Source: Ferruginibacter sp. (GTDB lineage Bacteria; Bacteroidota; Bacteroidia; Chitinophagales; Chitinophagaceae). Taken from it: DNA of 64,000 nt. A model generated the notes under the pieces. The model made no database searches and was not told where the DNA came from. It saw nothing but the letters and a program-made list of their open reading frames with translations. Both the position numbers and the translations under genes were made by a program. This document shows positions 1 through 64,000 of this stretch, piece after piece. Each line of letters begins with the position of its first letter. The stretch's first letter is position 1. The stretch is taken from contig JAOQAK010000061.1 in NCBI GenBank assembly GCA_025963635.1, positions 124,001-188,000 of the forward strand. Direction: 5' to 3'.

Positions 1-52
1 ACTTACCCGACCAACCCTAACAGGTTTAAAAAACTGGCAGGGTTTAAACCTG

Positions 53-1243
53 TTATTTATACAAAAGATAGTCTTTCATCATCACAGGCCATTCCTCCCC
101 AACATCCGTATTTATTTTTTCTTCATTTTTAATTTTGTTAAACGCTCCCTTGATGCCCACCAGTTTATCAAGATGATGCTTTCCGTTAGGGTTGGCAACT
201 GTGGGATAGAGTCGTTCAACCGCATGATCGGGATATAATTTTAAGATCGATTTAATTAAACTGATGCCAGCCTGCACGGGCCTGAAAATAATTTCATCGG
301 TAACCAGCAAACTCAACCCGTTACATTGCTGCCCGCTGTATAAGCCGGTCGTTGGTGTGTAACTAATGGCTTCACATTCTATCCCGGTATTTTTTTCTTG
401 CCTATAAGCTTCCTGTAATTTTTGCTGATTGATCCATGGCGCTCCGCAGAGCTCAAAAGGTATATCGGTGCCCCTTCCTTCATTTACGTTGATGCCTTCC
501 AGCAAACCCATCCCGGGATATAGCACGGCTGCAGATCTTCGTTGAATGGCGGGTGAGGTGGGTGTAAAAATGAAATTGCCATTTTGATGCCGGCTTCCAT
601 TCGGAACGGGTTCAACGTGTAGGTTTATATTGCTGATTTTGTTGGCTGCAAAATACAGTGCCAGTTCACCCAAAGTACAGCAATGGCGTATGGGAATGCG
701 CCACCTCCCGATAAAAGAAGCGCAATGTTCTTCATCCAGCATGGGCCCTTCAGCCATCAACAAATTACCGCCAGTTGGATTTGGCCGATCAGCGATAATG
801 ATCGGAACATTAAAAGCAGCACAAGCTTCCATCACGTGGGTCATGGTCCACAGATAGGTGTAAAACCTGCAGCCAACATCCGGTATATCCACCAATACCA
901 TATCCACGTCTTTAAAGTCTGCTTCAGCGGGTGCTAAACGGTTGCCGTATAAACTAATCACCGGCAAGCCAGTAAGATGATCGGTTTCATCTTTTTGATA
1001 CTGCCCATCTTCTCCTGCCGCATTGAGTCCATGTTCTGGTGAAAAGAGCTTTACAAGATTGAACCCTTCGTTCATCAATGCAAGCCTTGTGGAAATTCCG
1101 TTTTGCGTTACTGCAGCATTGTTGGAAAGCAGGGCGATTCGTTTTGTTTTGTATTGGGCAGACCGGGTAAGCAAAGTATCCATCCCTGTCGGCTGTCTCT
1201 GTAAAGCGAGATCTGCATTGGAAGTAGTCATTGCACGTTTCAA
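53..1243 (-). CDS. namZ: DUF1343 family protein (exo-beta-N-acetylmuramidase NamZ-like)
   Basis: ORF 396 aa; DUF1343-type motifs (SPEHGLNAAGEDGQ, VDIPDVGCRFYTYLWTM, LYPGMGLLEGINVNEGRGTDIPFELCGAPW). Confidence 0.85.
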   Translation of the reverse strand: MKRAMTTSNADLALQRQPTGMDTLLTRSAQYKTKRIALLSNNAAVTQNGISTRLALMNEGFNLVKLFSPEHGLNAAGEDGQYQKDETDHLTGLPVISLYGNRLAPAEADFKDVDMVLVDIPDVGCRFYTYLWTMTHVMEACAAFNVPIIIADRPNPTGGNLLMAEGPMLDEEHCASFIGRWRIPIRHCCTLGELALYFAANKISNINLHVEPVPNGSRHQNGNFIFTPTSPAIQRRSAAVLYPGMGLLEGINVNEGRGTDIPFELCGAPWINQQKLQEAYRQEKNTGIECEAISYTPTTGLYSGQQCNGLSLLVTDEIIFRPVQAGISLIKSILKLYPDHAVERLYPTVANPNGKHHLDKLVGIKGAFNKIKNEEKINTDVGEEWPVMMKDYLLYK

Positions 1244-1633
1244 TTGTGTTTGATATTAAATCTTACCCCAAAATAAGCTGAATTGACTGACATCGAACGT
1301 GGAGGTTAAACTCAGGATAATGAACTTCCAAATTTCTTATGCGGTTCGGTAGTATTGTATTCTACCCGTTTATGTGCAACAACCGGTTACTTTCGTGCAA
1401 AGCGATTAAGTAGTGTTGATGCCTGCTGATATATCCCTGCAAGTCGTTTCTCACGCCTTAGCCGTATTAATCTTTTCCTGGCGACCCGTTGCTAAAAAAG
1501 CCGGGTGCCGGTTCTGTTATGCAGTATATTTCACGAAATCGCCACCTCCTTTATCCAATATATATATCGCCTTTTTGTTTTATTTTAGGTAAATTACAGG
1601 TGCATTCATTCCGTTCAAACGGTTCTCCTGTGA

Positions 1634-2923
1634 ATGTTTCTTATGAAGCATCTTTTCATCTTCCTCGCCTTGTATTTTTTATTGCCCTGGGTGGCAGCCG
1701 GGCAAAATGTAGTTTCCATTAAATTAGAAGGCGCCATTAACCCGGTCACTGCCGAGTTTGTTCATGAGGCGATCGAAAATGCACGCACCAAAAATGCAAC
1801 ATGCCTGCTGATCCATTTAAATACACCCGGAGGATTACTGCAATCAACCCGGGAAATTGTTACTGAACTCCTGGAAAGCCCGGTACCCATCGTTGTGTAT
1901 GTATCCCCCGAAGGCGCTCATGCCGGATCTGCCGGCGTTTTTATTACGCTGGCTGCACATGTTGCTGCCATGGCCGAAGCAACCAATATCGGCGCTGCAC
2001 ATCCGGTAAGCATGCAAGGCTCTATGGATAGTATCATGAGTGAAAAAGTGACCAATGACGCCGCCGCGTTTATAAGAAGTATTGCCGCTAAAAGAAGCCG
2101 GAATCTCGAATGGGCTGAAGACGCTGTGAGAAAAAGTATTTCTATCTCCGCCACGGAAGCCATCCTCAAACATGTGGTGGACCTGATCGCATTTTCTGAC
2201 CTCGACCTGATGAACCAACTGGACGGAAAACAAATCAAACTCAGCAATAAGACGGTAACGTTGCACACAAGAAATGCGGTCATTGAAACTTTTCAAATGA
2301 GTGCGATCGACAAAATATTCAGCATCATCAGCGATCCTAATATCGCTTACCTGATGATGATGCTTGGCTTCTTTGGAATTTTATTTGAATTATTTAACCC
2401 GGGCGCAATACTCCCGGGCATTGTTGGAGTAGTAGCGCTGGTGCTGGCCTTTTACGCAATGCATACTTTACCTATTAACTATGCAGGTCTTGCTTTGATC
2501 ATCTTTGGAGTGGGACTGTTGTTGTTGGAAATAAAAATCGTTAGTCATGGTATGCTCGCCATCGGCGGTATTATTTCGCTATTATTGGGTTCCATGATGC
2601 TGGTTAAAGCCAGCTCACCGCTGGAGATTGCGGTCATTTCCAGGGCGCTGATTATTGTAACTACGGCCGTGACCGCCTCTTTCTTTTTGCTGGTGGTTGG
2701 CGCAGGTTTAAAAGCTCAGAAAAGACCACCAGTAACCGGCTTGGAAGCAATGGCCGGCCGTATAGGTATTGCCCTTGAACCCCTTGAACCAGATGGGCGG
2801 GTTCGGGTACAGGGAGAAATTTGGCTGGCTTCCTCCACCAGCGGAAACATCAGCAAGGGTGAAACGATTCGGGTAAATGCCATTCAAAAGCTTAAACTGT
2901 TTGTAGAAAAAGTCACTATTTAA
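1634..2923 (+). CDS. NfeD family membrane-bound ClpP-class serine protease (stomatin operon partner)
   Basis: ORF 429 aa; ClpP-like INTPGGLL-type segment ([16 protein letters not shown]), [19 protein letters not shown] active-site region, multiple TM segments, C-terminal NfeD beta domain; next to an SPFH gene. Confidence 0.88.
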
Positions 2924-2936
2924 AATCAAATATAAT

Positions 2937-3737
2937 ATGCCACAAATTCCCTTTCCAGCCCTTATCGTGCTCTTCTTTTTAATTATTCTTATTGCAAGTT
3001 CGGTAAAGATCCTGCGGGAGTATGAACGCGGTGTTATTTTTCGCCTGGGCCGCCTTATTGGGGGAGATGGCCTGAAAGGGCCGGGTCTAATTTTACTCAT
3101 CCCATTCATCGACCGAATGGTGACTGTAAGTTTGCGTACCGTAGTGTTGGATGTACCTCCGCAGGATATCATCACCAGTGACAACGTTTCCATTAAAGTA
3201 AATGCCGTGGTGTACTTCCGGGTATTGGAACCCCAAAAAGCCATCGTGCAGGTGGAGAATTTTTTGCTGGCTACCTCCCAGATATCTCAAACCACTTTAC
3301 GCAGTGTGCTGGGACAATCTGAACTCGATGACCTGCTCTCCCAAAGAGATATCATCAACCATAAACTACAACAGATCATCGATTCTCAAACAGAACCCTG
3401 GGGTGTAAAAGTATCCAACGTGGAAGTAAAACAAATCGATCTTCCGCAGGAAATGCAGCGGGCAATGGCCAAACAGGCAGAAGCAGAAAGGGAACGACGC
3501 AGCAAGGTTATTTCTGCTGAAGGCGAATTCCAGGCTTCGCAACGGCTGGCGGATGCAGCAAAAATACTGGCATCAGAGCCCAGTGCTTTAACCTTGCGTT
3601 ACCTGCAAACGTTAAGGGAGATCGCCACCGAAAATAATTCTACCACCATCTTTCCAGTTCCAATAGATTTACTGACTCCTTTTTTAAGCAGCGGGATAAA
3701 GAAACTGATAGGTAAGGATGTGCCGGATGAGGTGTAG
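2937..3737 (+). CDS. Slipin/stomatin family protein (SPFH/band 7)
   Basis: ORF 266 aa; [36 protein letters not shown] and [21 protein letters not shown] band-7 signatures; 13 bp after the NfeD gene. Confidence 0.92.
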
Positions 3738-4439
3738 ACACTCACCAGCGTTAATTTTCCATTTCCAAAATGATATTCATCCGGTAGGCATGATGGCATT
3801 GCCCTTGAATAAGTTCACTTTTATCAATTTGCTACTATCGCCTCCCAGCCTTCGCCCGGATGACCTTGCCGGCCTGGGGATGCGGAAAACTTCACCCCGG
3901 CGACTCTCCAAATGGCCTACCGTTGGGACACATCTTTTTTTGTATGTTTGGAACGAAGAGAATAAATTTTCCTATCCCCGCTTGCCACTGTTCTGACTTG
4001 TGACTAACAGCGAAGATGGCCTTATAAAAGGTATATAGGTATGACAGGGCCCAGTTGCGTGAGAACTGATAGCTTTTGGAAACTACTATTTTATTGAGCA
4101 GTTCATTTGGGTAGCTTCGGGTCGTTGGTGAAGACACGCAACGGCGGCTCACGAAATAGGCGGATGATATTAATTGAAGAGAGGCAGGCCCCCAAGGTAA
4201 AACAGGGCATTTAACTGCAGTGCCGTTACCCATATAACCCGCTGAAAATTCATACTAACCCGCAACCGCTTCACTGCCCTGTTCCCTATATCCTTTCCGT
4301 CCTATGCGATTTTAAACAATCTAAAAACCTTATTTTTACGATAGCTATTTATTCAATACGTTTTGCCTGCCATGATTTGCCCGCTTTTGTACTGCTTTCT
4401 TTAACTGTATAAAAAGCACAAACTCTTTAAAATTCAAAC

Positions 4440-7118
4440 ATGACAGCAGAACACCAGCGCCTGGCAGTAAATCAAAAAAAGCTTATCCCCCTCGAACAAT
4501 GGGGACCCTACCTCAGCGAGCGGCAATGGGGTACCGTAAGAGAAGATTATGGCCACTTCGGCGATGCATGGGGATATCTTCCTTTTGATCAGTCGCACTA
4601 CAGGGCTTATCGCTGGGGCGAAGATGGAATTGCAGGGATCTCCGATTATTTTCAAAACCTATGTTTTGCACTTGCCTTCTGGAATGGCAAGGATAAAATA
4701 TTAAAAGAACGTTTATTTGGCCTCGGCAACTATGAGGGCAACCATGGGGAAGATGTGAAGGAATTATATTATTACCAGGACAATATTCCTACTCATTATT
4801 ATATGGAATATTTGTACAAGTACCCGCAAAATGAATTCCCTTACGATGATCTGAAAAATACCAATCGCAGTCGTTCGATGCTGGATAAGGAATATGAGCT
4901 ACTCGATACCGGCGTATTCGACAAGGATGAATATTTTGATATCAATATTACCTACGCCAAGCAAAACCCCCAGGATATTTTCATAAAGATCGATATCACT
5001 AACCGGGGTGATAAGACCGCCCCAATTACAGTGCTGCCCACACTATGGTTTTACAACCGCTGGGTAGATACAGACGAAGTAAAACCCCGCATTACCTTCC
5101 TGAACAGAACTTCTGTGAAAGTGACACATAAGCGGCTGGGCAATTATTACTTCTATTTTCAGCATCCCGACGATGGCCTTTTTACTGAGAATGAAACCAA
5201 CATGAATAAGGTAAATGGCACCGGGGGCGAATCAATATTTACGAAGGATGCCTTTCATGATGCCATCATCCATGGAACCAATCGAAAAAAACTCCGGGCC
5301 CGTAAAGAGGGAACAAAATTTTCCCCGGTGTATGAATTGAAACTGAAGGGCGGTGAAACAAAAACCCTTTATTGCAGGCTCACTAACAGGGCCGATGACA
5401 AACCCTTTACCAAGGGATTTGAGCGAATATTTAATGTGCGCAAACAGGAGGCGGATCATTTTTACAAAACGATTCTACCGGCGAATATTTCGGATGATCT
5501 TAAAAACATTCAACGCAAAGCACTGGCCGGCATGTTGTGGAGCAAGCAATATTATCATTATGATGTAGAGCGCTGGCTTACCAGCAGTGACGGAATTACC
5601 CCTGTAAATGACGGCAAAACGAAGGGCCGGAATAATGACTGGACACATCTAAAAAACCAGGACATCATTGCAATGCCCGACAAATGGGAATATCCATGGT
5701 ATGCCGCATGGGATCTTGCCTTTCATTGCATTTCATTGGTAATGGTTGATCCCGAATTTGCAAAGCACCAGTTGCTGCTTATCATGCGTGAATGGTATAT
5801 GAAACCCGATGGCCAGTTGCCGGCATATGAGTGGAATTTCAGTGATGTAAATCCCCCGGTACAGGCATGGGCTACCATGGAAGTATACCGCATAGAAAAA
5901 GAGACCAGCGGAACCGGTGACATCATTTTCCTGAAAAAAGTGTTTCAAAAGCTATTGATCAATTTCACCTGGTGGATCAACCGGAAAGACCGCAAAGGGA
6001 ATAATATCTTTGAAGGAGGATTTCTTGGATTGGATAATATCGGTGTATTCAATCGTAGCCATAACCCCTCCGGCGAGATGTTGTTGGAGCAGGCGGATGG
6101 CACCAGTTGGATGGGCATGTACGCATTGAACATGATGGACATGGCATTGGAGATCGCGAAACACGACAAAGCATTTGAAGATACTGCCACCAAATTTTTT
6201 GAACATTTTGTGTTGATCGCTGAAGCGCTTAACAGTCATAGCCTGTGGAACGAAGAAGATAAATTTTATTATGATGTTTTGCGGATTGGCAGCGCAGATC
6301 CAATGCCATTGCGCATCCAGAGCATTGTGGGTTTAACGAGTTTATTCGCCGTGAGTATTATGGACAAAGAAGTTTTTTATCGCCTGCCCGATTTTAAAAA
6401 GCGGATTGATTGGTTTGAAAATTACCGTGCAAAAAATAACCGGTACTGGCCCAATGAAGAACATGGTGACGGGGAAGAAATTTTATTGTCGCTTGTAAAA
6501 AAAGACCGGTTGATCCATTTGCTGAACCGGATGCTGAACGAAGATGAATTTTTATCGGACGGCGGTATAAGGGCCTTGTCAAAATACCATGAAGCCAATC
6601 CATATTCTGTAACAATCGAAGGAACCCGGTACGAAATCCAATATGATCCCGGCGATTCTACCAGTAATCTTTTTGGCGGTAACAGCAATTGGCGTGGCCC
6701 CGTGTGGATACCAATCAATTACCTGATCATCCGTTCCATCCGCAAATACGGCGAGTTTTATGGTGACAACCTGAAAGTGGAGTGCCCGGTAGGATCTGGT
6801 GTGTACCTCAACCTGGTGGACGTTTCAAAAGTATTAACCGAAAGAGTGGTGAGTCTATTGGCGATTGATGATAAGGGAGAGCGCAAATTAAACGGCAATC
6901 AAAACTGGTTCTATAAAAAACCGGGCAATGAAAAGCTGGTATTATTTTACGAATATTTTCATGGTGATACCGGTTGTGGATTGGGTGCAAGCCATCAAAC
7001 GGGGTGGACATCACTCGTAGCAGACCTGATCGGCGGAAGCAGGGTAAAAAGCGAGGAATTGAAAGAAGGCAGCGGGCACGAAATCTTTTTTGAGGAAGAT
7101 GAAGAAGAAGCATACTAA
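4440..7118 (+). CDS. Glucosidase / MGH1-like (GH63-type) glycoside hydrolase
   Basis: ORF 892 aa; KWEYPWYAAWDLAFHCISL and NWRGPVWIPINYLIIRSI (alpha/alpha toroid GH63-like) motifs. Confidence 0.8.
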   Translation: MTAEHQRLAVNQKKLIPLEQWGPYLSERQWGTVREDYGHFGDAWGYLPFDQSHYRAYRWGEDGIAGISDYFQNLCFALAFWNGKDKILKERLFGLGNYEGNHGEDVKELYYYQDNIPTHYYMEYLYKYPQNEFPYDDLKNTNRSRSMLDKEYELLDTGVFDKDEYFDINITYAKQNPQDIFIKIDITNRGDKTAPITVLPTLWFYNRWVDTDEVKPRITFLNRTSVKVTHKRLGNYYFYFQHPDDGLFTENETNMNKVNGTGGESIFTKDAFHDAIIHGTNRKKLRARKEGTKFSPVYELKLKGGETKTLYCRLTNRADDKPFTKGFERIFNVRKQEADHFYKTILPANISDDLKNIQRKALAGMLWSKQYYHYDVERWLTSSDGITPVNDGKTKGRNNDWTHLKNQDIIAMPDKWEYPWYAAWDLAFHCISLVMVDPEFAKHQLLLIMREWYMKPDGQLPAYEWNFSDVNPPVQAWATMEVYRIEKETSGTGDIIFLKKVFQKLLINFTWWINRKDRKGNNIFEGGFLGLDNIGVFNRSHNPSGEMLLEQADGTSWMGMYALNMMDMALEIAKHDKAFEDTATKFFEHFVLIAEALNSHSLWNEEDKFYYDVLRIGSADPMPLRIQSIVGLTSLFAVSIMDKEVFYRLPDFKKRIDWFENYRAKNNRYWPNEEHGDGEEILLSLVKKDRLIHLLNRMLNEDEFLSDGGIRALSKYHEANPYSVTIEGTRYEIQYDPGDSTSNLFGGNSNWRGPVWIPINYLIIRSIRKYGEFYGDNLKVECPVGSGVYLNLVDVSKVLTERVVSLLAIDDKGERKLNGNQNWFYKKPGNEKLVLFYEYFHGDTGCGLGASHQTGWTSLVADLIGGSRVKSEELKEGSGHEIFFEEDEEEAY

Positions 7119-7706
7119 TTGATACTGGATAATTGTAAATGATAAATCAAAGTTGATAGCAGATCATTCAACAGTATCGCGTCTCTTCATAACAACCGAG
7201 GCAAAAAATTTCAGCATACGATCAGAAAATGGATGCTTGTTACTAACGTACTAACTATACGACCCAGGATTTTAAAAGTGAGTTTGTTTGGTTGTCCCAA
7301 CAAAGCAGCAGCAATGGGCATCATCATTGTGTCACTCCCGTGTACCGCATACCATTGTGGAACTTTTTTAAGAAGGGTAATACTATTGACAGCTGGTAGT
7401 TAAGAGAACGGTTCAAAAAGGTTATCCCACGTTCCATTGGCAAGTTGGTGTTACCTGCGTTTAGCACTATGCGTTCCTATGGAATGCTTCTGCATTGCGT
7501 TTTTTTTACCCACCAAATGTTCCTATGAAACATAAAACATCAAACGATATTAGTTCATAGCGGGCTGCAGATCCTTCAACAATATCACGCTTCATAACAA
7601 CTGATGTAAAGAATTCAACTCTTCAACATAAAAACAGATGTTCGTTAATGGCGCAGTAATCAATACCACATTATCAATTATCAATTATAACGTTATTAAT
7701 TAAAAA

Positions 7707-8771
7707 TCATCTTTTCGCTCTTTCGTACTGCACCGGCCACTGCACATCCTGGTTCAACGCTTTGGCGGCATGCAGTGGGAAATAAGGATCTCTTAATAAC
7801 TGGCGGGCTAAAATAATAAGATCAGCTTTTTGATCTGCAAGTATTTGTTCGGCATCTTCGGCAGTAGTGATTAATCCTACCGCTCCTGTTAGTAACCCTG
7901 TTTCTCTTTTTATTTTTTCAGCATAAGGCACCTGGTACATAGGCCCTACGGCAATTTTTTGATCAGGTGAAATGCCCCCCGAGGAACAATCGATGAGGTC
8001 TACGCTATGAGTTTTTAAAAGTGCAGCCAATTGTACTGCATCATCTCCGTTGAAACCACCTTCAACCCAATCAGTGGCGGATATGCGGACAAACAAAGGC
8101 AATTCTTCTCCGATCACCTTGCGAACGGCCTGGGTAATTTCAACCAATAACCGGGTACGGTTTTCAAATGAGCCTCCGTATTCATCCTGGCGGTGGTTGC
8201 TAAGCGGTGAGTAAAATTCGTTGAGCAGGTAACCGTGTGCTGCATGTATTTCAATTACCTTAAAACCCGCCTGCATCGCTCTTTCGGCGGCGGCGGCAAA
8301 ATCGGCAATGGTTTGGCGAATATCTTCTGCGTCCATTTCTTTTGGAGCTGGCTCACTTTCTATAAAAGGAATTGCACTGGGTGCAAGGGTTTGCCAGGCG
8401 CCCTCTTCCGGGCTTAAAAATTTGCCTCCCTTCCAAGGTACATGATGACTCGCTTTTCTACCGGCATGAGCGAGTTGAATGCCGGGTACGGCGCCCTCGC
8501 TTACGATGAATTCGTTAATGCGTTGGAGAAAAGGAATATGCTCATCTTTCCATATCCCAAGATCGGCGGGTGTAATTCTTCCCTCCGGGGATACGGCTGC
8601 TGCTTCTGTAATGATCAGTCCTGCGCCGCCGACGGCGCGGCTTCCTAAATGTACAAGGTGCCAATCGTTGGCAAATCCGTCTACACTGGAATATTCGCAC
8701 ATCGGTGATACAGCGATCCTGTTTTTTAATTCGATATTCCTGATCCTGATCGGTTCAAAAAGTAAGGCCAT
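7707..8771 (-). CDS. namA: NADPH dehydrogenase, OYE family (NamA/YqjM-like)
   Basis: ORF 354 aa; RIAVSPMCEYSS, HAAHGYLLNEFYSPLSNHRQDEYGGSFENRTRLL motifs. Confidence 0.88.
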   Translation of the reverse strand: MALLFEPIRIRNIELKNRIAVSPMCEYSSVDGFANDWHLVHLGSRAVGGAGLIITEAAAVSPEGRITPADLGIWKDEHIPFLQRINEFIVSEGAVPGIQLAHAGRKASHHVPWKGGKFLSPEEGAWQTLAPSAIPFIESEPAPKEMDAEDIRQTIADFAAAAERAMQAGFKVIEIHAAHGYLLNEFYSPLSNHRQDEYGGSFENRTRLLVEITQAVRKVIGEELPLFVRISATDWVEGGFNGDDAVQLAALLKTHSVDLIDCSSGGISPDQKIAVGPMYQVPYAEKIKRETGLLTGAVGLITTAEDAEQILADQKADLIILARQLLRDPYFPLHAAKALNQDVQWPVQYERAKR

Positions 8772-8987
8772 GCTATTAGTATGATTAAGATGAAGGTGTT
8801 TTTAAGAAATTTGAAACGTAATCCATGATCAAATCGGCCGATTCTCTCATTTTAACTGCACAACATTATTACCGGCATTTTGTTTGAGGGAGTTTGCTTA
8901 CCCTGCATTCATCACAATTAATTAATCTCCCCCTGTAGCTCCTATTCCCGCCGTAAAATGTACCTTTAGTAAATCTAAAATGCAGCA

Positions 8988-11402
8988 ATGAAAAACCGAA
9001 TCTTTCTATTCCTCATTTGTTTGGCAGGTACATTTACCGCCCAGGCACAAGCACCTGTAACGCTTCCGAACGGCTGGCATCTTTCACCGGCTGGAAAAAG
9101 TTTCCCCTTAGGTGATCTGCCCCTAAACATAGCGGTAAGTAGCTCCAAAAAGATGCTGGCTGTCACGAATAATGGCCAAGGTATCCAGAGCCTTCAATTG
9201 GTGGATGTAGCTACACAAAAGATTACTGATAATCTCATCATTGCGAAAAGCTGGGTAGGCCTGGCTTTCACCAGTGATGAAAAATATCTGTTCGCTTCCG
9301 GCGGAAACGACAATATGATATTGAAGTATGCTGTCATCAACAAAAAACTTCGCCTGGTAGATAGTTTTAAACTGGGAGACAAATGGCCAAACAAAATTTC
9401 TCCTGCAGGCATTGCGATTGACGATGCAAAGCAACTATTATATGTGGTTACCAAAGACAACAATTCGCTATACGTGGTTGATCTCCGTACAAAGAAGACC
9501 AGGAGTATTATTCCATTAAAAGGCGAAGGCTATACCTGTATTTTATCGCCGGATAAAAACACATTATACATTAGTTGTTGGGGTTGCGATAAAGTAATAT
9601 TGTTTGATACCAGGCAGCAGGCGATCTCCGGTGAAATACCCGTGGGTGATAATCCCAACGAATTATGCCTTGATAAAAAAGGAGCCTGGCTATATGTAAC
9701 GAATGCGAACGATAATTCCGTTTCCGTAATTGATACCCGCCAGAAAAAAGTAGTCGAAACTTTGGTCGCTTCTTTGTATCCCGACTCGCCACCGGGCAGC
9801 ACAAGCAACGGACTGGCATTGAGTGCTGATGAAAAAACGCTCTACATTGCCAATGCAGATAACAATTGCCTGGCAATATTTGATGTAAGCACACCCGGGT
9901 TTAGTAAGTCGAAGGGCTTTATCCCTGTTGGCTGGTATCCCACCTGTGTAAAACTAATCGGCAACAATATCTGGGTTACCAATGGCAAGGGCTTCAGCTC
10001 TTTTCCTAATCCTGATGGTCCTAATCCGGCAGAAAAAAAAGGGGATGTAAACTACCAGTCAGGCAGCAGGAGAAAGGCAAAGAAGGAACAATACATAGGT
10101 GGATTGTTTACCGGTACGATGAGCATCATCCCTGTTCCTGATGAAAAACAATTAAGTGTTTATTCCCAACAGGTATATCGCAACACTCCTTACAATAAGC
10201 AAAAAGAATTGACGGCCAACGGTGAGAGTGGCAACCCCATACCGCAAAAAAAGGGTGACCTTTCTCCAATCAAACATGTATTTTATATTGTTAAAGAAAA
10301 CCGTACCTACGACCAGGTTTTGGGCGATGTACAGGAAGGCAATGGCGATACCAGCCTGGTATTGTTTGGTAAAGAGGTTACGCCCAACCAGCACCGGTTG
10401 GTAAAAGATTTTGTATTACTGGATAATTTTTATGTAGATGGCGAAGTAAGCGCCGACGGCCACAACTGGAGCCTTGGTGCATATGCAACGGACTACCTCG
10501 AAAAAAACTGGGTAACAAGCTATGGAAGCCGTGGTGGCGAATATGATGCCGAAGGCACAAGAGAGATAGCCAATAATAAGGGAGGGTTTATCTGGGATCA
10601 TTGTAAAAAGGCTGGCGTTAGCTACCGCACCTATGGTGAATTTGCAGATGATTATAAACCGAATATACCGGTGTTGGAAAATCACTACTGCACCTATTAT
10701 ACCAGCTGGGATCAAAAGGTAAGAGATACCACCCGGGTAAACCAATGGAAAAAAGACTTCGACTCACTGGTAGCTGCCAACGCTTTGCCACAGATGAATA
10801 CCCTTCGACTAATAAACGATCATACAGAAGGCATGAAAAAAGGTCGCCCGACGCCATTCGCACATGCCGCCGATAATGACCTTGCGGTCGGCATGTTTAT
10901 CGACTATTTAAGCAAGAGCAGTGTCTGGAAGGAGAGCGTGGTTTTTATAGTGGAGGATGATGCGCAAAACGGACCCGATCATGTGGATGCACACCGCAGC
11001 CCCGCATATGTTGTGGGACCATATGTAAAACGAAATTTTGTTGACCACACCTCCTATACAACATCCGGGATACTAAGAACTATGGAACTTATATTGGGCA
11101 TTCCACCCATGAGCCAGTATGATGCTGCCGCCACGCCGCTTTGGCGTTGCTTTACACCCACACCAGATCTTACATCGTATACCGTCATCCCCTCCAACAT
11201 TAATCTGGCAGATAAAAATGTAGCTCAAAATGAGTTATCAGAAAGATCATCAAAATTTGATTTGTCAAAAGAAGACCGTGTGCCGGATAATGAATTCAGT
11301 GAAGTAATCTGGAAAGGTATTAAAGGATTGCATTCCGAAATGCCAGCACCAAGGAGGGCCGCATTTATTAAGATCACTGATCAAAAGGATGATGATTTGT
11401 AG
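8988..11402 (+). CDS. Bifunctional YncE-like beta-propeller / alkaline phosphatase-superfamily phosphoesterase, secreted
   Basis: ORF 804 aa; signal peptide, N-terminal YVTN-type repeats (KTLYIANADNNCLAIFDVS), C-terminal phosphoesterase motifs (HVFYIVKENRTYDQVLGD, FIVEDDAQNGPDHVDAHRSPAYVVGPYVKR). Confidence 0.85.
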   Translation: MKNRIFLFLICLAGTFTAQAQAPVTLPNGWHLSPAGKSFPLGDLPLNIAVSSSKKMLAVTNNGQGIQSLQLVDVATQKITDNLIIAKSWVGLAFTSDEKYLFASGGNDNMILKYAVINKKLRLVDSFKLGDKWPNKISPAGIAIDDAKQLLYVVTKDNNSLYVVDLRTKKTRSIIPLKGEGYTCILSPDKNTLYISCWGCDKVILFDTRQQAISGEIPVGDNPNELCLDKKGAWLYVTNANDNSVSVIDTRQKKVVETLVASLYPDSPPGSTSNGLALSADEKTLYIANADNNCLAIFDVSTPGFSKSKGFIPVGWYPTCVKLIGNNIWVTNGKGFSSFPNPDGPNPAEKKGDVNYQSGSRRKAKKEQYIGGLFTGTMSIIPVPDEKQLSVYSQQVYRNTPYNKQKELTANGESGNPIPQKKGDLSPIKHVFYIVKENRTYDQVLGDVQEGNGDTSLVLFGKEVTPNQHRLVKDFVLLDNFYVDGEVSADGHNWSLGAYATDYLEKNWVTSYGSRGGEYDAEGTREIANNKGGFIWDHCKKAGVSYRTYGEFADDYKPNIPVLENHYCTYYTSWDQKVRDTTRVNQWKKDFDSLVAANALPQMNTLRLINDHTEGMKKGRPTPFAHAADNDLAVGMFIDYLSKSSVWKESVVFIVEDDAQNGPDHVDAHRSPAYVVGPYVKRNFVDHTSYTTSGILRTMELILGIPPMSQYDAAATPLWRCFTPTPDLTSYTVIPSNINLADKNVAQNELSERSSKFDLSKEDRVPDNEFSEVIWKGIKGLHSEMPAPRRAAFIKITDQKDDDL

Positions 11403-11634
11403 TTTCTGCCCTGACGAGGTAGTTTGTTACAGCCTTAACTTTTGATGTTCCAACGGCGGAGCGATTTGATTTATGCGGCTCAGAATCTTTCCACCGGAAC
11501 AATTGTGAGCCACAAATACGCAGCTCCGTTAACGTTAGAGTACCCTAACATTCACAAAGTAACCACTTACTAAGTAAACCATGCCGTTTGCTCAGTAAAC
11601 GCTTTTAACCTTGGTTTAGTTTCAAATCATCCTA

Positions 11635-11708
11635 TATCTTCGTACAGGTTTTTCATAGGATATTGGATTTAAAATCAGGACTAGATTTCTATCTCGGTCC
11701 TTTTTTTT
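11635..11708 (+). ncRNA. Candidate small RNA with own promoter-like element and intrinsic terminator
   Basis: TTG-N21-TATCTTCG (near the Bacteroidetes -33/-7 consensus) at 11611-11642, then ~60 nt ending in AGGAC-t-AGAT-ttct-ATCT-cg-GTCCT hairpin plus T8 (11677-11708); the upstream CDS ends ~270 bp earlier. Confidence 0.45.
11677..11708 (+). terminator. Intrinsic terminator
   Basis: AGGAC/GTCCT stem with AGAT/ATCT inner stem followed by TTTTTTTT. Confidence 0.7.
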
Positions 11709-11715
11709 GCCCGCA

Positions 11716-12816
11716 CTATTGCGGAAACAGGGTTTTGTCAATGTTAGGAATGATCCTTAAAGCATTTTTATAATACACTTTTTTCAGAACATCATCTGGT
11801 AAACCCATGCCGTACATTCTCCAGAAAGCATGGTATTTTTTATGATAAGGAAAATATTCATCGGCAGTCTCCAGCACCCGGAAATAGGTTTTATATTCAT
11901 CCGGCACCCAACTGTCTTTGCCAAAAAGAATCCTGTCCTGGTATTTGATAAAAAATTGTTTAGCCATTATGGGCTGCCTGCCTAATTCGGCGATCACTGC
12001 GCCAAATTCTACCACCACATTTGGTAAGCGATCTAATAAACTTCCCAGTTTCATCAAATCATTTGCGTACCAGCCAAAATGGGCGGCTATAAAAGTCGTG
12101 TTGGGATGTTTGGCGAACATGGCATGTTGCTCTTCAATCAGTTTTTCCCACGGCGCAGGATCATTGGCTCCACGCTTGCGGCCGGGATGAGTAACGATTT
12201 CCATCCAGCGTTCATTGTGCTCATCAACAGCATCCCAAAAAGGCTTAGGGTCGGCTGTATGTATCAGTACCGGTATTTTAAGTTCGCCGCATTTTTCCCA
12301 GATTGGATCCAGCCGGTTATCATTTACGGCTACGCGGTTTCCTTTATTGTCTTTTACGGAGAACCCGAGTGTTTTAAATATTTTTAAACCATTCGCACCG
12401 TTTTTTACATCAGCTTCCAATTGTTTAACTGCTTTTTCAGTCCACCCGTTTTCGCCGATTCCTTTAAACTCGATATTCGCAAAAATGATAAACCTGTTCG
12501 GAAAACTTTCCTTCACATGTTGAACGCCGCGGCTGATATTATCGCCTGTTCCACCGCTTAGGTTTACCATCACTTTCATGTTTAATGAATCCATATCGCG
12601 TATTAATAAAGAAAGATCCTGGGTAGGCATACCCCATTGATGATTGTGTACATCGATGAAAGGAAATTTCGCATGATGGGTAAGATGTTCCGGCACAACC
12701 AGCGTAGAAACAGGATCATATTTTTCAAAATCCATTTTTGGGGTTGCCGGCTGCTCCTGTGAAAAAATTGTTCCACTAATTAAAAGACAGGAGAATAAAC
12801 CGATGATAACTTTCAT
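11716..12816 (-). CDS. Amidohydrolase family protein, secreted
   Basis: ORF 366 aa; signal peptide; FIDVHNHQWGM, VLIHTADPKPFWD, FIAAHFGW, ILFGKDSW metal-dependent hydrolase motifs. Confidence 0.82.
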   Translation of the reverse strand: MKVIIGLFSCLLISGTIFSQEQPATPKMDFEKYDPVSTLVVPEHLTHHAKFPFIDVHNHQWGMPTQDLSLLIRDMDSLNMKVMVNLSGGTGDNISRGVQHVKESFPNRFIIFANIEFKGIGENGWTEKAVKQLEADVKNGANGLKIFKTLGFSVKDNKGNRVAVNDNRLDPIWEKCGELKIPVLIHTADPKPFWDAVDEHNERWMEIVTHPGRKRGANDPAPWEKLIEEQHAMFAKHPNTTFIAAHFGWYANDLMKLGSLLDRLPNVVVEFGAVIAELGRQPIMAKQFFIKYQDRILFGKDSWVPDEYKTYFRVLETADEYFPYHKKYHAFWRMYGMGLPDDVLKKVYYKNALRIIPNIDKTLFPQ

Positions 12817-12871
12817 GAGGGAACAGTTAAATGTGTATGAGAGTGATTGTGTTTGTGTTGGAGAGTAGTCT

Positions 12872-12910
12872 TACCCGGTGAGTCACCCCCAAAAGGTGAC
12901 TCACCGGGTA
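12872..12910 (-). terminator. Intrinsic hairpin downstream of polA
   Basis: Perfect 16-bp inverted repeat TACCCGGTGAGTCACC/GGTGACTCACCGGGTA, 7-nt loop, just 3' of the polA stop. Confidence 0.75.
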
Positions 12911-12915
12911 GAAAT

Positions 12916-15771
12916 TTAATGCGCCTCCAGCCAATTTTCGCCCACGCCAATTTCAGCATTGGTGGGTACTTCATTGGGCAATGCGAGTGCCGTTTGCATG
13001 CAATTTAATATGATGGGCTTTATCATTTCTACTTCATCCCTGTGTGCATCAAACACCAATTCATCGTGTACCTGCAACAGCATTTTCGACCTGAAGTTTT
13101 GCTTCGTAAACTCATGATGGATCTTTATCATTGCCAGCTTGATCATATCTGCAGCCGAGCCTTGTACCGGTGAATTAATTGCATTCCTTTCTGCAAAACC
13201 CCTTACGGTAAAATTGGCAGAATTGATATCCCGCAGCCAGCGTTTGCGGCCCATCAGGGTTTCTACATAGCCCGTTTCCTTGGCAAAGTTGATCGTATCA
13301 TCCATATACTTCTGGATGTTGGGAAACTGCTTTTTATAATTGTCAATGATCTCTTTCGCTTCCGATCTTGGTATGCCCAGGTTTTCGGCAAGGCCAAATG
13401 CCCCCTGGCCGTATATGATGCCGAAGTTTACGCTCTTTGCCTTGTACCGCATTTCTTTTGTAACCTCCCCTTCTTCAACATTAAAAACTTTTGCTGCAGT
13501 AGCGGTATGAATATCCTTTCCGGTTTTAAATGCATCGCACATATTTACATCACCGCTGATTGCGGCAACAATGCGTAATTCAATCTGCGAATAATCCGCG
13601 GAAATTAATACATGATCCGCGTCCCGCGGAATAAAGGCTTTTCGAATCTCCCTCCCCCTTTCGGTGCGTACGGGTATATTTTGCAGGTTTGGGTTGGTGC
13701 TGCTAAGTCTGCCGGTTACGGCAACCGCCTGGGCATAACTGGTATGTACCCGGCCCGTTTTTTTATTGATCAGCAGGGGCAATGCATCAATATAAGTGTT
13801 CTTCAATTTTGTCAATTCGCGAAAAGCGAGGATATCATCACATATTTTATTCTGGTGGGCGAGCTTTGCCAGTACATCCTCACCGGTGGCATATTGCCCG
13901 GTTTTAGTTTTTTTTGCTTTGGGATCCAGTTTTAGTTTTTCAAATAAAATTTCCCCCAATTGCTTTGGACTTGCCAGGTTAAACCGCAGCCCAGCCTGCT
14001 CATACACACTTTCCTCGCTTATTTTTGCTTCCACTTCCAGTTGCTTGCTGTATTCATTTAAAAAGGATTGATCAACCCGGATCCCTTCAAATTCCATATC
14101 GGTCAAAACCTTCACTAGTGGATTTTCAACTTCGTAAAATACTTTTTCTACCGACTTGCTTTTCAATTGCGGTAAAAAAACATTCTTCAATTGCAGGGTG
14201 ATGTCCGCATCTTCAGCCGCATACTCCTTTATTTTTTCTACTTCCACTTCCCTCATGTTTCCTTGTCCTTTCCCTTTTTTTCCAATCAACTCCGTAATTG
14301 AAATCGGCATATAACCCAGGTATTTCGCACTCAGGGCATCCATATTTCTTTTTCCCTCCGGCTCCAGCACATAGTGTGCAAGCATGGTATCGAATATATT
14401 GCCCTTTAGTGTAAAACCGTACCACTTCAACATCAGCAGATCATACTTAATATTCTGTCCAACCCAGTTCTTTGATTCGTCATTGAACAACGGCTGAAAT
14501 TTATTCAGCAACTGAAGACAGGCATCTTTATCGGACGGACATGGAACATAATATCCTTCACCCGGGGCAATAGAAAAACTTAAGCCCACCAGGTCGGCAT
14601 CATTGGCATCGATGCCGGTAGTTTCTGTATCAAAGCATATTTCGGATTGGCCAGCCAGTTTAGCGATCAACGCATCAATCTCTTCATCCGAACTTGCCAA
14701 TATATAATTGTGCGGCGTATTGTGTATGTTTTTATCTGCCACCAGGTCATTGCCGGGGGCGTTTGGTCCTTCAACAGGCTTTGATTCTTTAGCTTGCGGC
14801 TGCTCCACCATGTTGCCAAATAAATCCAGTTGGGCACTGGTGGTGATGGTAACGTTGCCAATGGTTTCGGTTGTAATGACTCCAATTTCAACCACCACTT
14901 CATCTCCCAATACCCTCCTGCTCAGTGCCTTAAATTCCAGCTCAATAAACACTTCCTTCAGCGCTTCCCTATTCATTTCCTTTATCCTGAAATTTTCTTC
15001 ATGAAATTCCGTGGGAACATTAGTAATAATCGTTGCCAGTTTTTTACTCATGATGGCAGATTCTTTACCCGCCCTTATTTTTTCTCCCACTGACCCTTTG
15101 ATGTTGTCCGCATTTTCCAATATTTTCTCGAGGGTTCCGTATTCATCTAATAATTTGGCGGCAGTTTTTTCACCAATACCTTTAATGCCTGGGATATTGT
15201 CCACGGCATCACCCATCAGGCCCAAAATATCAATCACCTGGCTAACATCTTTGATTCCCCATTTGGCACATACTTCTGCAGGGCCGAGTATTTCGATCGT
15301 TCCTCCCTGGTATGGCGGTTTATAAATTTTAATATTTTCCGATACCAGCTGGCCATAGTCTTTGTCGGGTGTCACCATAAATACCTCGTACCCCACTTTT
15401 TCAGCCTGCTTTGCCAATGCGCCAATTACGTCATCCGCCTCATAGCCGTCAATCGCTACTACGGGAATATTCATGGCTTCGATGATCCGTTTAATGTCGG
15501 GTATTGCAGACATAATATCTTCAGGAGTTTCCTGGCGGTTCGCTTTGTAATCGGCAAAATCGGTATGCCGTTCAGTAAGGGCGTGCGTATCAAAACACAC
15601 TGCCATGTGAGTAGGCTTCTGGTTAGTGATAAGATCCACCAGGGTGTTCGTAAAACCAAATTGTGCATTGGTATTTCTGCCCTTGCTGGTAATACGTGGA
15701 TTTCGGATCAATGCATAATATGCCCTGAAAACAAGGGCATACGCATCCAGGAGAAATAATTTTTTTTGCAT
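12916..15771 (-). CDS. polA: DNA polymerase I
   Basis: 5'-nuclease domain (MQKKLFLLDAYALVFRAYYAL), 3'-5' exo motif (CFDTETTG), polymerase motifs (ISADYSQIELRIVA, KSVNFGIIYGQGAFGLA, LQVHDELVFD). ORF runs to 15834, but the ATG at 15771 matches the conserved N-terminus. Confidence 0.96.
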   Translation of the reverse strand: MQKKLFLLDAYALVFRAYYALIRNPRITSKGRNTNAQFGFTNTLVDLITNQKPTHMAVCFDTHALTERHTDFADYKANRQETPEDIMSAIPDIKRIIEAMNIPVVAIDGYEADDVIGALAKQAEKVGYEVFMVTPDKDYGQLVSENIKIYKPPYQGGTIEILGPAEVCAKWGIKDVSQVIDILGLMGDAVDNIPGIKGIGEKTAAKLLDEYGTLEKILENADNIKGSVGEKIRAGKESAIMSKKLATIITNVPTEFHEENFRIKEMNREALKEVFIELEFKALSRRVLGDEVVVEIGVITTETIGNVTITTSAQLDLFGNMVEQPQAKESKPVEGPNAPGNDLVADKNIHNTPHNYILASSDEEIDALIAKLAGQSEICFDTETTGIDANDADLVGLSFSIAPGEGYYVPCPSDKDACLQLLNKFQPLFNDESKNWVGQNIKYDLLMLKWYGFTLKGNIFDTMLAHYVLEPEGKRNMDALSAKYLGYMPISITELIGKKGKGQGNMREVEVEKIKEYAAEDADITLQLKNVFLPQLKSKSVEKVFYEVENPLVKVLTDMEFEGIRVDQSFLNEYSKQLEVEAKISEESVYEQAGLRFNLASPKQLGEILFEKLKLDPKAKKTKTGQYATGEDVLAKLAHQNKICDDILAFRELTKLKNTYIDALPLLINKKTGRVHTSYAQAVAVTGRLSSTNPNLQNIPVRTERGREIRKAFIPRDADHVLISADYSQIELRIVAAISGDVNMCDAFKTGKDIHTATAAKVFNVEEGEVTKEMRYKAKSVNFGIIYGQGAFGLAENLGIPRSEAKEIIDNYKKQFPNIQKYMDDTINFAKETGYVETLMGRKRWLRDINSANFTVRGFAERNAINSPVQGSAADMIKLAMIKIHHEFTKQNFRSKMLLQVHDELVFDAHRDEVEMIKPIILNCMQTALALPNEVPTNAEIGVGENWLEAH

Positions 15772-15845
15772 GTGATAAAAGTAAGTATTTAATGTAAAAT
15801 GTAAAAATGCAGCCTCTGCGGGGAGGATAAACATCCTTCTAAACA

Positions 15846-15879
15846 GAAAAGCTATCCCGCTTCAACAGAATAGCTTTTC
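15846..15879 (-). terminator. Intrinsic hairpin downstream of the esterase gene
   Basis: GAAAAGCTAT/ATAGCTTTTC inverted repeat between the 15941 stop and polA start, A/T-rich flank. Confidence 0.5.
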
Positions 15880-15940
15880 CATCTATTAATCAGGGCTTAG
15901 TAACTCCCGGCAGGCTTATTTTGAAGAAAATGGCTTCTGA

Positions 15941-16672
15941 TCAGAATCTTGTATCAATCCATAACGGAAGCATAGCACGCCAGGTTGGCCAGTCGTGTTT
16001 CCATTCACCGCCCCATACACTCAGTTCGTAATTAATGCCTTTATTATAAAGTACGCCTGCAAACCCTTTACCTGCCTCCGGATCTTCATAATCACCGGAG
16101 CCTGTCAGAATATGAATATGGTTGCTTTTGCGTATCTGCTCAAGAATGCCATGGTCTGTAAGGTTCGGCATAAAATGCATTGGCGAATTATAGTACACCT
16201 GTTCGTCAAAATGTCCCTTCGTGTATTCAGTAAGATCATATACTCCACTCATAGCAATTACGCCATTGATCAGGTCGGGACGTTTTAGAAAAAGGTTCAT
16301 GCTATGTAATGCTCCGAGCGATGCTCCTGCAATAATGATGGGTGTATCCCAGGAAGTATTGTTTTTTATAAAAGGAATTACTTCGTTATAAATGTAATGA
16401 TTGAACTGGTTGTGACGGATGGCTTTGTGCTCACCCTGCATTTCATTGTTCATCCAACTTTCCTTATTAATGCTGTCTACGGAAAATACTTTTATCTTGC
16501 CACCGTTGATGTAAGGAGCCAGGTGGTCGATCAGCTGGAAGCGTTCGTATTCTAAATAATCGGCGCCCGCAGTAGGTACCAGCAGCAATGCAAACCCATA
16601 ATCGCCATAAACGGCAATGGGCATTTCCTTTTGCAATGACGGGCTAAACCAATTCGTGATTTGTCTTTTCAT
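15941..16672 (-). CDS. Esterase family protein (alpha/beta hydrolase, esterase D-like)
   Basis: ORF 243 aa; IIAGASLGALHSMNLFLKRPDL nucleophile elbow; GGEWKHDWPTWRAMLP C-terminus. Confidence 0.82.
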   Translation of the reverse strand: MKRQITNWFSPSLQKEMPIAVYGDYGFALLLVPTAGADYLEYERFQLIDHLAPYINGGKIKVFSVDSINKESWMNNEMQGEHKAIRHNQFNHYIYNEVIPFIKNNTSWDTPIIIAGASLGALHSMNLFLKRPDLINGVIAMSGVYDLTEYTKGHFDEQVYYNSPMHFMPNLTDHGILEQIRKSNHIHILTGSGDYEDPEAGKGFAGVLYNKGINYELSVWGGEWKHDWPTWRAMLPLWIDTRF

Positions 16673-16790
16673 AAAAAAAAATGTCTTAATATTGATAATA
16701 CAATTTGGATTTTAACACCGGCAAATGGAGATAAAAGTGTCTTTTTGCAGGGTTAGATGAAAATCGCTCTAAATTATTAAATTCCGTGTT

Positions 16791-18260
16791 ATGATACTAA
16801 AATTAAAATCGTCGCTGGCATTCATCCTCTGTTCAGTCCTGTTTTTTTCATGCCAAAAAGAATATAGCCTTGAAGGACATGTATTGGCAAGTACAGCAGT
16901 ATTTACTTTCGCCGGAACGCCTGGCTCATGCACCAACGCCCTTGTAACCGGCACCTACCAGCCCGGCGTCGCTCTCGGAACCACTAATGTGGCCACCCTT
17001 TCTGTTAATGTTACCACAGCCGGCACCTATACGGTCGTCACCACAACGGTTAATGGCATTGCATTTTCAGGAACAGGCACCTTTTCCTCCACAGGCCTGC
17101 AAACGATTACACTCACTGGTAACGGAACACCTCTTGCCGCCGGAACTTTTTCATATTCTCCGACAACAACAGGCTGTTCATTTCCTGTTACCGTTGCAGG
17201 CACCACCGGATCCGCAGTATTTACCCTAAACGGTGCACCAGGAAACTGTACCGGAGCTACCACCGGCGGCACGTACACCTCAGGAACTGCTTTAGGAGCG
17301 GCTAATACTGCAACCGTGAATGTTAATGTAACCACCATTGGAACTTATAATATTACCACCAACACTGTTAACGGGATTACCTTCAGTGCAGCCGGCACGT
17401 TTAGTGCCACCGGGAACCAGCCGATACAACTCCGCGGATCCGGAACACCCCTGGCTGCGGGTACTTTTAATTATATTCCAGGCGCAACTGGCTGTACTTT
17501 CTCCATTACTGTAACGGGTGGCGCGGGCGCTGCAGTCTTCACTTATGGAGGTGCTCCCAACGCCTGCACCAGTGCCACACCTGCAGGCACTTTTATTACA
17601 GCAGTGCCGTTAACCGCTGCAAACACGGTAACTGTTGGAGTTAATGTAACAACACCCGGCACATATTCTATTTCCACGCCGGTTGTAAATGGGATTTCCT
17701 TTGCAGCTTCCGGAAGTTTCGCAGCTGCAGGAGCTACTACAGTTGTTCTGGTAGGTACGGGCACACCACTCGCCGCGGGTATATTTAATTATATCCCCAC
17801 TAACAACGGTTGTTCTTTCCCTGTTACAGTTGTAGATGGGTTTTTAACGTGTACAATTGACGGAGTTGCCCGAACATTTAACATGGATATCGCCGGAGAT
17901 CGTTCTGGAACAGATACTATAGACGTTACAGGTTATGAAACAGCAGCAGCAAATTCGCCGGTATTCCTTTTAAGAATAGTTAAATCGCCGCTTATCACCA
18001 CTGGAGTTTATAATCGTCCTACCGCTGCTAATCCTACTAATTATGGGGTGGGTGGTTATTTCAATGATGCTACCGTTGCGAATGGCTGGATCACCGCTTT
18101 GTCGACTCAAACGGGACCATTTAGTATAACGGTTTCAACCTTAACTACCACCCCGGCAAGGATAACAGGCACTTTTAGTGGAACGTTATATGATAACAAT
18201 GGAACGGGAACCACAGCAAAAATAATAACGGTCGGACAGTTCAATGTGCCGTACCAGTAA
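16791..18260 (+). CDS. Repeat-containing lipoprotein (three ~106-aa tandem repeats plus C-terminal DUF6252-like domain)
   Basis: SPII signal (FILCSVLFFSCQKEYS); repeats begin AVFTFAGTPGSC, AVFTLNGAPGNC, AVFTYGGAPNAC at nt 16896, 17214 and 17532. Confidence 0.75.
   Translation: MILKLKSSLAFILCSVLFFSCQKEYSLEGHVLASTAVFTFAGTPGSCTNALVTGTYQPGVALGTTNVATLSVNVTTAGTYTVVTTTVNGIAFSGTGTFSSTGLQTITLTGNGTPLAAGTFSYSPTTTGCSFPVTVAGTTGSAVFTLNGAPGNCTGATTGGTYTSGTALGAANTATVNVNVTTIGTYNITTNTVNGITFSAAGTFSATGNQPIQLRGSGTPLAAGTFNYIPGATGCTFSITVTGGAGAAVFTYGGAPNACTSATPAGTFITAVPLTAANTVTVGVNVTTPGTYSISTPVVNGISFAASGSFAAAGATTVVLVGTGTPLAAGIFNYIPTNNGCSFPVTVVDGFLTCTIDGVARTFNMDIAGDRSGTDTIDVTGYETAAANSPVFLLRIVKSPLITTGVYNRPTAANPTNYGVGGYFNDATVANGWITALSTQTGPFSITVSTLTTTPARITGTFSGTLYDNNGTGTTAKIITVGQFNVPYQ
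16896..17849 (+). repeat. Three in-frame tandem repeats, 318 bp each
   Basis: AVFT..G.P..C start positions spaced exactly 318 nt and 318 nt; each ends GTPLAAG.F.Y.P...GC.F.(V/I)TV. Confidence 0.85.
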
Positions 18261-18321
18261 AAATTATCTTGTGTTTAAAGATGTGGTATTGTTTCCAGGT
18301 AAAATCAGTTGATCAAAATAT

Positions 18322-18357
18322 AAATGCCCTTGAGCTTACAATTAACTCAAGGGCATT
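18322..18357. terminator. Bidirectional intrinsic terminator between convergent genes
   Basis: AATGCCCTTGAG / CTCAAGGGCATT inverted repeat between stops at 18260 (+) and 18404 (-). Confidence 0.75.
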
Positions 18358-18403
18358 CAATATTTCAGGTAAATTCAATACAGGCTGAAATCAGCAGGAA
18401 ACA

Positions 18404-19147
18404 TTATGCCACTACACCTTCTTTAATTTCTGTCCAAAGCTCGTGATAACATTTTGCTGCATAGCTGCTGGGGGAAAATTCTTCTATTGGCTGACGGTGG
18501 ATACCCATTTTTTCTACGTCTGATAAATACGGGATGTAATTCTGAAAGAATTTTTTGTCTTTGGTCAAAAGCTCCATGATTTCATTGTGCATGTTCTTTC
18601 TAAGATCGGCCATCGTAAAGAAGCACATCAGTTTGGTGCTGTCCAGTTCTTTTTCTTTGAAATAGTCCTTCACCATATTGTAGGTACGAATGGATAAAGT
18701 AGTGGGGATGATCGGCATTAAAACTACATCCGAAGCCTGGAAAATATTTTCGCTCAACATACTAAAGCCGGGAGGGCAGTCGATAAAAACAAAATCATAC
18801 TCATTTTCGAATTGCCTCAGTATGCTTTTCAACCTGTTTTTATTCCCTTTCATTTCTTCCAGCATAATGTCAAAACTTTTTGCAGAAGCATCAGCAGGAA
18901 TGATCTCAAGGTTTTCATAATTGGTAGACATGATCGCAGTTTCAAGATTAGCATCTTTGCTGACCAGCTTTTTTATTCCCGGAGCGTCCTTGGGCTTTAT
19001 TTTGTAGTAAAACGTTGTGGAGCCCTGGGGATCAATATCCCACAGCAGCGTCTTAAACCCATCCTTTGCTGCCAAATAAGCAAAATTTACACAACTGGCC
19101 GTTTTTCCAACGCCACCTTTCAGGTTATAAAGTGCTACTGTAATCAT
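18404..19147 (-). CDS. ParA family ATPase (orphan)
   Basis: ORF 247 aa; deviant Walker A LKGGVGKTASCVN, DIDPQGSTT, FIDCPPGF. Confidence 0.9.
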   Translation of the reverse strand: MITVALYNLKGGVGKTASCVNFAYLAAKDGFKTLLWDIDPQGSTTFYYKIKPKDAPGIKKLVSKDANLETAIMSTNYENLEIIPADASAKSFDIMLEEMKGNKNRLKSILRQFENEYDFVFIDCPPGFSMLSENIFQASDVVLMPIIPTTLSIRTYNMVKDYFKEKELDSTKLMCFFTMADLRKNMHNEIMELLTKDKKFFQNYIPYLSDVEKMGIHRQPIEEFSPSSYAAKCYHELWTEIKEGVVA

Positions 19148-19445
19148 AAAATATTTTAATTGTTTTAATCAGGTGATGGATACGAAAGATACCAAATTAT
19201 TTAAAAAACCAAGACGGTTCTTTATTCATTTGAAATTTATTTACGGCAATTTCGGGAATTGCATCTTTTTGACTTTGTTTCTATCGGAGAAAGGATGACA
19301 AGGGACCACAACCTGCGTAAAAACAAATCGTAAATTCCCCTCTGTCTTCCATTATTCCGATCAAAATTTCGGGAGAATGATTAAAAAAACGTTGCCCGCA
19401 AACAGTGAAATCGGTAGATTTAATAACTTGTTCAACAATTAAAAT

Positions 19446-20201
19446 ATGACGGACCGCGGAAATAAAGATCAGCGCACATTCGTAATCGGCGATATTCATG
19501 GCGCCTATCAAGCATTACAACAGGTAATAGAAAGAGCAGAGGTAACGGAAAGTGATCAGCTGATCTTTTTAGGAGATTTTGTGGATGGCTGGAGCCAATC
19601 TTTTGAAGTAATTCAATACCTGGTTGGTTTGGAGCAAAGAATGAAATGTGTTTTCATCAAAGGAAATCACGATCTGTGGTGCCAGCATTGGCTGGAAAAG
19701 AAAATTCACAATGAAACGTGGCTGTTCAACGGAGGAAGGGCCACCTTCAAAAGTTACCATCATCAAAGTGAAACGGATAAATTAATTCACCTGCAATTTT
19801 TCCAGCGAATGCTGAATTATTATATTGATGATGAAAACCGGCTCTTCATTCATGCAGGATTTTCTTCATTGCACGGGCCATACATGGAGCATTACAGCAG
19901 TAATTATAGCTGGGATCGTACACTCTGGGAAATGGCGCTGTGTATGGACAAAAGGATAAAAAAGGAATCCGTTTTGTACCCAAAAAGATTAAAACTATTC
20001 AACGAAATTTATATCGGCCATACGCCCACCCTGCGTTTTGATAATTTTGAACCGATGAATGCGGTAAATGTGTGGAATATTGATACTGGCGCAGCGTTCA
20101 ACGGAAGGCTCTCCATCCTGGAGGTCCATACCAAACAATTCTGGCAAAGTGATGTGGTGCAAAATCTATATCCTGATGAACCGGGCAGAAACAGGGATTA
20201 G
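19446..20201 (+). CDS. Metallophosphoesterase (Ser/Thr protein phosphatase-like)
   Basis: ORF 251 aa; VIGDIHGAYQAL, IFLGDFVDGW, FIKGNHDLW, IGHTPT. Confidence 0.9.
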   Translation: MTDRGNKDQRTFVIGDIHGAYQALQQVIERAEVTESDQLIFLGDFVDGWSQSFEVIQYLVGLEQRMKCVFIKGNHDLWCQHWLEKKIHNETWLFNGGRATFKSYHHQSETDKLIHLQFFQRMLNYYIDDENRLFIHAGFSSLHGPYMEHYSSNYSWDRTLWEMALCMDKRIKKESVLYPKRLKLFNEIYIGHTPTLRFDNFEPMNAVNVWNIDTGAAFNGRLSILEVHTKQFWQSDVVQNLYPDEPGRNRD

Positions 20202-20253
20202 AAAGTCCGGCCGGATTGATAATGACAATTGGCAATAAACAATATGCAAGTAA

Positions 20254-20320
20254 CAACCATCAACCATCAACGAACAACCATCAACCATCAACGAACAACC
20301 ATTAACCGTCAACCATCAAC
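20254..20320. repeat. Heptanucleotide tandem array (CAACCAT-type)
   Basis: CAACCAT CAACCAT CAACGAA CAACCAT CAACCAT CAACGAA CAACCAT TAACCGT CAACCAT CAAC. Confidence 0.85.
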
Positions 20321-22355
20321 CTTTCATCCCTTCAAGCTCTTTCTGCATCCTGAACATTTCATCCCTTAGCCTGGCTGCCTCCATAAAATCCATCTCCCGT
20401 GCGGCTTTTTCCATCTCTTTTTTAATTTTGTTAATGGCCTTTTCGATCTGTGGAATGGTATTGTACACTGCCTGTTCATCAGCCGCAACCGTTACAATAT
20501 CTTCATCTGCACCAACGGAATACGGGTTGGATGGATCATATCCTTTTACATCCAGTACCGATCCCTGGGCAAATATCTGTTCCTTGCTTTTTACAATCGT
20601 TTTCGGTGTAATGCCGTGCTCAATATTATAAGCGATCTGCTTTTCTCTTCTGCGGCTCGTTTCGTCAATGGTCTTTTGCATGCTCTCTGTCATTTTATCG
20701 GCATAAAATATCACCAGTCCATCCACATTCCGGGCGGCCCTGCCCGCGGTTTGAGTAAGGCTTCGTTCATTGCGCAGGAAACCCTCTTTGTCAGCATCAA
20801 GGATCGCCACCAGCGAAACTTCCGGCAAATCCAATCCTTCTCTCAAAAGGTTCACCCCCACCAGTACATCAATAATTCCGAGGCGCAGTTCCCTTAAGAT
20901 TTCAATTCTTTCCAGGGTATGCACCTCACTATGTATGTATTTGCTTTTTACATTGATGCGGTGAAGATATTTGTCCATCTCCTCAGCCATTCTTTTGGTT
21001 AGCGTAGTCACCAAAATCCGGTGACCCATATTAATTCTCTTGTCGATTTCGTCAAGGAGGTCGTCAATCTGGTTAATGGAGGGCCGTATCTCAATGGGCG
21101 GATCCAGTAACCCTGTGGGCCTTACCACCTGCTCTACCACCACGCCACCGGTTTTCTCCAGTTCAAAATCTCCCGGGGTTGCGCTTACAAAAATGGTTTG
21201 GTTGATCAAATTCTCAAACTCATGAAAATTCAGCGGTCGGTTATCAAGCGCACTCGGCAGGCGGAAACCGTAATCAACCAACACCAGTTTTCGGCTCCTG
21301 TCACCGCCATACATCCCGCTTACCTGGGGAATGGTCTGGTGACTTTCATCGACTATACAAATAAAATCTTTCGGAAAATAATCCAGCAGGCAGAAAGGCC
21401 TTGTACCCGGCCTTCTCCGGTCAAAAAAACGGGAATAATTTTCAATTCCATTACAATAGCCGAGTTCCCTGATCATTTCCAGGTCGTAATTTACTCTTTC
21501 GCTCAATCGCTGGGCTTCTATGAATTTGCCACTGTTCTTAAAATATTCCACCTGCGCAGCGGTTTCGTCCTGTATCTCGTAAATCACCTGCTGCATAATG
21601 TCTTTCGGTGCCAGGTAAAGATTAGCAGGAAAAATGGCGGCATTGTCCACCAAACTGATTCGTTTGCTGCTCGAGAGTTCCAGCGTTTCGATGGTTTCAA
21701 TTTCATCGCCAAAAAATGTAATCCGGTAGCCAAAATCTACGTAGGGGAGGTTGATGTCTACCGTATCGCCGTTTACCCTGAAAGTACCTCTTGTAAAATC
21801 TCCCTGCGAGCGACTGTACAAACTATTTACCAGCGAGTGTAAAAATCCCTGCCGGGAGATTACCTGTCCCTTCTGGATCCGGACAATCCCATTTTCAAAT
21901 TCAGTTGGATTTCCCATACCATAGATGCAACTTACACTTGCGACCACAATAATATCGCGGCGGCCACTCAACAACTGGGCGGTTGCCTGTAGGCGTAATT
22001 TGTCTAGTTCCTCATTGATGCTTAGGTCCTTTTCTATGTACGTATTGCTTACGGGCATGTATGCTTCCGGCTGGTAGTAATCGTAATAGCTTACAAAATA
22101 TCCCACGGCATTGTCAGGGAAAAATTGTTTGAACTCCCCGTACAACTGCGCCACCAGGGTTTTATTATGCGTTAACACCAGGGTGGGCCGTTGCACATTT
22201 TGAATTACATTGGCGATGGTAAAGGTTTTTCCGCTACCGGTTACTCCCAACAAAGTCTGGTATTGCTCACCGTCGAGAATACCCTCGGTAAGCTTTTGAA
22301 TCGCATCAGGCTGATCGCCTGAAGGCTCGTATGGTGATTTAAGATTAAATGGCAC
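20316..22355 (-). CDS. uvrB: Excinuclease ABC subunit B
   Basis: ORF 679 aa; LLGVTGSGKTFTIANVI, YYDYYQPEAYMP, VDESHQTIPQ, C-terminal UVR motif. Confidence 0.97.
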   Translation of the reverse strand: MPFNLKSPYEPSGDQPDAIQKLTEGILDGEQYQTLLGVTGSGKTFTIANVIQNVQRPTLVLTHNKTLVAQLYGEFKQFFPDNAVGYFVSYYDYYQPEAYMPVSNTYIEKDLSINEELDKLRLQATAQLLSGRRDIIVVASVSCIYGMGNPTEFENGIVRIQKGQVISRQGFLHSLVNSLYSRSQGDFTRGTFRVNGDTVDINLPYVDFGYRITFFGDEIETIETLELSSSKRISLVDNAAIFPANLYLAPKDIMQQVIYEIQDETAAQVEYFKNSGKFIEAQRLSERVNYDLEMIRELGYCNGIENYSRFFDRRRPGTRPFCLLDYFPKDFICIVDESHQTIPQVSGMYGGDRSRKLVLVDYGFRLPSALDNRPLNFHEFENLINQTIFVSATPGDFELEKTGGVVVEQVVRPTGLLDPPIEIRPSINQIDDLLDEIDKRINMGHRILVTTLTKRMAEEMDKYLHRINVKSKYIHSEVHTLERIEILRELRLGIIDVLVGVNLLREGLDLPEVSLVAILDADKEGFLRNERSLTQTAGRAARNVDGLVIFYADKMTESMQKTIDETSRRREKQIAYNIEHGITPKTIVKSKEQIFAQGSVLDVKGYDPSNPYSVGADEDIVTVAADEQAVYNTIPQIEKAINKIKKEMEKAAREMDFMEAARLRDEMFRMQKELEGMKG

Positions 22356-22358
22356 TTT

Positions 22359-22727
22359 TTAATGATTTGATATGAATGGGTTTATCCTGCAAAAAATTGC
22401 TTGTTTTCTAATTTCATTTATAACATTAAACCTAATTATCTTCAGCAAATTTGCTCTTTTTTCCAGATCGCTTTTGCGGATAAGCCAGGCGATGGTAAAT
22501 GAAGGAATGATATCCGTAAAGGGAACGATCTCCTCAACAAAATTTAATACACCGCCGATCAAACCCAACCTGCCGCCAAATAATTTATTAAAAATGAGGG
22601 CTGATATCGGGGCCCATACGATGTCGGCGTATTCTCCCAGCAATGGGAACGCATAGGTGGCCATACCAAGCAGATCCATTACAATACAGATAGCAATATT
22701 AGGAAGGAATAACTTCTCCGTTTTCAT
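22359..22727 (-). CDS. Hypothetical membrane protein
   Basis: ORF 122 aa with several hydrophobic segments; immediately upstream of uvrB on the same strand. Confidence 0.6.
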   Translation of the reverse strand: MKTEKLFLPNIAICIVMDLLGMATYAFPLLGEYADIVWAPISALIFNKLFGGRLGLIGGVLNFVEEIVPFTDIIPSFTIAWLIRKSDLEKRANLLKIIRFNVINEIRKQAIFCRINPFISNH

Positions 22728-22836
22728 ATTAAGGTATCCTGTTAGACTACTAAATTAAAGAAAAAATCATCATTTCCCCGGCTGCCGTGGCGCCAAAGCT
22801 GTTAAAAGTTCAGCGTGGTATTGCGCTATTGGGAGC

Positions 22837-22850
22837 TTGATTCCACTCAA
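22837..22850. promoter_or_regulatory. Candidate FNR/CRP-like box upstream of the histidine kinase
   Basis: TTGAT-TCCA-CTCAA, one mismatch to TTGAT-N4-ATCAA. Confidence 0.35.
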
Positions 22851-22874
22851 CTTACATGCCGTAAGTGTATTTAA

Positions 22875-22906
22875 ATTGAACAAAAAGGCAGGATGCTTTA
22901 CATTTG
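22875..22906 (+). promoter_or_regulatory. Bacteroidetes-type promoter for the histidine kinase
   Basis: ATTG-N20-TACATTTG (TAnnTTTG -7), 19 nt before the ATG at 22926. Confidence 0.55.
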
Positions 22907-22925
22907 TACAAAGCACATATAATAC

Positions 22926-24194
22926 ATGCCGACTTCTGAACTTCAGTTAAAAATAGAAAAAATCAAATTTGAAGCTTTATTTGAATATGCCTCCATCGGA
23001 ATTTTGGTAGTCAACCAAAAGGCCGAAATCATACTTGCCAATAGTTTTTTGCTCACCCAGTTTGGATACGAAAACGCTAACGAACTCATCGGTAAAAAAA
23101 TTGAATTTTTAATCCCCAACCGGTTTCATGCAGCCCATGTACACGAAAGAGATGACTATATTGAAAAGCCCCAGCGAAGGCCGATGGGCTTGGGGATGGA
23201 CCTGTATGCTGCAAAAAAAGATGGTTCGGAGTTCCCGGTTGAAGTCAGCTTAAATAATTACCTGGCCGGCGGCGAATCTTTTGTAATTGCTTTTGTAAGC
23301 GATATCACCAAAAGAAAGGAAATTGAAAATGCTGTACTGCAGCAAAAAGAACAACTCGCCATCAACAACGAACGGATAGCGCAGTTCAATAATGACCTGG
23401 AAAAACAAGTAGCATTGCGGACGAGCCAGTTAAGGGAAACGCTGACCGAACTGGAAGTTTCAAAAGAAGAATTGCAAAAAGCGCTCAGCAAAGAAAAAGA
23501 GTTAGGTGATCTGAAAAGCAGGTTTGTCTCAATGGCATCTCACGAGTTTCGCACACCTTTGAGTACGATTCTTTCATCCGCCTCCCTTGTATCAAAATAT
23601 CTAAAAGAAGAAGAACAGGAAAAAAGGGATAAGCATATCAACCGTATTAAATCCGCTGTAACCAATCTTACCGATATTCTAAACGACTTTTTATCCATCG
23701 GTAAAATTGAAGACGGCAAGGTCATCGCTCATTTTACCGTGTTTGATATCAAAGACCTGGTCAATACAGTATGTAATGAAATTGCGGGCATTATAAAAAA
23801 GGGACAACAGATTAAGTATCATCACAAGGGCAGCCAGTTGGTGGAGCTTGATCCGTTCCTTTTTAGAAACGTAATGATCAATTTACTTTCCAACGCGATA
23901 AAGTTTTCTCCGCCCGGCGGCCTGATACAAGTTGGCAGCGAGGTGAGTGAAACTCATATCAACGTATGTGTGAAGGATAGTGGCATTGGCATTTCCGAAG
24001 CTGACAAGGAGCACCTGTTTGAACGTTTTTTCAGGGGCGCAAACGTTACCAATATCCAGGGTACGGGTTTAGGATTACATATCGTGGAAAAATATGTTGA
24101 TCTGATGAATGGCAGTATTGATTTTACAAGTGAGCTGGAAAAGGGTACCACCTTTACCATAACTTTTGACCTGCATGCCGCAAATATGTTATAA
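22926..24194 (+). CDS. PAS domain sensor histidine kinase
   Basis: ORF 422 aa; PAS region, HisKA SMASHEFRTPLSTILS, HATPase FRNVMINLLSNAIKFSP, GTGLGLHIV. Confidence 0.93.
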   Translation: MPTSELQLKIEKIKFEALFEYASIGILVVNQKAEIILANSFLLTQFGYENANELIGKKIEFLIPNRFHAAHVHERDDYIEKPQRRPMGLGMDLYAAKKDGSEFPVEVSLNNYLAGGESFVIAFVSDITKRKEIENAVLQQKEQLAINNERIAQFNNDLEKQVALRTSQLRETLTELEVSKEELQKALSKEKELGDLKSRFVSMASHEFRTPLSTILSSASLVSKYLKEEEQEKRDKHINRIKSAVTNLTDILNDFLSIGKIEDGKVIAHFTVFDIKDLVNTVCNEIAGIIKKGQQIKYHHKGSQLVELDPFLFRNVMINLLSNAIKFSPPGGLIQVGSEVSETHINVCVKDSGIGISEADKEHLFERFFRGANVTNIQGTGLGLHIVEKYVDLMNGSIDFTSELEKGTTFTITFDLHAANML

Positions 24195-24203
24195 CTAATT
24201 ATC

Positions 24204-25280
24204 TTGCAATTTAAATGTTCTTTTTCTATGCAACGTGTTTTACTGATTGAAGATAATGACGAGATAAGGGAGAATACAGCAGAAATTCTTGAGTTGGCTA
24301 ATTATAAAGTGGATACCGCCGCCAATGGAAAATTGGGGGTAGAGAAGGCTTTAGAATTTACACCCGACCTCATCATTTGTGACGTAATGATGCCTGTATT
24401 GGATGGATATGGCGTTTTGCACCTGATGCAGAAAAACGAAACATTGAAAAATGTTCCTTTCATCTTTCTTACCGCTAAAGCAGAAAGGGGCGATTTTAGA
24501 AAAGGAATGGAAATGGGGGCCGACGATTATATTACCAAGCCTTTTAGTGATATTGAATTACTAACCGCCATAGAAAGCCGGCTTAAGAAAGCCAGTTTGT
24601 TACAGTCAAATTTCGAAGCCAGCTTATCACAGCAAATTCCGGATGATGTCACCAATCTTAAAGCCTTGCAGGAACTGGTTGAGAACAGCCCTGTAAATTT
24701 CTATAAGAAGAAGCAGCTGATCTATGCCGAAGGCAATCATCCCGTAAGATTGTTTTATATACAAAAAGGCAAGGTGAAAACTTATAAAACAAACGATGAT
24801 GGAAAAGAATTAACCGTCGGTCTTTTTGGAGAAGGCGACTATGTGGGCTACACCGCGATACTGGAAGGCACGGTATATAAAGAAACCACTGAGGCAATTG
24901 AAGATACTACTCTCTCCATTATAGCCAAAGAAGAGTTCGAAAAATTATTGCAGTCAAATAAAGATGTGTCGCAGCAATTTATTCACCTGCTGGCACAAAG
25001 TGTTACCGACAGGGAAAGGCAACTGGTGGGGATCGCTTACAACTCTTTACGCAAACGCGTAGCCGAAGCTTTGGTGCTGTTGCAAAAAAAATATACCAAG
25101 GACGAGAAAGGGAAATTTTCCATCCATATCTCACGGGAGGACCTGGCACATATCGCAGGCACCGCTACTGAATCCATTATAAGAACGCTAAGCGATTTTA
25201 AAAGTGAAAAATTAATAGATATCAAGGAAGGCTCAATCATCATCCTTGATGAAAAACGCCTTGCCGCGCTGCTGAACTAG
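24204..25280 (+). CDS. Response regulator with C-terminal cNMP-binding and Crp/Fnr HTH domains
   Basis: ORF 358 aa; receiver (IEDNDEIREN, ICDVMMPVLDGYG, LTAKA, ITKPF), cupin-like effector domain, C-terminal HTH (SREDLAHIAGTATESIIRTLSDFKSEKLI). Likely start MQRVLLIEDN at ~24228. Confidence 0.92.
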   Translation: MQFKCSFSMQRVLLIEDNDEIRENTAEILELANYKVDTAANGKLGVEKALEFTPDLIICDVMMPVLDGYGVLHLMQKNETLKNVPFIFLTAKAERGDFRKGMEMGADDYITKPFSDIELLTAIESRLKKASLLQSNFEASLSQQIPDDVTNLKALQELVENSPVNFYKKKQLIYAEGNHPVRLFYIQKGKVKTYKTNDDGKELTVGLFGEGDYVGYTAILEGTVYKETTEAIEDTTLSIIAKEEFEKLLQSNKDVSQQFIHLLAQSVTDRERQLVGIAYNSLRKRVAEALVLLQKKYTKDEKGKFSIHISREDLAHIAGTATESIIRTLSDFKSEKLIDIKEGSIIILDEKRLAALLN

Positions 25281-25708
25281 CCGTGATACGTTAGCAGGTA
25301 TTTATTAAACGCATGCTTTAAATTCGTGCACTCTTTTTCAAGATAAGACATTTCATTGCGCAGCTTTTCCTGCTTTTTACAGGTTTTATGATCCGGTGGC
25401 ACTTTATGTTTAAAGGAAAATTGCAGGTTCTTCTCCTGCTCTTTTATATCACTTCCAATGTCACGGATGCATTCTTCTTTTAATAAAAAATCATTTTGAA
25501 ACTGTTCGGCATGGGCAATAAAAGTTTTATCAGTCTCCCTGTCTACCACTTCGCTCAGGCGGGTTTTAAGAAAGTTATTTTCCTGGATAAAAAAATCGAG
25601 TAACCGTTTCCATGTAATATTTTCATGCAAAAACGTTTCCACTTTACTTAAAGATGGAAAGTTTTGTGTGGTATTATCAAAAGCGTTCATAATTTGTGTT
25701 TTTAACAT
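25277..25708 (-). CDS. Hypothetical coiled-coil protein
   Basis: ORF 143 aa, charged/helical; 5' end overlaps the safE-like ORF; stop overlaps the opposite-strand stop. Confidence 0.6.
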   Translation of the reverse strand: MLKTQIMNAFDNTTQNFPSLSKVETFLHENITWKRLLDFFIQENNFLKTRLSEVVDRETDKTFIAHAEQFQNDFLLKEECIRDIGSDIKEQEKNLQFSFKHKVPPDHKTCKKQEKLRNEMSYLEKECTNLKHAFNKYLLTYHG

Positions 25709-26438
25709 GAAGGCTGCTATTTTGAACCACTGGGTGGCAAATTTGCACTTCTGGTGTTTTTTTGTTTGTTGAAGGGCTTAGGTAGGGTATGCCCAAACCC
25801 ATTCCCCTCACTATTAAAAGGCAAGCCATCAGTGCCATCATCACGGGATAACTGCTCCTGATCTTTTTCCGTATGCTGATGCCCATATAATTGCCAAAAA
25901 AAGATACACTCCACATTACCGGCAGGGTCCCAAGCCCAAATGCGGCCATAAAAAAAGCACTTTTAAACGGGTCAGCGGTAGCAATGGCCCCTGCAACTGC
26001 CATGTAAATCAAACCACAGGGCAACAGGCCATTCAATAAACCTATCGCAAACAACGAACGGTAATTTCTTTGTAAAAACAATTTCCCCAGCGCTGATCTT
26101 ACCGCAAACAGGTACCTGGAGATAAGATTATTTGTGCCCATCCGTGCCATCCATTTTGCCGGGATAAATATGAAAAGCAAAATCGCCGCCCCGGCAATAA
26201 CAGACAACCACTGCTGCATTCCGAACAATGAAAAGCTTTTTCCGGCGAGCCCGAATAGCAAACCCAGGCAGCTATAAGTAACTACCCTTCCGACATTATA
26301 TAACAATGAACCTGTAAATTTTGCAAAGTCGCTGCTGCTGCTAAGCGGCAACGAAAATGCAAGTGGCCCACACATGCCTATGCAGTGAAAGCTACCCAAC
26401 ATGCCCAGTGTTAATGCTGTAAAAAGTAGGGCTGTCAT
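25677..26438 (-). CDS. Sulfite exporter TauE/SafE family protein (cbb3-associated)
   Basis: ORF 253 aa; LGSFHCIGMCGPLAFSLP, GLLNGLLPCGLIYMAVAGA. Confidence 0.88.
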   Translation of the reverse strand: MTALLFTALTLGMLGSFHCIGMCGPLAFSLPLSSSSDFAKFTGSLLYNVGRVVTYSCLGLLFGLAGKSFSLFGMQQWLSVIAGAAILLFIFIPAKWMARMGTNNLISRYLFAVRSALGKLFLQRNYRSLFAIGLLNGLLPCGLIYMAVAGAIATADPFKSAFFMAAFGLGTLPVMWSVSFFGNYMGISIRKKIRSSYPVMMALMACLLIVRGMGLGIPYLSPSTNKKTPEVQICHPVVQNSSLHVKNTNYERF

Positions 26439-26440
26439 AA

Positions 26441-26875
26441 CTACTGAATAATTATTTTATGTTCGCAATAATATTTCATACCGGCTACGCTCCAGCTAAT
26501 CTTCACGTAATGCAAACCATGATAATTTGCAGGCACGGAAATATTCAATGCACTATCTGTGATAGAAAAGGGCTGGCGCATGTCCTTTTTCTCATCAGAA
26601 GGGCAATAGATAGTCACTTCCCCGGCAACCGGTTTGCCTGAGAAATCGGCAGGGAAACCGATCTTCAGTTCATGATCAATTACATCAACACTTACTTTGG
26701 AAGTCAATGCATCAGCCCGCTTTGTTTCATCAATCTTTTGCTGGTACACCAACTCTTTTGCATAGTAATCTTCCGTAACAAGTTCGATATTCTGTTTCGA
26801 TGATTTAAAAGCCAGGAATAACATCCCGGCAACAAACACAGCGTAAACAATTATTATTTTATGTCCCCAGTTCAT
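26441..26875 (-). CDS. fixH: FixH family protein
   Basis: ORF 144 aa; N-terminal TM (NWGHKIIIVYAVFVAGMLFLAF), KQNIELVTEDYYAKELVYQQKID. Confidence 0.88.
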   Translation of the reverse strand: MNWGHKIIIVYAVFVAGMLFLAFKSSKQNIELVTEDYYAKELVYQQKIDETKRADALTSKVSVDVIDHELKIGFPADFSGKPVAGEVTIYCPSDEKKDMRQPFSITDSALNISVPANYHGLHYVKISWSVAGMKYYCEHKIIIQ

Positions 26876-26916
26876 GATTACTCATTTTAATTTATAATAT
26901 TCTTCTTCGTGAATGG

Positions 26917-27152
26917 TCAATGGTGAATGGTCAATAATTCACCCGATCATCCATTCTCTTCTTATTTGTTATCCCCGGCCATTTATTTAATTGATCCCTA
27001 ATAGATATAATTTTTATAAATCTATTTTTTTACCAGCGCTATCTCATTCCTCAACATCGTTGTGTCACTCCCTTGTACACTTACAGCACTGTGCAACAAC
27101 AAGCTCCTTCACCATTCACCATTCACCATTGACGACTCACCATTCACGATCA
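26917..27152. repeat. Heptanucleotide tracts in inverted orientation
   Basis: GAATGGTCAATGGTGAATGGTCAAT near 26917-26942 and CACCATTCACCATTCACCATTGACGACTCACCATTCAC near 27107-27147. Confidence 0.7.
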
Positions 27153-28646
27153 TTCATACACTTCGGGCCCGATGAACTTGGCCGAAATAGTCTTTATCTT
27201 TTTATCGCCCTCATACAATCCTATCTGCAATGGTGTTTTCCAGCCTTTCACATCACTTCTTTTAAGCTTTACGAAGAACTGCAGGTTGCTGTAATCTTCG
27301 TGTTTTACCACCAGGTTGCTGCTTCCCACGGTAACAATTTCACCATTAATATTTTCCAGCTTTAAACTTATTGCAATGTCCTTATGTGTCTTATTCGCAA
27401 GCTTCAGGCTGTACAAATTTTCAATGCCGCCGTCAGGCAAAGACGTATAGGTCATACCTGCTGTTCGCATCAGGCGGGCATCCAGGTCGGTTCTGCTCAC
27501 CAGCAAAAACACTAATAAAGAAACTAACAAGGTCAGTACAGCAGTGTAAGCCTTAATCCTGGCACTGAATTTTAATTGCACTCCTTCTGTAATGCTATTC
27601 TCTGAAGCGTATCTTATTAGTCCCACGGGCTTGTTGAGGCCAATCATGATGGCATCACAGGCATCAATACACGCTGTACAATTAATACATTCCAACTGGG
27701 TACCGTTGCGAATATCTATCCCGGTAGGACAAACCCGTACACACGCAAGGCAATCTATGCAATCCCCTTTTTTTACTTCTGCAACCGCTAATTCTGCCAG
27801 GCTATTGCAAGCCCCCTGGCCCTTACAGCCGGTACACTTTTCATGGCCGTCCTCGTGATGATGTGCTTTTTGCTTTACCTGCTTGCCCCGCGGTTCGCCC
27901 CTCATCCGGTCATATGCAACCACAATGGAATTCTTATCCAACAATACTCCCTGCAGCCTTCCATAAGGGCAAACCACAATACAGGCCTGCTCCCTGAACC
28001 ACCAGTAAACAAAAAAGAAAACCGTAGTAAAAACCAGCAAAGAGATCAGCGCTCCCACACTTTCCGCCGGATGCATAATGTATCCGATTACTACGTCCAT
28101 ACTCACCAGGTAGGCTAAAAAAAAGTTGGCGATCACAAAGGACAATAGGAAGAAAAGTATAAACTTAACTGCCCGCTTTCTTATTTTCTTCGCAGTCCAT
28201 GGCATTGCGCCCAACTGTTTTTGCTGTGCTGCATCCCCATCAATCCAGTATTCGATCTTCCTGAATATCATCTCCATGAAAATCGTTTGCGGGCATGCCC
28301 AACCACAAAAGATGCGGCCAAATACTACCGTAAACAAAATGACGAAAACAATAAAAGTTACCATGCCAATTCCGAAAATGAAAAAATCCTGTGGCCAAAA
28401 AATAAGGCCAAATAAAATGAACTTTCGTTCAAGGATATTGATCATCAGCAATGGCGCATCATTTACCTTAATAAATGGCAGCGTAAAGAATACTATAAGG
28501 TAAAAAATACTGAACCAGGTGCGTAAATTATAAAGCTTACCCACGGGCTTTTTGGGCCTGATAAAGTTGCGCTTTCCTTCCCTGGAGATGGTGGCAACTG
28601 AATCTCTGAAAGATTCTTTTATATTTATATCCTGTACTACAGACAT
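27150..28646 (-). CDS. ccoG: Cytochrome c oxidase accessory protein CcoG (4Fe-4S)
   Basis: ORF 498 aa; WACPQTIFMEMIFRKIEYWIDG, CIDCLACVRVCPTGIDIRNGTQLECINCTACIDACD. Confidence 0.95.
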   Translation of the reverse strand: MSVVQDINIKESFRDSVATISREGKRNFIRPKKPVGKLYNLRTWFSIFYLIVFFTLPFIKVNDAPLLMINILERKFILFGLIFWPQDFFIFGIGMVTFIVFVILFTVVFGRIFCGWACPQTIFMEMIFRKIEYWIDGDAAQQKQLGAMPWTAKKIRKRAVKFILFFLLSFVIANFFLAYLVSMDVVIGYIMHPAESVGALISLLVFTTVFFFVYWWFREQACIVVCPYGRLQGVLLDKNSIVVAYDRMRGEPRGKQVKQKAHHHEDGHEKCTGCKGQGACNSLAELAVAEVKKGDCIDCLACVRVCPTGIDIRNGTQLECINCTACIDACDAIMIGLNKPVGLIRYASENSITEGVQLKFSARIKAYTAVLTLLVSLLVFLLVSRTDLDARLMRTAGMTYTSLPDGGIENLYSLKLANKTHKDIAISLKLENINGEIVTVGSSNLVVKHEDYSNLQFFVKLKRSDVKGWKTPLQIGLYEGDKKIKTISAKFIGPEVYE

Positions 28647-28650
28647 GTTA

Positions 28651-29793
28651 TTATTTAAGGGTAACCTGGTTACCGCCCTTGTTTACATTTGATGAATCTG
28701 CGCCGGAATTGTCTTTGAACAAATCTCCCTGTGGTGCTTTACCATTTGGAGGATTGGTTCCTTTCAATGTTTTTACATAACTGGCCAGTTCACTGATTTC
28801 TTTGGGATTAAATTTGATGGCCCAGGATTGCATGCCCTTGTCGGGATATCCTTTTTTGATGGTATTGTATACGTCATTGAGCGATCCTTTATGGAGCCAG
28901 TAATCATCTGTAAGATTAGGCCCGGCACCACCTTCACCCAATGGGCCATGACATGCTATACAATTCGCCATATAATGCTCTTTGCCATTGCTGATTCCGA
29001 CAGCATTCGCCATAGGAACATTCGATTCATCAATTTTATCTTTATTATTGGCCTCGTATATTTCCTTTTCTGCTTTTGCCTTGCTCATTTCAGCAGCATA
29101 TTCTTCTGTTGGATTTTTACCGGTATGAAATACATGAAAATTCAATATATACACAATTGCAAACCCGATAGTGATAATAAACCCATATTTCCACCATGGT
29201 GGCAAGGCATTGTCCAGTTCCTGTATTCCGTCATAGTTATGGTCGAGCAATGCGTCTGCTTCCTGCTCTATCGGGATGGCTTTGGTAAATAACTTTTTAT
29301 CCAGTTTTACCCATAAAGCGGCCAGGTTGGATTGCCTTATTGCTACTGCAGCTTTTTCAGGCAACATTTCAGCATATATTCTCCTGATGCTAAAAAAGAG
29401 AAAGAAAATGGCTATCACCTCGGTGGCAATGACGGATACCAGGATATAAAAGGTAGTAGCGGATAGTCCACCATAATTTGGAAGCACTTTTACAACTTCC
29501 CCGGTTACTGCGTTCTGGCCCATTGCAGCCTGCGAGCACAATGATAAGATCAACAGCACCGAAACTACTGCAGTTGTGGACATGCTTTTATTCTTATCAA
29601 GCAGCTGGCGGGAAAGTGTAATCAACACCTGCCCCATTCCGTAGATTACGAAAAGCAATACAACGGCGGTAATGATAAGTAAGGTAGCCAACAAATTATT
29701 GCCGGAGGTGACCGTTTTAGCGGCCAGTGCATCCTGGGCCAGCATGCTGTAGCCGGTCAACAAAATCACTAGGGTAAAAACAATCTTTTTCAT
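28651..29793 (-). CDS. ccoP: cbb3-type cytochrome c oxidase subunit CcoP-like, mono-heme
   Basis: Cytochrome c domain with a single CxxCH (NCIACHGPLGEGGAGPNLTDDYWLHKG) and N-terminal TM region; likely ATG at 29793 (ORF extends to 29811). Confidence 0.9.
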   Translation of the reverse strand: MKKIVFTLVILLTGYSMLAQDALAAKTVTSGNNLLATLLIITAVVLLFVIYGMGQVLITLSRQLLDKNKSMSTTAVVSVLLILSLCSQAAMGQNAVTGEVVKVLPNYGGLSATTFYILVSVIATEVIAIFFLFFSIRRIYAEMLPEKAAVAIRQSNLAALWVKLDKKLFTKAIPIEQEADALLDHNYDGIQELDNALPPWWKYGFIITIGFAIVYILNFHVFHTGKNPTEEYAAEMSKAKAEKEIYEANNKDKIDESNVPMANAVGISNGKEHYMANCIACHGPLGEGGAGPNLTDDYWLHKGSLNDVYNTIKKGYPDKGMQSWAIKFNPKEISELASYVKTLKGTNPPNGKAPQGDLFKDNSGADSSNVNKGGNQVTLK

Positions 29794-29820
29794 ATAATTT
29801 CTTAAAAACATACAACAATT

Positions 29821-30012
29821 TTAATTGGTTGAAGTGGTTGTTTCATCTATGTCCAGTGGAATATTTGATAATTCTACCACCCTTTTTTTATCCATTTTAT
29901 TCACCAGTACCAGTAGCACTACAAAGAATAAAAAGAAGATGAAAAGGGAGATCATCGGGTAGATGGTTGCATGATCCATTCTTTCGGTATACTGCTTGAT
30001 AAATTTATACAT
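29821..30012 (-). CDS. ccoQ: CcoQ/FixQ-like small membrane protein
   Basis: 63 aa, one TM segment, between ccoP and ccoNO. Confidence 0.7.
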   Translation of the reverse strand: MYKFIKQYTERMDHATIYPMISLFIFFLFFVVLLVLVNKMDKKRVVELSNIPLDIDETTTSTN

Positions 30013-30015
30013 GGC

Positions 30016-32142
30016 TTATTTATTTGCTTGTTGATTACTGATATCCGTTCCCAACCGCTGTATGTAAGCGATCAATGCAATTACTTCTTTTGTAGGAGCA
30101 ACTTTGATACTGTCTGTTTTTAAACCGGTGGCGATGAAATTTGCCTGTTCCATCAGGTTTGCATTGGCGATTTCTTCAAATCCTTTTGCATAAGGAACAC
30201 CCAGTGTTCTCATGGCATTTATTTTGGCCCGCGTGGTAGAAGTATCAAGATTGTCTTTCAGCATAAAAGCATAGGGCGGCATAATAGATCCTTCACTCAT
30301 TGAAGATGGCTCCCTGAAATGGCGGAAATGCCAGCCGTTGGTTTTTTTAAGGTTCCCTGAACCCTCACGTGCAAGATCCGGCCCGGTTCTTTTACTTCCC
30401 CATTGAAAAGGATGATCGTACACAAATTCGCCTGCTTTTGAATATTCACCATAACGCTCTGTTTCACTGCGGAAAGGACGGATCATTTGGGAGTGGCAGG
30501 TATAACATCCTTCTCTTACATAAATATCTCTTCCCTGCAATTCAAGCGGGGTATAAGGTTTTACGCTGCTAATGGTAGGCACATTGGATTTGATCATGAA
30601 AGTGGGTATCATTTCAACGGCCCCGCCAATCAATATTACCACCAGGCTCAAAACCATCAACTGAACGGGTTTACGTTCGAAAGCCCTGTGCCAATGTTCG
30701 CCTTTATGAGGAGTATATATCTTTTCAAGTGGTGCAGCTTCTGTGGCTTCATCTGCTACGAGTTTGCCCGCTTTTACAGTTTTATAAATATTATAGACCA
30801 TGAATAATGCTCCGAGCAGGTACAAGGTGCCTCCCAGTGAACGCATGGCGTAGAAAGGTTTCATGTAGGTAACCGTTTCCAGGAAAGTGTATTTCAACTG
30901 GCCGGCTTCAGTAAATTGTTTCCACATGGAACTTTGTGTAAACCCTGCCCAATACATCGGTACAGCATAAAAGACAATACCCAGCGTACCCAGCCAAAAA
31001 TGATTGTTAGCCAACTTTTTGGAGTACAACGGGGTATTGAATATTCTTGGTATCAGCCAGTATAAAATTCCAAATGTCAACATACCGTTCCAGCCCAATG
31101 CGCCAACATGCACATGTGCAACGATCCAATCGGTATAGTGGCTGATAGCGCTGATGCTCTTAAGCGATAACATCGGGCCCTCAAAAGTGGCCATACCATA
31201 AGCGGTAACGGCTACCACCATAAATTTCAAATTCACATCATCCCTTACTTTGTCCCATGCTCCCCGTAGTGTAAGCAGGCCATTAATCATACCACCCCAG
31301 CTTGGAAAAATCAGCATCACAGAAAATACGATCCCGAGCGATTGTGCCCAGTTAGGCAAAGCGGTATACAACAGGTGATGCGGTCCGGCCCAGATGTATA
31401 AAAAGATCAATGCCCAAAAATGTATGATGGAAAGCTTATAAGAATACACCGGGCGGTTAGCCGCTTTGGGAATAAAATAATACATCAAACCGAGGTAAGG
31501 CGTAGTAAGAAAAAAGGCTACCGCATTGTGTCCGTACCACCATTGTACCAGGGCATCCTGCACACCTGCATACAGTGAGTAGCTTTTAAAAAAAGTTACG
31601 GGCAGTTCCATTGAATTTACAATATGCAATACTGCTACTGTTACAAACGTGGCGATGTAAAACCAGATGGCTACATACAAATGCTTTTCCCTTCTTTTCA
31701 GGATGGTTCCAAACATATTCCATCCAAATACCACCCACATTATCGTGATGGCGATATCGATCGGCCATTCCAGCTCGGCATATTCTTTACCAGCTGTGAG
31801 GCCCAGTGGCAGCGTGATGGCTGCGGCTACGATGATCAGCTGCCATCCCCAAAAATGTATCTTGCTCAAAACATCGCTGTACATACGGGCCTTGCACAGG
31901 CGCTGAAGCGAATAGTACACGCCCATAAAAATACCATTGCCTACAAAAGCAAAAATGACAGCGTTGGTATGCAGCGGCCGCAGCCTGCCGAATGAACCAT
32001 ACTGGGTAAAATTAAGCGAAGGAAAAACCAGTTGGAGCGCTACAAACAGGCCGGCGAGCATACCCACCACTCCCCATAAAATAGTGGCGAAGGCAAAGTT
32101 TTTTACACTTCTGTTGTCATAATAAAATTTTTCTACCTGCAT
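30016..32142 (-). CDS. ccoNO: cbb3-type cytochrome c oxidase fused subunits I/II (CcoN-CcoO)
   Basis: 708 aa; heme-copper oxidase core (WWYGHNAVAFFLTTPYLG, HYTDWIVAHVHVGALGWNG) followed by a CcoO-like region (GRDIYVREGCYTCHSQMIRPFRSETERYG). Confidence 0.95.
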   Translation of the reverse strand: MQVEKFYYDNRSVKNFAFATILWGVVGMLAGLFVALQLVFPSLNFTQYGSFGRLRPLHTNAVIFAFVGNGIFMGVYYSLQRLCKARMYSDVLSKIHFWGWQLIIVAAAITLPLGLTAGKEYAELEWPIDIAITIMWVVFGWNMFGTILKRREKHLYVAIWFYIATFVTVAVLHIVNSMELPVTFFKSYSLYAGVQDALVQWWYGHNAVAFFLTTPYLGLMYYFIPKAANRPVYSYKLSIIHFWALIFLYIWAGPHHLLYTALPNWAQSLGIVFSVMLIFPSWGGMINGLLTLRGAWDKVRDDVNLKFMVVAVTAYGMATFEGPMLSLKSISAISHYTDWIVAHVHVGALGWNGMLTFGILYWLIPRIFNTPLYSKKLANNHFWLGTLGIVFYAVPMYWAGFTQSSMWKQFTEAGQLKYTFLETVTYMKPFYAMRSLGGTLYLLGALFMVYNIYKTVKAGKLVADEATEAAPLEKIYTPHKGEHWHRAFERKPVQLMVLSLVVILIGGAVEMIPTFMIKSNVPTISSVKPYTPLELQGRDIYVREGCYTCHSQMIRPFRSETERYGEYSKAGEFVYDHPFQWGSKRTGPDLAREGSGNLKKTNGWHFRHFREPSSMSEGSIMPPYAFMLKDNLDTSTTRAKINAMRTLGVPYAKGFEEIANANLMEQANFIATGLKTDSIKVAPTKEVIALIAYIQRLGTDISNQQANK

Positions 32143-32150
32143 GTGAATCG

Positions 32151-32339
32151 TTATTTGGTTTTATTTATGTGTTCGGTTGAGGTTGGGGCGGCGGCCTTTA
32201 ATTCATCATCAAAAAGCATCCTCACGGAGGGTGTGTAATCATCTTCGAACTGGCCATTATTAACGCTCCATAAAAAAGCGGCTAAAAACGCGGCAGCTAC
32301 AAAAATGCTGATTCCAATCAATACGAATAGTGCACTCAC
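32151..32339 (-). CDS. ccoS: cbb3-type cytochrome oxidase assembly protein CcoS
   Basis: 62 aa; SALFVLIGISIFVAAAFLAAFLWSVNNGQFEDDYTPSVRMLFDDE. Confidence 0.9.
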   Translation of the reverse strand: MSALFVLIGISIFVAAAFLAAFLWSVNNGQFEDDYTPSVRMLFDDELKAAAPTSTEHINKTK

Positions 32340-32361
32340 TTGTGATGAATTTTAGTTTAAA

Positions 32362-32369
32362 CAAATTTA
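32362..32369 (-). promoter_or_regulatory. Candidate -7 element of the ccoS-NOQP promoter
   Basis: TAAATTTG (TAnnTTTG) on the - strand, 23 nt upstream of the ccoS start. Confidence 0.4.
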
Positions 32370-32414
32370 TCCATGTACATTATTGTAAAATATGATGGGT
32401 ATCCAAACGAGGGG

Positions 32415-32426
32415 TGATTTTCGTCA
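32415..32426. promoter_or_regulatory. Candidate FNR/CRP-like box upstream of ccoS-NOQP
   Basis: TGAT-TTTC-GTCA (TGAY-N4-RTCA). Confidence 0.4.
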
Positions 32427-32540
32427 TGGGGCAAAGGGAACGATGAGGAGTGCAAAGAGAAAGTTTACAAATCCTTAAACAGTTTAGGATAACAGAGTAT
32501 AACTAAAATACCCCCGGTATCTCAGCGCCACATCGGTGCA

Positions 32541-34868
32541 CTAAGCTTCCTCAGAAACGGTACTTTTCGGACGTGAAATAATCAACCGTCTTGCACTTAA
32601 AGAAGATAACAAAGTGACCAGCAATACAATACTAATACTACTTGCCGGCATTAAGATGGCAGCAACAATGGGCGACATGGTTCCCTGCACAGCGAAGGAC
32701 AATCCCACAATATTATAAACAATAGAGAGTATAAAACTAGCAGTCACAATCGTTTTACCGGATTTTGCATAAGCAAGAAACTGGTGTATCATACCAATTT
32801 TACTGCCATCAATAATGGCATCGCAGGCAGGCGAAAACTGGGTAGTATTGTCACTCACCGCAATACCGGTGTCGCTTTGCATCAGGGCGCCGGCATCATT
32901 GAGTCCGTCGCCGATCATCAATACCCTTTTGTGTTCCGTCTGTAAATGCTTAATCTTTTCGAGCTTGTCTTGCGGGGATTGATTGAACTGAACATTTCCT
33001 GCCTTACCGAACAATTTCTTGAGGGTAACTTTTTCAGCATCATTGTCACCCGATAACAGGTGCAATTCATACTGCTTCTGAAGTAAAGCATTAATTGCGG
33101 TTTTGATACCGGGCCGGTACTCATTGCTGATCATAAATGCTCCCATTTGCACTTTATTAAGTTGCACATAAATATGGGAACCCGATTCATGGGCCGAAGC
33201 ATCATAAAACTCATCTACAAAAGAAGCGGAGCCAATTTTCACGGGCATATCATTTACCATGGCTTCTATTCCCCTTCCGGAAAATTCTCTAAACCCATCT
33301 ACTTTTAATAATTGATCCCGGTGGGAGATTTCCAAATTACTGGTAAGGATTTTACTGAGCGGATGAGAAGACTGCCGGGTAACCGCCTGCACGGCCGCCA
33401 ACTCCCGATTGGTGAGCGGCGTGCCTTTATACAAAACTACCGCCGAATGGTTTTGTGTAATGGTACCCGTTTTATCAAAAACAATTGTATCTGTTCCCGC
33501 AAGGCTTTCTATAACACCGGCATTTTTGAGATACAGGTTGTTTTTACCGAAGATGCGTAGCATATTACCATAAGTAAACGTTGCTGAAAGCAATAACGAA
33601 CAAGGGCAGGCAACAATCAGCACAGCTGTTACTGCAGGCAATACTTTGGACGGATCGGTTATTGACCAGAAAATTGCGGCTCCAATGGCAATAAGAAAAA
33701 GTACGATCGTAAAATACCTGCTCCAGGGGTGGATATAAGATCTGTCTACATTTTTTTTAAGCTTAAAAATATCGTTGTTCCATAATTGTGTGATATAGCT
33801 CTGGGAAACATCATTTACTATTTCAAGCTCGATGGCACTTCCAGCCTGTTTGCCACCGGCGTAGATGAGGTCGCCGATACTTTTCCGTAGCGGTGTGCTT
33901 TCCCCACTTACAAAGCTATAATCCACGTTTGCATTTCCCTTCATCAAAATCGCATCCGCCGGTATCATCTCTTCATTGCGAATAATAATATAATCACCCT
34001 TTTTAAGCTGGGTTACCGGGATATTTTTTTCAATACCGTGGTTGATAGTGCTTACCCCTAACGGGAAATAAGACTTATAATCACGGTCAAAGGAAAATGA
34101 ATCATATGTCTTGTTTTGGAACCATCTGCCCACCAGCATAAAAAACACAATCCCCGTTCCTGAATCAAGCCATCCGGCGCCATTGCCTGAAATGATCTCG
34201 TAATAACTCCGGCCGAAAGTAACGATGATCGCCACTGCAATAGGTGCATCAATGTTTAAAAACTTCTGCCGCAAACCTTTCCATGCGGTGATAAAAATAT
34301 CAGCAGCGCTGAAAAACAAAACAGGTAGTGATAAAAGCAAATTTAGCCAGGTGAAAGTGGCCTTTAACCCCGCCTGCTCAATATTTCCCGACGAAAAATA
34401 TTCCGGAAAACTGAGCATCATTATATTGGAAAAGCAAAAGCCGGCAATCCCTATTTGAAAAAGTTTTTTCTTGTTAAATGTAGTCGCTTTCTTTTCCACG
34501 CTATCTCTTAAACTGATATCGGGTTCATAGCCAATGAAAGCCAATAACTCTACCACCCTGCGCAAAGAAATTTGTGTTGGATCAAAAATGACAAACACTT
34601 CCTTTCTTTGAAAATTTGTTTGGGATTTTGTAATGCCGGGTTCAATGCGGTGCAGGTTTTCCAGCAAATAAACGCAGGAAGAACAATGCATTTGCGGTAA
34701 CCGGAAGGTTACATTGGTTTGCCGGTGGCTGCTAAATTGCACCAGCTTTTTCGCGGTAAGGCAGTCATCGAGGTAAGCAAAACGTTCGCTGATAAACTTG
34801 CCTGTGGCTTTTATACCCGGACCTTTATCAAAATTATAGTAGGTACAAAGATTATTTTCATTCAGCAA
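32541..34868 (-). CDS. ccoI: Heavy-metal (Cu) translocating P-type ATPase, CcoI/FixI type
   Basis: P-type motifs (FDKTGTITQN, CPCSLLLSATF, MIGDGLNDAGALMQSDTGIAVS), HMA motif (MHCSSCVYLLENL). The ORF starts at a TTG, but homologous sequence continues in frame upstream to ~34985. Confidence 0.93.
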   Translation of the reverse strand: MLNENNLCTYYNFDKGPGIKATGKFISERFAYLDDCLTAKKLVQFSSHRQTNVTFRLPQMHCSSCVYLLENLHRIEPGITKSQTNFQRKEVFVIFDPTQISLRRVVELLAFIGYEPDISLRDSVEKKATTFNKKKLFQIGIAGFCFSNIMMLSFPEYFSSGNIEQAGLKATFTWLNLLLSLPVLFFSAADIFITAWKGLRQKFLNIDAPIAVAIIVTFGRSYYEIISGNGAGWLDSGTGIVFFMLVGRWFQNKTYDSFSFDRDYKSYFPLGVSTINHGIEKNIPVTQLKKGDYIIIRNEEMIPADAILMKGNANVDYSFVSGESTPLRKSIGDLIYAGGKQAGSAIELEIVNDVSQSYITQLWNNDIFKLKKNVDRSYIHPWSRYFTIVLFLIAIGAAIFWSITDPSKVLPAVTAVLIVACPCSLLLSATFTYGNMLRIFGKNNLYLKNAGVIESLAGTDTIVFDKTGTITQNHSAVVLYKGTPLTNRELAAVQAVTRQSSHPLSKILTSNLEISHRDQLLKVDGFREFSGRGIEAMVNDMPVKIGSASFVDEFYDASAHESGSHIYVQLNKVQMGAFMISNEYRPGIKTAINALLQKQYELHLLSGDNDAEKVTLKKLFGKAGNVQFNQSPQDKLEKIKHLQTEHKRVLMIGDGLNDAGALMQSDTGIAVSDNTTQFSPACDAIIDGSKIGMIHQFLAYAKSGKTIVTASFILSIVYNIVGLSFAVQGTMSPIVAAILMPASSISIVLLVTLLSSLSARRLIISRPKSTVSEEA

Positions 34869-35050
34869 AAGGTAAACCTGTTTGCAGCCTTCGCAACAAA
34901 ATTCCTTGCCATCCGCTTCAATGATGTCAATACATTTATCGCCACAATGATAGCAACTTACGGTTATGGAAGTTTTTGTTTTGATAAGTAAATTTTGTGT
35001 TGGAAGAAAACTTGCCTTACAAAGATGTTGAAACTTCTTTTTTATCCGGA

Positions 35051-35084
35051 TGACCTATATCAAAAGACGGCATGATCCTAATCA
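35051..35084. promoter_or_regulatory. Two tandem FNR/CRP-like boxes upstream of ccoI
   Basis: TGAC-CTAT-ATCA (35051-35062) and TGAT-CCTA-ATCA (35073-35084), centres 22 bp apart. Confidence 0.45.
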
Positions 35085-35267
35085 CCTTTAAAGCAGGATG
35101 AATAGCGTGTTTACATAAAAAGATAGCAGCCCTTGCCGGAGAATTCGTGCACACATCTTTCCCTTATTCAGCCCGCTAATTCGTGTAATTCGCATCTTAT
35201 CATTCGTGTAATAAAAAATTTATAGTTATAAAAAAAATCATACTTTGAGTTGATATAACCCATTCAC

Positions 35268-36395
35268 ATGACCACTGCACCAAAACGATTTTTAGCACTG
35301 GATGCATTCCGCGGTATGACCATCTGCTTCATGATCATTGTAAACACACCCGGAAATTCTGCCACTACCTTTTCCCCTTTGCTACATGCCCACTGGAACG
35401 GATTTACACCTACGGACCTTGTATTTCCCTCTTTCCTATTTGCTGTGGGCAATGCAATGAGCTTTGTAATGCCGCGGTGGAGTAACCTCCCTCAAAGCAA
35501 GGTATTATGGAAAATTTTCAGGAGAACCTTTATCATTTTTTTGGTGGGCTATCTCATGTATTGGTTCCCTTTTTTCAGGTTTGATGCAACGAACCATGTT
35601 ACCGGAACTCCTTTCACTGAAACCAGGGTCTTCGGCGTATTGCAAAGAATTGCACTTTGTTATGGTATTGCCTCTTTACTGTTTTATTACCTGAAACCGC
35701 GGACCGTGGTCGTGATCAGTGTCCTGCTTTTATTTCTTTACTGGATACTGCTATATTTGTTAGGCGACCCAACTGCACCTTTGAGTTTGGAAGGAAATGC
35801 TGTTTTAAAAATCGACCGCTGGCTACTGGGTGATAAACATCTTTACCATGGCGAAGGCGTGGCGTTTGATCCTGAAGGATTGCTGAGCACTTTGCCGGCA
35901 ATAGGAAATGTGGTGGGAGGTTATATGGCAGGGAGGTTTATACAGCGCAAGGGAAATGATTATGAGGGATTAAGCGTTTTGCTGCTGTCTGGTGTGGTAT
36001 TGGTATTCCTCGGTTATTGCTGGGACCTCAGCTTCCCGGTAAATAAAAAATTATGGACCAGTTCATTTGTTTTATACACGGTGGGGCTGGATTGCCTTAT
36101 CCTATCTGCAATTCTATATATCACCCAATTTTTGAGTAAAACCCGGTGGACCTACTTTTTTGAAGTGTTTGGCCGCAATCCGTTACCCATTTATCTTTTA
36201 TCGGAACTGGTGGTAACACTGCTCTTCGTTTTCAAGGTAAACCCAAAAACAACTGTTTTTCATTGGATCTGGGTAAATATCTTCAGTCACGCCGGCGGCT
36301 ATCTTGGATCGTTCCTGTTTGCGGTAAGCTTTATGTTATTCTGCTGGCTGGTGGGCTACCTGCTTGATAAAAAGAGAATTTATATCCGCGTATAA
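35268..36395 (+). CDS. Heparan-alpha-glucosaminide N-acetyltransferase-like / acyltransferase family membrane protein (DUF5009-like)
   Basis: ORF 375 aa; RFLALDAFRGMTICFMIIVNTPG, FPSFLFAVGNAMSF, LQRIALCYG, FFEVFGRNPLPIYLLSEL. Confidence 0.85.
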   Translation: MTTAPKRFLALDAFRGMTICFMIIVNTPGNSATTFSPLLHAHWNGFTPTDLVFPSFLFAVGNAMSFVMPRWSNLPQSKVLWKIFRRTFIIFLVGYLMYWFPFFRFDATNHVTGTPFTETRVFGVLQRIALCYGIASLLFYYLKPRTVVVISVLLLFLYWILLYLLGDPTAPLSLEGNAVLKIDRWLLGDKHLYHGEGVAFDPEGLLSTLPAIGNVVGGYMAGRFIQRKGNDYEGLSVLLLSGVVLVFLGYCWDLSFPVNKKLWTSSFVLYTVGLDCLILSAILYITQFLSKTRWTYFFEVFGRNPLPIYLLSELVVTLLFVFKVNPKTTVFHWIWVNIFSHAGGYLGSFLFAVSFMLFCWLVGYLLDKKRIYIRV

Positions 36396-36722
36396 AAACA
36401 ATTGGAAAATATCAGCCGGCGCAATATTAAAACCGGCATTCAGGTGCCAATTTTTAACATACATGAATATTTATATAGGTGCAACTGGCACCGGACTTTA
36501 GAACTCACTCTGTCCACACCCAATTTCCGGATTCAGAATATCCCAGTAACCCTATACTCGCTCACTTTGTTGAAACGAAGCACAGCCCAATGTTTATTTA
36601 CAATTAACCTTGCCATACGGCCGAATTAGCGTACTTTCGCAGATCAAAAAAACGCCCCGGCACTATCCACCCATTGGTGATAGGTAAACATTCATCGCTG
36701 CAGGCAAAAAGTTATTTAAATA

Positions 36723-38531
36723 ATGAATATAAGAAATGTCGCCATCATTGCGCACGTTGATCATGGCAAAACTACACTCGTAGACAAGATTTTACACAGT
36801 ACCAACATCTTTCGTGACAACCAGGAAACAGGTGAACTGATCATGGACAATAACGACCTCGAAAGAGAAAGAGGTATTACCATTTTTAGCAAAAATGTAT
36901 CGGTAACTTATAAAGGCACAAAGATCAATGTGATAGATACCCCGGGCCATAGTGATTTTGGCGGTGAAGTGGAAAGAGTATTGAGGATGGCAGATGGTGT
37001 ATTATTATTGGTAGATGCTTTTGAAGGGCCCATGCCGCAAACACGTTTTGTGTTACAAAAGGCCCTGCATCTTGGGCTACACCCGATCGTGGTGATCAAT
37101 AAAGTAGATAAGCCCAATTGCCGTCCGGATGAAGTACATGATGCAGTTTTTGAATTGTTCTTTAACCTTGAAGCTACCGAAGCGCAATTGGATTTCCCAA
37201 CGCTTTACGGAAGCAGCAAGAACGGCTGGATGAATACTTCTCTTACAGAAACAGACAATATTTTCCCATTATTAGATGCGATCCTGGAGTTTGTGCCAGA
37301 ACCAAAAGTAAACGAAGGCACTACCCAGATGCAGATCACTTCATTGGATTACTCTTCCTTCCTTGGAAGGATCGCAGTAGGCAAGGTTGCCCGCGGCACC
37401 GTAAGGGAAGGCCAGCAAGTGGCATTGGTGCAGGCAGATGGCGGCATCAAAAAAATGAAAGTAAAAGAATTGTATACTTTTGAAGCCCTTGGTAAAAAGA
37501 AAGCTACCGAAGTGAAAGCAGGCGATATTTGCGCAATTGTAGGCCTTGATGAATTTAATATCGGCGACACCCTTTGTGATGTGGATTTCCCGGAAGCATT
37601 GCCAACCATCAGTGTTGATGAACCTACCATGAGCATGATGTTCAGCATCAATAACTCACCGTTTTTTGGCCGGGAAGGTAAATTTGTAACTTCCAGGCAC
37701 CTGAAAGACAGGCTGATGAAGGAAACTGAAAAAAACCTGGCGCTCCGCGTTGAAGATACTGACAGTGCCGATCGCTTTTTGGTATTCGGAAGAGGTATCC
37801 TGCATTTGGGTATCTTGATAGAAACCATGCGTAGAGAAGGTTTTGAGCTAACAGTGGGTAATCCACAGGTGTTGGTAAAAGAAATTGATGGCAAAAAATG
37901 CGAACCTTACGAAAATCTCGTGGTAGATGTACCACAGGAATACAGTGGCAAGGTAATCGACATGGTTACCCAGCGTAAAGGCGAAATGTTGATCATGGAA
38001 AGCAAAGGCGAGATGCAACATCTTGAATTTGATATTCCTTCAAGAGGTTTGATCGGCTTGCGCAGCAGCATGTTGACCGGCACAGCTGGTGAGGCAGTAA
38101 TGGCACACAGGTTTACCGAATACCGTCCATGGAAAGGAAATATACCGGGAAGAAGCAATGGTGTTCTGTTATCCAAAAACCAGGAAAGAACCACGGCATA
38201 TTCAATTGATAAATTACAGGACAGGGGAAGATTTTTTGTAGATCCGGGCGAAGAAGTATATGTTGGACAGATCATTGCCGAGCACATCAAGCCAGGTGAT
38301 TTAAATGTAAACGCCACCGATCCTAAAAAACTTACCAATCACCGTGCAAGCGGTAGTGATGATGCCACCCGTGCAGCGCCAAAGATTCTGATGACCCTGG
38401 AAGAGTGTATGGAATACATTCAGCAGGATGAGTGCATTGAAGTAACTCCTAAATCGGTCCGTATGCGCAAGGTTATTTTAAACGAAGACGAGCGTAAAAG
38501 AGTTTCCAAGTCAATGGGCCAGGAAGCTTAA
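36723..38531 (+). CDS. typA: Translational GTPase TypA/BipA
   Basis: ORF 602 aa; IIAHVDHGKTTLVDKIL, ERERGITIFSKN, DTPGHSDFGGEVERVL, NKVDKPNCRPDEV. Confidence 0.97.
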   Translation: MNIRNVAIIAHVDHGKTTLVDKILHSTNIFRDNQETGELIMDNNDLERERGITIFSKNVSVTYKGTKINVIDTPGHSDFGGEVERVLRMADGVLLLVDAFEGPMPQTRFVLQKALHLGLHPIVVINKVDKPNCRPDEVHDAVFELFFNLEATEAQLDFPTLYGSSKNGWMNTSLTETDNIFPLLDAILEFVPEPKVNEGTTQMQITSLDYSSFLGRIAVGKVARGTVREGQQVALVQADGGIKKMKVKELYTFEALGKKKATEVKAGDICAIVGLDEFNIGDTLCDVDFPEALPTISVDEPTMSMMFSINNSPFFGREGKFVTSRHLKDRLMKETEKNLALRVEDTDSADRFLVFGRGILHLGILIETMRREGFELTVGNPQVLVKEIDGKKCEPYENLVVDVPQEYSGKVIDMVTQRKGEMLIMESKGEMQHLEFDIPSRGLIGLRSSMLTGTAGEAVMAHRFTEYRPWKGNIPGRSNGVLLSKNQERTTAYSIDKLQDRGRFFVDPGEEVYVGQIIAEHIKPGDLNVNATDPKKLTNHRASGSDDATRAAPKILMTLEECMEYIQQDECIEVTPKSVRMRKVILNEDERKRVSKSMGQEA

Positions 38532-38550
38532 GATAAAAACACATTAACAG

Positions 38551-38580
38551 GATCCCTCGTTTTAAACGGGGGATTTTTTT
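38551..38580 (+). terminator. Intrinsic terminator of typA
   Basis: GATCCCTCGTTTTAAACGGGGGATTTTTTT stem-loop plus T-tract. Confidence 0.85.
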
Positions 38581-38806
38581 ATAAGCCAGGCAGTAGTGCA
38601 GCCATGAAGCTTCATTGGCGTCGCACTCGTGTACAGAAGTACATATTGGAGCTTTTCGATACTCCGAAGATCGACTACTGTTATTAATATGCCTGCAAGT
38701 TATTTCTTTGCTGAGTTCACGCTCCTTAATAAATTAACTATTGTCAAATCGCCACACTTGAAATTAACCAATCCGTTTTCAGATAATTTTTTAGAAATTC
38801 GCATCC

Positions 38807-39418
38807 ATGGAACACCTCATTCACCTTGGTAAAGATAAAAAGCTAAAGAAAGTAATCGACCTGCAAGAACCTTATGTTTTGCAGAAACGCAACAATGTAT
38901 ACCTGCATTTATGCAGTTCCATCATGAGCCAGCAATTAAATACAAAAGTGGCAGCGGTGATTTACAACAGGTTTTTAAACCTCTACGAAAACAATAAGCC
39001 TGCTCCACAGCAAATAGTCGATACTCCCACCGAAACCTTACGAAGCATCGGCCTAAGTAACGCAAAGGCAAATTATGTTCAGAATGTTTGCCGTTTTTTT
39101 ATTGAAGAAAAGATCACCGATGCCAAGCTCGATAAAATGACCAACGAGGAACTAATCAGGTATCTCTCTCAGATAAAAGGAGTGGGACAATGGACTGTGG
39201 AAATGATCCTGATGTTTACCCTCGGCAGGGAAGATGTTTTCGCTTTAGATGACCTGGGTATACAAAACGGTATCAAAAAACTGTACAAACTGGAAGCACT
39301 CGATAAGAAAGCGCTAAAAGAAAAAATGTTGCAGATCTCAAAAAAATGGAAACCGTACCGCACCTACGCCTGCAGGTATCTATGGGGCTGGAAAGATGAT
39401 ACGCCTAATATCAAATAA
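38807..39418 (+). CDS. DNA-3-methyladenine glycosylase family protein (HhH-GPD)
   Basis: ORF 203 aa; IMSQQLNTKVAAVIYNRF, LSQIKGVGQWTVEMILMFTLGREDVFALDDLGIQNG. Confidence 0.9.
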   Translation: MEHLIHLGKDKKLKKVIDLQEPYVLQKRNNVYLHLCSSIMSQQLNTKVAAVIYNRFLNLYENNKPAPQQIVDTPTETLRSIGLSNAKANYVQNVCRFFIEEKITDAKLDKMTNEELIRYLSQIKGVGQWTVEMILMFTLGREDVFALDDLGIQNGIKKLYKLEALDKKALKEKMLQISKKWKPYRTYACRYLWGWKDDTPNIK

Positions 39419-39419
39419 C

Positions 39420-39475
39420 TAACACAGGATAGAGGTTACACTTTTTTAGAAAGGTGTAACCTCTATCCTGTGTTA
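39420..39475. terminator. Bidirectional terminator, perfect 22-bp arms
   Basis: TAACACAGGATAGAGGTTACAC ... GTGTAACCTCTATCCTGTGTTA, 12-nt loop, between convergent stops. Confidence 0.85.
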
Positions 39476-39484
39476 ATATCTATC

Positions 39485-39958
39485 TTATATTTTAATGAAG
39501 CTTACAATTTCCTCAAGATATTTTTTGTCCGTTTCATCGAACAAATCGAGCAACTCACTATCTACATCCAACACGCCCGCTACTTCATTATAAACCATTA
39601 CAGGCACAACAATTTCAGACCTGGATAAACTGCTGCAGGCAATATGCCCGGGAAATTTTTCAACATCAGGTACAATTAAGGTTGCGGCCTGGGCCCAGCT
39701 TGCGCCACATACACCTCTTCCTTTGCGGATACGGGTACAGGCAACTGGTCCCTGGAACGGTCCCAATACCAATTCATCATTTTTTACCAGGTAAAAACCC
39801 ACCCAAAACCAGCCGAACTGTTCCTTTAATGCAGCGGCAATATTTGCAAGGTTCGCCACAAGGTCCGGCTCCCCGTCAATCAATGCTTTGATTTGAGGAA
39901 TGAGCGATTGGTATATCTCAACTTTATTTCCTTCAATAATTGTCAGGTCTTCTGCCAT
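39485..39958 (-). CDS. GAF domain protein, free methionine-(R)-sulfoxide reductase-like
   Basis: ORF 157 aa; FGWFWVGFYLVKNDELVLGPFQGPVACTRIRKGRGVCGASW fRMsr signature. Confidence 0.85.
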   Translation of the reverse strand: MAEDLTIIEGNKVEIYQSLIPQIKALIDGEPDLVANLANIAAALKEQFGWFWVGFYLVKNDELVLGPFQGPVACTRIRKGRGVCGASWAQAATLIVPDVEKFPGHIACSSLSRSEIVVPVMVYNEVAGVLDVDSELLDLFDETDKKYLEEIVSFIKI

Positions 39959-40020
39959 CGGCGAATAAATTAGTGTTTAAGTCGCAAGTTCATTTCGTGA
40001 AAAGAATCCGATATAATCAA

Positions 40021-40833
40021 TTAAAAAATAGTCTTAAAAAAAGCCTGCATATCCTTCCATGATTGCTTGTCAGCGGCTTCATTGTATTCAATGGGCATGT
40101 TGAACTTTTTACCGGTGGCGGTTGCAGCAGGATTAGAAAAAGCATGAGTGGCTCCTTCGTAAGTTTTAAAAGTATAAGGCACTTTTATGGAGTCAAGGTT
40201 ATTTTTAAAATTCTTTATATCAGCATCACTTATAAATTTATCCGCACCACCATGACAAACTAAAATTTTCGCTTTCGTAACTCCCGGCCTGGCCGGCACC
40301 GTTGCGAGCCCACCATGGAAACTTACCACCCCTTTTAGATTTTCTCCCATCTTAGCAGCATTTAAAACCATGCTTCCTCCAAAACAATAACCGATGGCAG
40401 CTATCTTTTGTGCATCTGCCTGCGGATAGGAAACAACTTTTTTTATGGCCGCTTCAATTCTTGATTTCCCTAACTGCGGATCCTTGTAAAACGGGGTAGC
40501 CAATGCTTGCGCCTCAGAAGGATTACTACCCAACTTTCCGTCGCCGTACATATCTGCAGCAATAGCAATATAACCCAGCTCAGCCAGCATACGGGCCCGC
40601 TTACGGGTATACTCATTATTGCCCCACCATTCGGGCACCACAATGATGGCCGGCCTTTTACCGCTTTGCTTTTCATTATATGCTACATACCCTTTTAAGG
40701 CTGTGGTGCCATCAGAATAGGTCACTTCTTCTCCCTTAATTGAAGAAGCCTTGCTTTGTGCCTTTAGGCTTACAAGGGAGGCTACTGTAATAATCATCAT
40801 CAATGCCATTCGTGCGATCAAATATTTTTTCAT
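40021..40833 (-). CDS. Dienelactone hydrolase family protein, secreted
   Basis: AIIVVPEWWGNNEYTRKRARMLAELGYIAIAADMYGDGK, AIGYCFGGSMVLNAAK; ATG at 40833 precedes a signal peptide (ORF extends to 40938). Confidence 0.88.
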   Translation of the reverse strand: MKKYLIARMALMMIITVASLVSLKAQSKASSIKGEEVTYSDGTTALKGYVAYNEKQSGKRPAIIVVPEWWGNNEYTRKRARMLAELGYIAIAADMYGDGKLGSNPSEAQALATPFYKDPQLGKSRIEAAIKKVVSYPQADAQKIAAIGYCFGGSMVLNAAKMGENLKGVVSFHGGLATVPARPGVTKAKILVCHGGADKFISDADIKNFKNNLDSIKVPYTFKTYEGATHAFSNPAATATGKKFNMPIEYNEAADKQSWKDMQAFFKTIF

Positions 40834-40992
40834 GGTTGCTTTTTTAATTTCAATGTGTAACAAGTGGATCACTGGTTTGTTTGGATTCTTTATATTTTTT
40901 GGTAATGAACAATGCAGAAAAAATGGCCATCCCTGCAATTGAAAAAAAAATTTACGCTGCCGATCTATCCTCCGTTCTCATAGCTTTCCGGT

Positions 40993-41439
40993 TCAATTAC
41001 TCACTTTCGATACATTTTTCTTTTTTGCCTTTATTGCTTCTTTTTCGAGGTTGTCTTTTATCCTGAATGCTACCATTTTAGAGACCAGTTGGAGTGGAAG
41101 GGCTTTATCCAGCGGAAATTGTACTGCGCCCTTTGAGCCTTTGTAAACCGAAAGCTCTCTTTTGAATTGTTGAATCCCGGATCCGGTAGGGTAAAACCCA
41201 ATGTGGTTTTTATATCCCGCAAAATAAACCAGCATCCCATGATATTTATAAGCGGGCATCTGGTAACTGATGATTTCTTCTGCTTCCGGTGCAGCTTTTT
41301 TAATGGTTGCCCGCAGTTGTTCCAAAAGTTTTCGTGTTTGTTCAGGAAAACCGGCGATATACTCATCGATATTGTTTATTGCAACTGAATTTGCTTTCAT
41401 AATTCCGCTCCTTTTTAATGATGATTTTGTGATTTCCAT
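40993..41439 (-). CDS. DUF1801 family protein (YdhG-like)
   Basis: ORF 148 aa; IDEYIAGFPEQTRKLLEQLRATIKKAAPEAEEIISYQMPAYKYHGMLVYFAGYKNHIGFYP. Likely start MKANSVAINN. Confidence 0.82.
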   Translation of the reverse strand: MEITKSSLKRSGIMKANSVAINNIDEYIAGFPEQTRKLLEQLRATIKKAAPEAEEIISYQMPAYKYHGMLVYFAGYKNHIGFYPTGSGIQQFKRELSVYKGSKGAVQFPLDKALPLQLVSKMVAFRIKDNLEKEAIKAKKKNVSKVSN

Positions 41440-41828
41440 AGCTATTTAGCGTGGGCGCTTTCTTGCACAATAATAACAAAACAATATTTTAATTGCAATA
41501 CGATGATTAATGTATTTTAGGTGGTAACCCCCGATGAATTGAGATATGCAGGAATACGGCATAGCTGCAAACCAGGTTAATTTGAGTTTTGACTAATGTG
41601 ATAGACAGGCTTTCACGGCAATGTGAAATATGGCACTGCCTGTTAAAAAATGTGAAGTTTTATAATTATGTTATTGAAGTTGATAGTAAAGATGCAATGG
41701 CTGCTAACCTTTTACAGCTGGCTAACCATCATCAAAGCATTTTATGACCTGTCTAAAGTTTTGGTAATCTGCCACTAATTCAATGAACCTAAGAACACAT
41801 CGCTTATTTTTGCCAAAATATCGTTCCA

Positions 41829-42917
41829 TTGAGTTTAACAATACAAACAAAAGACCTGGTTAAAGTTTACGGTAGCCGTACGGTTGTAAATAAAGTTTCT
41901 TTTACAGTTGAACAAGGAGAAATTGTTGGATTGCTGGGACCAAATGGTGCCGGAAAAACCACTTCTTTTTACCAGGTAGTTGGGCTGGTAAAACCAGACG
42001 AAGGGGAGGTATTTTTAGGTGACATGAATATCACCAAAATGCCAATGTACAAACGTGCTAAAATGGGTATCGGCTATCTTCCGCAGGAAGCAAGCGTTTT
42101 CAGGAAGTTAAGCGTGGAAGATAATATTACCGCCGTGCTGGAAATGACCCGGCTCACCAAACTTGAACAAAGAGAAAAACTGGAAACACTGCTGGATGAA
42201 TTCCGCCTGTCACATGTTCGAAAAAATAACGGCGATACTTTAAGTGGTGGAGAAAGGCGCAGAACAGAGATTGCGAGGGCGTTGGCCGTGGATCCCAAAT
42301 TTGTATTGCTGGATGAACCTTTTGCCGGCGTAGATCCGATTGCAGTGGAAGATATCCAGGAAATCATCGCCAGACTGAAATATAAAAATATCGGCATTCT
42401 CATAACCGATCACAATGTAAATGAAACCTTATCCATTTGCGATCGGGCCTACCTGTTGATTGATGGTAAAATATTTAAGCATGGCACCGCCGAAGAACTG
42501 GCGGAAGATGAACAGGTACGCCGCTTATACCTCGGGAGAAATTTCGAGCTGAAGCGCAAAGATTACCTGCACCTCGAAGCAGCAAAAAATAACCTTTCAC
42601 TCGACTCCCTGATTGATAAAATAGAAATGGCCCTCGTGGAAGTGGAAAATGCAGGGCAGGTAAATAAAGAAAAGATACAGCCATTCGGCGCAGCAACTTA
42701 CCCCACAGAACAAGACATCATTGAATACGAACTGCAATCAAATGAACTCAGCAAGTCGCTGCAGGAGCTGGAATCTTCTGTATATGCATTCGCAGCGGAA
42801 AATAAAAAAAACGGGTTGCTGAATGCTGTTCAGGATATCTATGCCGACAAAACGATAGACACCAAAACAACCCTGAATAAAGTACTGCAGGAGTTAAAAT
42901 CGGCCTCAAATATCTGA
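41829..42917 (+). CDS. lptB: LPS export ABC transporter ATP-binding protein LptB with C-terminal extension
   Basis: [110 protein letters not shown] start. Confidence 0.92.
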
Positions 42918-43143
42918 TCATCTTTCCCGGTAGCTTCCGAACAAACTCACGGTTTCCCCATTCATTTATTGTACCGGCCAATATTCGATCCTATTTAATT
43001 TTTCCGGGCCGATTTGATTACCCTTATAAATCCCAAAAAGCCATAGCAGGGGCATTTTGCCTCATGTTAGCCAACGCTTTCGACAACAAAAGATGTCATA
43101 GCCTGTTATTTTTCAATGTTATTGTGTATTTTGCCCAACGTTA

Positions 43144-44652
43144 ATGAAATTACTCTCTCCAACAATATCACGATTGGCCCGCATGCGCTTCTGGCGTATA
43201 GAAAATTGGAGCAGGCATCCTGTAGATGTACAGCGGGAAGTATTGCAGGATCTTGTAACAGCAGCACAGTACACAGAATTCGGAAAGAAGCATAATTTCT
43301 CCAGGCTATTTTCCCTCAGAGAGTTTAAAAAAAGTGTTCCGATTCACGAATACGAAGACATCAAGCCATATATAATGCGTATGATGGATGGAGAGGAAAA
43401 CGTTTTGTGGAATACGCCCATCACCTGGTTTGCCAAAAGCAGTGGAACCACTTCCGACAAAAGTAAATTTATCCCGATCAGTGAAGAGAGCCTGCAGGAC
43501 AATCATTTTAAAGCCTGCAAAGATGTGTTGACAACCTATTACAATAATTTCCCTGGCAGCGACCTGCTCACCGGCAAAAGCCTCGTAATTGGGGGAAGTC
43601 ACCAGTTGAGCAAGATGAATGAAGAAATTCAATATGGCGACCTAAGTGCAGTTTTAATGCAGAACACACCTTTCTGGGGACAGTGGTTGCGCACCCCCGA
43701 ACTAAGTATCGCCTTGCTGGACGAATGGGAAAACAAAATTGAGCAGCTCGCTAAAGTTACAGCGGAAGAAAATGTAACTTCTCTCGCAGGTGTTCCTACC
43801 TGGACCCTTCTTTTATTGAAAAGAATCCTGGCAATCAAAGGAAAAACTACTATTAAGGAAGTCTGGCCAAACCTTGAGTTATATATCAATGGCGGCGTTT
43901 CCTTTGTTCCCTACCGCGAACAATTCGATAAGATCTTTGGTGGCAAAATCAATTACCTGGAGATTTACAATGCAAGTGAAGGTTTCTTTTCCGCCCAGCA
44001 AAGCCCCGAAGACGATGGCATGTTGCTCTTTACAGAGCACGGAGTATTTTACGAGTTCATGCCCGTTGAACAGTATGGCAGCGAAAACCCGGAAACGGTA
44101 GGTTTAAAAAATGTTGAAACCGGTAAAAACTATGCATTGGTTGTAAGTACAACTGGTGGCCTGTGGCGCTATTTAATAGGCGATACCATTAAGTTTACTT
44201 CACTTAATCCCTATAAGATAAAGGTTACCGGCAGGCTAAAACATTATATGAATGCCTTTGGAGAAGAAGTGATAGTTGACAACAGTGATTCTGCCATCGC
44301 CATTGCCGCCGAAAAAACAGGAGTGGTGGTAAATGATTATACTGCAGCCCCGGTATATTTTACCGAGGAAACGAACGGAGCACATGAGTGGTTGATTGAA
44401 TTCGAAAAAAACCCGGAAGATCTTCACTTATTTATAACCGAACTGGACAATGCCCTAAAGGATTGCAACAGTGATTACGAAGCCAAACGCTATAAGGATA
44501 TCGCACTTGGCCTGCCAATAGTACATGCAGTACCCAACGGAACATTCACCGGTTGGCTTCGTACAAAAGGCAAGTTAGGCGGCCAGCATAAAGTGCCCCG
44601 TTTGAGCAATGAGCGAACAATGCTGGAAGAGATCCTGAACCTGGCCCGCTAA
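43144..44652 (+). CDS. GH3 auxin-responsive promoter family protein (acyl-adenylate/amide synthetase-like)
   Basis: ORF 502 aa; WFAKSSGTTSDKSKFIPIS, YLEIYNASEGFFSAQ, GLWRYLIGDTIKF. Confidence 0.9.
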   Translation: MKLLSPTISRLARMRFWRIENWSRHPVDVQREVLQDLVTAAQYTEFGKKHNFSRLFSLREFKKSVPIHEYEDIKPYIMRMMDGEENVLWNTPITWFAKSSGTTSDKSKFIPISEESLQDNHFKACKDVLTTYYNNFPGSDLLTGKSLVIGGSHQLSKMNEEIQYGDLSAVLMQNTPFWGQWLRTPELSIALLDEWENKIEQLAKVTAEENVTSLAGVPTWTLLLLKRILAIKGKTTIKEVWPNLELYINGGVSFVPYREQFDKIFGGKINYLEIYNASEGFFSAQQSPEDDGMLLFTEHGVFYEFMPVEQYGSENPETVGLKNVETGKNYALVVSTTGGLWRYLIGDTIKFTSLNPYKIKVTGRLKHYMNAFGEEVIVDNSDSAIAIAAEKTGVVVNDYTAAPVYFTEETNGAHEWLIEFEKNPEDLHLFITELDNALKDCNSDYEAKRYKDIALGLPIVHAVPNGTFTGWLRTKGKLGGQHKVPRLSNERTMLEEILNLAR

Positions 44653-44829
44653 CTTATTACACGATCCGGAAACGCATTGATCGGGTAGTCGTTATTTGAA
44701 ATGAAATCATACCAAAACGCCAACCTTGCCCAGGTTCATCAATCAATTTATGAAATAAAGTATTGTAAGATAATTATCAATGATAACATCCATTTATTTG
44801 TGATTACCATAAAATAACCCAAAAAACAA

Positions 44830-45585
44830 ATGAAACTACTGAGTAATAAAACGGCCATCATCACCGGGGCTGCAAGAGGAATTGGTGAAGCGATTGCCAT
44901 AAAATTTGCGGAACAAGGAGCCAATATTGCTTTCACCTATGTTAGCAACGGTAGTGCAGATCGGGCTAAAGCATTGGAAGAAAAATTGATCGCATTGGGT
45001 GTTAAAGCCAAAGCCTATCAAACAAATGCCGGAGACTATGCGGCCTGTGAAATTTTTGTAAATGATGTGATGAAAGAACTTGGCCAGTTGGATATCTGCG
45101 TAAATAACGCCGGAATTTCCAAAGACAATTTATTGCTGCGTATGACGCCTGAGCAATGGGACGAAGTAATGCAAACCAACCTGAAAAGTGTGTTTAATAT
45201 GACCAAGCAGGTGATCCGCCCGATGATGAAGGCGAGGGCCGGAAGCATTATCAACATGAGCAGCGTAATTGGCGAAATGGGCAATGCGGGCCAAAGCAGT
45301 TATGCTGCCAGCAAGGCGGGTGTGATGGGTTTTACAAAAAGCATTGCCAAAGAATTGGGTAGCCGGAACATTCGCTGCAATGCCATTGCACCTGGCTTTA
45401 TAGAAACTGATATGACAGGCTATTTAAAAGATGGGGAGGGCGCTGATAAATATAAGGCAGGCATCCCCTTAGGCAGGTTTGGCACCACGGATGATATTGC
45501 AAATGTGACTTTATTCCTCGCGAGCGATATGAGCAGTTATGTTACCGGCCAGGTGATCAGTGCCTGTGGTGGTTTAAACATTTGA
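44830..45585 (+). CDS. fabG: 3-oxoacyl-[acyl-carrier-protein] reductase (SDR)
   Basis: ORF 251 aa; AIITGAARGIGEAIA, NNAGISKDNLLLRM, YAASKAGVMGFTKSIAKELG, IAPGFIETDMT. Confidence 0.92.
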   Translation: MKLLSNKTAIITGAARGIGEAIAIKFAEQGANIAFTYVSNGSADRAKALEEKLIALGVKAKAYQTNAGDYAACEIFVNDVMKELGQLDICVNNAGISKDNLLLRMTPEQWDEVMQTNLKSVFNMTKQVIRPMMKARAGSIINMSSVIGEMGNAGQSSYAASKAGVMGFTKSIAKELGSRNIRCNAIAPGFIETDMTGYLKDGEGADKYKAGIPLGRFGTTDDIANVTLFLASDMSSYVTGQVISACGGLNI

Positions 45586-45607
45586 TGCCCTCCAAAACAT
45601 AAGCTTT

Positions 45608-45637
45608 AAACAAGCCGCCCAACCTGGCGGCTTGTTT
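45608..45637. terminator. Intrinsic terminator between convergent genes
   Basis: AAACAAGCCGCC-caacct-GGCGGCTTGTTT followed by T's. Confidence 0.85.
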
Positions 45638-45638
45638 T

Positions 45639-47516
45639 TTATGAACTTCTGAAAGCCACGGGGTGATTTAATTTTTTATGAGGCCCCATAAAAATACGCA
45701 GCAAAATGCGAAAGGCTGATAGTTCAATAAACACAAGGCATAGTGCCATCAAAATAATTAATGCAGACTGGTCGCTGTGCACGTAGGTAAACATAACATC
45801 AATCCCTATAAACGCAGCTGTTATCGGGAAGCCCAGCATACCAATGGCCGCAAATAAAAACAGCAGCCCGGTTGTTTCCTGTTCATACACATACCCGTGA
45901 TACTGGTTGAGAGAGATATCACTGTCGATCGCTTTTATTTTTTGCAGGCAGTAATATCCCAATAAAAAAGCCGGCAAAATTCCACTTGCATAAAAGAATA
46001 TCTCGATCGGGTTAATATGTGGAGAATTAAACAATATCGCAGCCATTATAAACAAATGCGCAATTAATAAATACTTCCACGCTTTTAATGCACACTGCCC
46101 GGAAGCAAAAGCGAAAAGAATAAGCGTGAGTGCAGTGCCCATTAAAATAACCGGTAACGCACCATTTAAAGAAGGTATCATACTTTGATCGGTATAGCCT
46201 ATTCCCAAAAGAATAAGACCTGCAAAAGCTGCCAAAACCATAAAGAGACCAGATTGTAAAAACTGTAATTGTTTTCCCAGCCATTTAAATGGACTCCATA
46301 AATAAGTAAACATCAAGCTGTCTAAATTCCATTCTTTAATGCCCAGCATGTATAAGGATGCTTTAAATTTTGAAACCGGTTTTTGCTCCGGAGGCGTGTA
46401 ATGAAAATATTGATGATGTACCAGGTAGTTGAGCACAGATGGAGATACCAGTAACTGGTAAGTTCGTAAAAAAGCGTTGCCTGCAAAATGAACCAATACC
46501 AGCCAATGCCACCCGACGGCAACTTCAATAAACATCAGCCCGATTTGTGCCGCAGATGCATAGGCGATTTGCGTTTTAACGGTCGGTTGTACCCTCGCAA
46601 TGAAAGTAGCTATGATGGCCGTTAGTCCTCCAATAGTGATGATTATAATTTTCGCCCACAACATCTCTTCCCAAAACGGATGCGTACGAAGTAACAAAAA
46701 AACACCAATATGCACGCTTAGCGAACCGTAGAAAATAGCAGAAGAGGAAGTAGGGCCTTCCATCGCCCTGGGCAGCCAGGAAGTGAATGGAAACTGTGCT
46801 GATTTGATAGCAGCGGGTAATATCATCATGCAAACAATAAATATTGCCATGCCTGGAGCCCCCGATGCGATCGCCATATTTTTTGCCTCGGTCAATTTAG
46901 AAAAGGTAATATTCTGGTGAGTAAGATGATGCATCATCCACATAGCAAGCATCAGCGACACATCGCTCATACGGTAATAAGAAATCGCTTTGAAGGCATT
47001 TTTTACCGGGAGATAACGGTTACGGTAAAAGGCTATCAGTAAAAAAGAACAAATCCCTTTTATTTCCCAGCCTATAAAAAGGGTTTCGAAATTGCCGGAT
47101 AAAATAATGAAGTTGTAGCCGGCTGCAAACAACAGGATGGTGTTAAAAAAACGCTTGTAACCTTCGTCACGATGCATGTAATATTTACTGAAAGTAGCTA
47201 CCAGGAAAAACAACAGTGCGCCAACGATGCTAAACACAAGTGTGATTTCATCATAGAACAATTCAAAAGCAAACACAAAATGGTCGGTTTGATAAACGGT
47301 AGCCAGGTGATAGCTTATAGGTTCAAGGCCATTCCATATCCACCAAACAGCAAATGAAAACGAAACCAAAATATATAACACCTTGGTAAATCTTACAATA
47401 CTGCCAATGGTTTTTTCACTTTTATTTTGCCAAAAAAGGCTTACGAGAAATGCCAGGAAAGGGATGGCAATGAATAATACAAGTAGTTGGTTCATTTTAT
47501 TTTTTTCGCCTGTCAT
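45639..47516 (-). CDS. dabB: Proton-conducting membrane transporter (NuoL-like), DabB-type subunit
   Basis: ORF 625 aa; ETLFIGWEIKGICSFLLIAFYRNRYLPVKNAFKAISYYRMSD, SAQFPFTSWLPRAMEGPTSSSAIFYGSLSVHIGVFLLLR; downstream of dabA. Confidence 0.85.
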   Translation of the reverse strand: MTGEKNKMNQLLVLFIAIPFLAFLVSLFWQNKSEKTIGSIVRFTKVLYILVSFSFAVWWIWNGLEPISYHLATVYQTDHFVFAFELFYDEITLVFSIVGALLFFLVATFSKYYMHRDEGYKRFFNTILLFAAGYNFIILSGNFETLFIGWEIKGICSFLLIAFYRNRYLPVKNAFKAISYYRMSDVSLMLAMWMMHHLTHQNITFSKLTEAKNMAIASGAPGMAIFIVCMMILPAAIKSAQFPFTSWLPRAMEGPTSSSAIFYGSLSVHIGVFLLLRTHPFWEEMLWAKIIIITIGGLTAIIATFIARVQPTVKTQIAYASAAQIGLMFIEVAVGWHWLVLVHFAGNAFLRTYQLLVSPSVLNYLVHHQYFHYTPPEQKPVSKFKASLYMLGIKEWNLDSLMFTYLWSPFKWLGKQLQFLQSGLFMVLAAFAGLILLGIGYTDQSMIPSLNGALPVILMGTALTLILFAFASGQCALKAWKYLLIAHLFIMAAILFNSPHINPIEIFFYASGILPAFLLGYYCLQKIKAIDSDISLNQYHGYVYEQETTGLLFLFAAIGMLGFPITAAFIGIDVMFTYVHSDQSALIILMALCLVFIELSAFRILLRIFMGPHKKLNHPVAFRSS

Positions 47517-47753
47517 GAATTTAACAGGTATGCAAACAATTAAAGCAGTGTATAATGTGCAGATTGAATGTGAGCAATACTTTTTGTCCGGGCAGTAAAG
47601 CCATTGGCATCAGTGTTGCGTCGCCCTCTTGTACCATTTACCAATGGTCAACGCTAACTACGTCACTTTAACTGCAGCCTCGAAAAAACAGGACTTATTT
47701 TTTAGCCTGTTTTCGGGTCCTTAACTTTCGCAGGCTTGCTGTATATTTTTGAT

Positions 47754-47830
47754 TGCCACGAATGCACAAATTGTCACGAATAAAACCTGGGTTAAATTAA
47801 AAATTAGCGCGCATTCGTGCATTCGTGGCA
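47754..47830. repeat. Inverted repeat TGCCACGAATGCAC / GTGCATTCGTGGCA
   Basis: Perfect 14-bp arms 49 nt apart, just 3' of the dabA stop (47848). Confidence 0.75.
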
Positions 47831-47847
47831 AAACGAAAATCAAACCA

Positions 47848-50508
47848 TCAGTCCAGTAGATACACCGGTAAATTCTCTTCCGTAGCATGCACAATATGAT
47901 TGGTTTCCATTTCTTTGGCACCTTCAATAAATTGCTCCATGTTATGAATCATTCCAATCTCGCTGGCATTGGTAATGGGCTCATATTGTATGAATGCTCC
48001 GTTTTTAAAATAATAAAATTGTTGCTCCATCGGATCTAAAGCCATAATATGTACCCACTCATTCTTATACCATTCAAATACTTCGGGTGAAGACTGGATA
48101 GCATGCAAAACAATACCCGGTTTGTGTTCAACAATAACCATCAGGCGAACGGGGTCATGCACTTCAATCATTTGCCATGGCAGGCCCGGCCGTAAATCGC
48201 CATCGCTGCTGTTGGCCACACCAAACAAACCCATTACATTATGTGGCAGTTTGGTACCAGCTCCAACCTTAATATTATCCACTCTCGAAAAATAATATTC
48301 CAGGTTAATTCCACCGCATACCAACCCGATGGGCCGCATTACAGCGGACAAAATTGTTCCATCAGGATCAGTGGTATAATCATAACTGTTAAGAAAAGCT
48401 CGGCGGTCAAGGAACAAACCTTTGGTTACCTTCCTGCGGCCAATAATGGCCAGGGTATTGGTGCCATGCCCCAACTCGGGCCGTGGTTCAAACAAAGAAA
48501 CTGAACGACTGTGAATGGCTTTGCGTACCTGCTCCAATTCCTGTTTGGTATTAATGGATGCAAATCGCCTGCTTCTTTCCTTTGCATTCAGGTTTAAAGC
48601 AGTTTCGAAATTTTGTATGTTAATGAGGTGTACATTTTTATTCTCCGGTGCCAGTACATCTTCGTCATAATAAGCCATTACATCTGCAGCCGTATCGTGC
48701 ATGCTACCGATAAACTGTGTAGTTCCGGGAATTACAATTCCCTTTGCAGCCAGTTTTTCTCTTACCGTTTTATGATTTAATATGAATGCCTGTACCCTCG
48801 CATTGGTTGCGCCCGGTCTACCGCTACAGGCACCACAATCATGTGCGCCATGGTGAGGGTTGTTAGCGCTGCTGCTTCCATGTGCCACAAAGTAAACGAT
48901 GGGAGCAAAACTTTTAACCATACCAATGCCCCGCAAAAATCCTTCGGCCCTTGCTACCATTTCGTCAATGGTATACCCTATTTGTAATCCGTTTTCAATG
49001 TCGGCCGCACTTTTATTTTCAATGGTGAGCGTGGATTGATTGTCCATATGCCCATAGGCATTTGAAATTGCGGGACTCATTTTTGGATGAAAAAGCATTT
49101 GCATTTTTTTTGCAAAGGCCCAGAAACCAAAACTGATACTCAGGAAAAAGCCGGAGATAATCCCATGCGTATATTTGGTATAAATCAACTCTTCCTTCCT
49201 GACAGTTTTAGCGTTCGACTCTTTAATAAGGTACTTCGGCATTACCGGGGCGGGGCAAAGCTTGTCATAAAACTTACTGCCTTGTTGCTGAAAATAAAAC
49301 TCAACACCAAAAAAGCCCGGGGCCCCGAACGTCTCCGCTTTTTTATCCACCGCTTCAATATGGCGGCGAATGGAGTCTTCTCTTTCATCAATGCAGAATA
49401 TGGCTTGAAGGGAAAGCCCCCCTGCCTCCCAAGGGGGAGCCTCCCCAAACCCCTCCAAAGGAGGGGCCTTAGACTCACCTATTGCTGAGAGATCTTCTGA
49501 ATTTGCAGGGTCGAAGAACCCCCCTTCGGGGGGCAGGGGGGCTTTCTCTTTCGGCAGGGTCGTTGGCGCTGCCAATAATATTCCCTTCAACACCGAGTCA
49601 TAATAACTCCACTCAAAAGCCTCCTGCCAGAGTTGTATTACTTCCGCCAATTCTGTTCTAGGCAAATCAGCTAATAAATCAACCGGGGGTACAGACACAT
49701 CGCTAGTTAACGGTTGCCATTTATTTCCTAAAGAATGATTCAGTACATCCAGTTCCATCAACAATTCAAACTCTACAAATTCTTTGAAAGTGATCTTTTT
49801 TCTATCAAGTAATGTTTGGGGATTATCTTCCAATGCACTGATAAAACCACTCCAGCCGTGATGGGCGAAATGTTGATCAAACAGGTATTGTTCAAAATAA
49901 TCAGCTTCGCCAACAATTCTTTCCAATAATTCGCAAATCGAATAATCACCGGATAAAAATTTTCGCCGGATTGCTTTTGTTCTAAAAAAACTCACCAGGC
50001 TGTTTCGCTCCAGTTCTTTGATGCTCTCCGTAAAACTTTTATTCGCAAAAGGAAAGGCCTCAATTGCGATGCCCTGGTCTAAGAAACCACAAAGAATGCG
50101 GAAAAGCGGCGGATGTACTTTATTGTCCAAATCCAGCTGATACACTTGCTTCCACATCTTGCGCAACTGGCCAATCCTTGGATGATTGATCGTATCATAC
50201 ACTGTGTTCAGTAACTTCTCTTTCCACTCCGTGGCGTTGCCGGATTTACCTGCAATTAATTTTTGCAGGATATCTTCCCTGATTCGGCCACTTTTATACA
50301 ACTCCCGGTATTCGGGCAATTGCAAATGCACCTGGAAACCGAATATTTTTGATGCCTTAAAAATGGCATCAAAAAATTTCATGTGCTGAAAAGCGTGTAA
50401 GGAATTATGATGAATAAAATCCTTTAAGGCCTGTTGCGAAGGCAAAAAATGCTTTAGCGCATGCAATACATGGGCTTCATCAAAATGAATACTTTTGGTT
50501 TGGTGCAT
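47848..50508 (-). CDS. dabA: DUF2309 / DabA-type inorganic carbon transporter subunit
   Basis: ORF 886 aa; FHHNSLHAFQHMKF-type N-terminus, FCIDEREDSIRRH and VYFVAHGSSSANNPHHGAHDCGACSGRPGATNARV, matching the Cys-Asp / His-Cys zinc-site regions of DabA. Confidence 0.92.
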   Translation of the reverse strand: MHQTKSIHFDEAHVLHALKHFLPSQQALKDFIHHNSLHAFQHMKFFDAIFKASKIFGFQVHLQLPEYRELYKSGRIREDILQKLIAGKSGNATEWKEKLLNTVYDTINHPRIGQLRKMWKQVYQLDLDNKVHPPLFRILCGFLDQGIAIEAFPFANKSFTESIKELERNSLVSFFRTKAIRRKFLSGDYSICELLERIVGEADYFEQYLFDQHFAHHGWSGFISALEDNPQTLLDRKKITFKEFVEFELLMELDVLNHSLGNKWQPLTSDVSVPPVDLLADLPRTELAEVIQLWQEAFEWSYYDSVLKGILLAAPTTLPKEKAPLPPEGGFFDPANSEDLSAIGESKAPPLEGFGEAPPWEAGGLSLQAIFCIDEREDSIRRHIEAVDKKAETFGAPGFFGVEFYFQQQGSKFYDKLCPAPVMPKYLIKESNAKTVRKEELIYTKYTHGIISGFFLSISFGFWAFAKKMQMLFHPKMSPAISNAYGHMDNQSTLTIENKSAADIENGLQIGYTIDEMVARAEGFLRGIGMVKSFAPIVYFVAHGSSSANNPHHGAHDCGACSGRPGATNARVQAFILNHKTVREKLAAKGIVIPGTTQFIGSMHDTAADVMAYYDEDVLAPENKNVHLINIQNFETALNLNAKERSRRFASINTKQELEQVRKAIHSRSVSLFEPRPELGHGTNTLAIIGRRKVTKGLFLDRRAFLNSYDYTTDPDGTILSAVMRPIGLVCGGINLEYYFSRVDNIKVGAGTKLPHNVMGLFGVANSSDGDLRPGLPWQMIEVHDPVRLMVIVEHKPGIVLHAIQSSPEVFEWYKNEWVHIMALDPMEQQFYYFKNGAFIQYEPITNASEIGMIHNMEQFIEGAKEMETNHIVHATEENLPVYLLD
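49412..49546. repeat. GC-rich palindromic repeat elements inserted within dabA
   Basis: GAAAGCCCCCCTGCCTCCCAAGGGGG (49412-49437) repeats in inverted orientation as GAAAGCCCCCCTGCCCCCCGAAGGGGGG (~49519-49546, - strand); inner palindrome CCCCTCCAAAGGAGGGG (49450-49466). Confidence 0.75.
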
Positions 50509-50524
50509 ATTTTTTTGTGTAGGA

Positions 50525-51268
50525 TTAACCTTTTGATTTAACCCGCTGGATTTTATGATTTGCCGCTGCTTTCTTTAAGGGCAATTTTACCACCGGCACA
50601 GCATTCACCTTTACCGGAGCTTTAGGTTTTGTTCCGTTAATGCTAAACCTGTAAATGCTGTCTATATCTTCCTGCCCATCGTGTATTACACTCAGGTCTT
50701 TTATCAATCCATCCTTTAAACCATATACCCAGCCGTGCAAATGCAATTCTCTTTTACTCCAGGCTTCCTGTACAATCGTTGTTTTTGCAAGGTTGCGAAC
50801 CTGTTCAATTACATTCAATTCTGAAAGCCGGTTGGCTCTATCATCTTCATCGGTTATAGCCGCCAACTCCCCCTCATTCTTATGATATACATCCTTGATA
50901 TTCCGCAGCCAGTTATCTACAAATCCATGATAGGTATTTGTCATTGCAGCTTTTATACCGCCACAGCCATAGTGCCCGCAAACAATAATGTGCTTTACTT
51001 CTAAATATTTTACAGCATATTCCAACACACTCAACAGGTTGGTATCGGTATGCACCACCAGGTTAGCAATGTTACGGTGTACGAAAATTTCGCCGCTTTG
51101 CGTACTGGTAATTTCATTGCTAGGTACACGGCTGTCGCTGCATCCTATCCACAAATATTCCGGCGTTTGACCTTTTGATAATTTCTCAAAATATTGAGGG
51201 TCCTGGAATTTTTTTGTTTCAGCGTATATTTTATTTCCCTGTATTAGTTTTTGATATGATTTTTCCAT
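50525..51268 (-). CDS. can: Beta-class carbonic anhydrase
   Basis: ORF 247 aa; WIGCSDSRVPSNEIT, IIVCGHYGCGGIKAA; basic C-terminal tail. Confidence 0.93.
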   Translation of the reverse strand: MEKSYQKLIQGNKIYAETKKFQDPQYFEKLSKGQTPEYLWIGCSDSRVPSNEITSTQSGEIFVHRNIANLVVHTDTNLLSVLEYAVKYLEVKHIIVCGHYGCGGIKAAMTNTYHGFVDNWLRNIKDVYHKNEGELAAITDEDDRANRLSELNVIEQVRNLAKTTIVQEAWSKRELHLHGWVYGLKDGLIKDLSVIHDGQEDIDSIYRFSINGTKPKAPVKVNAVPVVKLPLKKAAANHKIQRVKSKG

Positions 51269-51395
51269 AACAATTTTTTAATAGTTTAATAATTAATTCA
51301 TGTTCGTTTGATAAAACCCAATTTCATTTCAAATCTTGCCGGATGTTTTATAACAGGCAATTTCAATTACTCAAATATTAGCACCCCCTGTTAAA

Positions 51396-52979
51396 CTAAT
51401 CCTGCTCAGAATGCACGTGCATTGCATCTTCCATTTTATATGCAGGCTTGAAGTTTTTTAGTGCCACGGTGATATTTTTGTCTTTCGAACCAAAGTTTAC
51501 AAAGTCCCTGATCAACTCCAGTACATCGTAATCGATGTACACGGTATCCGCGGCATCAATGATCAGCTTGCTGTTTTTTGGCAAATGTGCCAGCGTTTGC
51601 TTAATAGCTGCTTTATTCAAAAATGAAACTTCCTGTGCCAGGTCCATATGCACTGTTTCGCCTTCGTGGTGTTTTTCCTTTTTGAAAAAATAAGCCAGCT
51701 TCATATTCCCTCTCAGTATAAAGAAAATGCTGACTACCAGGCCAATACCTACGCCTTTCAACAAGTCGATGGCAACCACCGCAATTGCTGTTACGATAAA
51801 TGGGATGAATTGAAACTTGCCGGATTGCCACATGTGCTTAAACACTTTCGGACTGGCCAGTCTTAACCCAATCATTATTAAAATAGCAGCTAAGCAAGCC
51901 ATGGGGATTTTGTTCAGAATGGTGGGTATGGCAACTACAGCAATTAAGAGAAATACGCCATGAGCAATTGCAGAAAGCTTTGATCTCGCACCAGCATTGA
52001 TATTAGCCGAGGTTCTTACAATCACCGAGGTCATCGGTAAACCGCCAATAAGGCCGGCAAAAATGTTCCCTATCCCCTGTGCTCTCAACTCTGCATTGGC
52101 ACTGGAAAATCTTTTCAGCGGATCCATTTTATCACCGGCTTCCAGGCAAAGCAATGTTTCAATACTCGCCACTGTTGCAATGGTTACAGCCGTAATCCAA
52201 ACATTGGGATTTGCAAAACCCGAGAAGTCGGGCAACCTGAACTGCCCGATAAATTCGCCGAAGGAAGAAGCAGTAGGCAGCTTCACCAGGTGCTCGCCTG
52301 TGATCACCCAGGCGGGGTTAACTACCTTGTAAAATTCGTTGATCAAAATACCGGCTACCACCACTATCAATGCTCCGGGTATGGCTTTTATTTTCTTTAA
52401 AAAACTAACCTTGTTAAAAGCAATTAAAATACCAATAGAAACAACTGTAACAATGATAATCCCCGGATGAGCATAGTTAAATGAATGGATAATTTCACTG
52501 AAAAAACCTTTATCTGCACTATCCATCAATTCATAAGAATAAAAGTCGCCTTCATGCTCTTTATCATATCCAATGGCATGTGGTAACTCTTTTTTAATAA
52601 TAATGATGCCGATTGCGGTGAGCATCCCCTCGATAACACCGGAGGGGAAGTAGCTGGAAATTCCCCCGGCTTTTGCAATACCTAATGAAAGCTGAATGGC
52701 TCCCGCAAGCACTACTGCTACTAAAAAAGTTTCATATCCCAGATTAGTGATCGCCGCAAGAATAATGGCAATCAGCCCGGCTGCCGGACCAGATACGCTT
52801 ACGTTAGAACTGCTTAGGGTTCCTACAACGATACCACCAATAACACCAGTGATTATGCCCGCAAATGGAGGGGCACCACTGGCTACGGCTATTCCTAAAC
52901 AAAGAGGGAGTGCCACCAGAAAAACCACCATACCCGAAAGCAAATCTGTCTTAAGATTTTGAGTGTTTAATTTCATCAT
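51396..52979 (-). CDS. SulP family inorganic anion transporter with STAS domain
   Basis: ORF 527 aa; LSGMVVFLVALPLCLGIAVASGAPPFAGIITGVIGGIVVG, SVSGPAAGL, C-terminal STAS region. Confidence 0.93.
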   Translation of the reverse strand: MMKLNTQNLKTDLLSGMVVFLVALPLCLGIAVASGAPPFAGIITGVIGGIVVGTLSSSNVSVSGPAAGLIAIILAAITNLGYETFLVAVVLAGAIQLSLGIAKAGGISSYFPSGVIEGMLTAIGIIIIKKELPHAIGYDKEHEGDFYSYELMDSADKGFFSEIIHSFNYAHPGIIIVTVVSIGILIAFNKVSFLKKIKAIPGALIVVVAGILINEFYKVVNPAWVITGEHLVKLPTASSFGEFIGQFRLPDFSGFANPNVWITAVTIATVASIETLLCLEAGDKMDPLKRFSSANAELRAQGIGNIFAGLIGGLPMTSVIVRTSANINAGARSKLSAIAHGVFLLIAVVAIPTILNKIPMACLAAILIMIGLRLASPKVFKHMWQSGKFQFIPFIVTAIAVVAIDLLKGVGIGLVVSIFFILRGNMKLAYFFKKEKHHEGETVHMDLAQEVSFLNKAAIKQTLAHLPKNSKLIIDAADTVYIDYDVLELIRDFVNFGSKDKNITVALKNFKPAYKMEDAMHVHSEQD

Positions 52980-53159
52980 TACTATTTATTTGATACAACA
53001 AGTCCGCTTCAACAGAAGGAACTGCGAAAAACTTTTAAAAAATGGTTGAAGGAGATGTCGGCTCTTTATAAGGGGTATAATATTCCAGTATAATTGCTGG
53101 AATTACCGCCCCGCATCAATAAGCTGCGGACAAGAAAAGACCGTTTAAAGGAAAGTAAA

Positions 53160-53567
53160 TTAAGCCGCATTGGGCGGGGGAGCGTGTAGCTCGCCGTGAA
53201 AAGCAATATAAGTGCCTGAGTTTTCAAGCTTATAGTTCCGGGGAGTTTTAGTACCAAATTCCTGGGTGGTATGGTGTTCATGCAGGAACTCTTCAGAGAG
53301 GCTGTTGCCCGAAACTGGTGCTTTTTCTTCTATATTATTGTTGCCGGAGGAATCAGGGCAATCCTCATCACTTCCACTAATAGGAAGATCTATAGAGATT
53401 GCCTTTTGCTGCTTGGCCATTTCCTGCTGGGTAGCAAGAATAAATGGAGTACTAACAGTAAGCCACAACAGGACCAACATCAAAAAAATGGATGATGCCT
53501 TTTGAAAAATTGTATATGATTTGCTGCTTTTCTTCATTAAATGTGGTGCAAAATAGGATTTTACCAT
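53160..53567 (-). CDS. Hypothetical secreted/membrane-anchored protein with HGELHAPPPNAA C-terminus
   Basis: ORF 135 aa; one N-terminal hydrophobic segment (ASSIFLMLVLLWLTVSTPFILA); same strand and ~180 bp upstream of the SulP gene. Confidence 0.6.
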   Translation of the reverse strand: MVKSYFAPHLMKKSSKSYTIFQKASSIFLMLVLLWLTVSTPFILATQQEMAKQQKAISIDLPISGSDEDCPDSSGNNNIEEKAPVSGNSLSEEFLHEHHTTQEFGTKTPRNYKLENSGTYIAFHGELHAPPPNAA

Positions 53568-53907
53568 ATTAAAACCAAATCCTTCAACGTTGCTTTAACA
53601 ATCTTACAAAATTTTATCGCCCCAAAATACTTGTTTGGCGTACTGAGACTGCTTATTAATCAGTAAGTTAAAAAAACAATAAATGCATCGGAGTGATTAA
53701 ATATCGGTGCTGCTGCATTATGGTATAAGGCTTGCAGCGGCGAACCAATAACGCTGTGCCATTTGAGCCGGGTCCTTCCTGACAATGATTTAATCTTCCT
53801 TTAATGAATATTGGCCCGCTGAAATATATGTGCTTGTTAATTGGCCATTCGCAATGTAAATTGCAACATATAACATCCAGTTATTACAAAAAAGAATTGG
53901 TAAGATC

Positions 53908-54543
53908 ATGAGACCATATAACAAATTACTGCTTGACAATAAAGCATGGGCGAAGGAAAGAATTGAAGTTGATCCTGACTTTTTTAATCGTTTATCTGCT
54001 TTACAATCGCCAGAGTTTTTGTGGATCGGTTGCAGCGACAGCCGTGTGCCGGCAAACCAGATAACAGGCACTGAACCGGGAGAGATATTTGTTCACCGCA
54101 ATATCGCCAATATGGTGATCCATACCGATACCAATCTTTTTAGCGTGCTGGATTATGCCGTAACTCATCTTGAAGTGAAACATATCATTGTTTGCGGTCA
54201 TTATGGATGTGGAGGGGTAAAAGCTGCCATGAGCAATCATGATTTCAACCAGATCTTAAATATGTGGCTAAGGAATATAAAAGATGTTTACCGGATGTAC
54301 CAGGCTGAACTTGACGAAATTCCTGACGAAGAAGCAAAATTTGCCCGTCTTACGGAACTAAATGTAAAGGAGCAGGTAATCCATCTTGCTAAAACCTCGG
54401 TAGTGCAGAGGGCGTGGAAAAAAAGGCAGGCTCCTGATCTCCACGGTTGGGTATATGGGTTGAAAGATGGGATCATCAATCCCATTTTTGAAATGAAGGC
54501 GAATAGTGTTATTGACCCGCTGTATCAATATGATGATTTGTAA
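53908..54543 (+). CDS. can: Beta-class carbonic anhydrase (second paralog)
   Basis: ORF 211 aa; WIGCSDSRVPANQIT, IIVCGHYGCGGVKAA; strong similarity to the 50525-51268 product. Confidence 0.93.
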   Translation: MRPYNKLLLDNKAWAKERIEVDPDFFNRLSALQSPEFLWIGCSDSRVPANQITGTEPGEIFVHRNIANMVIHTDTNLFSVLDYAVTHLEVKHIIVCGHYGCGGVKAAMSNHDFNQILNMWLRNIKDVYRMYQAELDEIPDEEAKFARLTELNVKEQVIHLAKTSVVQRAWKKRQAPDLHGWVYGLKDGIINPIFEMKANSVIDPLYQYDDL

Positions 54544-54565
54544 AGAGCTAGCTGATATTCGGCGG

Positions 54566-55201
54566 CTATTGCTTCTTTCTTTTACATAAATAGCCGTGCC
54601 ATAAAATATAGGCGGCGATGGTTTGATAAGGTTTCCAATTGGATGCAATTAACGCGATGGTTTCCCTGGAAGTTTCTTTTGGTAAATTTTTTGTCTCCCG
54701 GATACTTGTCATGAGGGCAACATCTCCCAATGGAAAAAGATCGCTTCGGTGAAGCGCCATCATCAGGTACACGTCTACCGTCCAGTTACCAATGCCTTTT
54801 ATCCCCGTAAGGTTTGCCCTCACCCCATCATTGCTCATAGCAGATAATTCCTCAATATTTAATTCGTTATTTAAAACTGCATTGGCAAGGTGTTGTGTGT
54901 AAGCTATCTTCTGCCTGCTGAAATAACATGCTTTTAATTCCTCGTGGCTCAATGCTGCCACAATAAGGGGAGTGATAACAGGGGCTTTTTCTTTTAACTT
55001 TTTCATTGCCGCCATGGCGGATGCAAGCGATACCTGTTGCTCCAGGATGATATGCACCAATGTTTCAAAGGAAGGTGTTCGTCTCCAGCAGGGAGGATAA
55101 TTGTAAAGGGTTAAAACGGACTGGAGATCGGCATCAAGTACCCCAAGGTAATCACAAATTTGTTTGAAATTACTTTCATCAAAGGTTTGTATCCTGCCCA
55201 T
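54566..55201 (-). CDS. DNA-3-methyladenine glycosylase 2-like (HhH-GPD)
   Basis: ORF 211 aa; ILEQQVSLASAMAAMKKLKEK, LTGIKGIGNWTVDVYLMMALHRSDLFPLGDVALM. Confidence 0.9.
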   Translation of the reverse strand: MGRIQTFDESNFKQICDYLGVLDADLQSVLTLYNYPPCWRRTPSFETLVHIILEQQVSLASAMAAMKKLKEKAPVITPLIVAALSHEELKACYFSRQKIAYTQHLANAVLNNELNIEELSAMSNDGVRANLTGIKGIGNWTVDVYLMMALHRSDLFPLGDVALMTSIRETKNLPKETSRETIALIASNWKPYQTIAAYILWHGYLCKRKKQ

Positions 55202-55211
55202 ATCTCTGCAC

Positions 55212-55997
55212 TCAATTGCTTTGGCTGGCCCGCAGGTTTAATCTTTCTATGGCTTTTTTAGAAAATTCGCTGAGTACCAGTTTTCCGCTGATAGCGGCTC
55301 TTTCCTTCAATAATTCATCCCAATGGTCTGTTCCTTTCCAAAACATTTTCTTCATTTCAGACATTGCTTTCGGGTTGCTGTGAGATAATGTTGCCGCAAG
55401 CCGGCCGATAGATTCATCCATGGTCTGTATGTCTTCATGCAATTCTGCAAATAGTCCTTTTCGCTTTGCCCAATCACTGTTTCTCAAATTGGTGGCATCG
55501 ATCGCTAATGCGCTAAATGCGGCAGTGCCTATCTTCCTTTCAACGACAGGTCCAATTACAAAGGGACCGATGCCTATCGCCAGCTCACTTAATCGTATAT
55601 CTGCTTTATCCAAAGCAATAGCGTAATCCACGGCTGCAACCAACCCGACAGCTCCACCAACACATTTGCCCTGGATGCGGCCGATGATGAATTTGGGACA
55701 TTTGCGCATTGCATTAATCACGTTGGCAAAGCCGCTGAAAAATTTTGCTCCTTCACTTTCTGTTTTGATAGCAAGTAATTCATCGAACGGCGCACCGGAA
55801 CAAAAAGTGCCATTGCCCTCACTTTTTAAAATGATGACTTTGCTATCATCGTGCGTTCCCGCGAAATGAATTTCCTTGGCAAGTTCTTCGAGAATCTTTA
55901 CAGGAAGAGCATTCGCCTTAGGATGAAAAAATTCAATTGTAGTAACGCCGTTATGGGTTTCTGTTTTAACATAGCCTTCTTTCACTTGCTGTATCAT
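55212..55997 (-). CDS. Enoyl-CoA hydratase/isomerase family protein
   Basis: ORF 261 aa; NGTFCSGAPFDELLA, IIGRIQGKCVGGAVGLVAAVDYAIA. Confidence 0.88.
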   Translation of the reverse strand: MIQQVKEGYVKTETHNGVTTIEFFHPKANALPVKILEELAKEIHFAGTHDDSKVIILKSEGNGTFCSGAPFDELLAIKTESEGAKFFSGFANVINAMRKCPKFIIGRIQGKCVGGAVGLVAAVDYAIALDKADIRLSELAIGIGPFVIGPVVERKIGTAAFSALAIDATNLRNSDWAKRKGLFAELHEDIQTMDESIGRLAATLSHSNPKAMSEMKKMFWKGTDHWDELLKERAAISGKLVLSEFSKKAIERLNLRASQSN

Positions 55998-56296
55998 AAT
56001 AATTTATTTTTATCAATACCCCGTTTACCCTTTTAAGTTGCTATTTAGCGGGCTCACGAAAAACACATCCATTTTATTGCACGCCGTAACACATTTTTGC
56101 GCTGAATAATGGCAGGCTTCTTTCATCATCCAATATCGGCATAAACCTAGAGAATGAAAAAAAAATGGTCGTATATATTTTTAATGAAATGTTATCGCGA
56201 AAATACTAACCTCCAATTGCCGGTAACCACCCAAAATTCGTGCAATGTATTGGCGTGCCGGCATAGATTAGATTGAAGGATTGGCGCAATCTCTGT

Positions 56297-56758
56297 CTAC
56301 AACAATCCAAATTGTTTTAAATGATGTGAAACATGCTTGTGATGCAACAACACCCATTCATCAAAATTGAGATCTCCAAACACGGGGTGCTGGGTAGTTA
56401 AACCAAGCTGTGTTGTAAATTGATGCACAAAGTCTTTGATTTCTTTCTCAAGATCGTTTATAGCATCTTCGAAACTCGCAAACTGAACGGGTAATGGCTC
56501 TTCTGGCAAAACCGGGGCCCTGGTATTTTCACGAAACGGTTTATCGCTTTGGAGGAATTGCTTGAATTTCGGTAGCTGGTCTGCCGGAGTAACCAAGGGA
56601 AAGTGAAGCTTGTTGGTTGAAACCCTGAAAAAGGCTGCCAGGTGCTCTACCATTTGCCATGCATTCATTTTGCCCCATTGCATAGCGGTGTCTTGCCGCA
56701 AAGTTTTTAACAACGGCACCAACTCAGTTGAAAGAAAGTTAAGTTTTGCGGTATCCAT
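56297..56758 (-). CDS. DUF1569 / DinB-like protein
   Basis: MDTAKLNFLSTELVPLLKTLRQDTAMQWGKMNAWQMVEHLAAFFR ... HPVFGDLNFDEWVLLHHKHVSHHLKQFGL; ATG at 56758 (ORF runs to 56971, overlapping adk). Confidence 0.82.
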   Translation of the reverse strand: MDTAKLNFLSTELVPLLKTLRQDTAMQWGKMNAWQMVEHLAAFFRVSTNKLHFPLVTPADQLPKFKQFLQSDKPFRENTRAPVLPEEPLPVQFASFEDAINDLEKEIKDFVHQFTTQLGLTTQHPVFGDLNFDEWVLLHHKHVSHHLKQFGLL

Positions 56759-56828
56759 CTTACCGGTTTGAAAAAGAGTAAAACAAAAAAGCGGCCAATG
56801 AACGCCAAATACCTTTGGGATGATATGA

Positions 56829-57410
56829 TTAATCCTGTGCTGCCAGCTCAATTTCTTTACACAGCTCATTAAAAATCTGGTCAATGCTGCCTTCACCTTT
56901 GATGTTGACGACTTTATCGAACTTTTTGTAATAATCTGCAACGACTGCCGTCTTATCATGATACTCGGCAATGCGTGCCCTTATTACAGCCTCATTATTA
57001 TCGTCACTTCTTCCACTGGTTTGCCCCCGTTTAACCAGACGGTTAACCAACTCCTCTTCACTAACTTCCATCGCCAGCATTTTATTGATGGAAGTACCTT
57101 TTAACTCCAGAAGTTTGTCCAGGGCTTCAGCCTGGGCCGGGGTTCTTGGAAATCCGTCAAATAAAAATCCTTTCGCCTGGGGATTCGATTCCAGGGCAGA
57201 ACTGATCATACCAATTACCACCGCATCCGGAACCAACTGTCCTTTATCCATTAAACTTTTTGCTTCAAGTCCGAGAGGAGTTTTTTGAGCAATTTGTGAT
57301 CGAAGTAAATCGCCCGTGCTGAGATGCTTTAACCCATACTTTGCAATTAATTTTTCACTTTGCGTTCCTTTTCCGCTGCCTGGTGGGCCAAAGAGTATTA
57401 AATTCAACAT
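56829..57410 (-). CDS. adk: Adenylate kinase
   Basis: LILFGPPGSGKGTQSEKLI, FLFDGFPRTPAQAEAL, GRSDDNNEAVIRARI; ATG at 57410. Confidence 0.96.
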   Translation of the reverse strand: MLNLILFGPPGSGKGTQSEKLIAKYGLKHLSTGDLLRSQIAQKTPLGLEAKSLMDKGQLVPDAVVIGMISSALESNPQAKGFLFDGFPRTPAQAEALDKLLELKGTSINKMLAMEVSEEELVNRLVKRGQTSGRSDDNNEAVIRARIAEYHDKTAVVADYYKKFDKVVNIKGEGSIDQIFNELCKEIELAAQD

Positions 57411-57553
57411 ATTTACGTGATAATCTTTGAAAAGAAACAAATATAAACTACGATCTTTGAAAATCCTTTAACAGCTGGAATATTTATTGAAAAATGATAA
57501 TTCCGATCCCAACATAGCTGAAAACTTTTTAAACGCCGGCTTGTTGAATAAGT

Positions 57554-58120
57554 ATGAAGATAAAAGATTGCATTTTGGCGTTGCTGATACTACTCTTTAT
57601 TGGCTGTAATTCTTCGCAAAATAAAAAAAGTGAAAACAATATGGAGCCGGTTAAAACATCCAATCCTTTTTATTCTACTACAGATACAAGTAAAGTAGAT
57701 GTCCCCAATACTGAATGGAATAAGATTTTACCAAGGGAAGTCTATGATATTGCAAGGGAAAAAGGCACAGAACGGGCATTTTCAGGAAAATACAATACCC
57801 ACAAAGAAGTAGGCACCTATTATTGTGCGGTTTGTGGCAACCCGTTATTTAACAGCAATGGCAAATTTGAAAGCAGTTGCGGCTGGCCAAGCTTTTTTGA
57901 ACCTATTAAGAAAGGCAGTATCATCTATGCACCTGACAATTCGCATGATATGAAACGGACCGAAGTGATGTGCGGAAGATGTAAATCTCACCTCGGGCAT
58001 GTGTTTGAAGATGGTCCCCCACCAACAGGCTTGAGGTACTGTATCAATTCGGTAATATTGGATTTCGAAAAAGCAAAAGATGCAGCAAAGAATTATACAG
58101 ATTCGCAGCTTTCAAAATAG
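57554..58120 (+). CDS. msrB: Peptide-methionine (R)-S-oxide reductase MsrB, predicted lipoprotein
   Basis: SPII signal (LLILLFIGCNSSQ); CAVCGNPLF, ESSCGWPSFFEP, CGRCKSHLGHVFEDGPPPTGLRYCINS. Confidence 0.95.
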   Translation: MKIKDCILALLILLFIGCNSSQNKKSENNMEPVKTSNPFYSTTDTSKVDVPNTEWNKILPREVYDIAREKGTERAFSGKYNTHKEVGTYYCAVCGNPLFNSNGKFESSCGWPSFFEPIKKGSIIYAPDNSHDMKRTEVMCGRCKSHLGHVFEDGPPPTGLRYCINSVILDFEKAKDAAKNYTDSQLSK

Positions 58121-58294
58121 TAAATCAAAACGTTTACGAATTTACTGGCAATCATTTATCTTTTTATCGTAGCCTGATTAGTTGATCGCTACCCTGATAA
58201 TTTGTGGTCTCCTTCTTTTTACGCTATCTACCTTTGAGATTCCGGGTGCATAATAAATAGCAGGTGCCTGCATACAAAGGCATGTATCATGGGT

Positions 58295-58325
58295 TTTGTT
58301 TTGCCCTCTTTAAAAATTACTTTTG
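58295..58325 (+). promoter_or_regulatory. Bacteroidetes sigma-ABfr-type promoter
   Basis: TTTG-N19-TACTTTTG matches TTTG-N19-TAnnTTTG; 36 nt upstream of the ATG at 58362. Confidence 0.6.
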
Positions 58326-58361
58326 CCATTCACAATTTCTGCACCTCAATCTTTAATAAGT

Positions 58362-59627
58362 ATGTCTTCCGAAAAACTGAGTAATCTTGCTGAAACCCTT
58401 ATTGGTTCTGAAATTGTAAAATTAGGAGCAGAGATAAGAGACAAAATCCGGCAGGGAAATAAGATATACAATTATACGATCGGGGATTTTGATAGCGCTA
58501 TTTTCCCAATTCCACCCGAACTTGAAGATGCCATTGTAGCATCTTACCGGGATCATCATACTACCTATCCACCGGCTGAAGGCCTGGCAGAATTAAGAAC
58601 GGCAGTTGCCATCTTTTTAGAAGAAAGAGAAGGAATTAGTTTCAAAGCTGATGAGATCTTAATCGCTGCGGGGGGCAGGCCGCTATTGTATGCTGCGTAT
58701 CGGGCCATTGTTGATAAAGGCGATAAAGTAATCTATCCGGTACCTAGCTGGAATAATAACCATTATGTGCATTTTACGGAAGGAGATCACGTGGTGCTAC
58801 AATGCAAGCAGGAAAATAATTTTATGCCGACTGCGGCGGAAATAGCGCCGTATCTAAAAGGCACCACTTTACTTGCCCTGTGTTCCCCCCTAAACCCAAC
58901 GGGTACCACTTTTTCGAAAGAATCATTGGAATCCATTTGCGATATGGTATTAGCGGAAAATAATGCCCGCGGCGAAGGAGAAAAAAAGCTCTATGTATTA
59001 TATGATCAAATTTACTGGACACTCACTTATGGAAAGGTGCAGCACTACAACCCCGTATCGCTTAGGCCGGCAATGAAGGAATTTACCATTTTTATAGATG
59101 GCATCAGCAAGGCATTTGCTTCTACTGGAGTAAGGGTTGGTTGGGCGATGGGGCCGTCGTTTTTGCTCAATAAAATGAAAGCAATCAATAGTCATGTTGG
59201 AGCATGGGCGCCAATGGCTGAGCAAAATGCCGTCGCCAAATACCTGGGCGAGGGAAAAGCGATTGATGGATGGTTTATTAGCTTTAAAAACGAACTCGAA
59301 GAACGGTTGAATAGCATTTACGAAGGCTTTCAACAATTGAAGGCAAGTGGCTTTGCGGTGGATGCCGTGATTCCGCAGGCAGCAATTTATCTCACCATAA
59401 AAATCGACCTGGCAGGAAAAACCACGGAAGAAGGGAAGCTATTAGTTAGTCAAAAAGAAGTAACTGAATATTTATTGAATGAGGCAGCCCTTGCCATTGT
59501 GCCTTTTTCTGCATTTGGCGCTTCTGCTGACAGCAACTGGTACAGGTTAAGTGTAGGTACTTGTAAAAAAGAAGAAATCAGTGAGATGTTGGAAAAACTG
59601 AAAACGGCGCTTGAGAAATTAATATAA
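58362..59627 (+). CDS. Pyridoxal phosphate-dependent aminotransferase class I/II
   Basis: YPPAEGLAELRTAVA, SPLNPTGTTFSKE, IDGISKAFASTGVRVGWAMGP; ATG at 58362. Confidence 0.92.
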   Translation: MSSEKLSNLAETLIGSEIVKLGAEIRDKIRQGNKIYNYTIGDFDSAIFPIPPELEDAIVASYRDHHTTYPPAEGLAELRTAVAIFLEEREGISFKADEILIAAGGRPLLYAAYRAIVDKGDKVIYPVPSWNNNHYVHFTEGDHVVLQCKQENNFMPTAAEIAPYLKGTTLLALCSPLNPTGTTFSKESLESICDMVLAENNARGEGEKKLYVLYDQIYWTLTYGKVQHYNPVSLRPAMKEFTIFIDGISKAFASTGVRVGWAMGPSFLLNKMKAINSHVGAWAPMAEQNAVAKYLGEGKAIDGWFISFKNELEERLNSIYEGFQQLKASGFAVDAVIPQAAIYLTIKIDLAGKTTEEGKLLVSQKEVTEYLLNEAALAIVPFSAFGASADSNWYRLSVGTCKKEEISEMLEKLKTALEKLI

Positions 59628-59628
59628 T

Positions 59629-60648
59629 TCAGCACCACTTCCTACGAACTGGTGCTTTTGCATATACCTCATTATAAAGGCTGAAGTATTCTCTGGTAAT
59701 TTTTGTTGCGTCAAATCTTTTCTTATTTATTCTTCCATTATTAATCAGGTATTGACGATATTCATCATCGTTGATTACTCTTATTATTCCTTCACGAATT
59801 GATTCAACTACATTTGGGTTCACCAGGCAGGCGGCGTTTCCTGCTATCTCTGCCATCGCCGAGCAATTACTGGTTACTACAGCACGTTCAACTGCATTTG
59901 CCTCAACGATTGGCATTCCAAATCCTTCAAAAAGAGAAACAAATATGAGCATGTCAGCATTTATATACTTCTGCCGTACCTCCTCATTTGTTAAATTGCT
60001 TTTACAGGTAAAATCTATATGGTGGTGATTAAGTAACCTGATTGTTTCTGCATTAAGTGAACCCACAATATCGAGTTTACAGGAGATCCCAGCTACGGCC
60101 TCAATCACTCTTTGGAGATTTTTATTTGGCCGCGTACCTATTTGCAATAGAACAGGTTTTTCTTTATTGAATACTTTGGCGTTAGCATTGAAACGTGGTG
60201 AGATACAATTATAAATAACCCTGATTTTATCCGGCGGGCAGTTTACATACTTTAATATTTCCTCCTTGGTAGTTCTTGAGACGGCCGTAATAACGACTGC
60301 CTTTGAAATTGGTAGCCAAAGCCAAAACCATTTAACAATAAACTTTTTTACCGGGGAATTTTTATAAATATATATGCGACCCAAATCATGTATAGTCATG
60401 ATTGTCTTATTTTTTCGCATTAAAAAAGTAGCATAATTAAAATCACCCACGACATGATTGATTTCTCCTTGTTTTTGAATCCACGCAACTGAAATGATAT
60501 CAAATACTCTGTTTAGAAATGACGATCCTTTATGAGTAAAGGTGACGATGATGGGTTCGAGAGATTTGGGAAGATTTTGCCTTATAACATCAAAAAGCAA
60601 ATTAATACTGAATGTTTCCCTTCTGCTCTGATAAAATAAAATCTTCAT
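59629..60648 (-). CDS. Glycosyltransferase family 4 (GT-B) protein
   Basis: ORF 339 aa; TIHDLGRIYIYKN, LLQIGTRPNKNLQRVIEAVAG, FVSLFEGFGMPIVEANAVERAVVTSNCSAMAEIAG. Confidence 0.9.
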   Translation of the reverse strand: MKILFYQSRRETFSINLLFDVIRQNLPKSLEPIIVTFTHKGSSFLNRVFDIISVAWIQKQGEINHVVGDFNYATFLMRKNKTIMTIHDLGRIYIYKNSPVKKFIVKWFWLWLPISKAVVITAVSRTTKEEILKYVNCPPDKIRVIYNCISPRFNANAKVFNKEKPVLLQIGTRPNKNLQRVIEAVAGISCKLDIVGSLNAETIRLLNHHHIDFTCKSNLTNEEVRQKYINADMLIFVSLFEGFGMPIVEANAVERAVVTSNCSAMAEIAGNAACLVNPNVVESIREGIIRVINDDEYRQYLINNGRINKKRFDATKITREYFSLYNEVYAKAPVRRKWC

Positions 60649-60853
60649 TTTACATTATGAAATAAAATAAGCCTGGTTTCAAGGTCAATGAGGTTATAGC
60701 ATAGTTAACTGTATCGTATAGATACCGCCTTAGGTAAATTCTTTTCTCCCGAACCATAGCTTCATGTTGTTCTCTATACTTGCGGAAGGGGCTTGAATGA
60801 TTTACCTTATATCTCCCATTAGTAATAGCAGGGAGCTTTTTTTTCGGTCACAT

Positions 60854-61897
60854 TTATCTTCTTATCCAGTTCATCATTTTAGTTACAACATAATGTGGCG
60901 ACAAAACGGATGAAACAGTAATGTACCACACAAAAGATAGATGTTTTTTTGATAGTATTGCAAAACCTGCACTCCTAAAAAATGTCCTTGAATTATTAAA
61001 CCTTTGCCTGTTAAATTTCGTCCACCATGATTCCTTTTGCTGGATTATCTTGAACTCCTCAAAGCTGATTTCCAATTTCCCCGATTTTCTTAGATGAATG
61101 CAATGCTTAATAAAGCTAATTTTGTCAAAAACAAGCACTGGTTCTCTGAATGTAACAGAAGACGCATGAATACGGTATTTCATCAATATCTCAGGTATAA
61201 TCAATAGCGTATATCCCTTTTCCTCTAACCGGTTAAAAAATTCAAAATCTTCACAAGGCTCAAATTTTTTCAGAAGGCCCCCGGTCACAATAAACACCTT
61301 TCTTGAAACCATCAACCCCGTAAAAGAACAAATTATAAATTCATTTTTGGTAATTGATTTCTCATATTCTGCAACAGTTGTCAGGCCTGTATATCGTTGG
61401 GTACCAAACATGTTGCCCTTCTCATCAATGTAGTAGCAATTAGAACTGGAGGCATTAACTTTTGGGTTTTCCTGGTGAAAAGCCACTTGCCTTTCAAGTC
61501 TGTGGCTTAGCATCACATCATCCGCATCCAAGAAAGCGCACCATTCACCCCTCGCCTTTTTAACGAGATAATTTGTTGCGAGGCTTTTACCGGAGTTTGC
61601 TTCAAAGTATGATTGAATTCTCCCATCAATTGCAGTAAATTTACGTATAATTTGTGCGGACTTATCAGTGGAACCATCGTCCAAAATGATCAGTTCGAAA
61701 TTTTGGAAACTTTGAGCAAGAATACTTTCAATTGTTTCCTGCAGGTACTTTTCTTGGTTATACACGGGCAAAATAACAGATACTAAGGGCGATATTTGAG
61801 AACCAAGAAAAATGATCAAGAGGTTTAGATACGTAAAATAATTATTATTTAGAAGAAAAATAAAACCTTCGTAATTACTTTGGTTATTAATTTTCAC
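60854..61897 (-). CDS. Glycosyltransferase family 2 protein
   Basis: ORF 347 aa; VSVILPVYNQEKYLQETIESILAQSFQNFELIILDDGSTDKSAQII, WCAFLDADDVM. The start may lie downstream of the listed ATG. Confidence 0.9.
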   Translation of the reverse strand: MKINNQSNYEGFIFLLNNNYFTYLNLLIIFLGSQISPLVSVILPVYNQEKYLQETIESILAQSFQNFELIILDDGSTDKSAQIIRKFTAIDGRIQSYFEANSGKSLATNYLVKKARGEWCAFLDADDVMLSHRLERQVAFHQENPKVNASSSNCYYIDEKGNMFGTQRYTGLTTVAEYEKSITKNEFIICSFTGLMVSRKVFIVTGGLLKKFEPCEDFEFFNRLEEKGYTLLIIPEILMKYRIHASSVTFREPVLVFDKISFIKHCIHLRKSGKLEISFEEFKIIQQKESWWTKFNRQRFNNSRTFFRSAGFAILSKKHLSFVWYITVSSVLSPHYVVTKMMNWIRR

Positions 61898-62458
61898 ACT
61901 TCATACATCAACTTTTCGAGTAAATACTGATAGCTTCTTCTTTCAATTATTTACCGGATGTGTGGCCGATGTTTATAAATTGCCGCAAACAATTTATGTA
62001 AATTGTGCAGTTCTACCCACAAAGATGATCATTTATACTGGTATTCGTAAAACTTGAATTCATTTACGAATATTCGACCACAAAAAAAGTTCAATAATTT
62101 CAGGAAGTTCCAAATTAAATATGGCAAAATAAGGTGGAAGAGAAATTGAGAGGTAAGACTAACGCAACTAAAAAGATCAGTTCATGCAATTTAAAAAGAC
62201 GAATGGCTTTAAATGCTGTTTGCGGATGGTATTGCGGATCGATAGTGAGTTTTTAATCACCTTATATTTATTAAGATCCAAAATTTCGTGAGCGACCACC
62301 AAATTATCTAACCTTTCTACAACATGTAATAACTCATGTAACAACTCAACCTCATGCTCAATTGCCTGGGGACTCAAAAGTTCCTGATTGAACAACACCA
62401 GTAAATCCCGGTTCATCCTATTCATTTGGAGTTCGATTTTTGTTACCTGTCGTCGATA

Positions 62459-62584
62459 TTAGTATCCCACCAACCCCTTTTTACTGGGACAGCCACATTG
62501 ATTCTTTTTGGAAGAAGTGCAACCGTTTAAAACTAAGGAAATGATTAACATAAACGATAAAGCGATTTTAAAATAGCGATTCAT
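62459..62584 (-). CDS. Small predicted lipoprotein, 41 aa (MNRYFKIALSFMLIISLVLNGCTSSKKNQCGCPSKKGLVGY)
   Basis: ORF read by eye, below the ORF-track length cutoff: ATG at 62584, TAA at 62459-62461; SPII-like lipobox (LNGC) and CGCPSKKGLVGY C-terminus. Confidence 0.65.
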   Translation of the reverse strand: MNRYFKIALSFMLIISLVLNGCTSSKKNQCGCPSKKGLVGY

Positions 62585-62638
62585 ACAACAAGATTACTAA
62601 ATTAAACTATTTTCACAAATATTAATTGTATTCTTCTA

Positions 62639-63763
62639 ATGATCCTTAAAAAAATTAACAAAAGCACTAAAAAAAGAAGCATTTTGGTAGTTCCCCTCGA
62701 TTGGGGCCTGGGGCACGCCACCCGCTGCATTCCGCTGATAAAAGAGCTATTGTTAAATGATTGCGATGTAATCATTGCTGCCGAAAAAACTACAAAGTCA
62801 TTGTTACAACTTGAATTTCAACATCTTACATTTATTCCACTAAAGGGCTACCACATACATTACAGCAAAAAAGGAAACGGCCTGGCCCTTACACTACTAT
62901 CCCAAATTCCACAGATCCTGCTGGCGATTTATAGAGAACATCAGTGGTTAAAAAAAGTTGTAAAAAAATATACAATTAATGCAATATTAGCAGATAATCG
63001 CTTTGGATTATACCATTCTTCGCTCCCATCCGTATATATTACTCACCAATTACTAATAAAAACCGGCAGCCGCCTTTCCGAACAAATTGCCCAAAAAATC
63101 CACTACTGGTTTATAAGAAAGTACTCCCAGTGCTGGGTACCCGATTTTGAGGGAACGCAGAACATTGCCGGGGAACTCTCCCACCCTTCAAAACTTCCTC
63201 CCCGTACTCATTATATCGGATGCTTATCCCGGTTTGAAAAAATCGAAGGCGTCCAGAAGAAATATGATCTTTTGATTATGATCTCAGGCCCGGAGCCCCA
63301 ACGCACAATATTTGAAAAGCTCTTGCTGATACAACTGGAGCACTTCCAGGGCAAGGCGTTGCTCGTAAGAGGATTGCCCCTCGGGGATAAAAAAAGCAAT
63401 CTTCCGGCATGGACTAATGCGGAGAGCAGCCAAGTCGTAATCAAAAATCATCTTTCTGCAACTGAGTTAAATTTGGTGGTACAACAAGCGGACCTGGTGA
63501 TTTGCAGGAGTGGCTATACTACCATTATGGACCTGGCTAAGTTGGGGCAAAAAGCAATCCTGGTACCCACACCCGGTCAAACGGAGCAGGAATATCTTGC
63601 AACGCATTTGATGAAAGAGCAGCTTTTCTATGCTGCAGCACAGGAAGGGTTTTCATTAACAGCAGCAATAAAAAATGCAGCAGGTTTTCCGCTTGCACTC
63701 ACCACACCTGGGATGGAACAATTCAAAAGAACGGTGTATGATTTTGTTCAGTCACTTAGGTAA
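62639..63763 (+). CDS. Glycosyltransferase (MurG-like GT-B family)
   Basis: ORF 374 aa; ILVVPLDWGLGHATRCIPLIKELL, ICRSGYTTIMDLAKLGQKAILVPTPGQTEQEYLATHL. Confidence 0.85.
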   Translation: MILKKINKSTKKRSILVVPLDWGLGHATRCIPLIKELLLNDCDVIIAAEKTTKSLLQLEFQHLTFIPLKGYHIHYSKKGNGLALTLLSQIPQILLAIYREHQWLKKVVKKYTINAILADNRFGLYHSSLPSVYITHQLLIKTGSRLSEQIAQKIHYWFIRKYSQCWVPDFEGTQNIAGELSHPSKLPPRTHYIGCLSRFEKIEGVQKKYDLLIMISGPEPQRTIFEKLLLIQLEHFQGKALLVRGLPLGDKKSNLPAWTNAESSQVVIKNHLSATELNLVVQQADLVICRSGYTTIMDLAKLGQKAILVPTPGQTEQEYLATHLMKEQLFYAAAQEGFSLTAAIKNAAGFPLALTTPGMEQFKRTVYDFVQSLR

Positions 63764-63826
63764 GTTTCATCGATCTGGCAAAATAACAAGTGCATTAAGA
63801 AGAAAGAGCATTACAACTTAAAAAAG

Positions 63827-64000
63827 ATGATTCAATTTTTTATAGCGGCTACCGATAACGACTATACGGCTGCAAGACTCTTGTTTACAGAGTACGCAGC
63901 GTCGATCCATATTAATCTTGACTTTCAGCATTTCGATGAGGAATTAAAAGGCTTGCAACAAATGTATTCTCCGCCAGGTGGAGCAATTGTTCTTGCAAAA
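63827..64000 (+). CDS. GNAT family N-acetyltransferase (N-terminal part, truncated by window end)
   Basis: ATG at 63827; MIQFFIAATDNDYTAARLLFTEYAASIHINLDFQHFDEELKGLQQMYSPPGGAIVLAK, open to the window edge. Confidence 0.7.
   Translation, partial: MIQFFIAATDNDYTAARLLFTEYAASIHINLDFQHFDEELKGLQQMYSPPGGAIVLAK

Follow-up and report, generated by a model that had tools for sequence, protein, structure and literature searches.

The dabA gene of a Ferruginibacter genome, a bacterial gene for CO2 uptake, contains in frame a G/C-rich palindromic segment. This segment is most likely a miniature, non-autonomous version of a mobile element that has hairpin ends and invades protein-coding genes, and in DabA it would persist as a disordered loop that is not spliced out. 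Ends of this kind also border a full-length version of the element, whose PD-(D/E)XK-type nuclease (DUF559, Vsr-like) is encoded in the same uninterrupted frame as the host gene. That the nuclease drives the movement of these elements is inferred: no movement was observed, and no activity of the nuclease is known.

The window, i.e. the whole stretch of 64,000 nucleotides that was analysed, carries on its minus strand an ORF (47848-50508) identified in Pfam as an 886-residue DabA (PF10070, E=1.7e-198), with no further DabA match elsewhere in the genome. Its neighbours form a DAB-type cluster, with genes for a NuoL/Mrp-like DabB (45639-47516), a beta-carbonic anhydrase (50525-51268) and a SulP transporter (51396-52979).

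The palindromic segment (49408-49550, minus strand, ~135-143 bp) leaves the dabA frame open and codes for ~45 residues (~318-366) directly ahead of the CID zinc motif (Cys372-Ile-Asp374; 49387-49395, minus strand). We annotate it as the likely miniature form of an in-frame palindromic mobile element, on account of its inverted repeat, its dispersed copies and its absence from, or difference in, orthologues. The inverted repeat is 30 nt long (49408-49437 and 49521-49550, 87% complementary), and CCCCTCCAAAGGAGGGG is located at 49450-49466. The middle palindrome has two matches, the two strands of one site, vs 0.06 expected, and as single-stranded DNA the segment has a folding z score of -3.6 relative to shuffled sequences. 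An earlier note, made from sequence alone, had described palindromic repeats in frame just before the CID motif and an 886-residue frame that remains open; both claims held, with the ORF, the inverted repeat and CCCCTCCAAAGGAGGGG confirmed. Its description of two inverted copies flanking a central palindrome needs to be corrected, as the parts are, in coding-strand order, an end A, a ~26-bp spacer, an end B and a degenerate second A end.

End A consists of AGCCCCCCTGCCCCCCGAAGGGGGG followed by TTCTTCGACCCTG... (from 49543 to 49500), with the hairpin CCCCCC-GAA-GGGGGG and the outer box AAGCCCCCCTG. Its hairpin portion AGCCCCCCTGCCCCCCGAAGGGGGG (49519-49543, minus strand), which codes for APLPPEGG, matches the genome-wide end consensus exactly, and its subterminal sequence TTCTTCGACCCTGCAAATT (49500-49518, minus strand) is identical at 15 of 20 bases to one end of the nuclease element found in MetG (see below). 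The spacer (49474-49499, minus strand) contains no nuclease. End B, TCTAAGGCCCCTCCTTTGGAGGGGTTTGGGGAGGCT (49438-49473, minus strand), harbours the hairpin CCCCTCC-TTT-GGAGGGG and the outer box GGGGAGGCT and belongs to a type also seen at C54:112664 and C54:117926. The degenerate A end (49415-49439, plus strand) departs from the end-A consensus by three mismatches.

In a sequence alignment with the solved DabA2 (9rd0), Cys351 and Asp353 of the latter correspond to Cys372 and Asp374 here. According to this alignment and to the published zinc site and domain limits of DabA2 (PMC13144422), the insert falls in the linker joining two beta-carbonic-anhydrase-like domains. As the DabA model had no match in a search of PDB folds, this domain-boundary argument rests on the alignment and the published limits. 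Residues 317-359 of the model have pLDDT values <50 and lie between a helix and the CID strand, and the insert is therefore predicted, in all likelihood, to be a disordered interdomain loop. Because the site is a tolerated linker between the two domains, DabA probably remains functional with its insert, an inference made without activity data.

Across the 38 DabA rows compared, the site is a linker that varies in both length and sequence and usually comprises 7-20 residues. The claim that ~45 residues are added N-terminal to the zinc site is therefore only partly correct: the element codes for that many, but the net gain relative to orthologues is ~25-35 residues. The dabA orthologues mostly lack the element, so that the possibility, raised in advance as a refutation, that all of them share the same linker was not borne out. 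Palindromic inserts of differing sequences occupy the same DabA site in L052, L056, L070 and L077, the last being the cultured Terrimonas pollutisoli. The closest DabA relatives belong to the Chitinophagaceae. In a tree built without the linker, the five insert carriers require five state changes, all forced by supported branches. Since the L056 insert is clearly related to that of L070, we count three to five independent insertions.

Among 53 genomes that encode DabA, none was found to have a full nuclease inserted in it. Frames of ~1,400 residues are present in five genomes (G187, G196, G218, G228 and G252). The only one that was read, L260 (G196:C22), does not result from a nuclease insertion; it joins a SulP transporter and DabA in one open frame and might represent a single-chain bicarbonate/DAB protein.

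The end hairpins are dispersed across the Ferruginibacter genome. A BLAST search of its 6.6 Mb with the segment yielded 73 matches, several of which are the two strands of one palindrome. The end-A consensus matched 33 times, vs 0 for a reversed-pattern control; this supports the earlier inference of a dispersed mobile repeat, which would have been refuted had the element occurred nowhere else in the genome. Open-frame inspection, with hosts identified by Pfam, placed 10 of these 33 A-type ends in frame inside genes (for DabA, GH43, MetG three times, IcmF twice, NirB and a GH71-like protein) and 7 as in-frame N- or C-terminal extensions, the remainder being intergenic or unassigned. Some A-type ends form inverted pairs 129-280 bp apart, and one inverted pair, 477 bp apart, encloses a nuclease. 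Of 28 A-type ends, 16 share at least 12 of 20 subterminal bases with the ends of the nuclease element in MetG, vs a background of 0.27%. Within its genus this genome is a copy-number outlier, the next one (G307) having only 8 A-type ends. It also harbours a second MetG insert, a miniature palindrome in the linker ahead of the C-terminal tRNA-binding domain (L082/L149), and MetG also carries a miniature insert there in G025 and G002 (L244 and L245).

Full-length versions with the DUF559 nuclease in frame inside other genes were beyond the reach of the earlier note. In this genome, PF04480 (DUF559, Vsr-like nuclease) was detected above the cut-off twice, both times embedded in long frames, those of MetG (899 residues) and LeuS (>1,080 residues). 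The interrupted MetG is the single copy, with no second full MetG, and its nuclease is bounded by inverted A-type ends with ~41 bp in common. The 150 top-listed DUF559 matches, from 249 genomes of the order, divide into 58 in frames of at least 350 residues and 92 in frames of at most 250 residues, with none in between. For Y1_Tnp, a control transposase domain of similar size, the embedded fraction is 3 of 150 (p=6e-17). All these counts derive from truncated best-match lists. At the level of the Bacteroidota, DUF559 was found in 173 of 299 genomes, again often in frames of >1,000 residues.

Hosts were identified via Pfam or unmistakable motifs. They include the aminoacyl-tRNA synthetases LeuS (two recurrent sites), IleS and MetG (two sites), the enzymes MetH (two sites), UvrA, CinA, MnmE, IcmF and RecQ, as well as an Lhr-type helicase, HsdR, type IIG methyltransferases, the N-termini of TrpA and ArgB, a DnaE intein and Acs. 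One Acs protein carries two nucleases, at separate sites of one 973-residue frame (L261, G014:C41). Matching inverted terminal hairpins flank most sampled DUF559 copies. With the exception of the DnaE copy, Pfam revealed no splicing domain in DabA or in the embedded hosts scanned. The embedded nuclease is conserved and under purifying selection: 53-54 of 54 embedded copies retain its catalytic D/E/D/H residues, and close nuclease pairs have dN/dS values between 0.03 and 0.14. An AlphaFold model of MetG with its nuclease was of low confidence (mean pLDDT of 59) and was not used.

A few related architectures were also recorded. In the DnaE copy, L253 (G228:C121), an intein (PF14890) has DUF559 as its nuclease, and repeated PSPGP-type peptides, coded by palindromes, flank this domain; the element might thus be able to supply an intein's endonuclease. 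As an alternative cargo, GIY-YIG domains are mostly free-standing or part of UvrC, with a few embedded. We found them embedded in HsdR/helicase-type restriction proteins (L116, L250, L251 and L252), among which GIY-YIG and DUF559 share one frame twice. A Y1_Tnp-like domain lies in frame at the same place of type IIG restriction-modification proteins in three genomes (L247, L248 and L249).

Occupied and empty alleles coexist in the genus. The element occupies MetG site 1, between WGIKVP and GKVLYVWF, in 4 genomes of the genus and is missing from this site in at least 16; MetG site 2 is filled in 3 others. In a nuclease tree, which rests on few columns, some insertion sites form clades, as descent or homing would give. 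Supported clades also mix MetG site 1, MetG site 2, CinA, Acs and MetH, and movement between genes is therefore required. It is IcmF that connects full-length with miniature forms most directly: in G287 a full nuclease lies between ITLAENGE and VLGITGTGGAGKSS, and an IcmF of our genome harbours a half-palindrome in the interval filled by that nuclease. Three longer miniatures showed no nuclease remnant in their spacers, which leaves the ends as the only support for descent by internal deletion. The borders of the dabA and MetG inserts are blurred by variable linkers, and no target-site duplication could be established. Across the genus, A-type hairpins occur in 11 of 18 genomes with a listed DUF559 vs 8 of 41 without (p=0.003), a comparison that is partly circular. 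G307 has its A-type hairpins and no listed nuclease, and G029 a nuclease and no A-type hairpin.

In the mechanism that we propose, the nuclease would nick or cut DNA and thereby cause any sequence with its ends to be copied, usually into allelic sites through homing but at times into new genes. No frame of the G/C-only hairpins contains a stop codon, which would make in-frame landing survivable, and for this reason selection would spare just the in-frame insertions located in surface linkers. Miniatures may be spread in trans by the nuclease or be what remains after its loss.

Other explanations were considered. The hairpins might be REP/REPIN sequences spread by a Y1 (RAYT) transposase, with DUF559 as a passenger. 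The genome does possess Y1_Tnp genes, and paired inverted hairpins look like REPINs. However, its Y1_Tnp loci lack A- or B-type ends, whereas DUF559 copies have matching terminal hairpins; the ends are devoid of the GTAG/CGTC tag, and A-type hairpins are commoner where DUF559 is listed, with the reservation given above. We thus consider this scenario unlikely. Another improbable scenario is that recombination or gene conversion between homologous G/C-rich repeats accounts for most of the spread of the hairpins, with the nuclease serving only for allelic homing. Reuse of the same sites in LeuS, MetG, IleS and MetH and the clustering of host labels on the nuclease tree speak for it, but the close nucleases in MetG, CinA, Acs and MetH, in supported clades, need gene-to-gene movement.

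Two further possibilities have very little in their favour. The variable length and sequence of the DabA linker would fit the expansion of an ordinary low-complexity linker by slippage, without any mobile element, but its ~45-bp end sequence recurs at dozens of unrelated loci and the orthologues that lack the segment have no palindrome. A remnant of an intein or of another self-splicing element, removed from DabA, is suggested by the DUF559 copy inside the DnaE intein and contradicted by the lack of Pfam splicing domains in DabA and the other embedded hosts scanned.

The preferred reading, a miniature of a nuclease-bearing element, can be extended. In a bolder version, these elements form a distinct class in Bacteroidota, made of a Vsr-like nuclease with inverted G/C hairpins and of in-frame miniatures such as that of dabA; this class would enter essential enzymes in frame, persist there as an unspliced domain and represent the autonomous partner of protein-coding palindromes. 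We see this joint proposal as being as open to failure as to confirmation. Since 2000, protein-coding palindromes have been known as orphan repeats, mostly from Rickettsia and Wolbachia, and to our knowledge they have no established way to move; the apparent full-length relatives give a palindrome of the present kind a plausible self-mobilising partner. The phenomenon now extends to a large phylum of free-living bacteria, where it comes with a candidate enzyme, with occupied and empty alleles in one genus and with essential enzymes that bear an added nuclease domain, and the origin of such elements and the gain of new segments by proteins become directly testable. The DUF559 'domain fusions' seen in aminoacyl-tRNA synthetases and comparable proteins probably reflect the insertion of mobile elements rather than functional fusions. 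In the open-access PMC literature searched, which leaves out subscription papers and preprints, we found no earlier account of DUF559 elements with palindromes or in-frame residence.

Several known systems share features with these elements. Like REP/REPIN-RAYT systems, they comprise paired inverted hairpins dispersed in a genome, but their untagged ends are unlinked to Y1_Tnp and often lie inside genes. The dabA element resembles MITEs in being short, with terminal inverted repeats and without a transposase, and some bacterial MITEs fuse in frame to genes. The apparent partner here, however, is a nuclease rather than a DDE or HUH transposase and itself stays in frame in its host, and no target-site duplication has been shown, the borders being blurred by variable linkers.

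The full-length elements are reminiscent of homing endonucleases: they have intact catalytic residues, reside at recurrent sites of conserved genes with a patchy presence and with occupied and empty alleles, and are under purifying selection, and one copy is the nuclease of an intein. This likeness does not extend to the dabA copy, which has no nuclease, and cleavage of the empty allele is inferred. Unlike in intein or intron homing, there is no splicing domain, the nuclease domain stays in the host enzyme, inverted hairpins form the boundaries and many unrelated genes are involved.

The earlier note had likened the dabA segment to protein-coding palindromic elements such as the Rickettsia RPEs, which holds as a way of working and not as membership. 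RPEs and the Wolbachia protein-coding palindromes are stem-loops of 105-146 bp with terminal inverted repeats, found in intergenic regions and in frame in conserved genes, whose proteins tolerate them, and an RPE-bearing guanylate kinase remained active (PMC2229807, PMC10969869). The relevant sections of these two reviews name no autonomous partner for RPEs. Our elements differ by their occurrence in Bacteroidota, their hairpins of G/C runs and their nuclease-encoding full-length relatives, and the likeness is one of form and of residence in genes. Both main features of RPEs are nevertheless met here, as the dabA segment is a palindrome of similar length with terminal inverted repeats, and elements of this kind reside in frame in several unrelated conserved genes as well as between genes.
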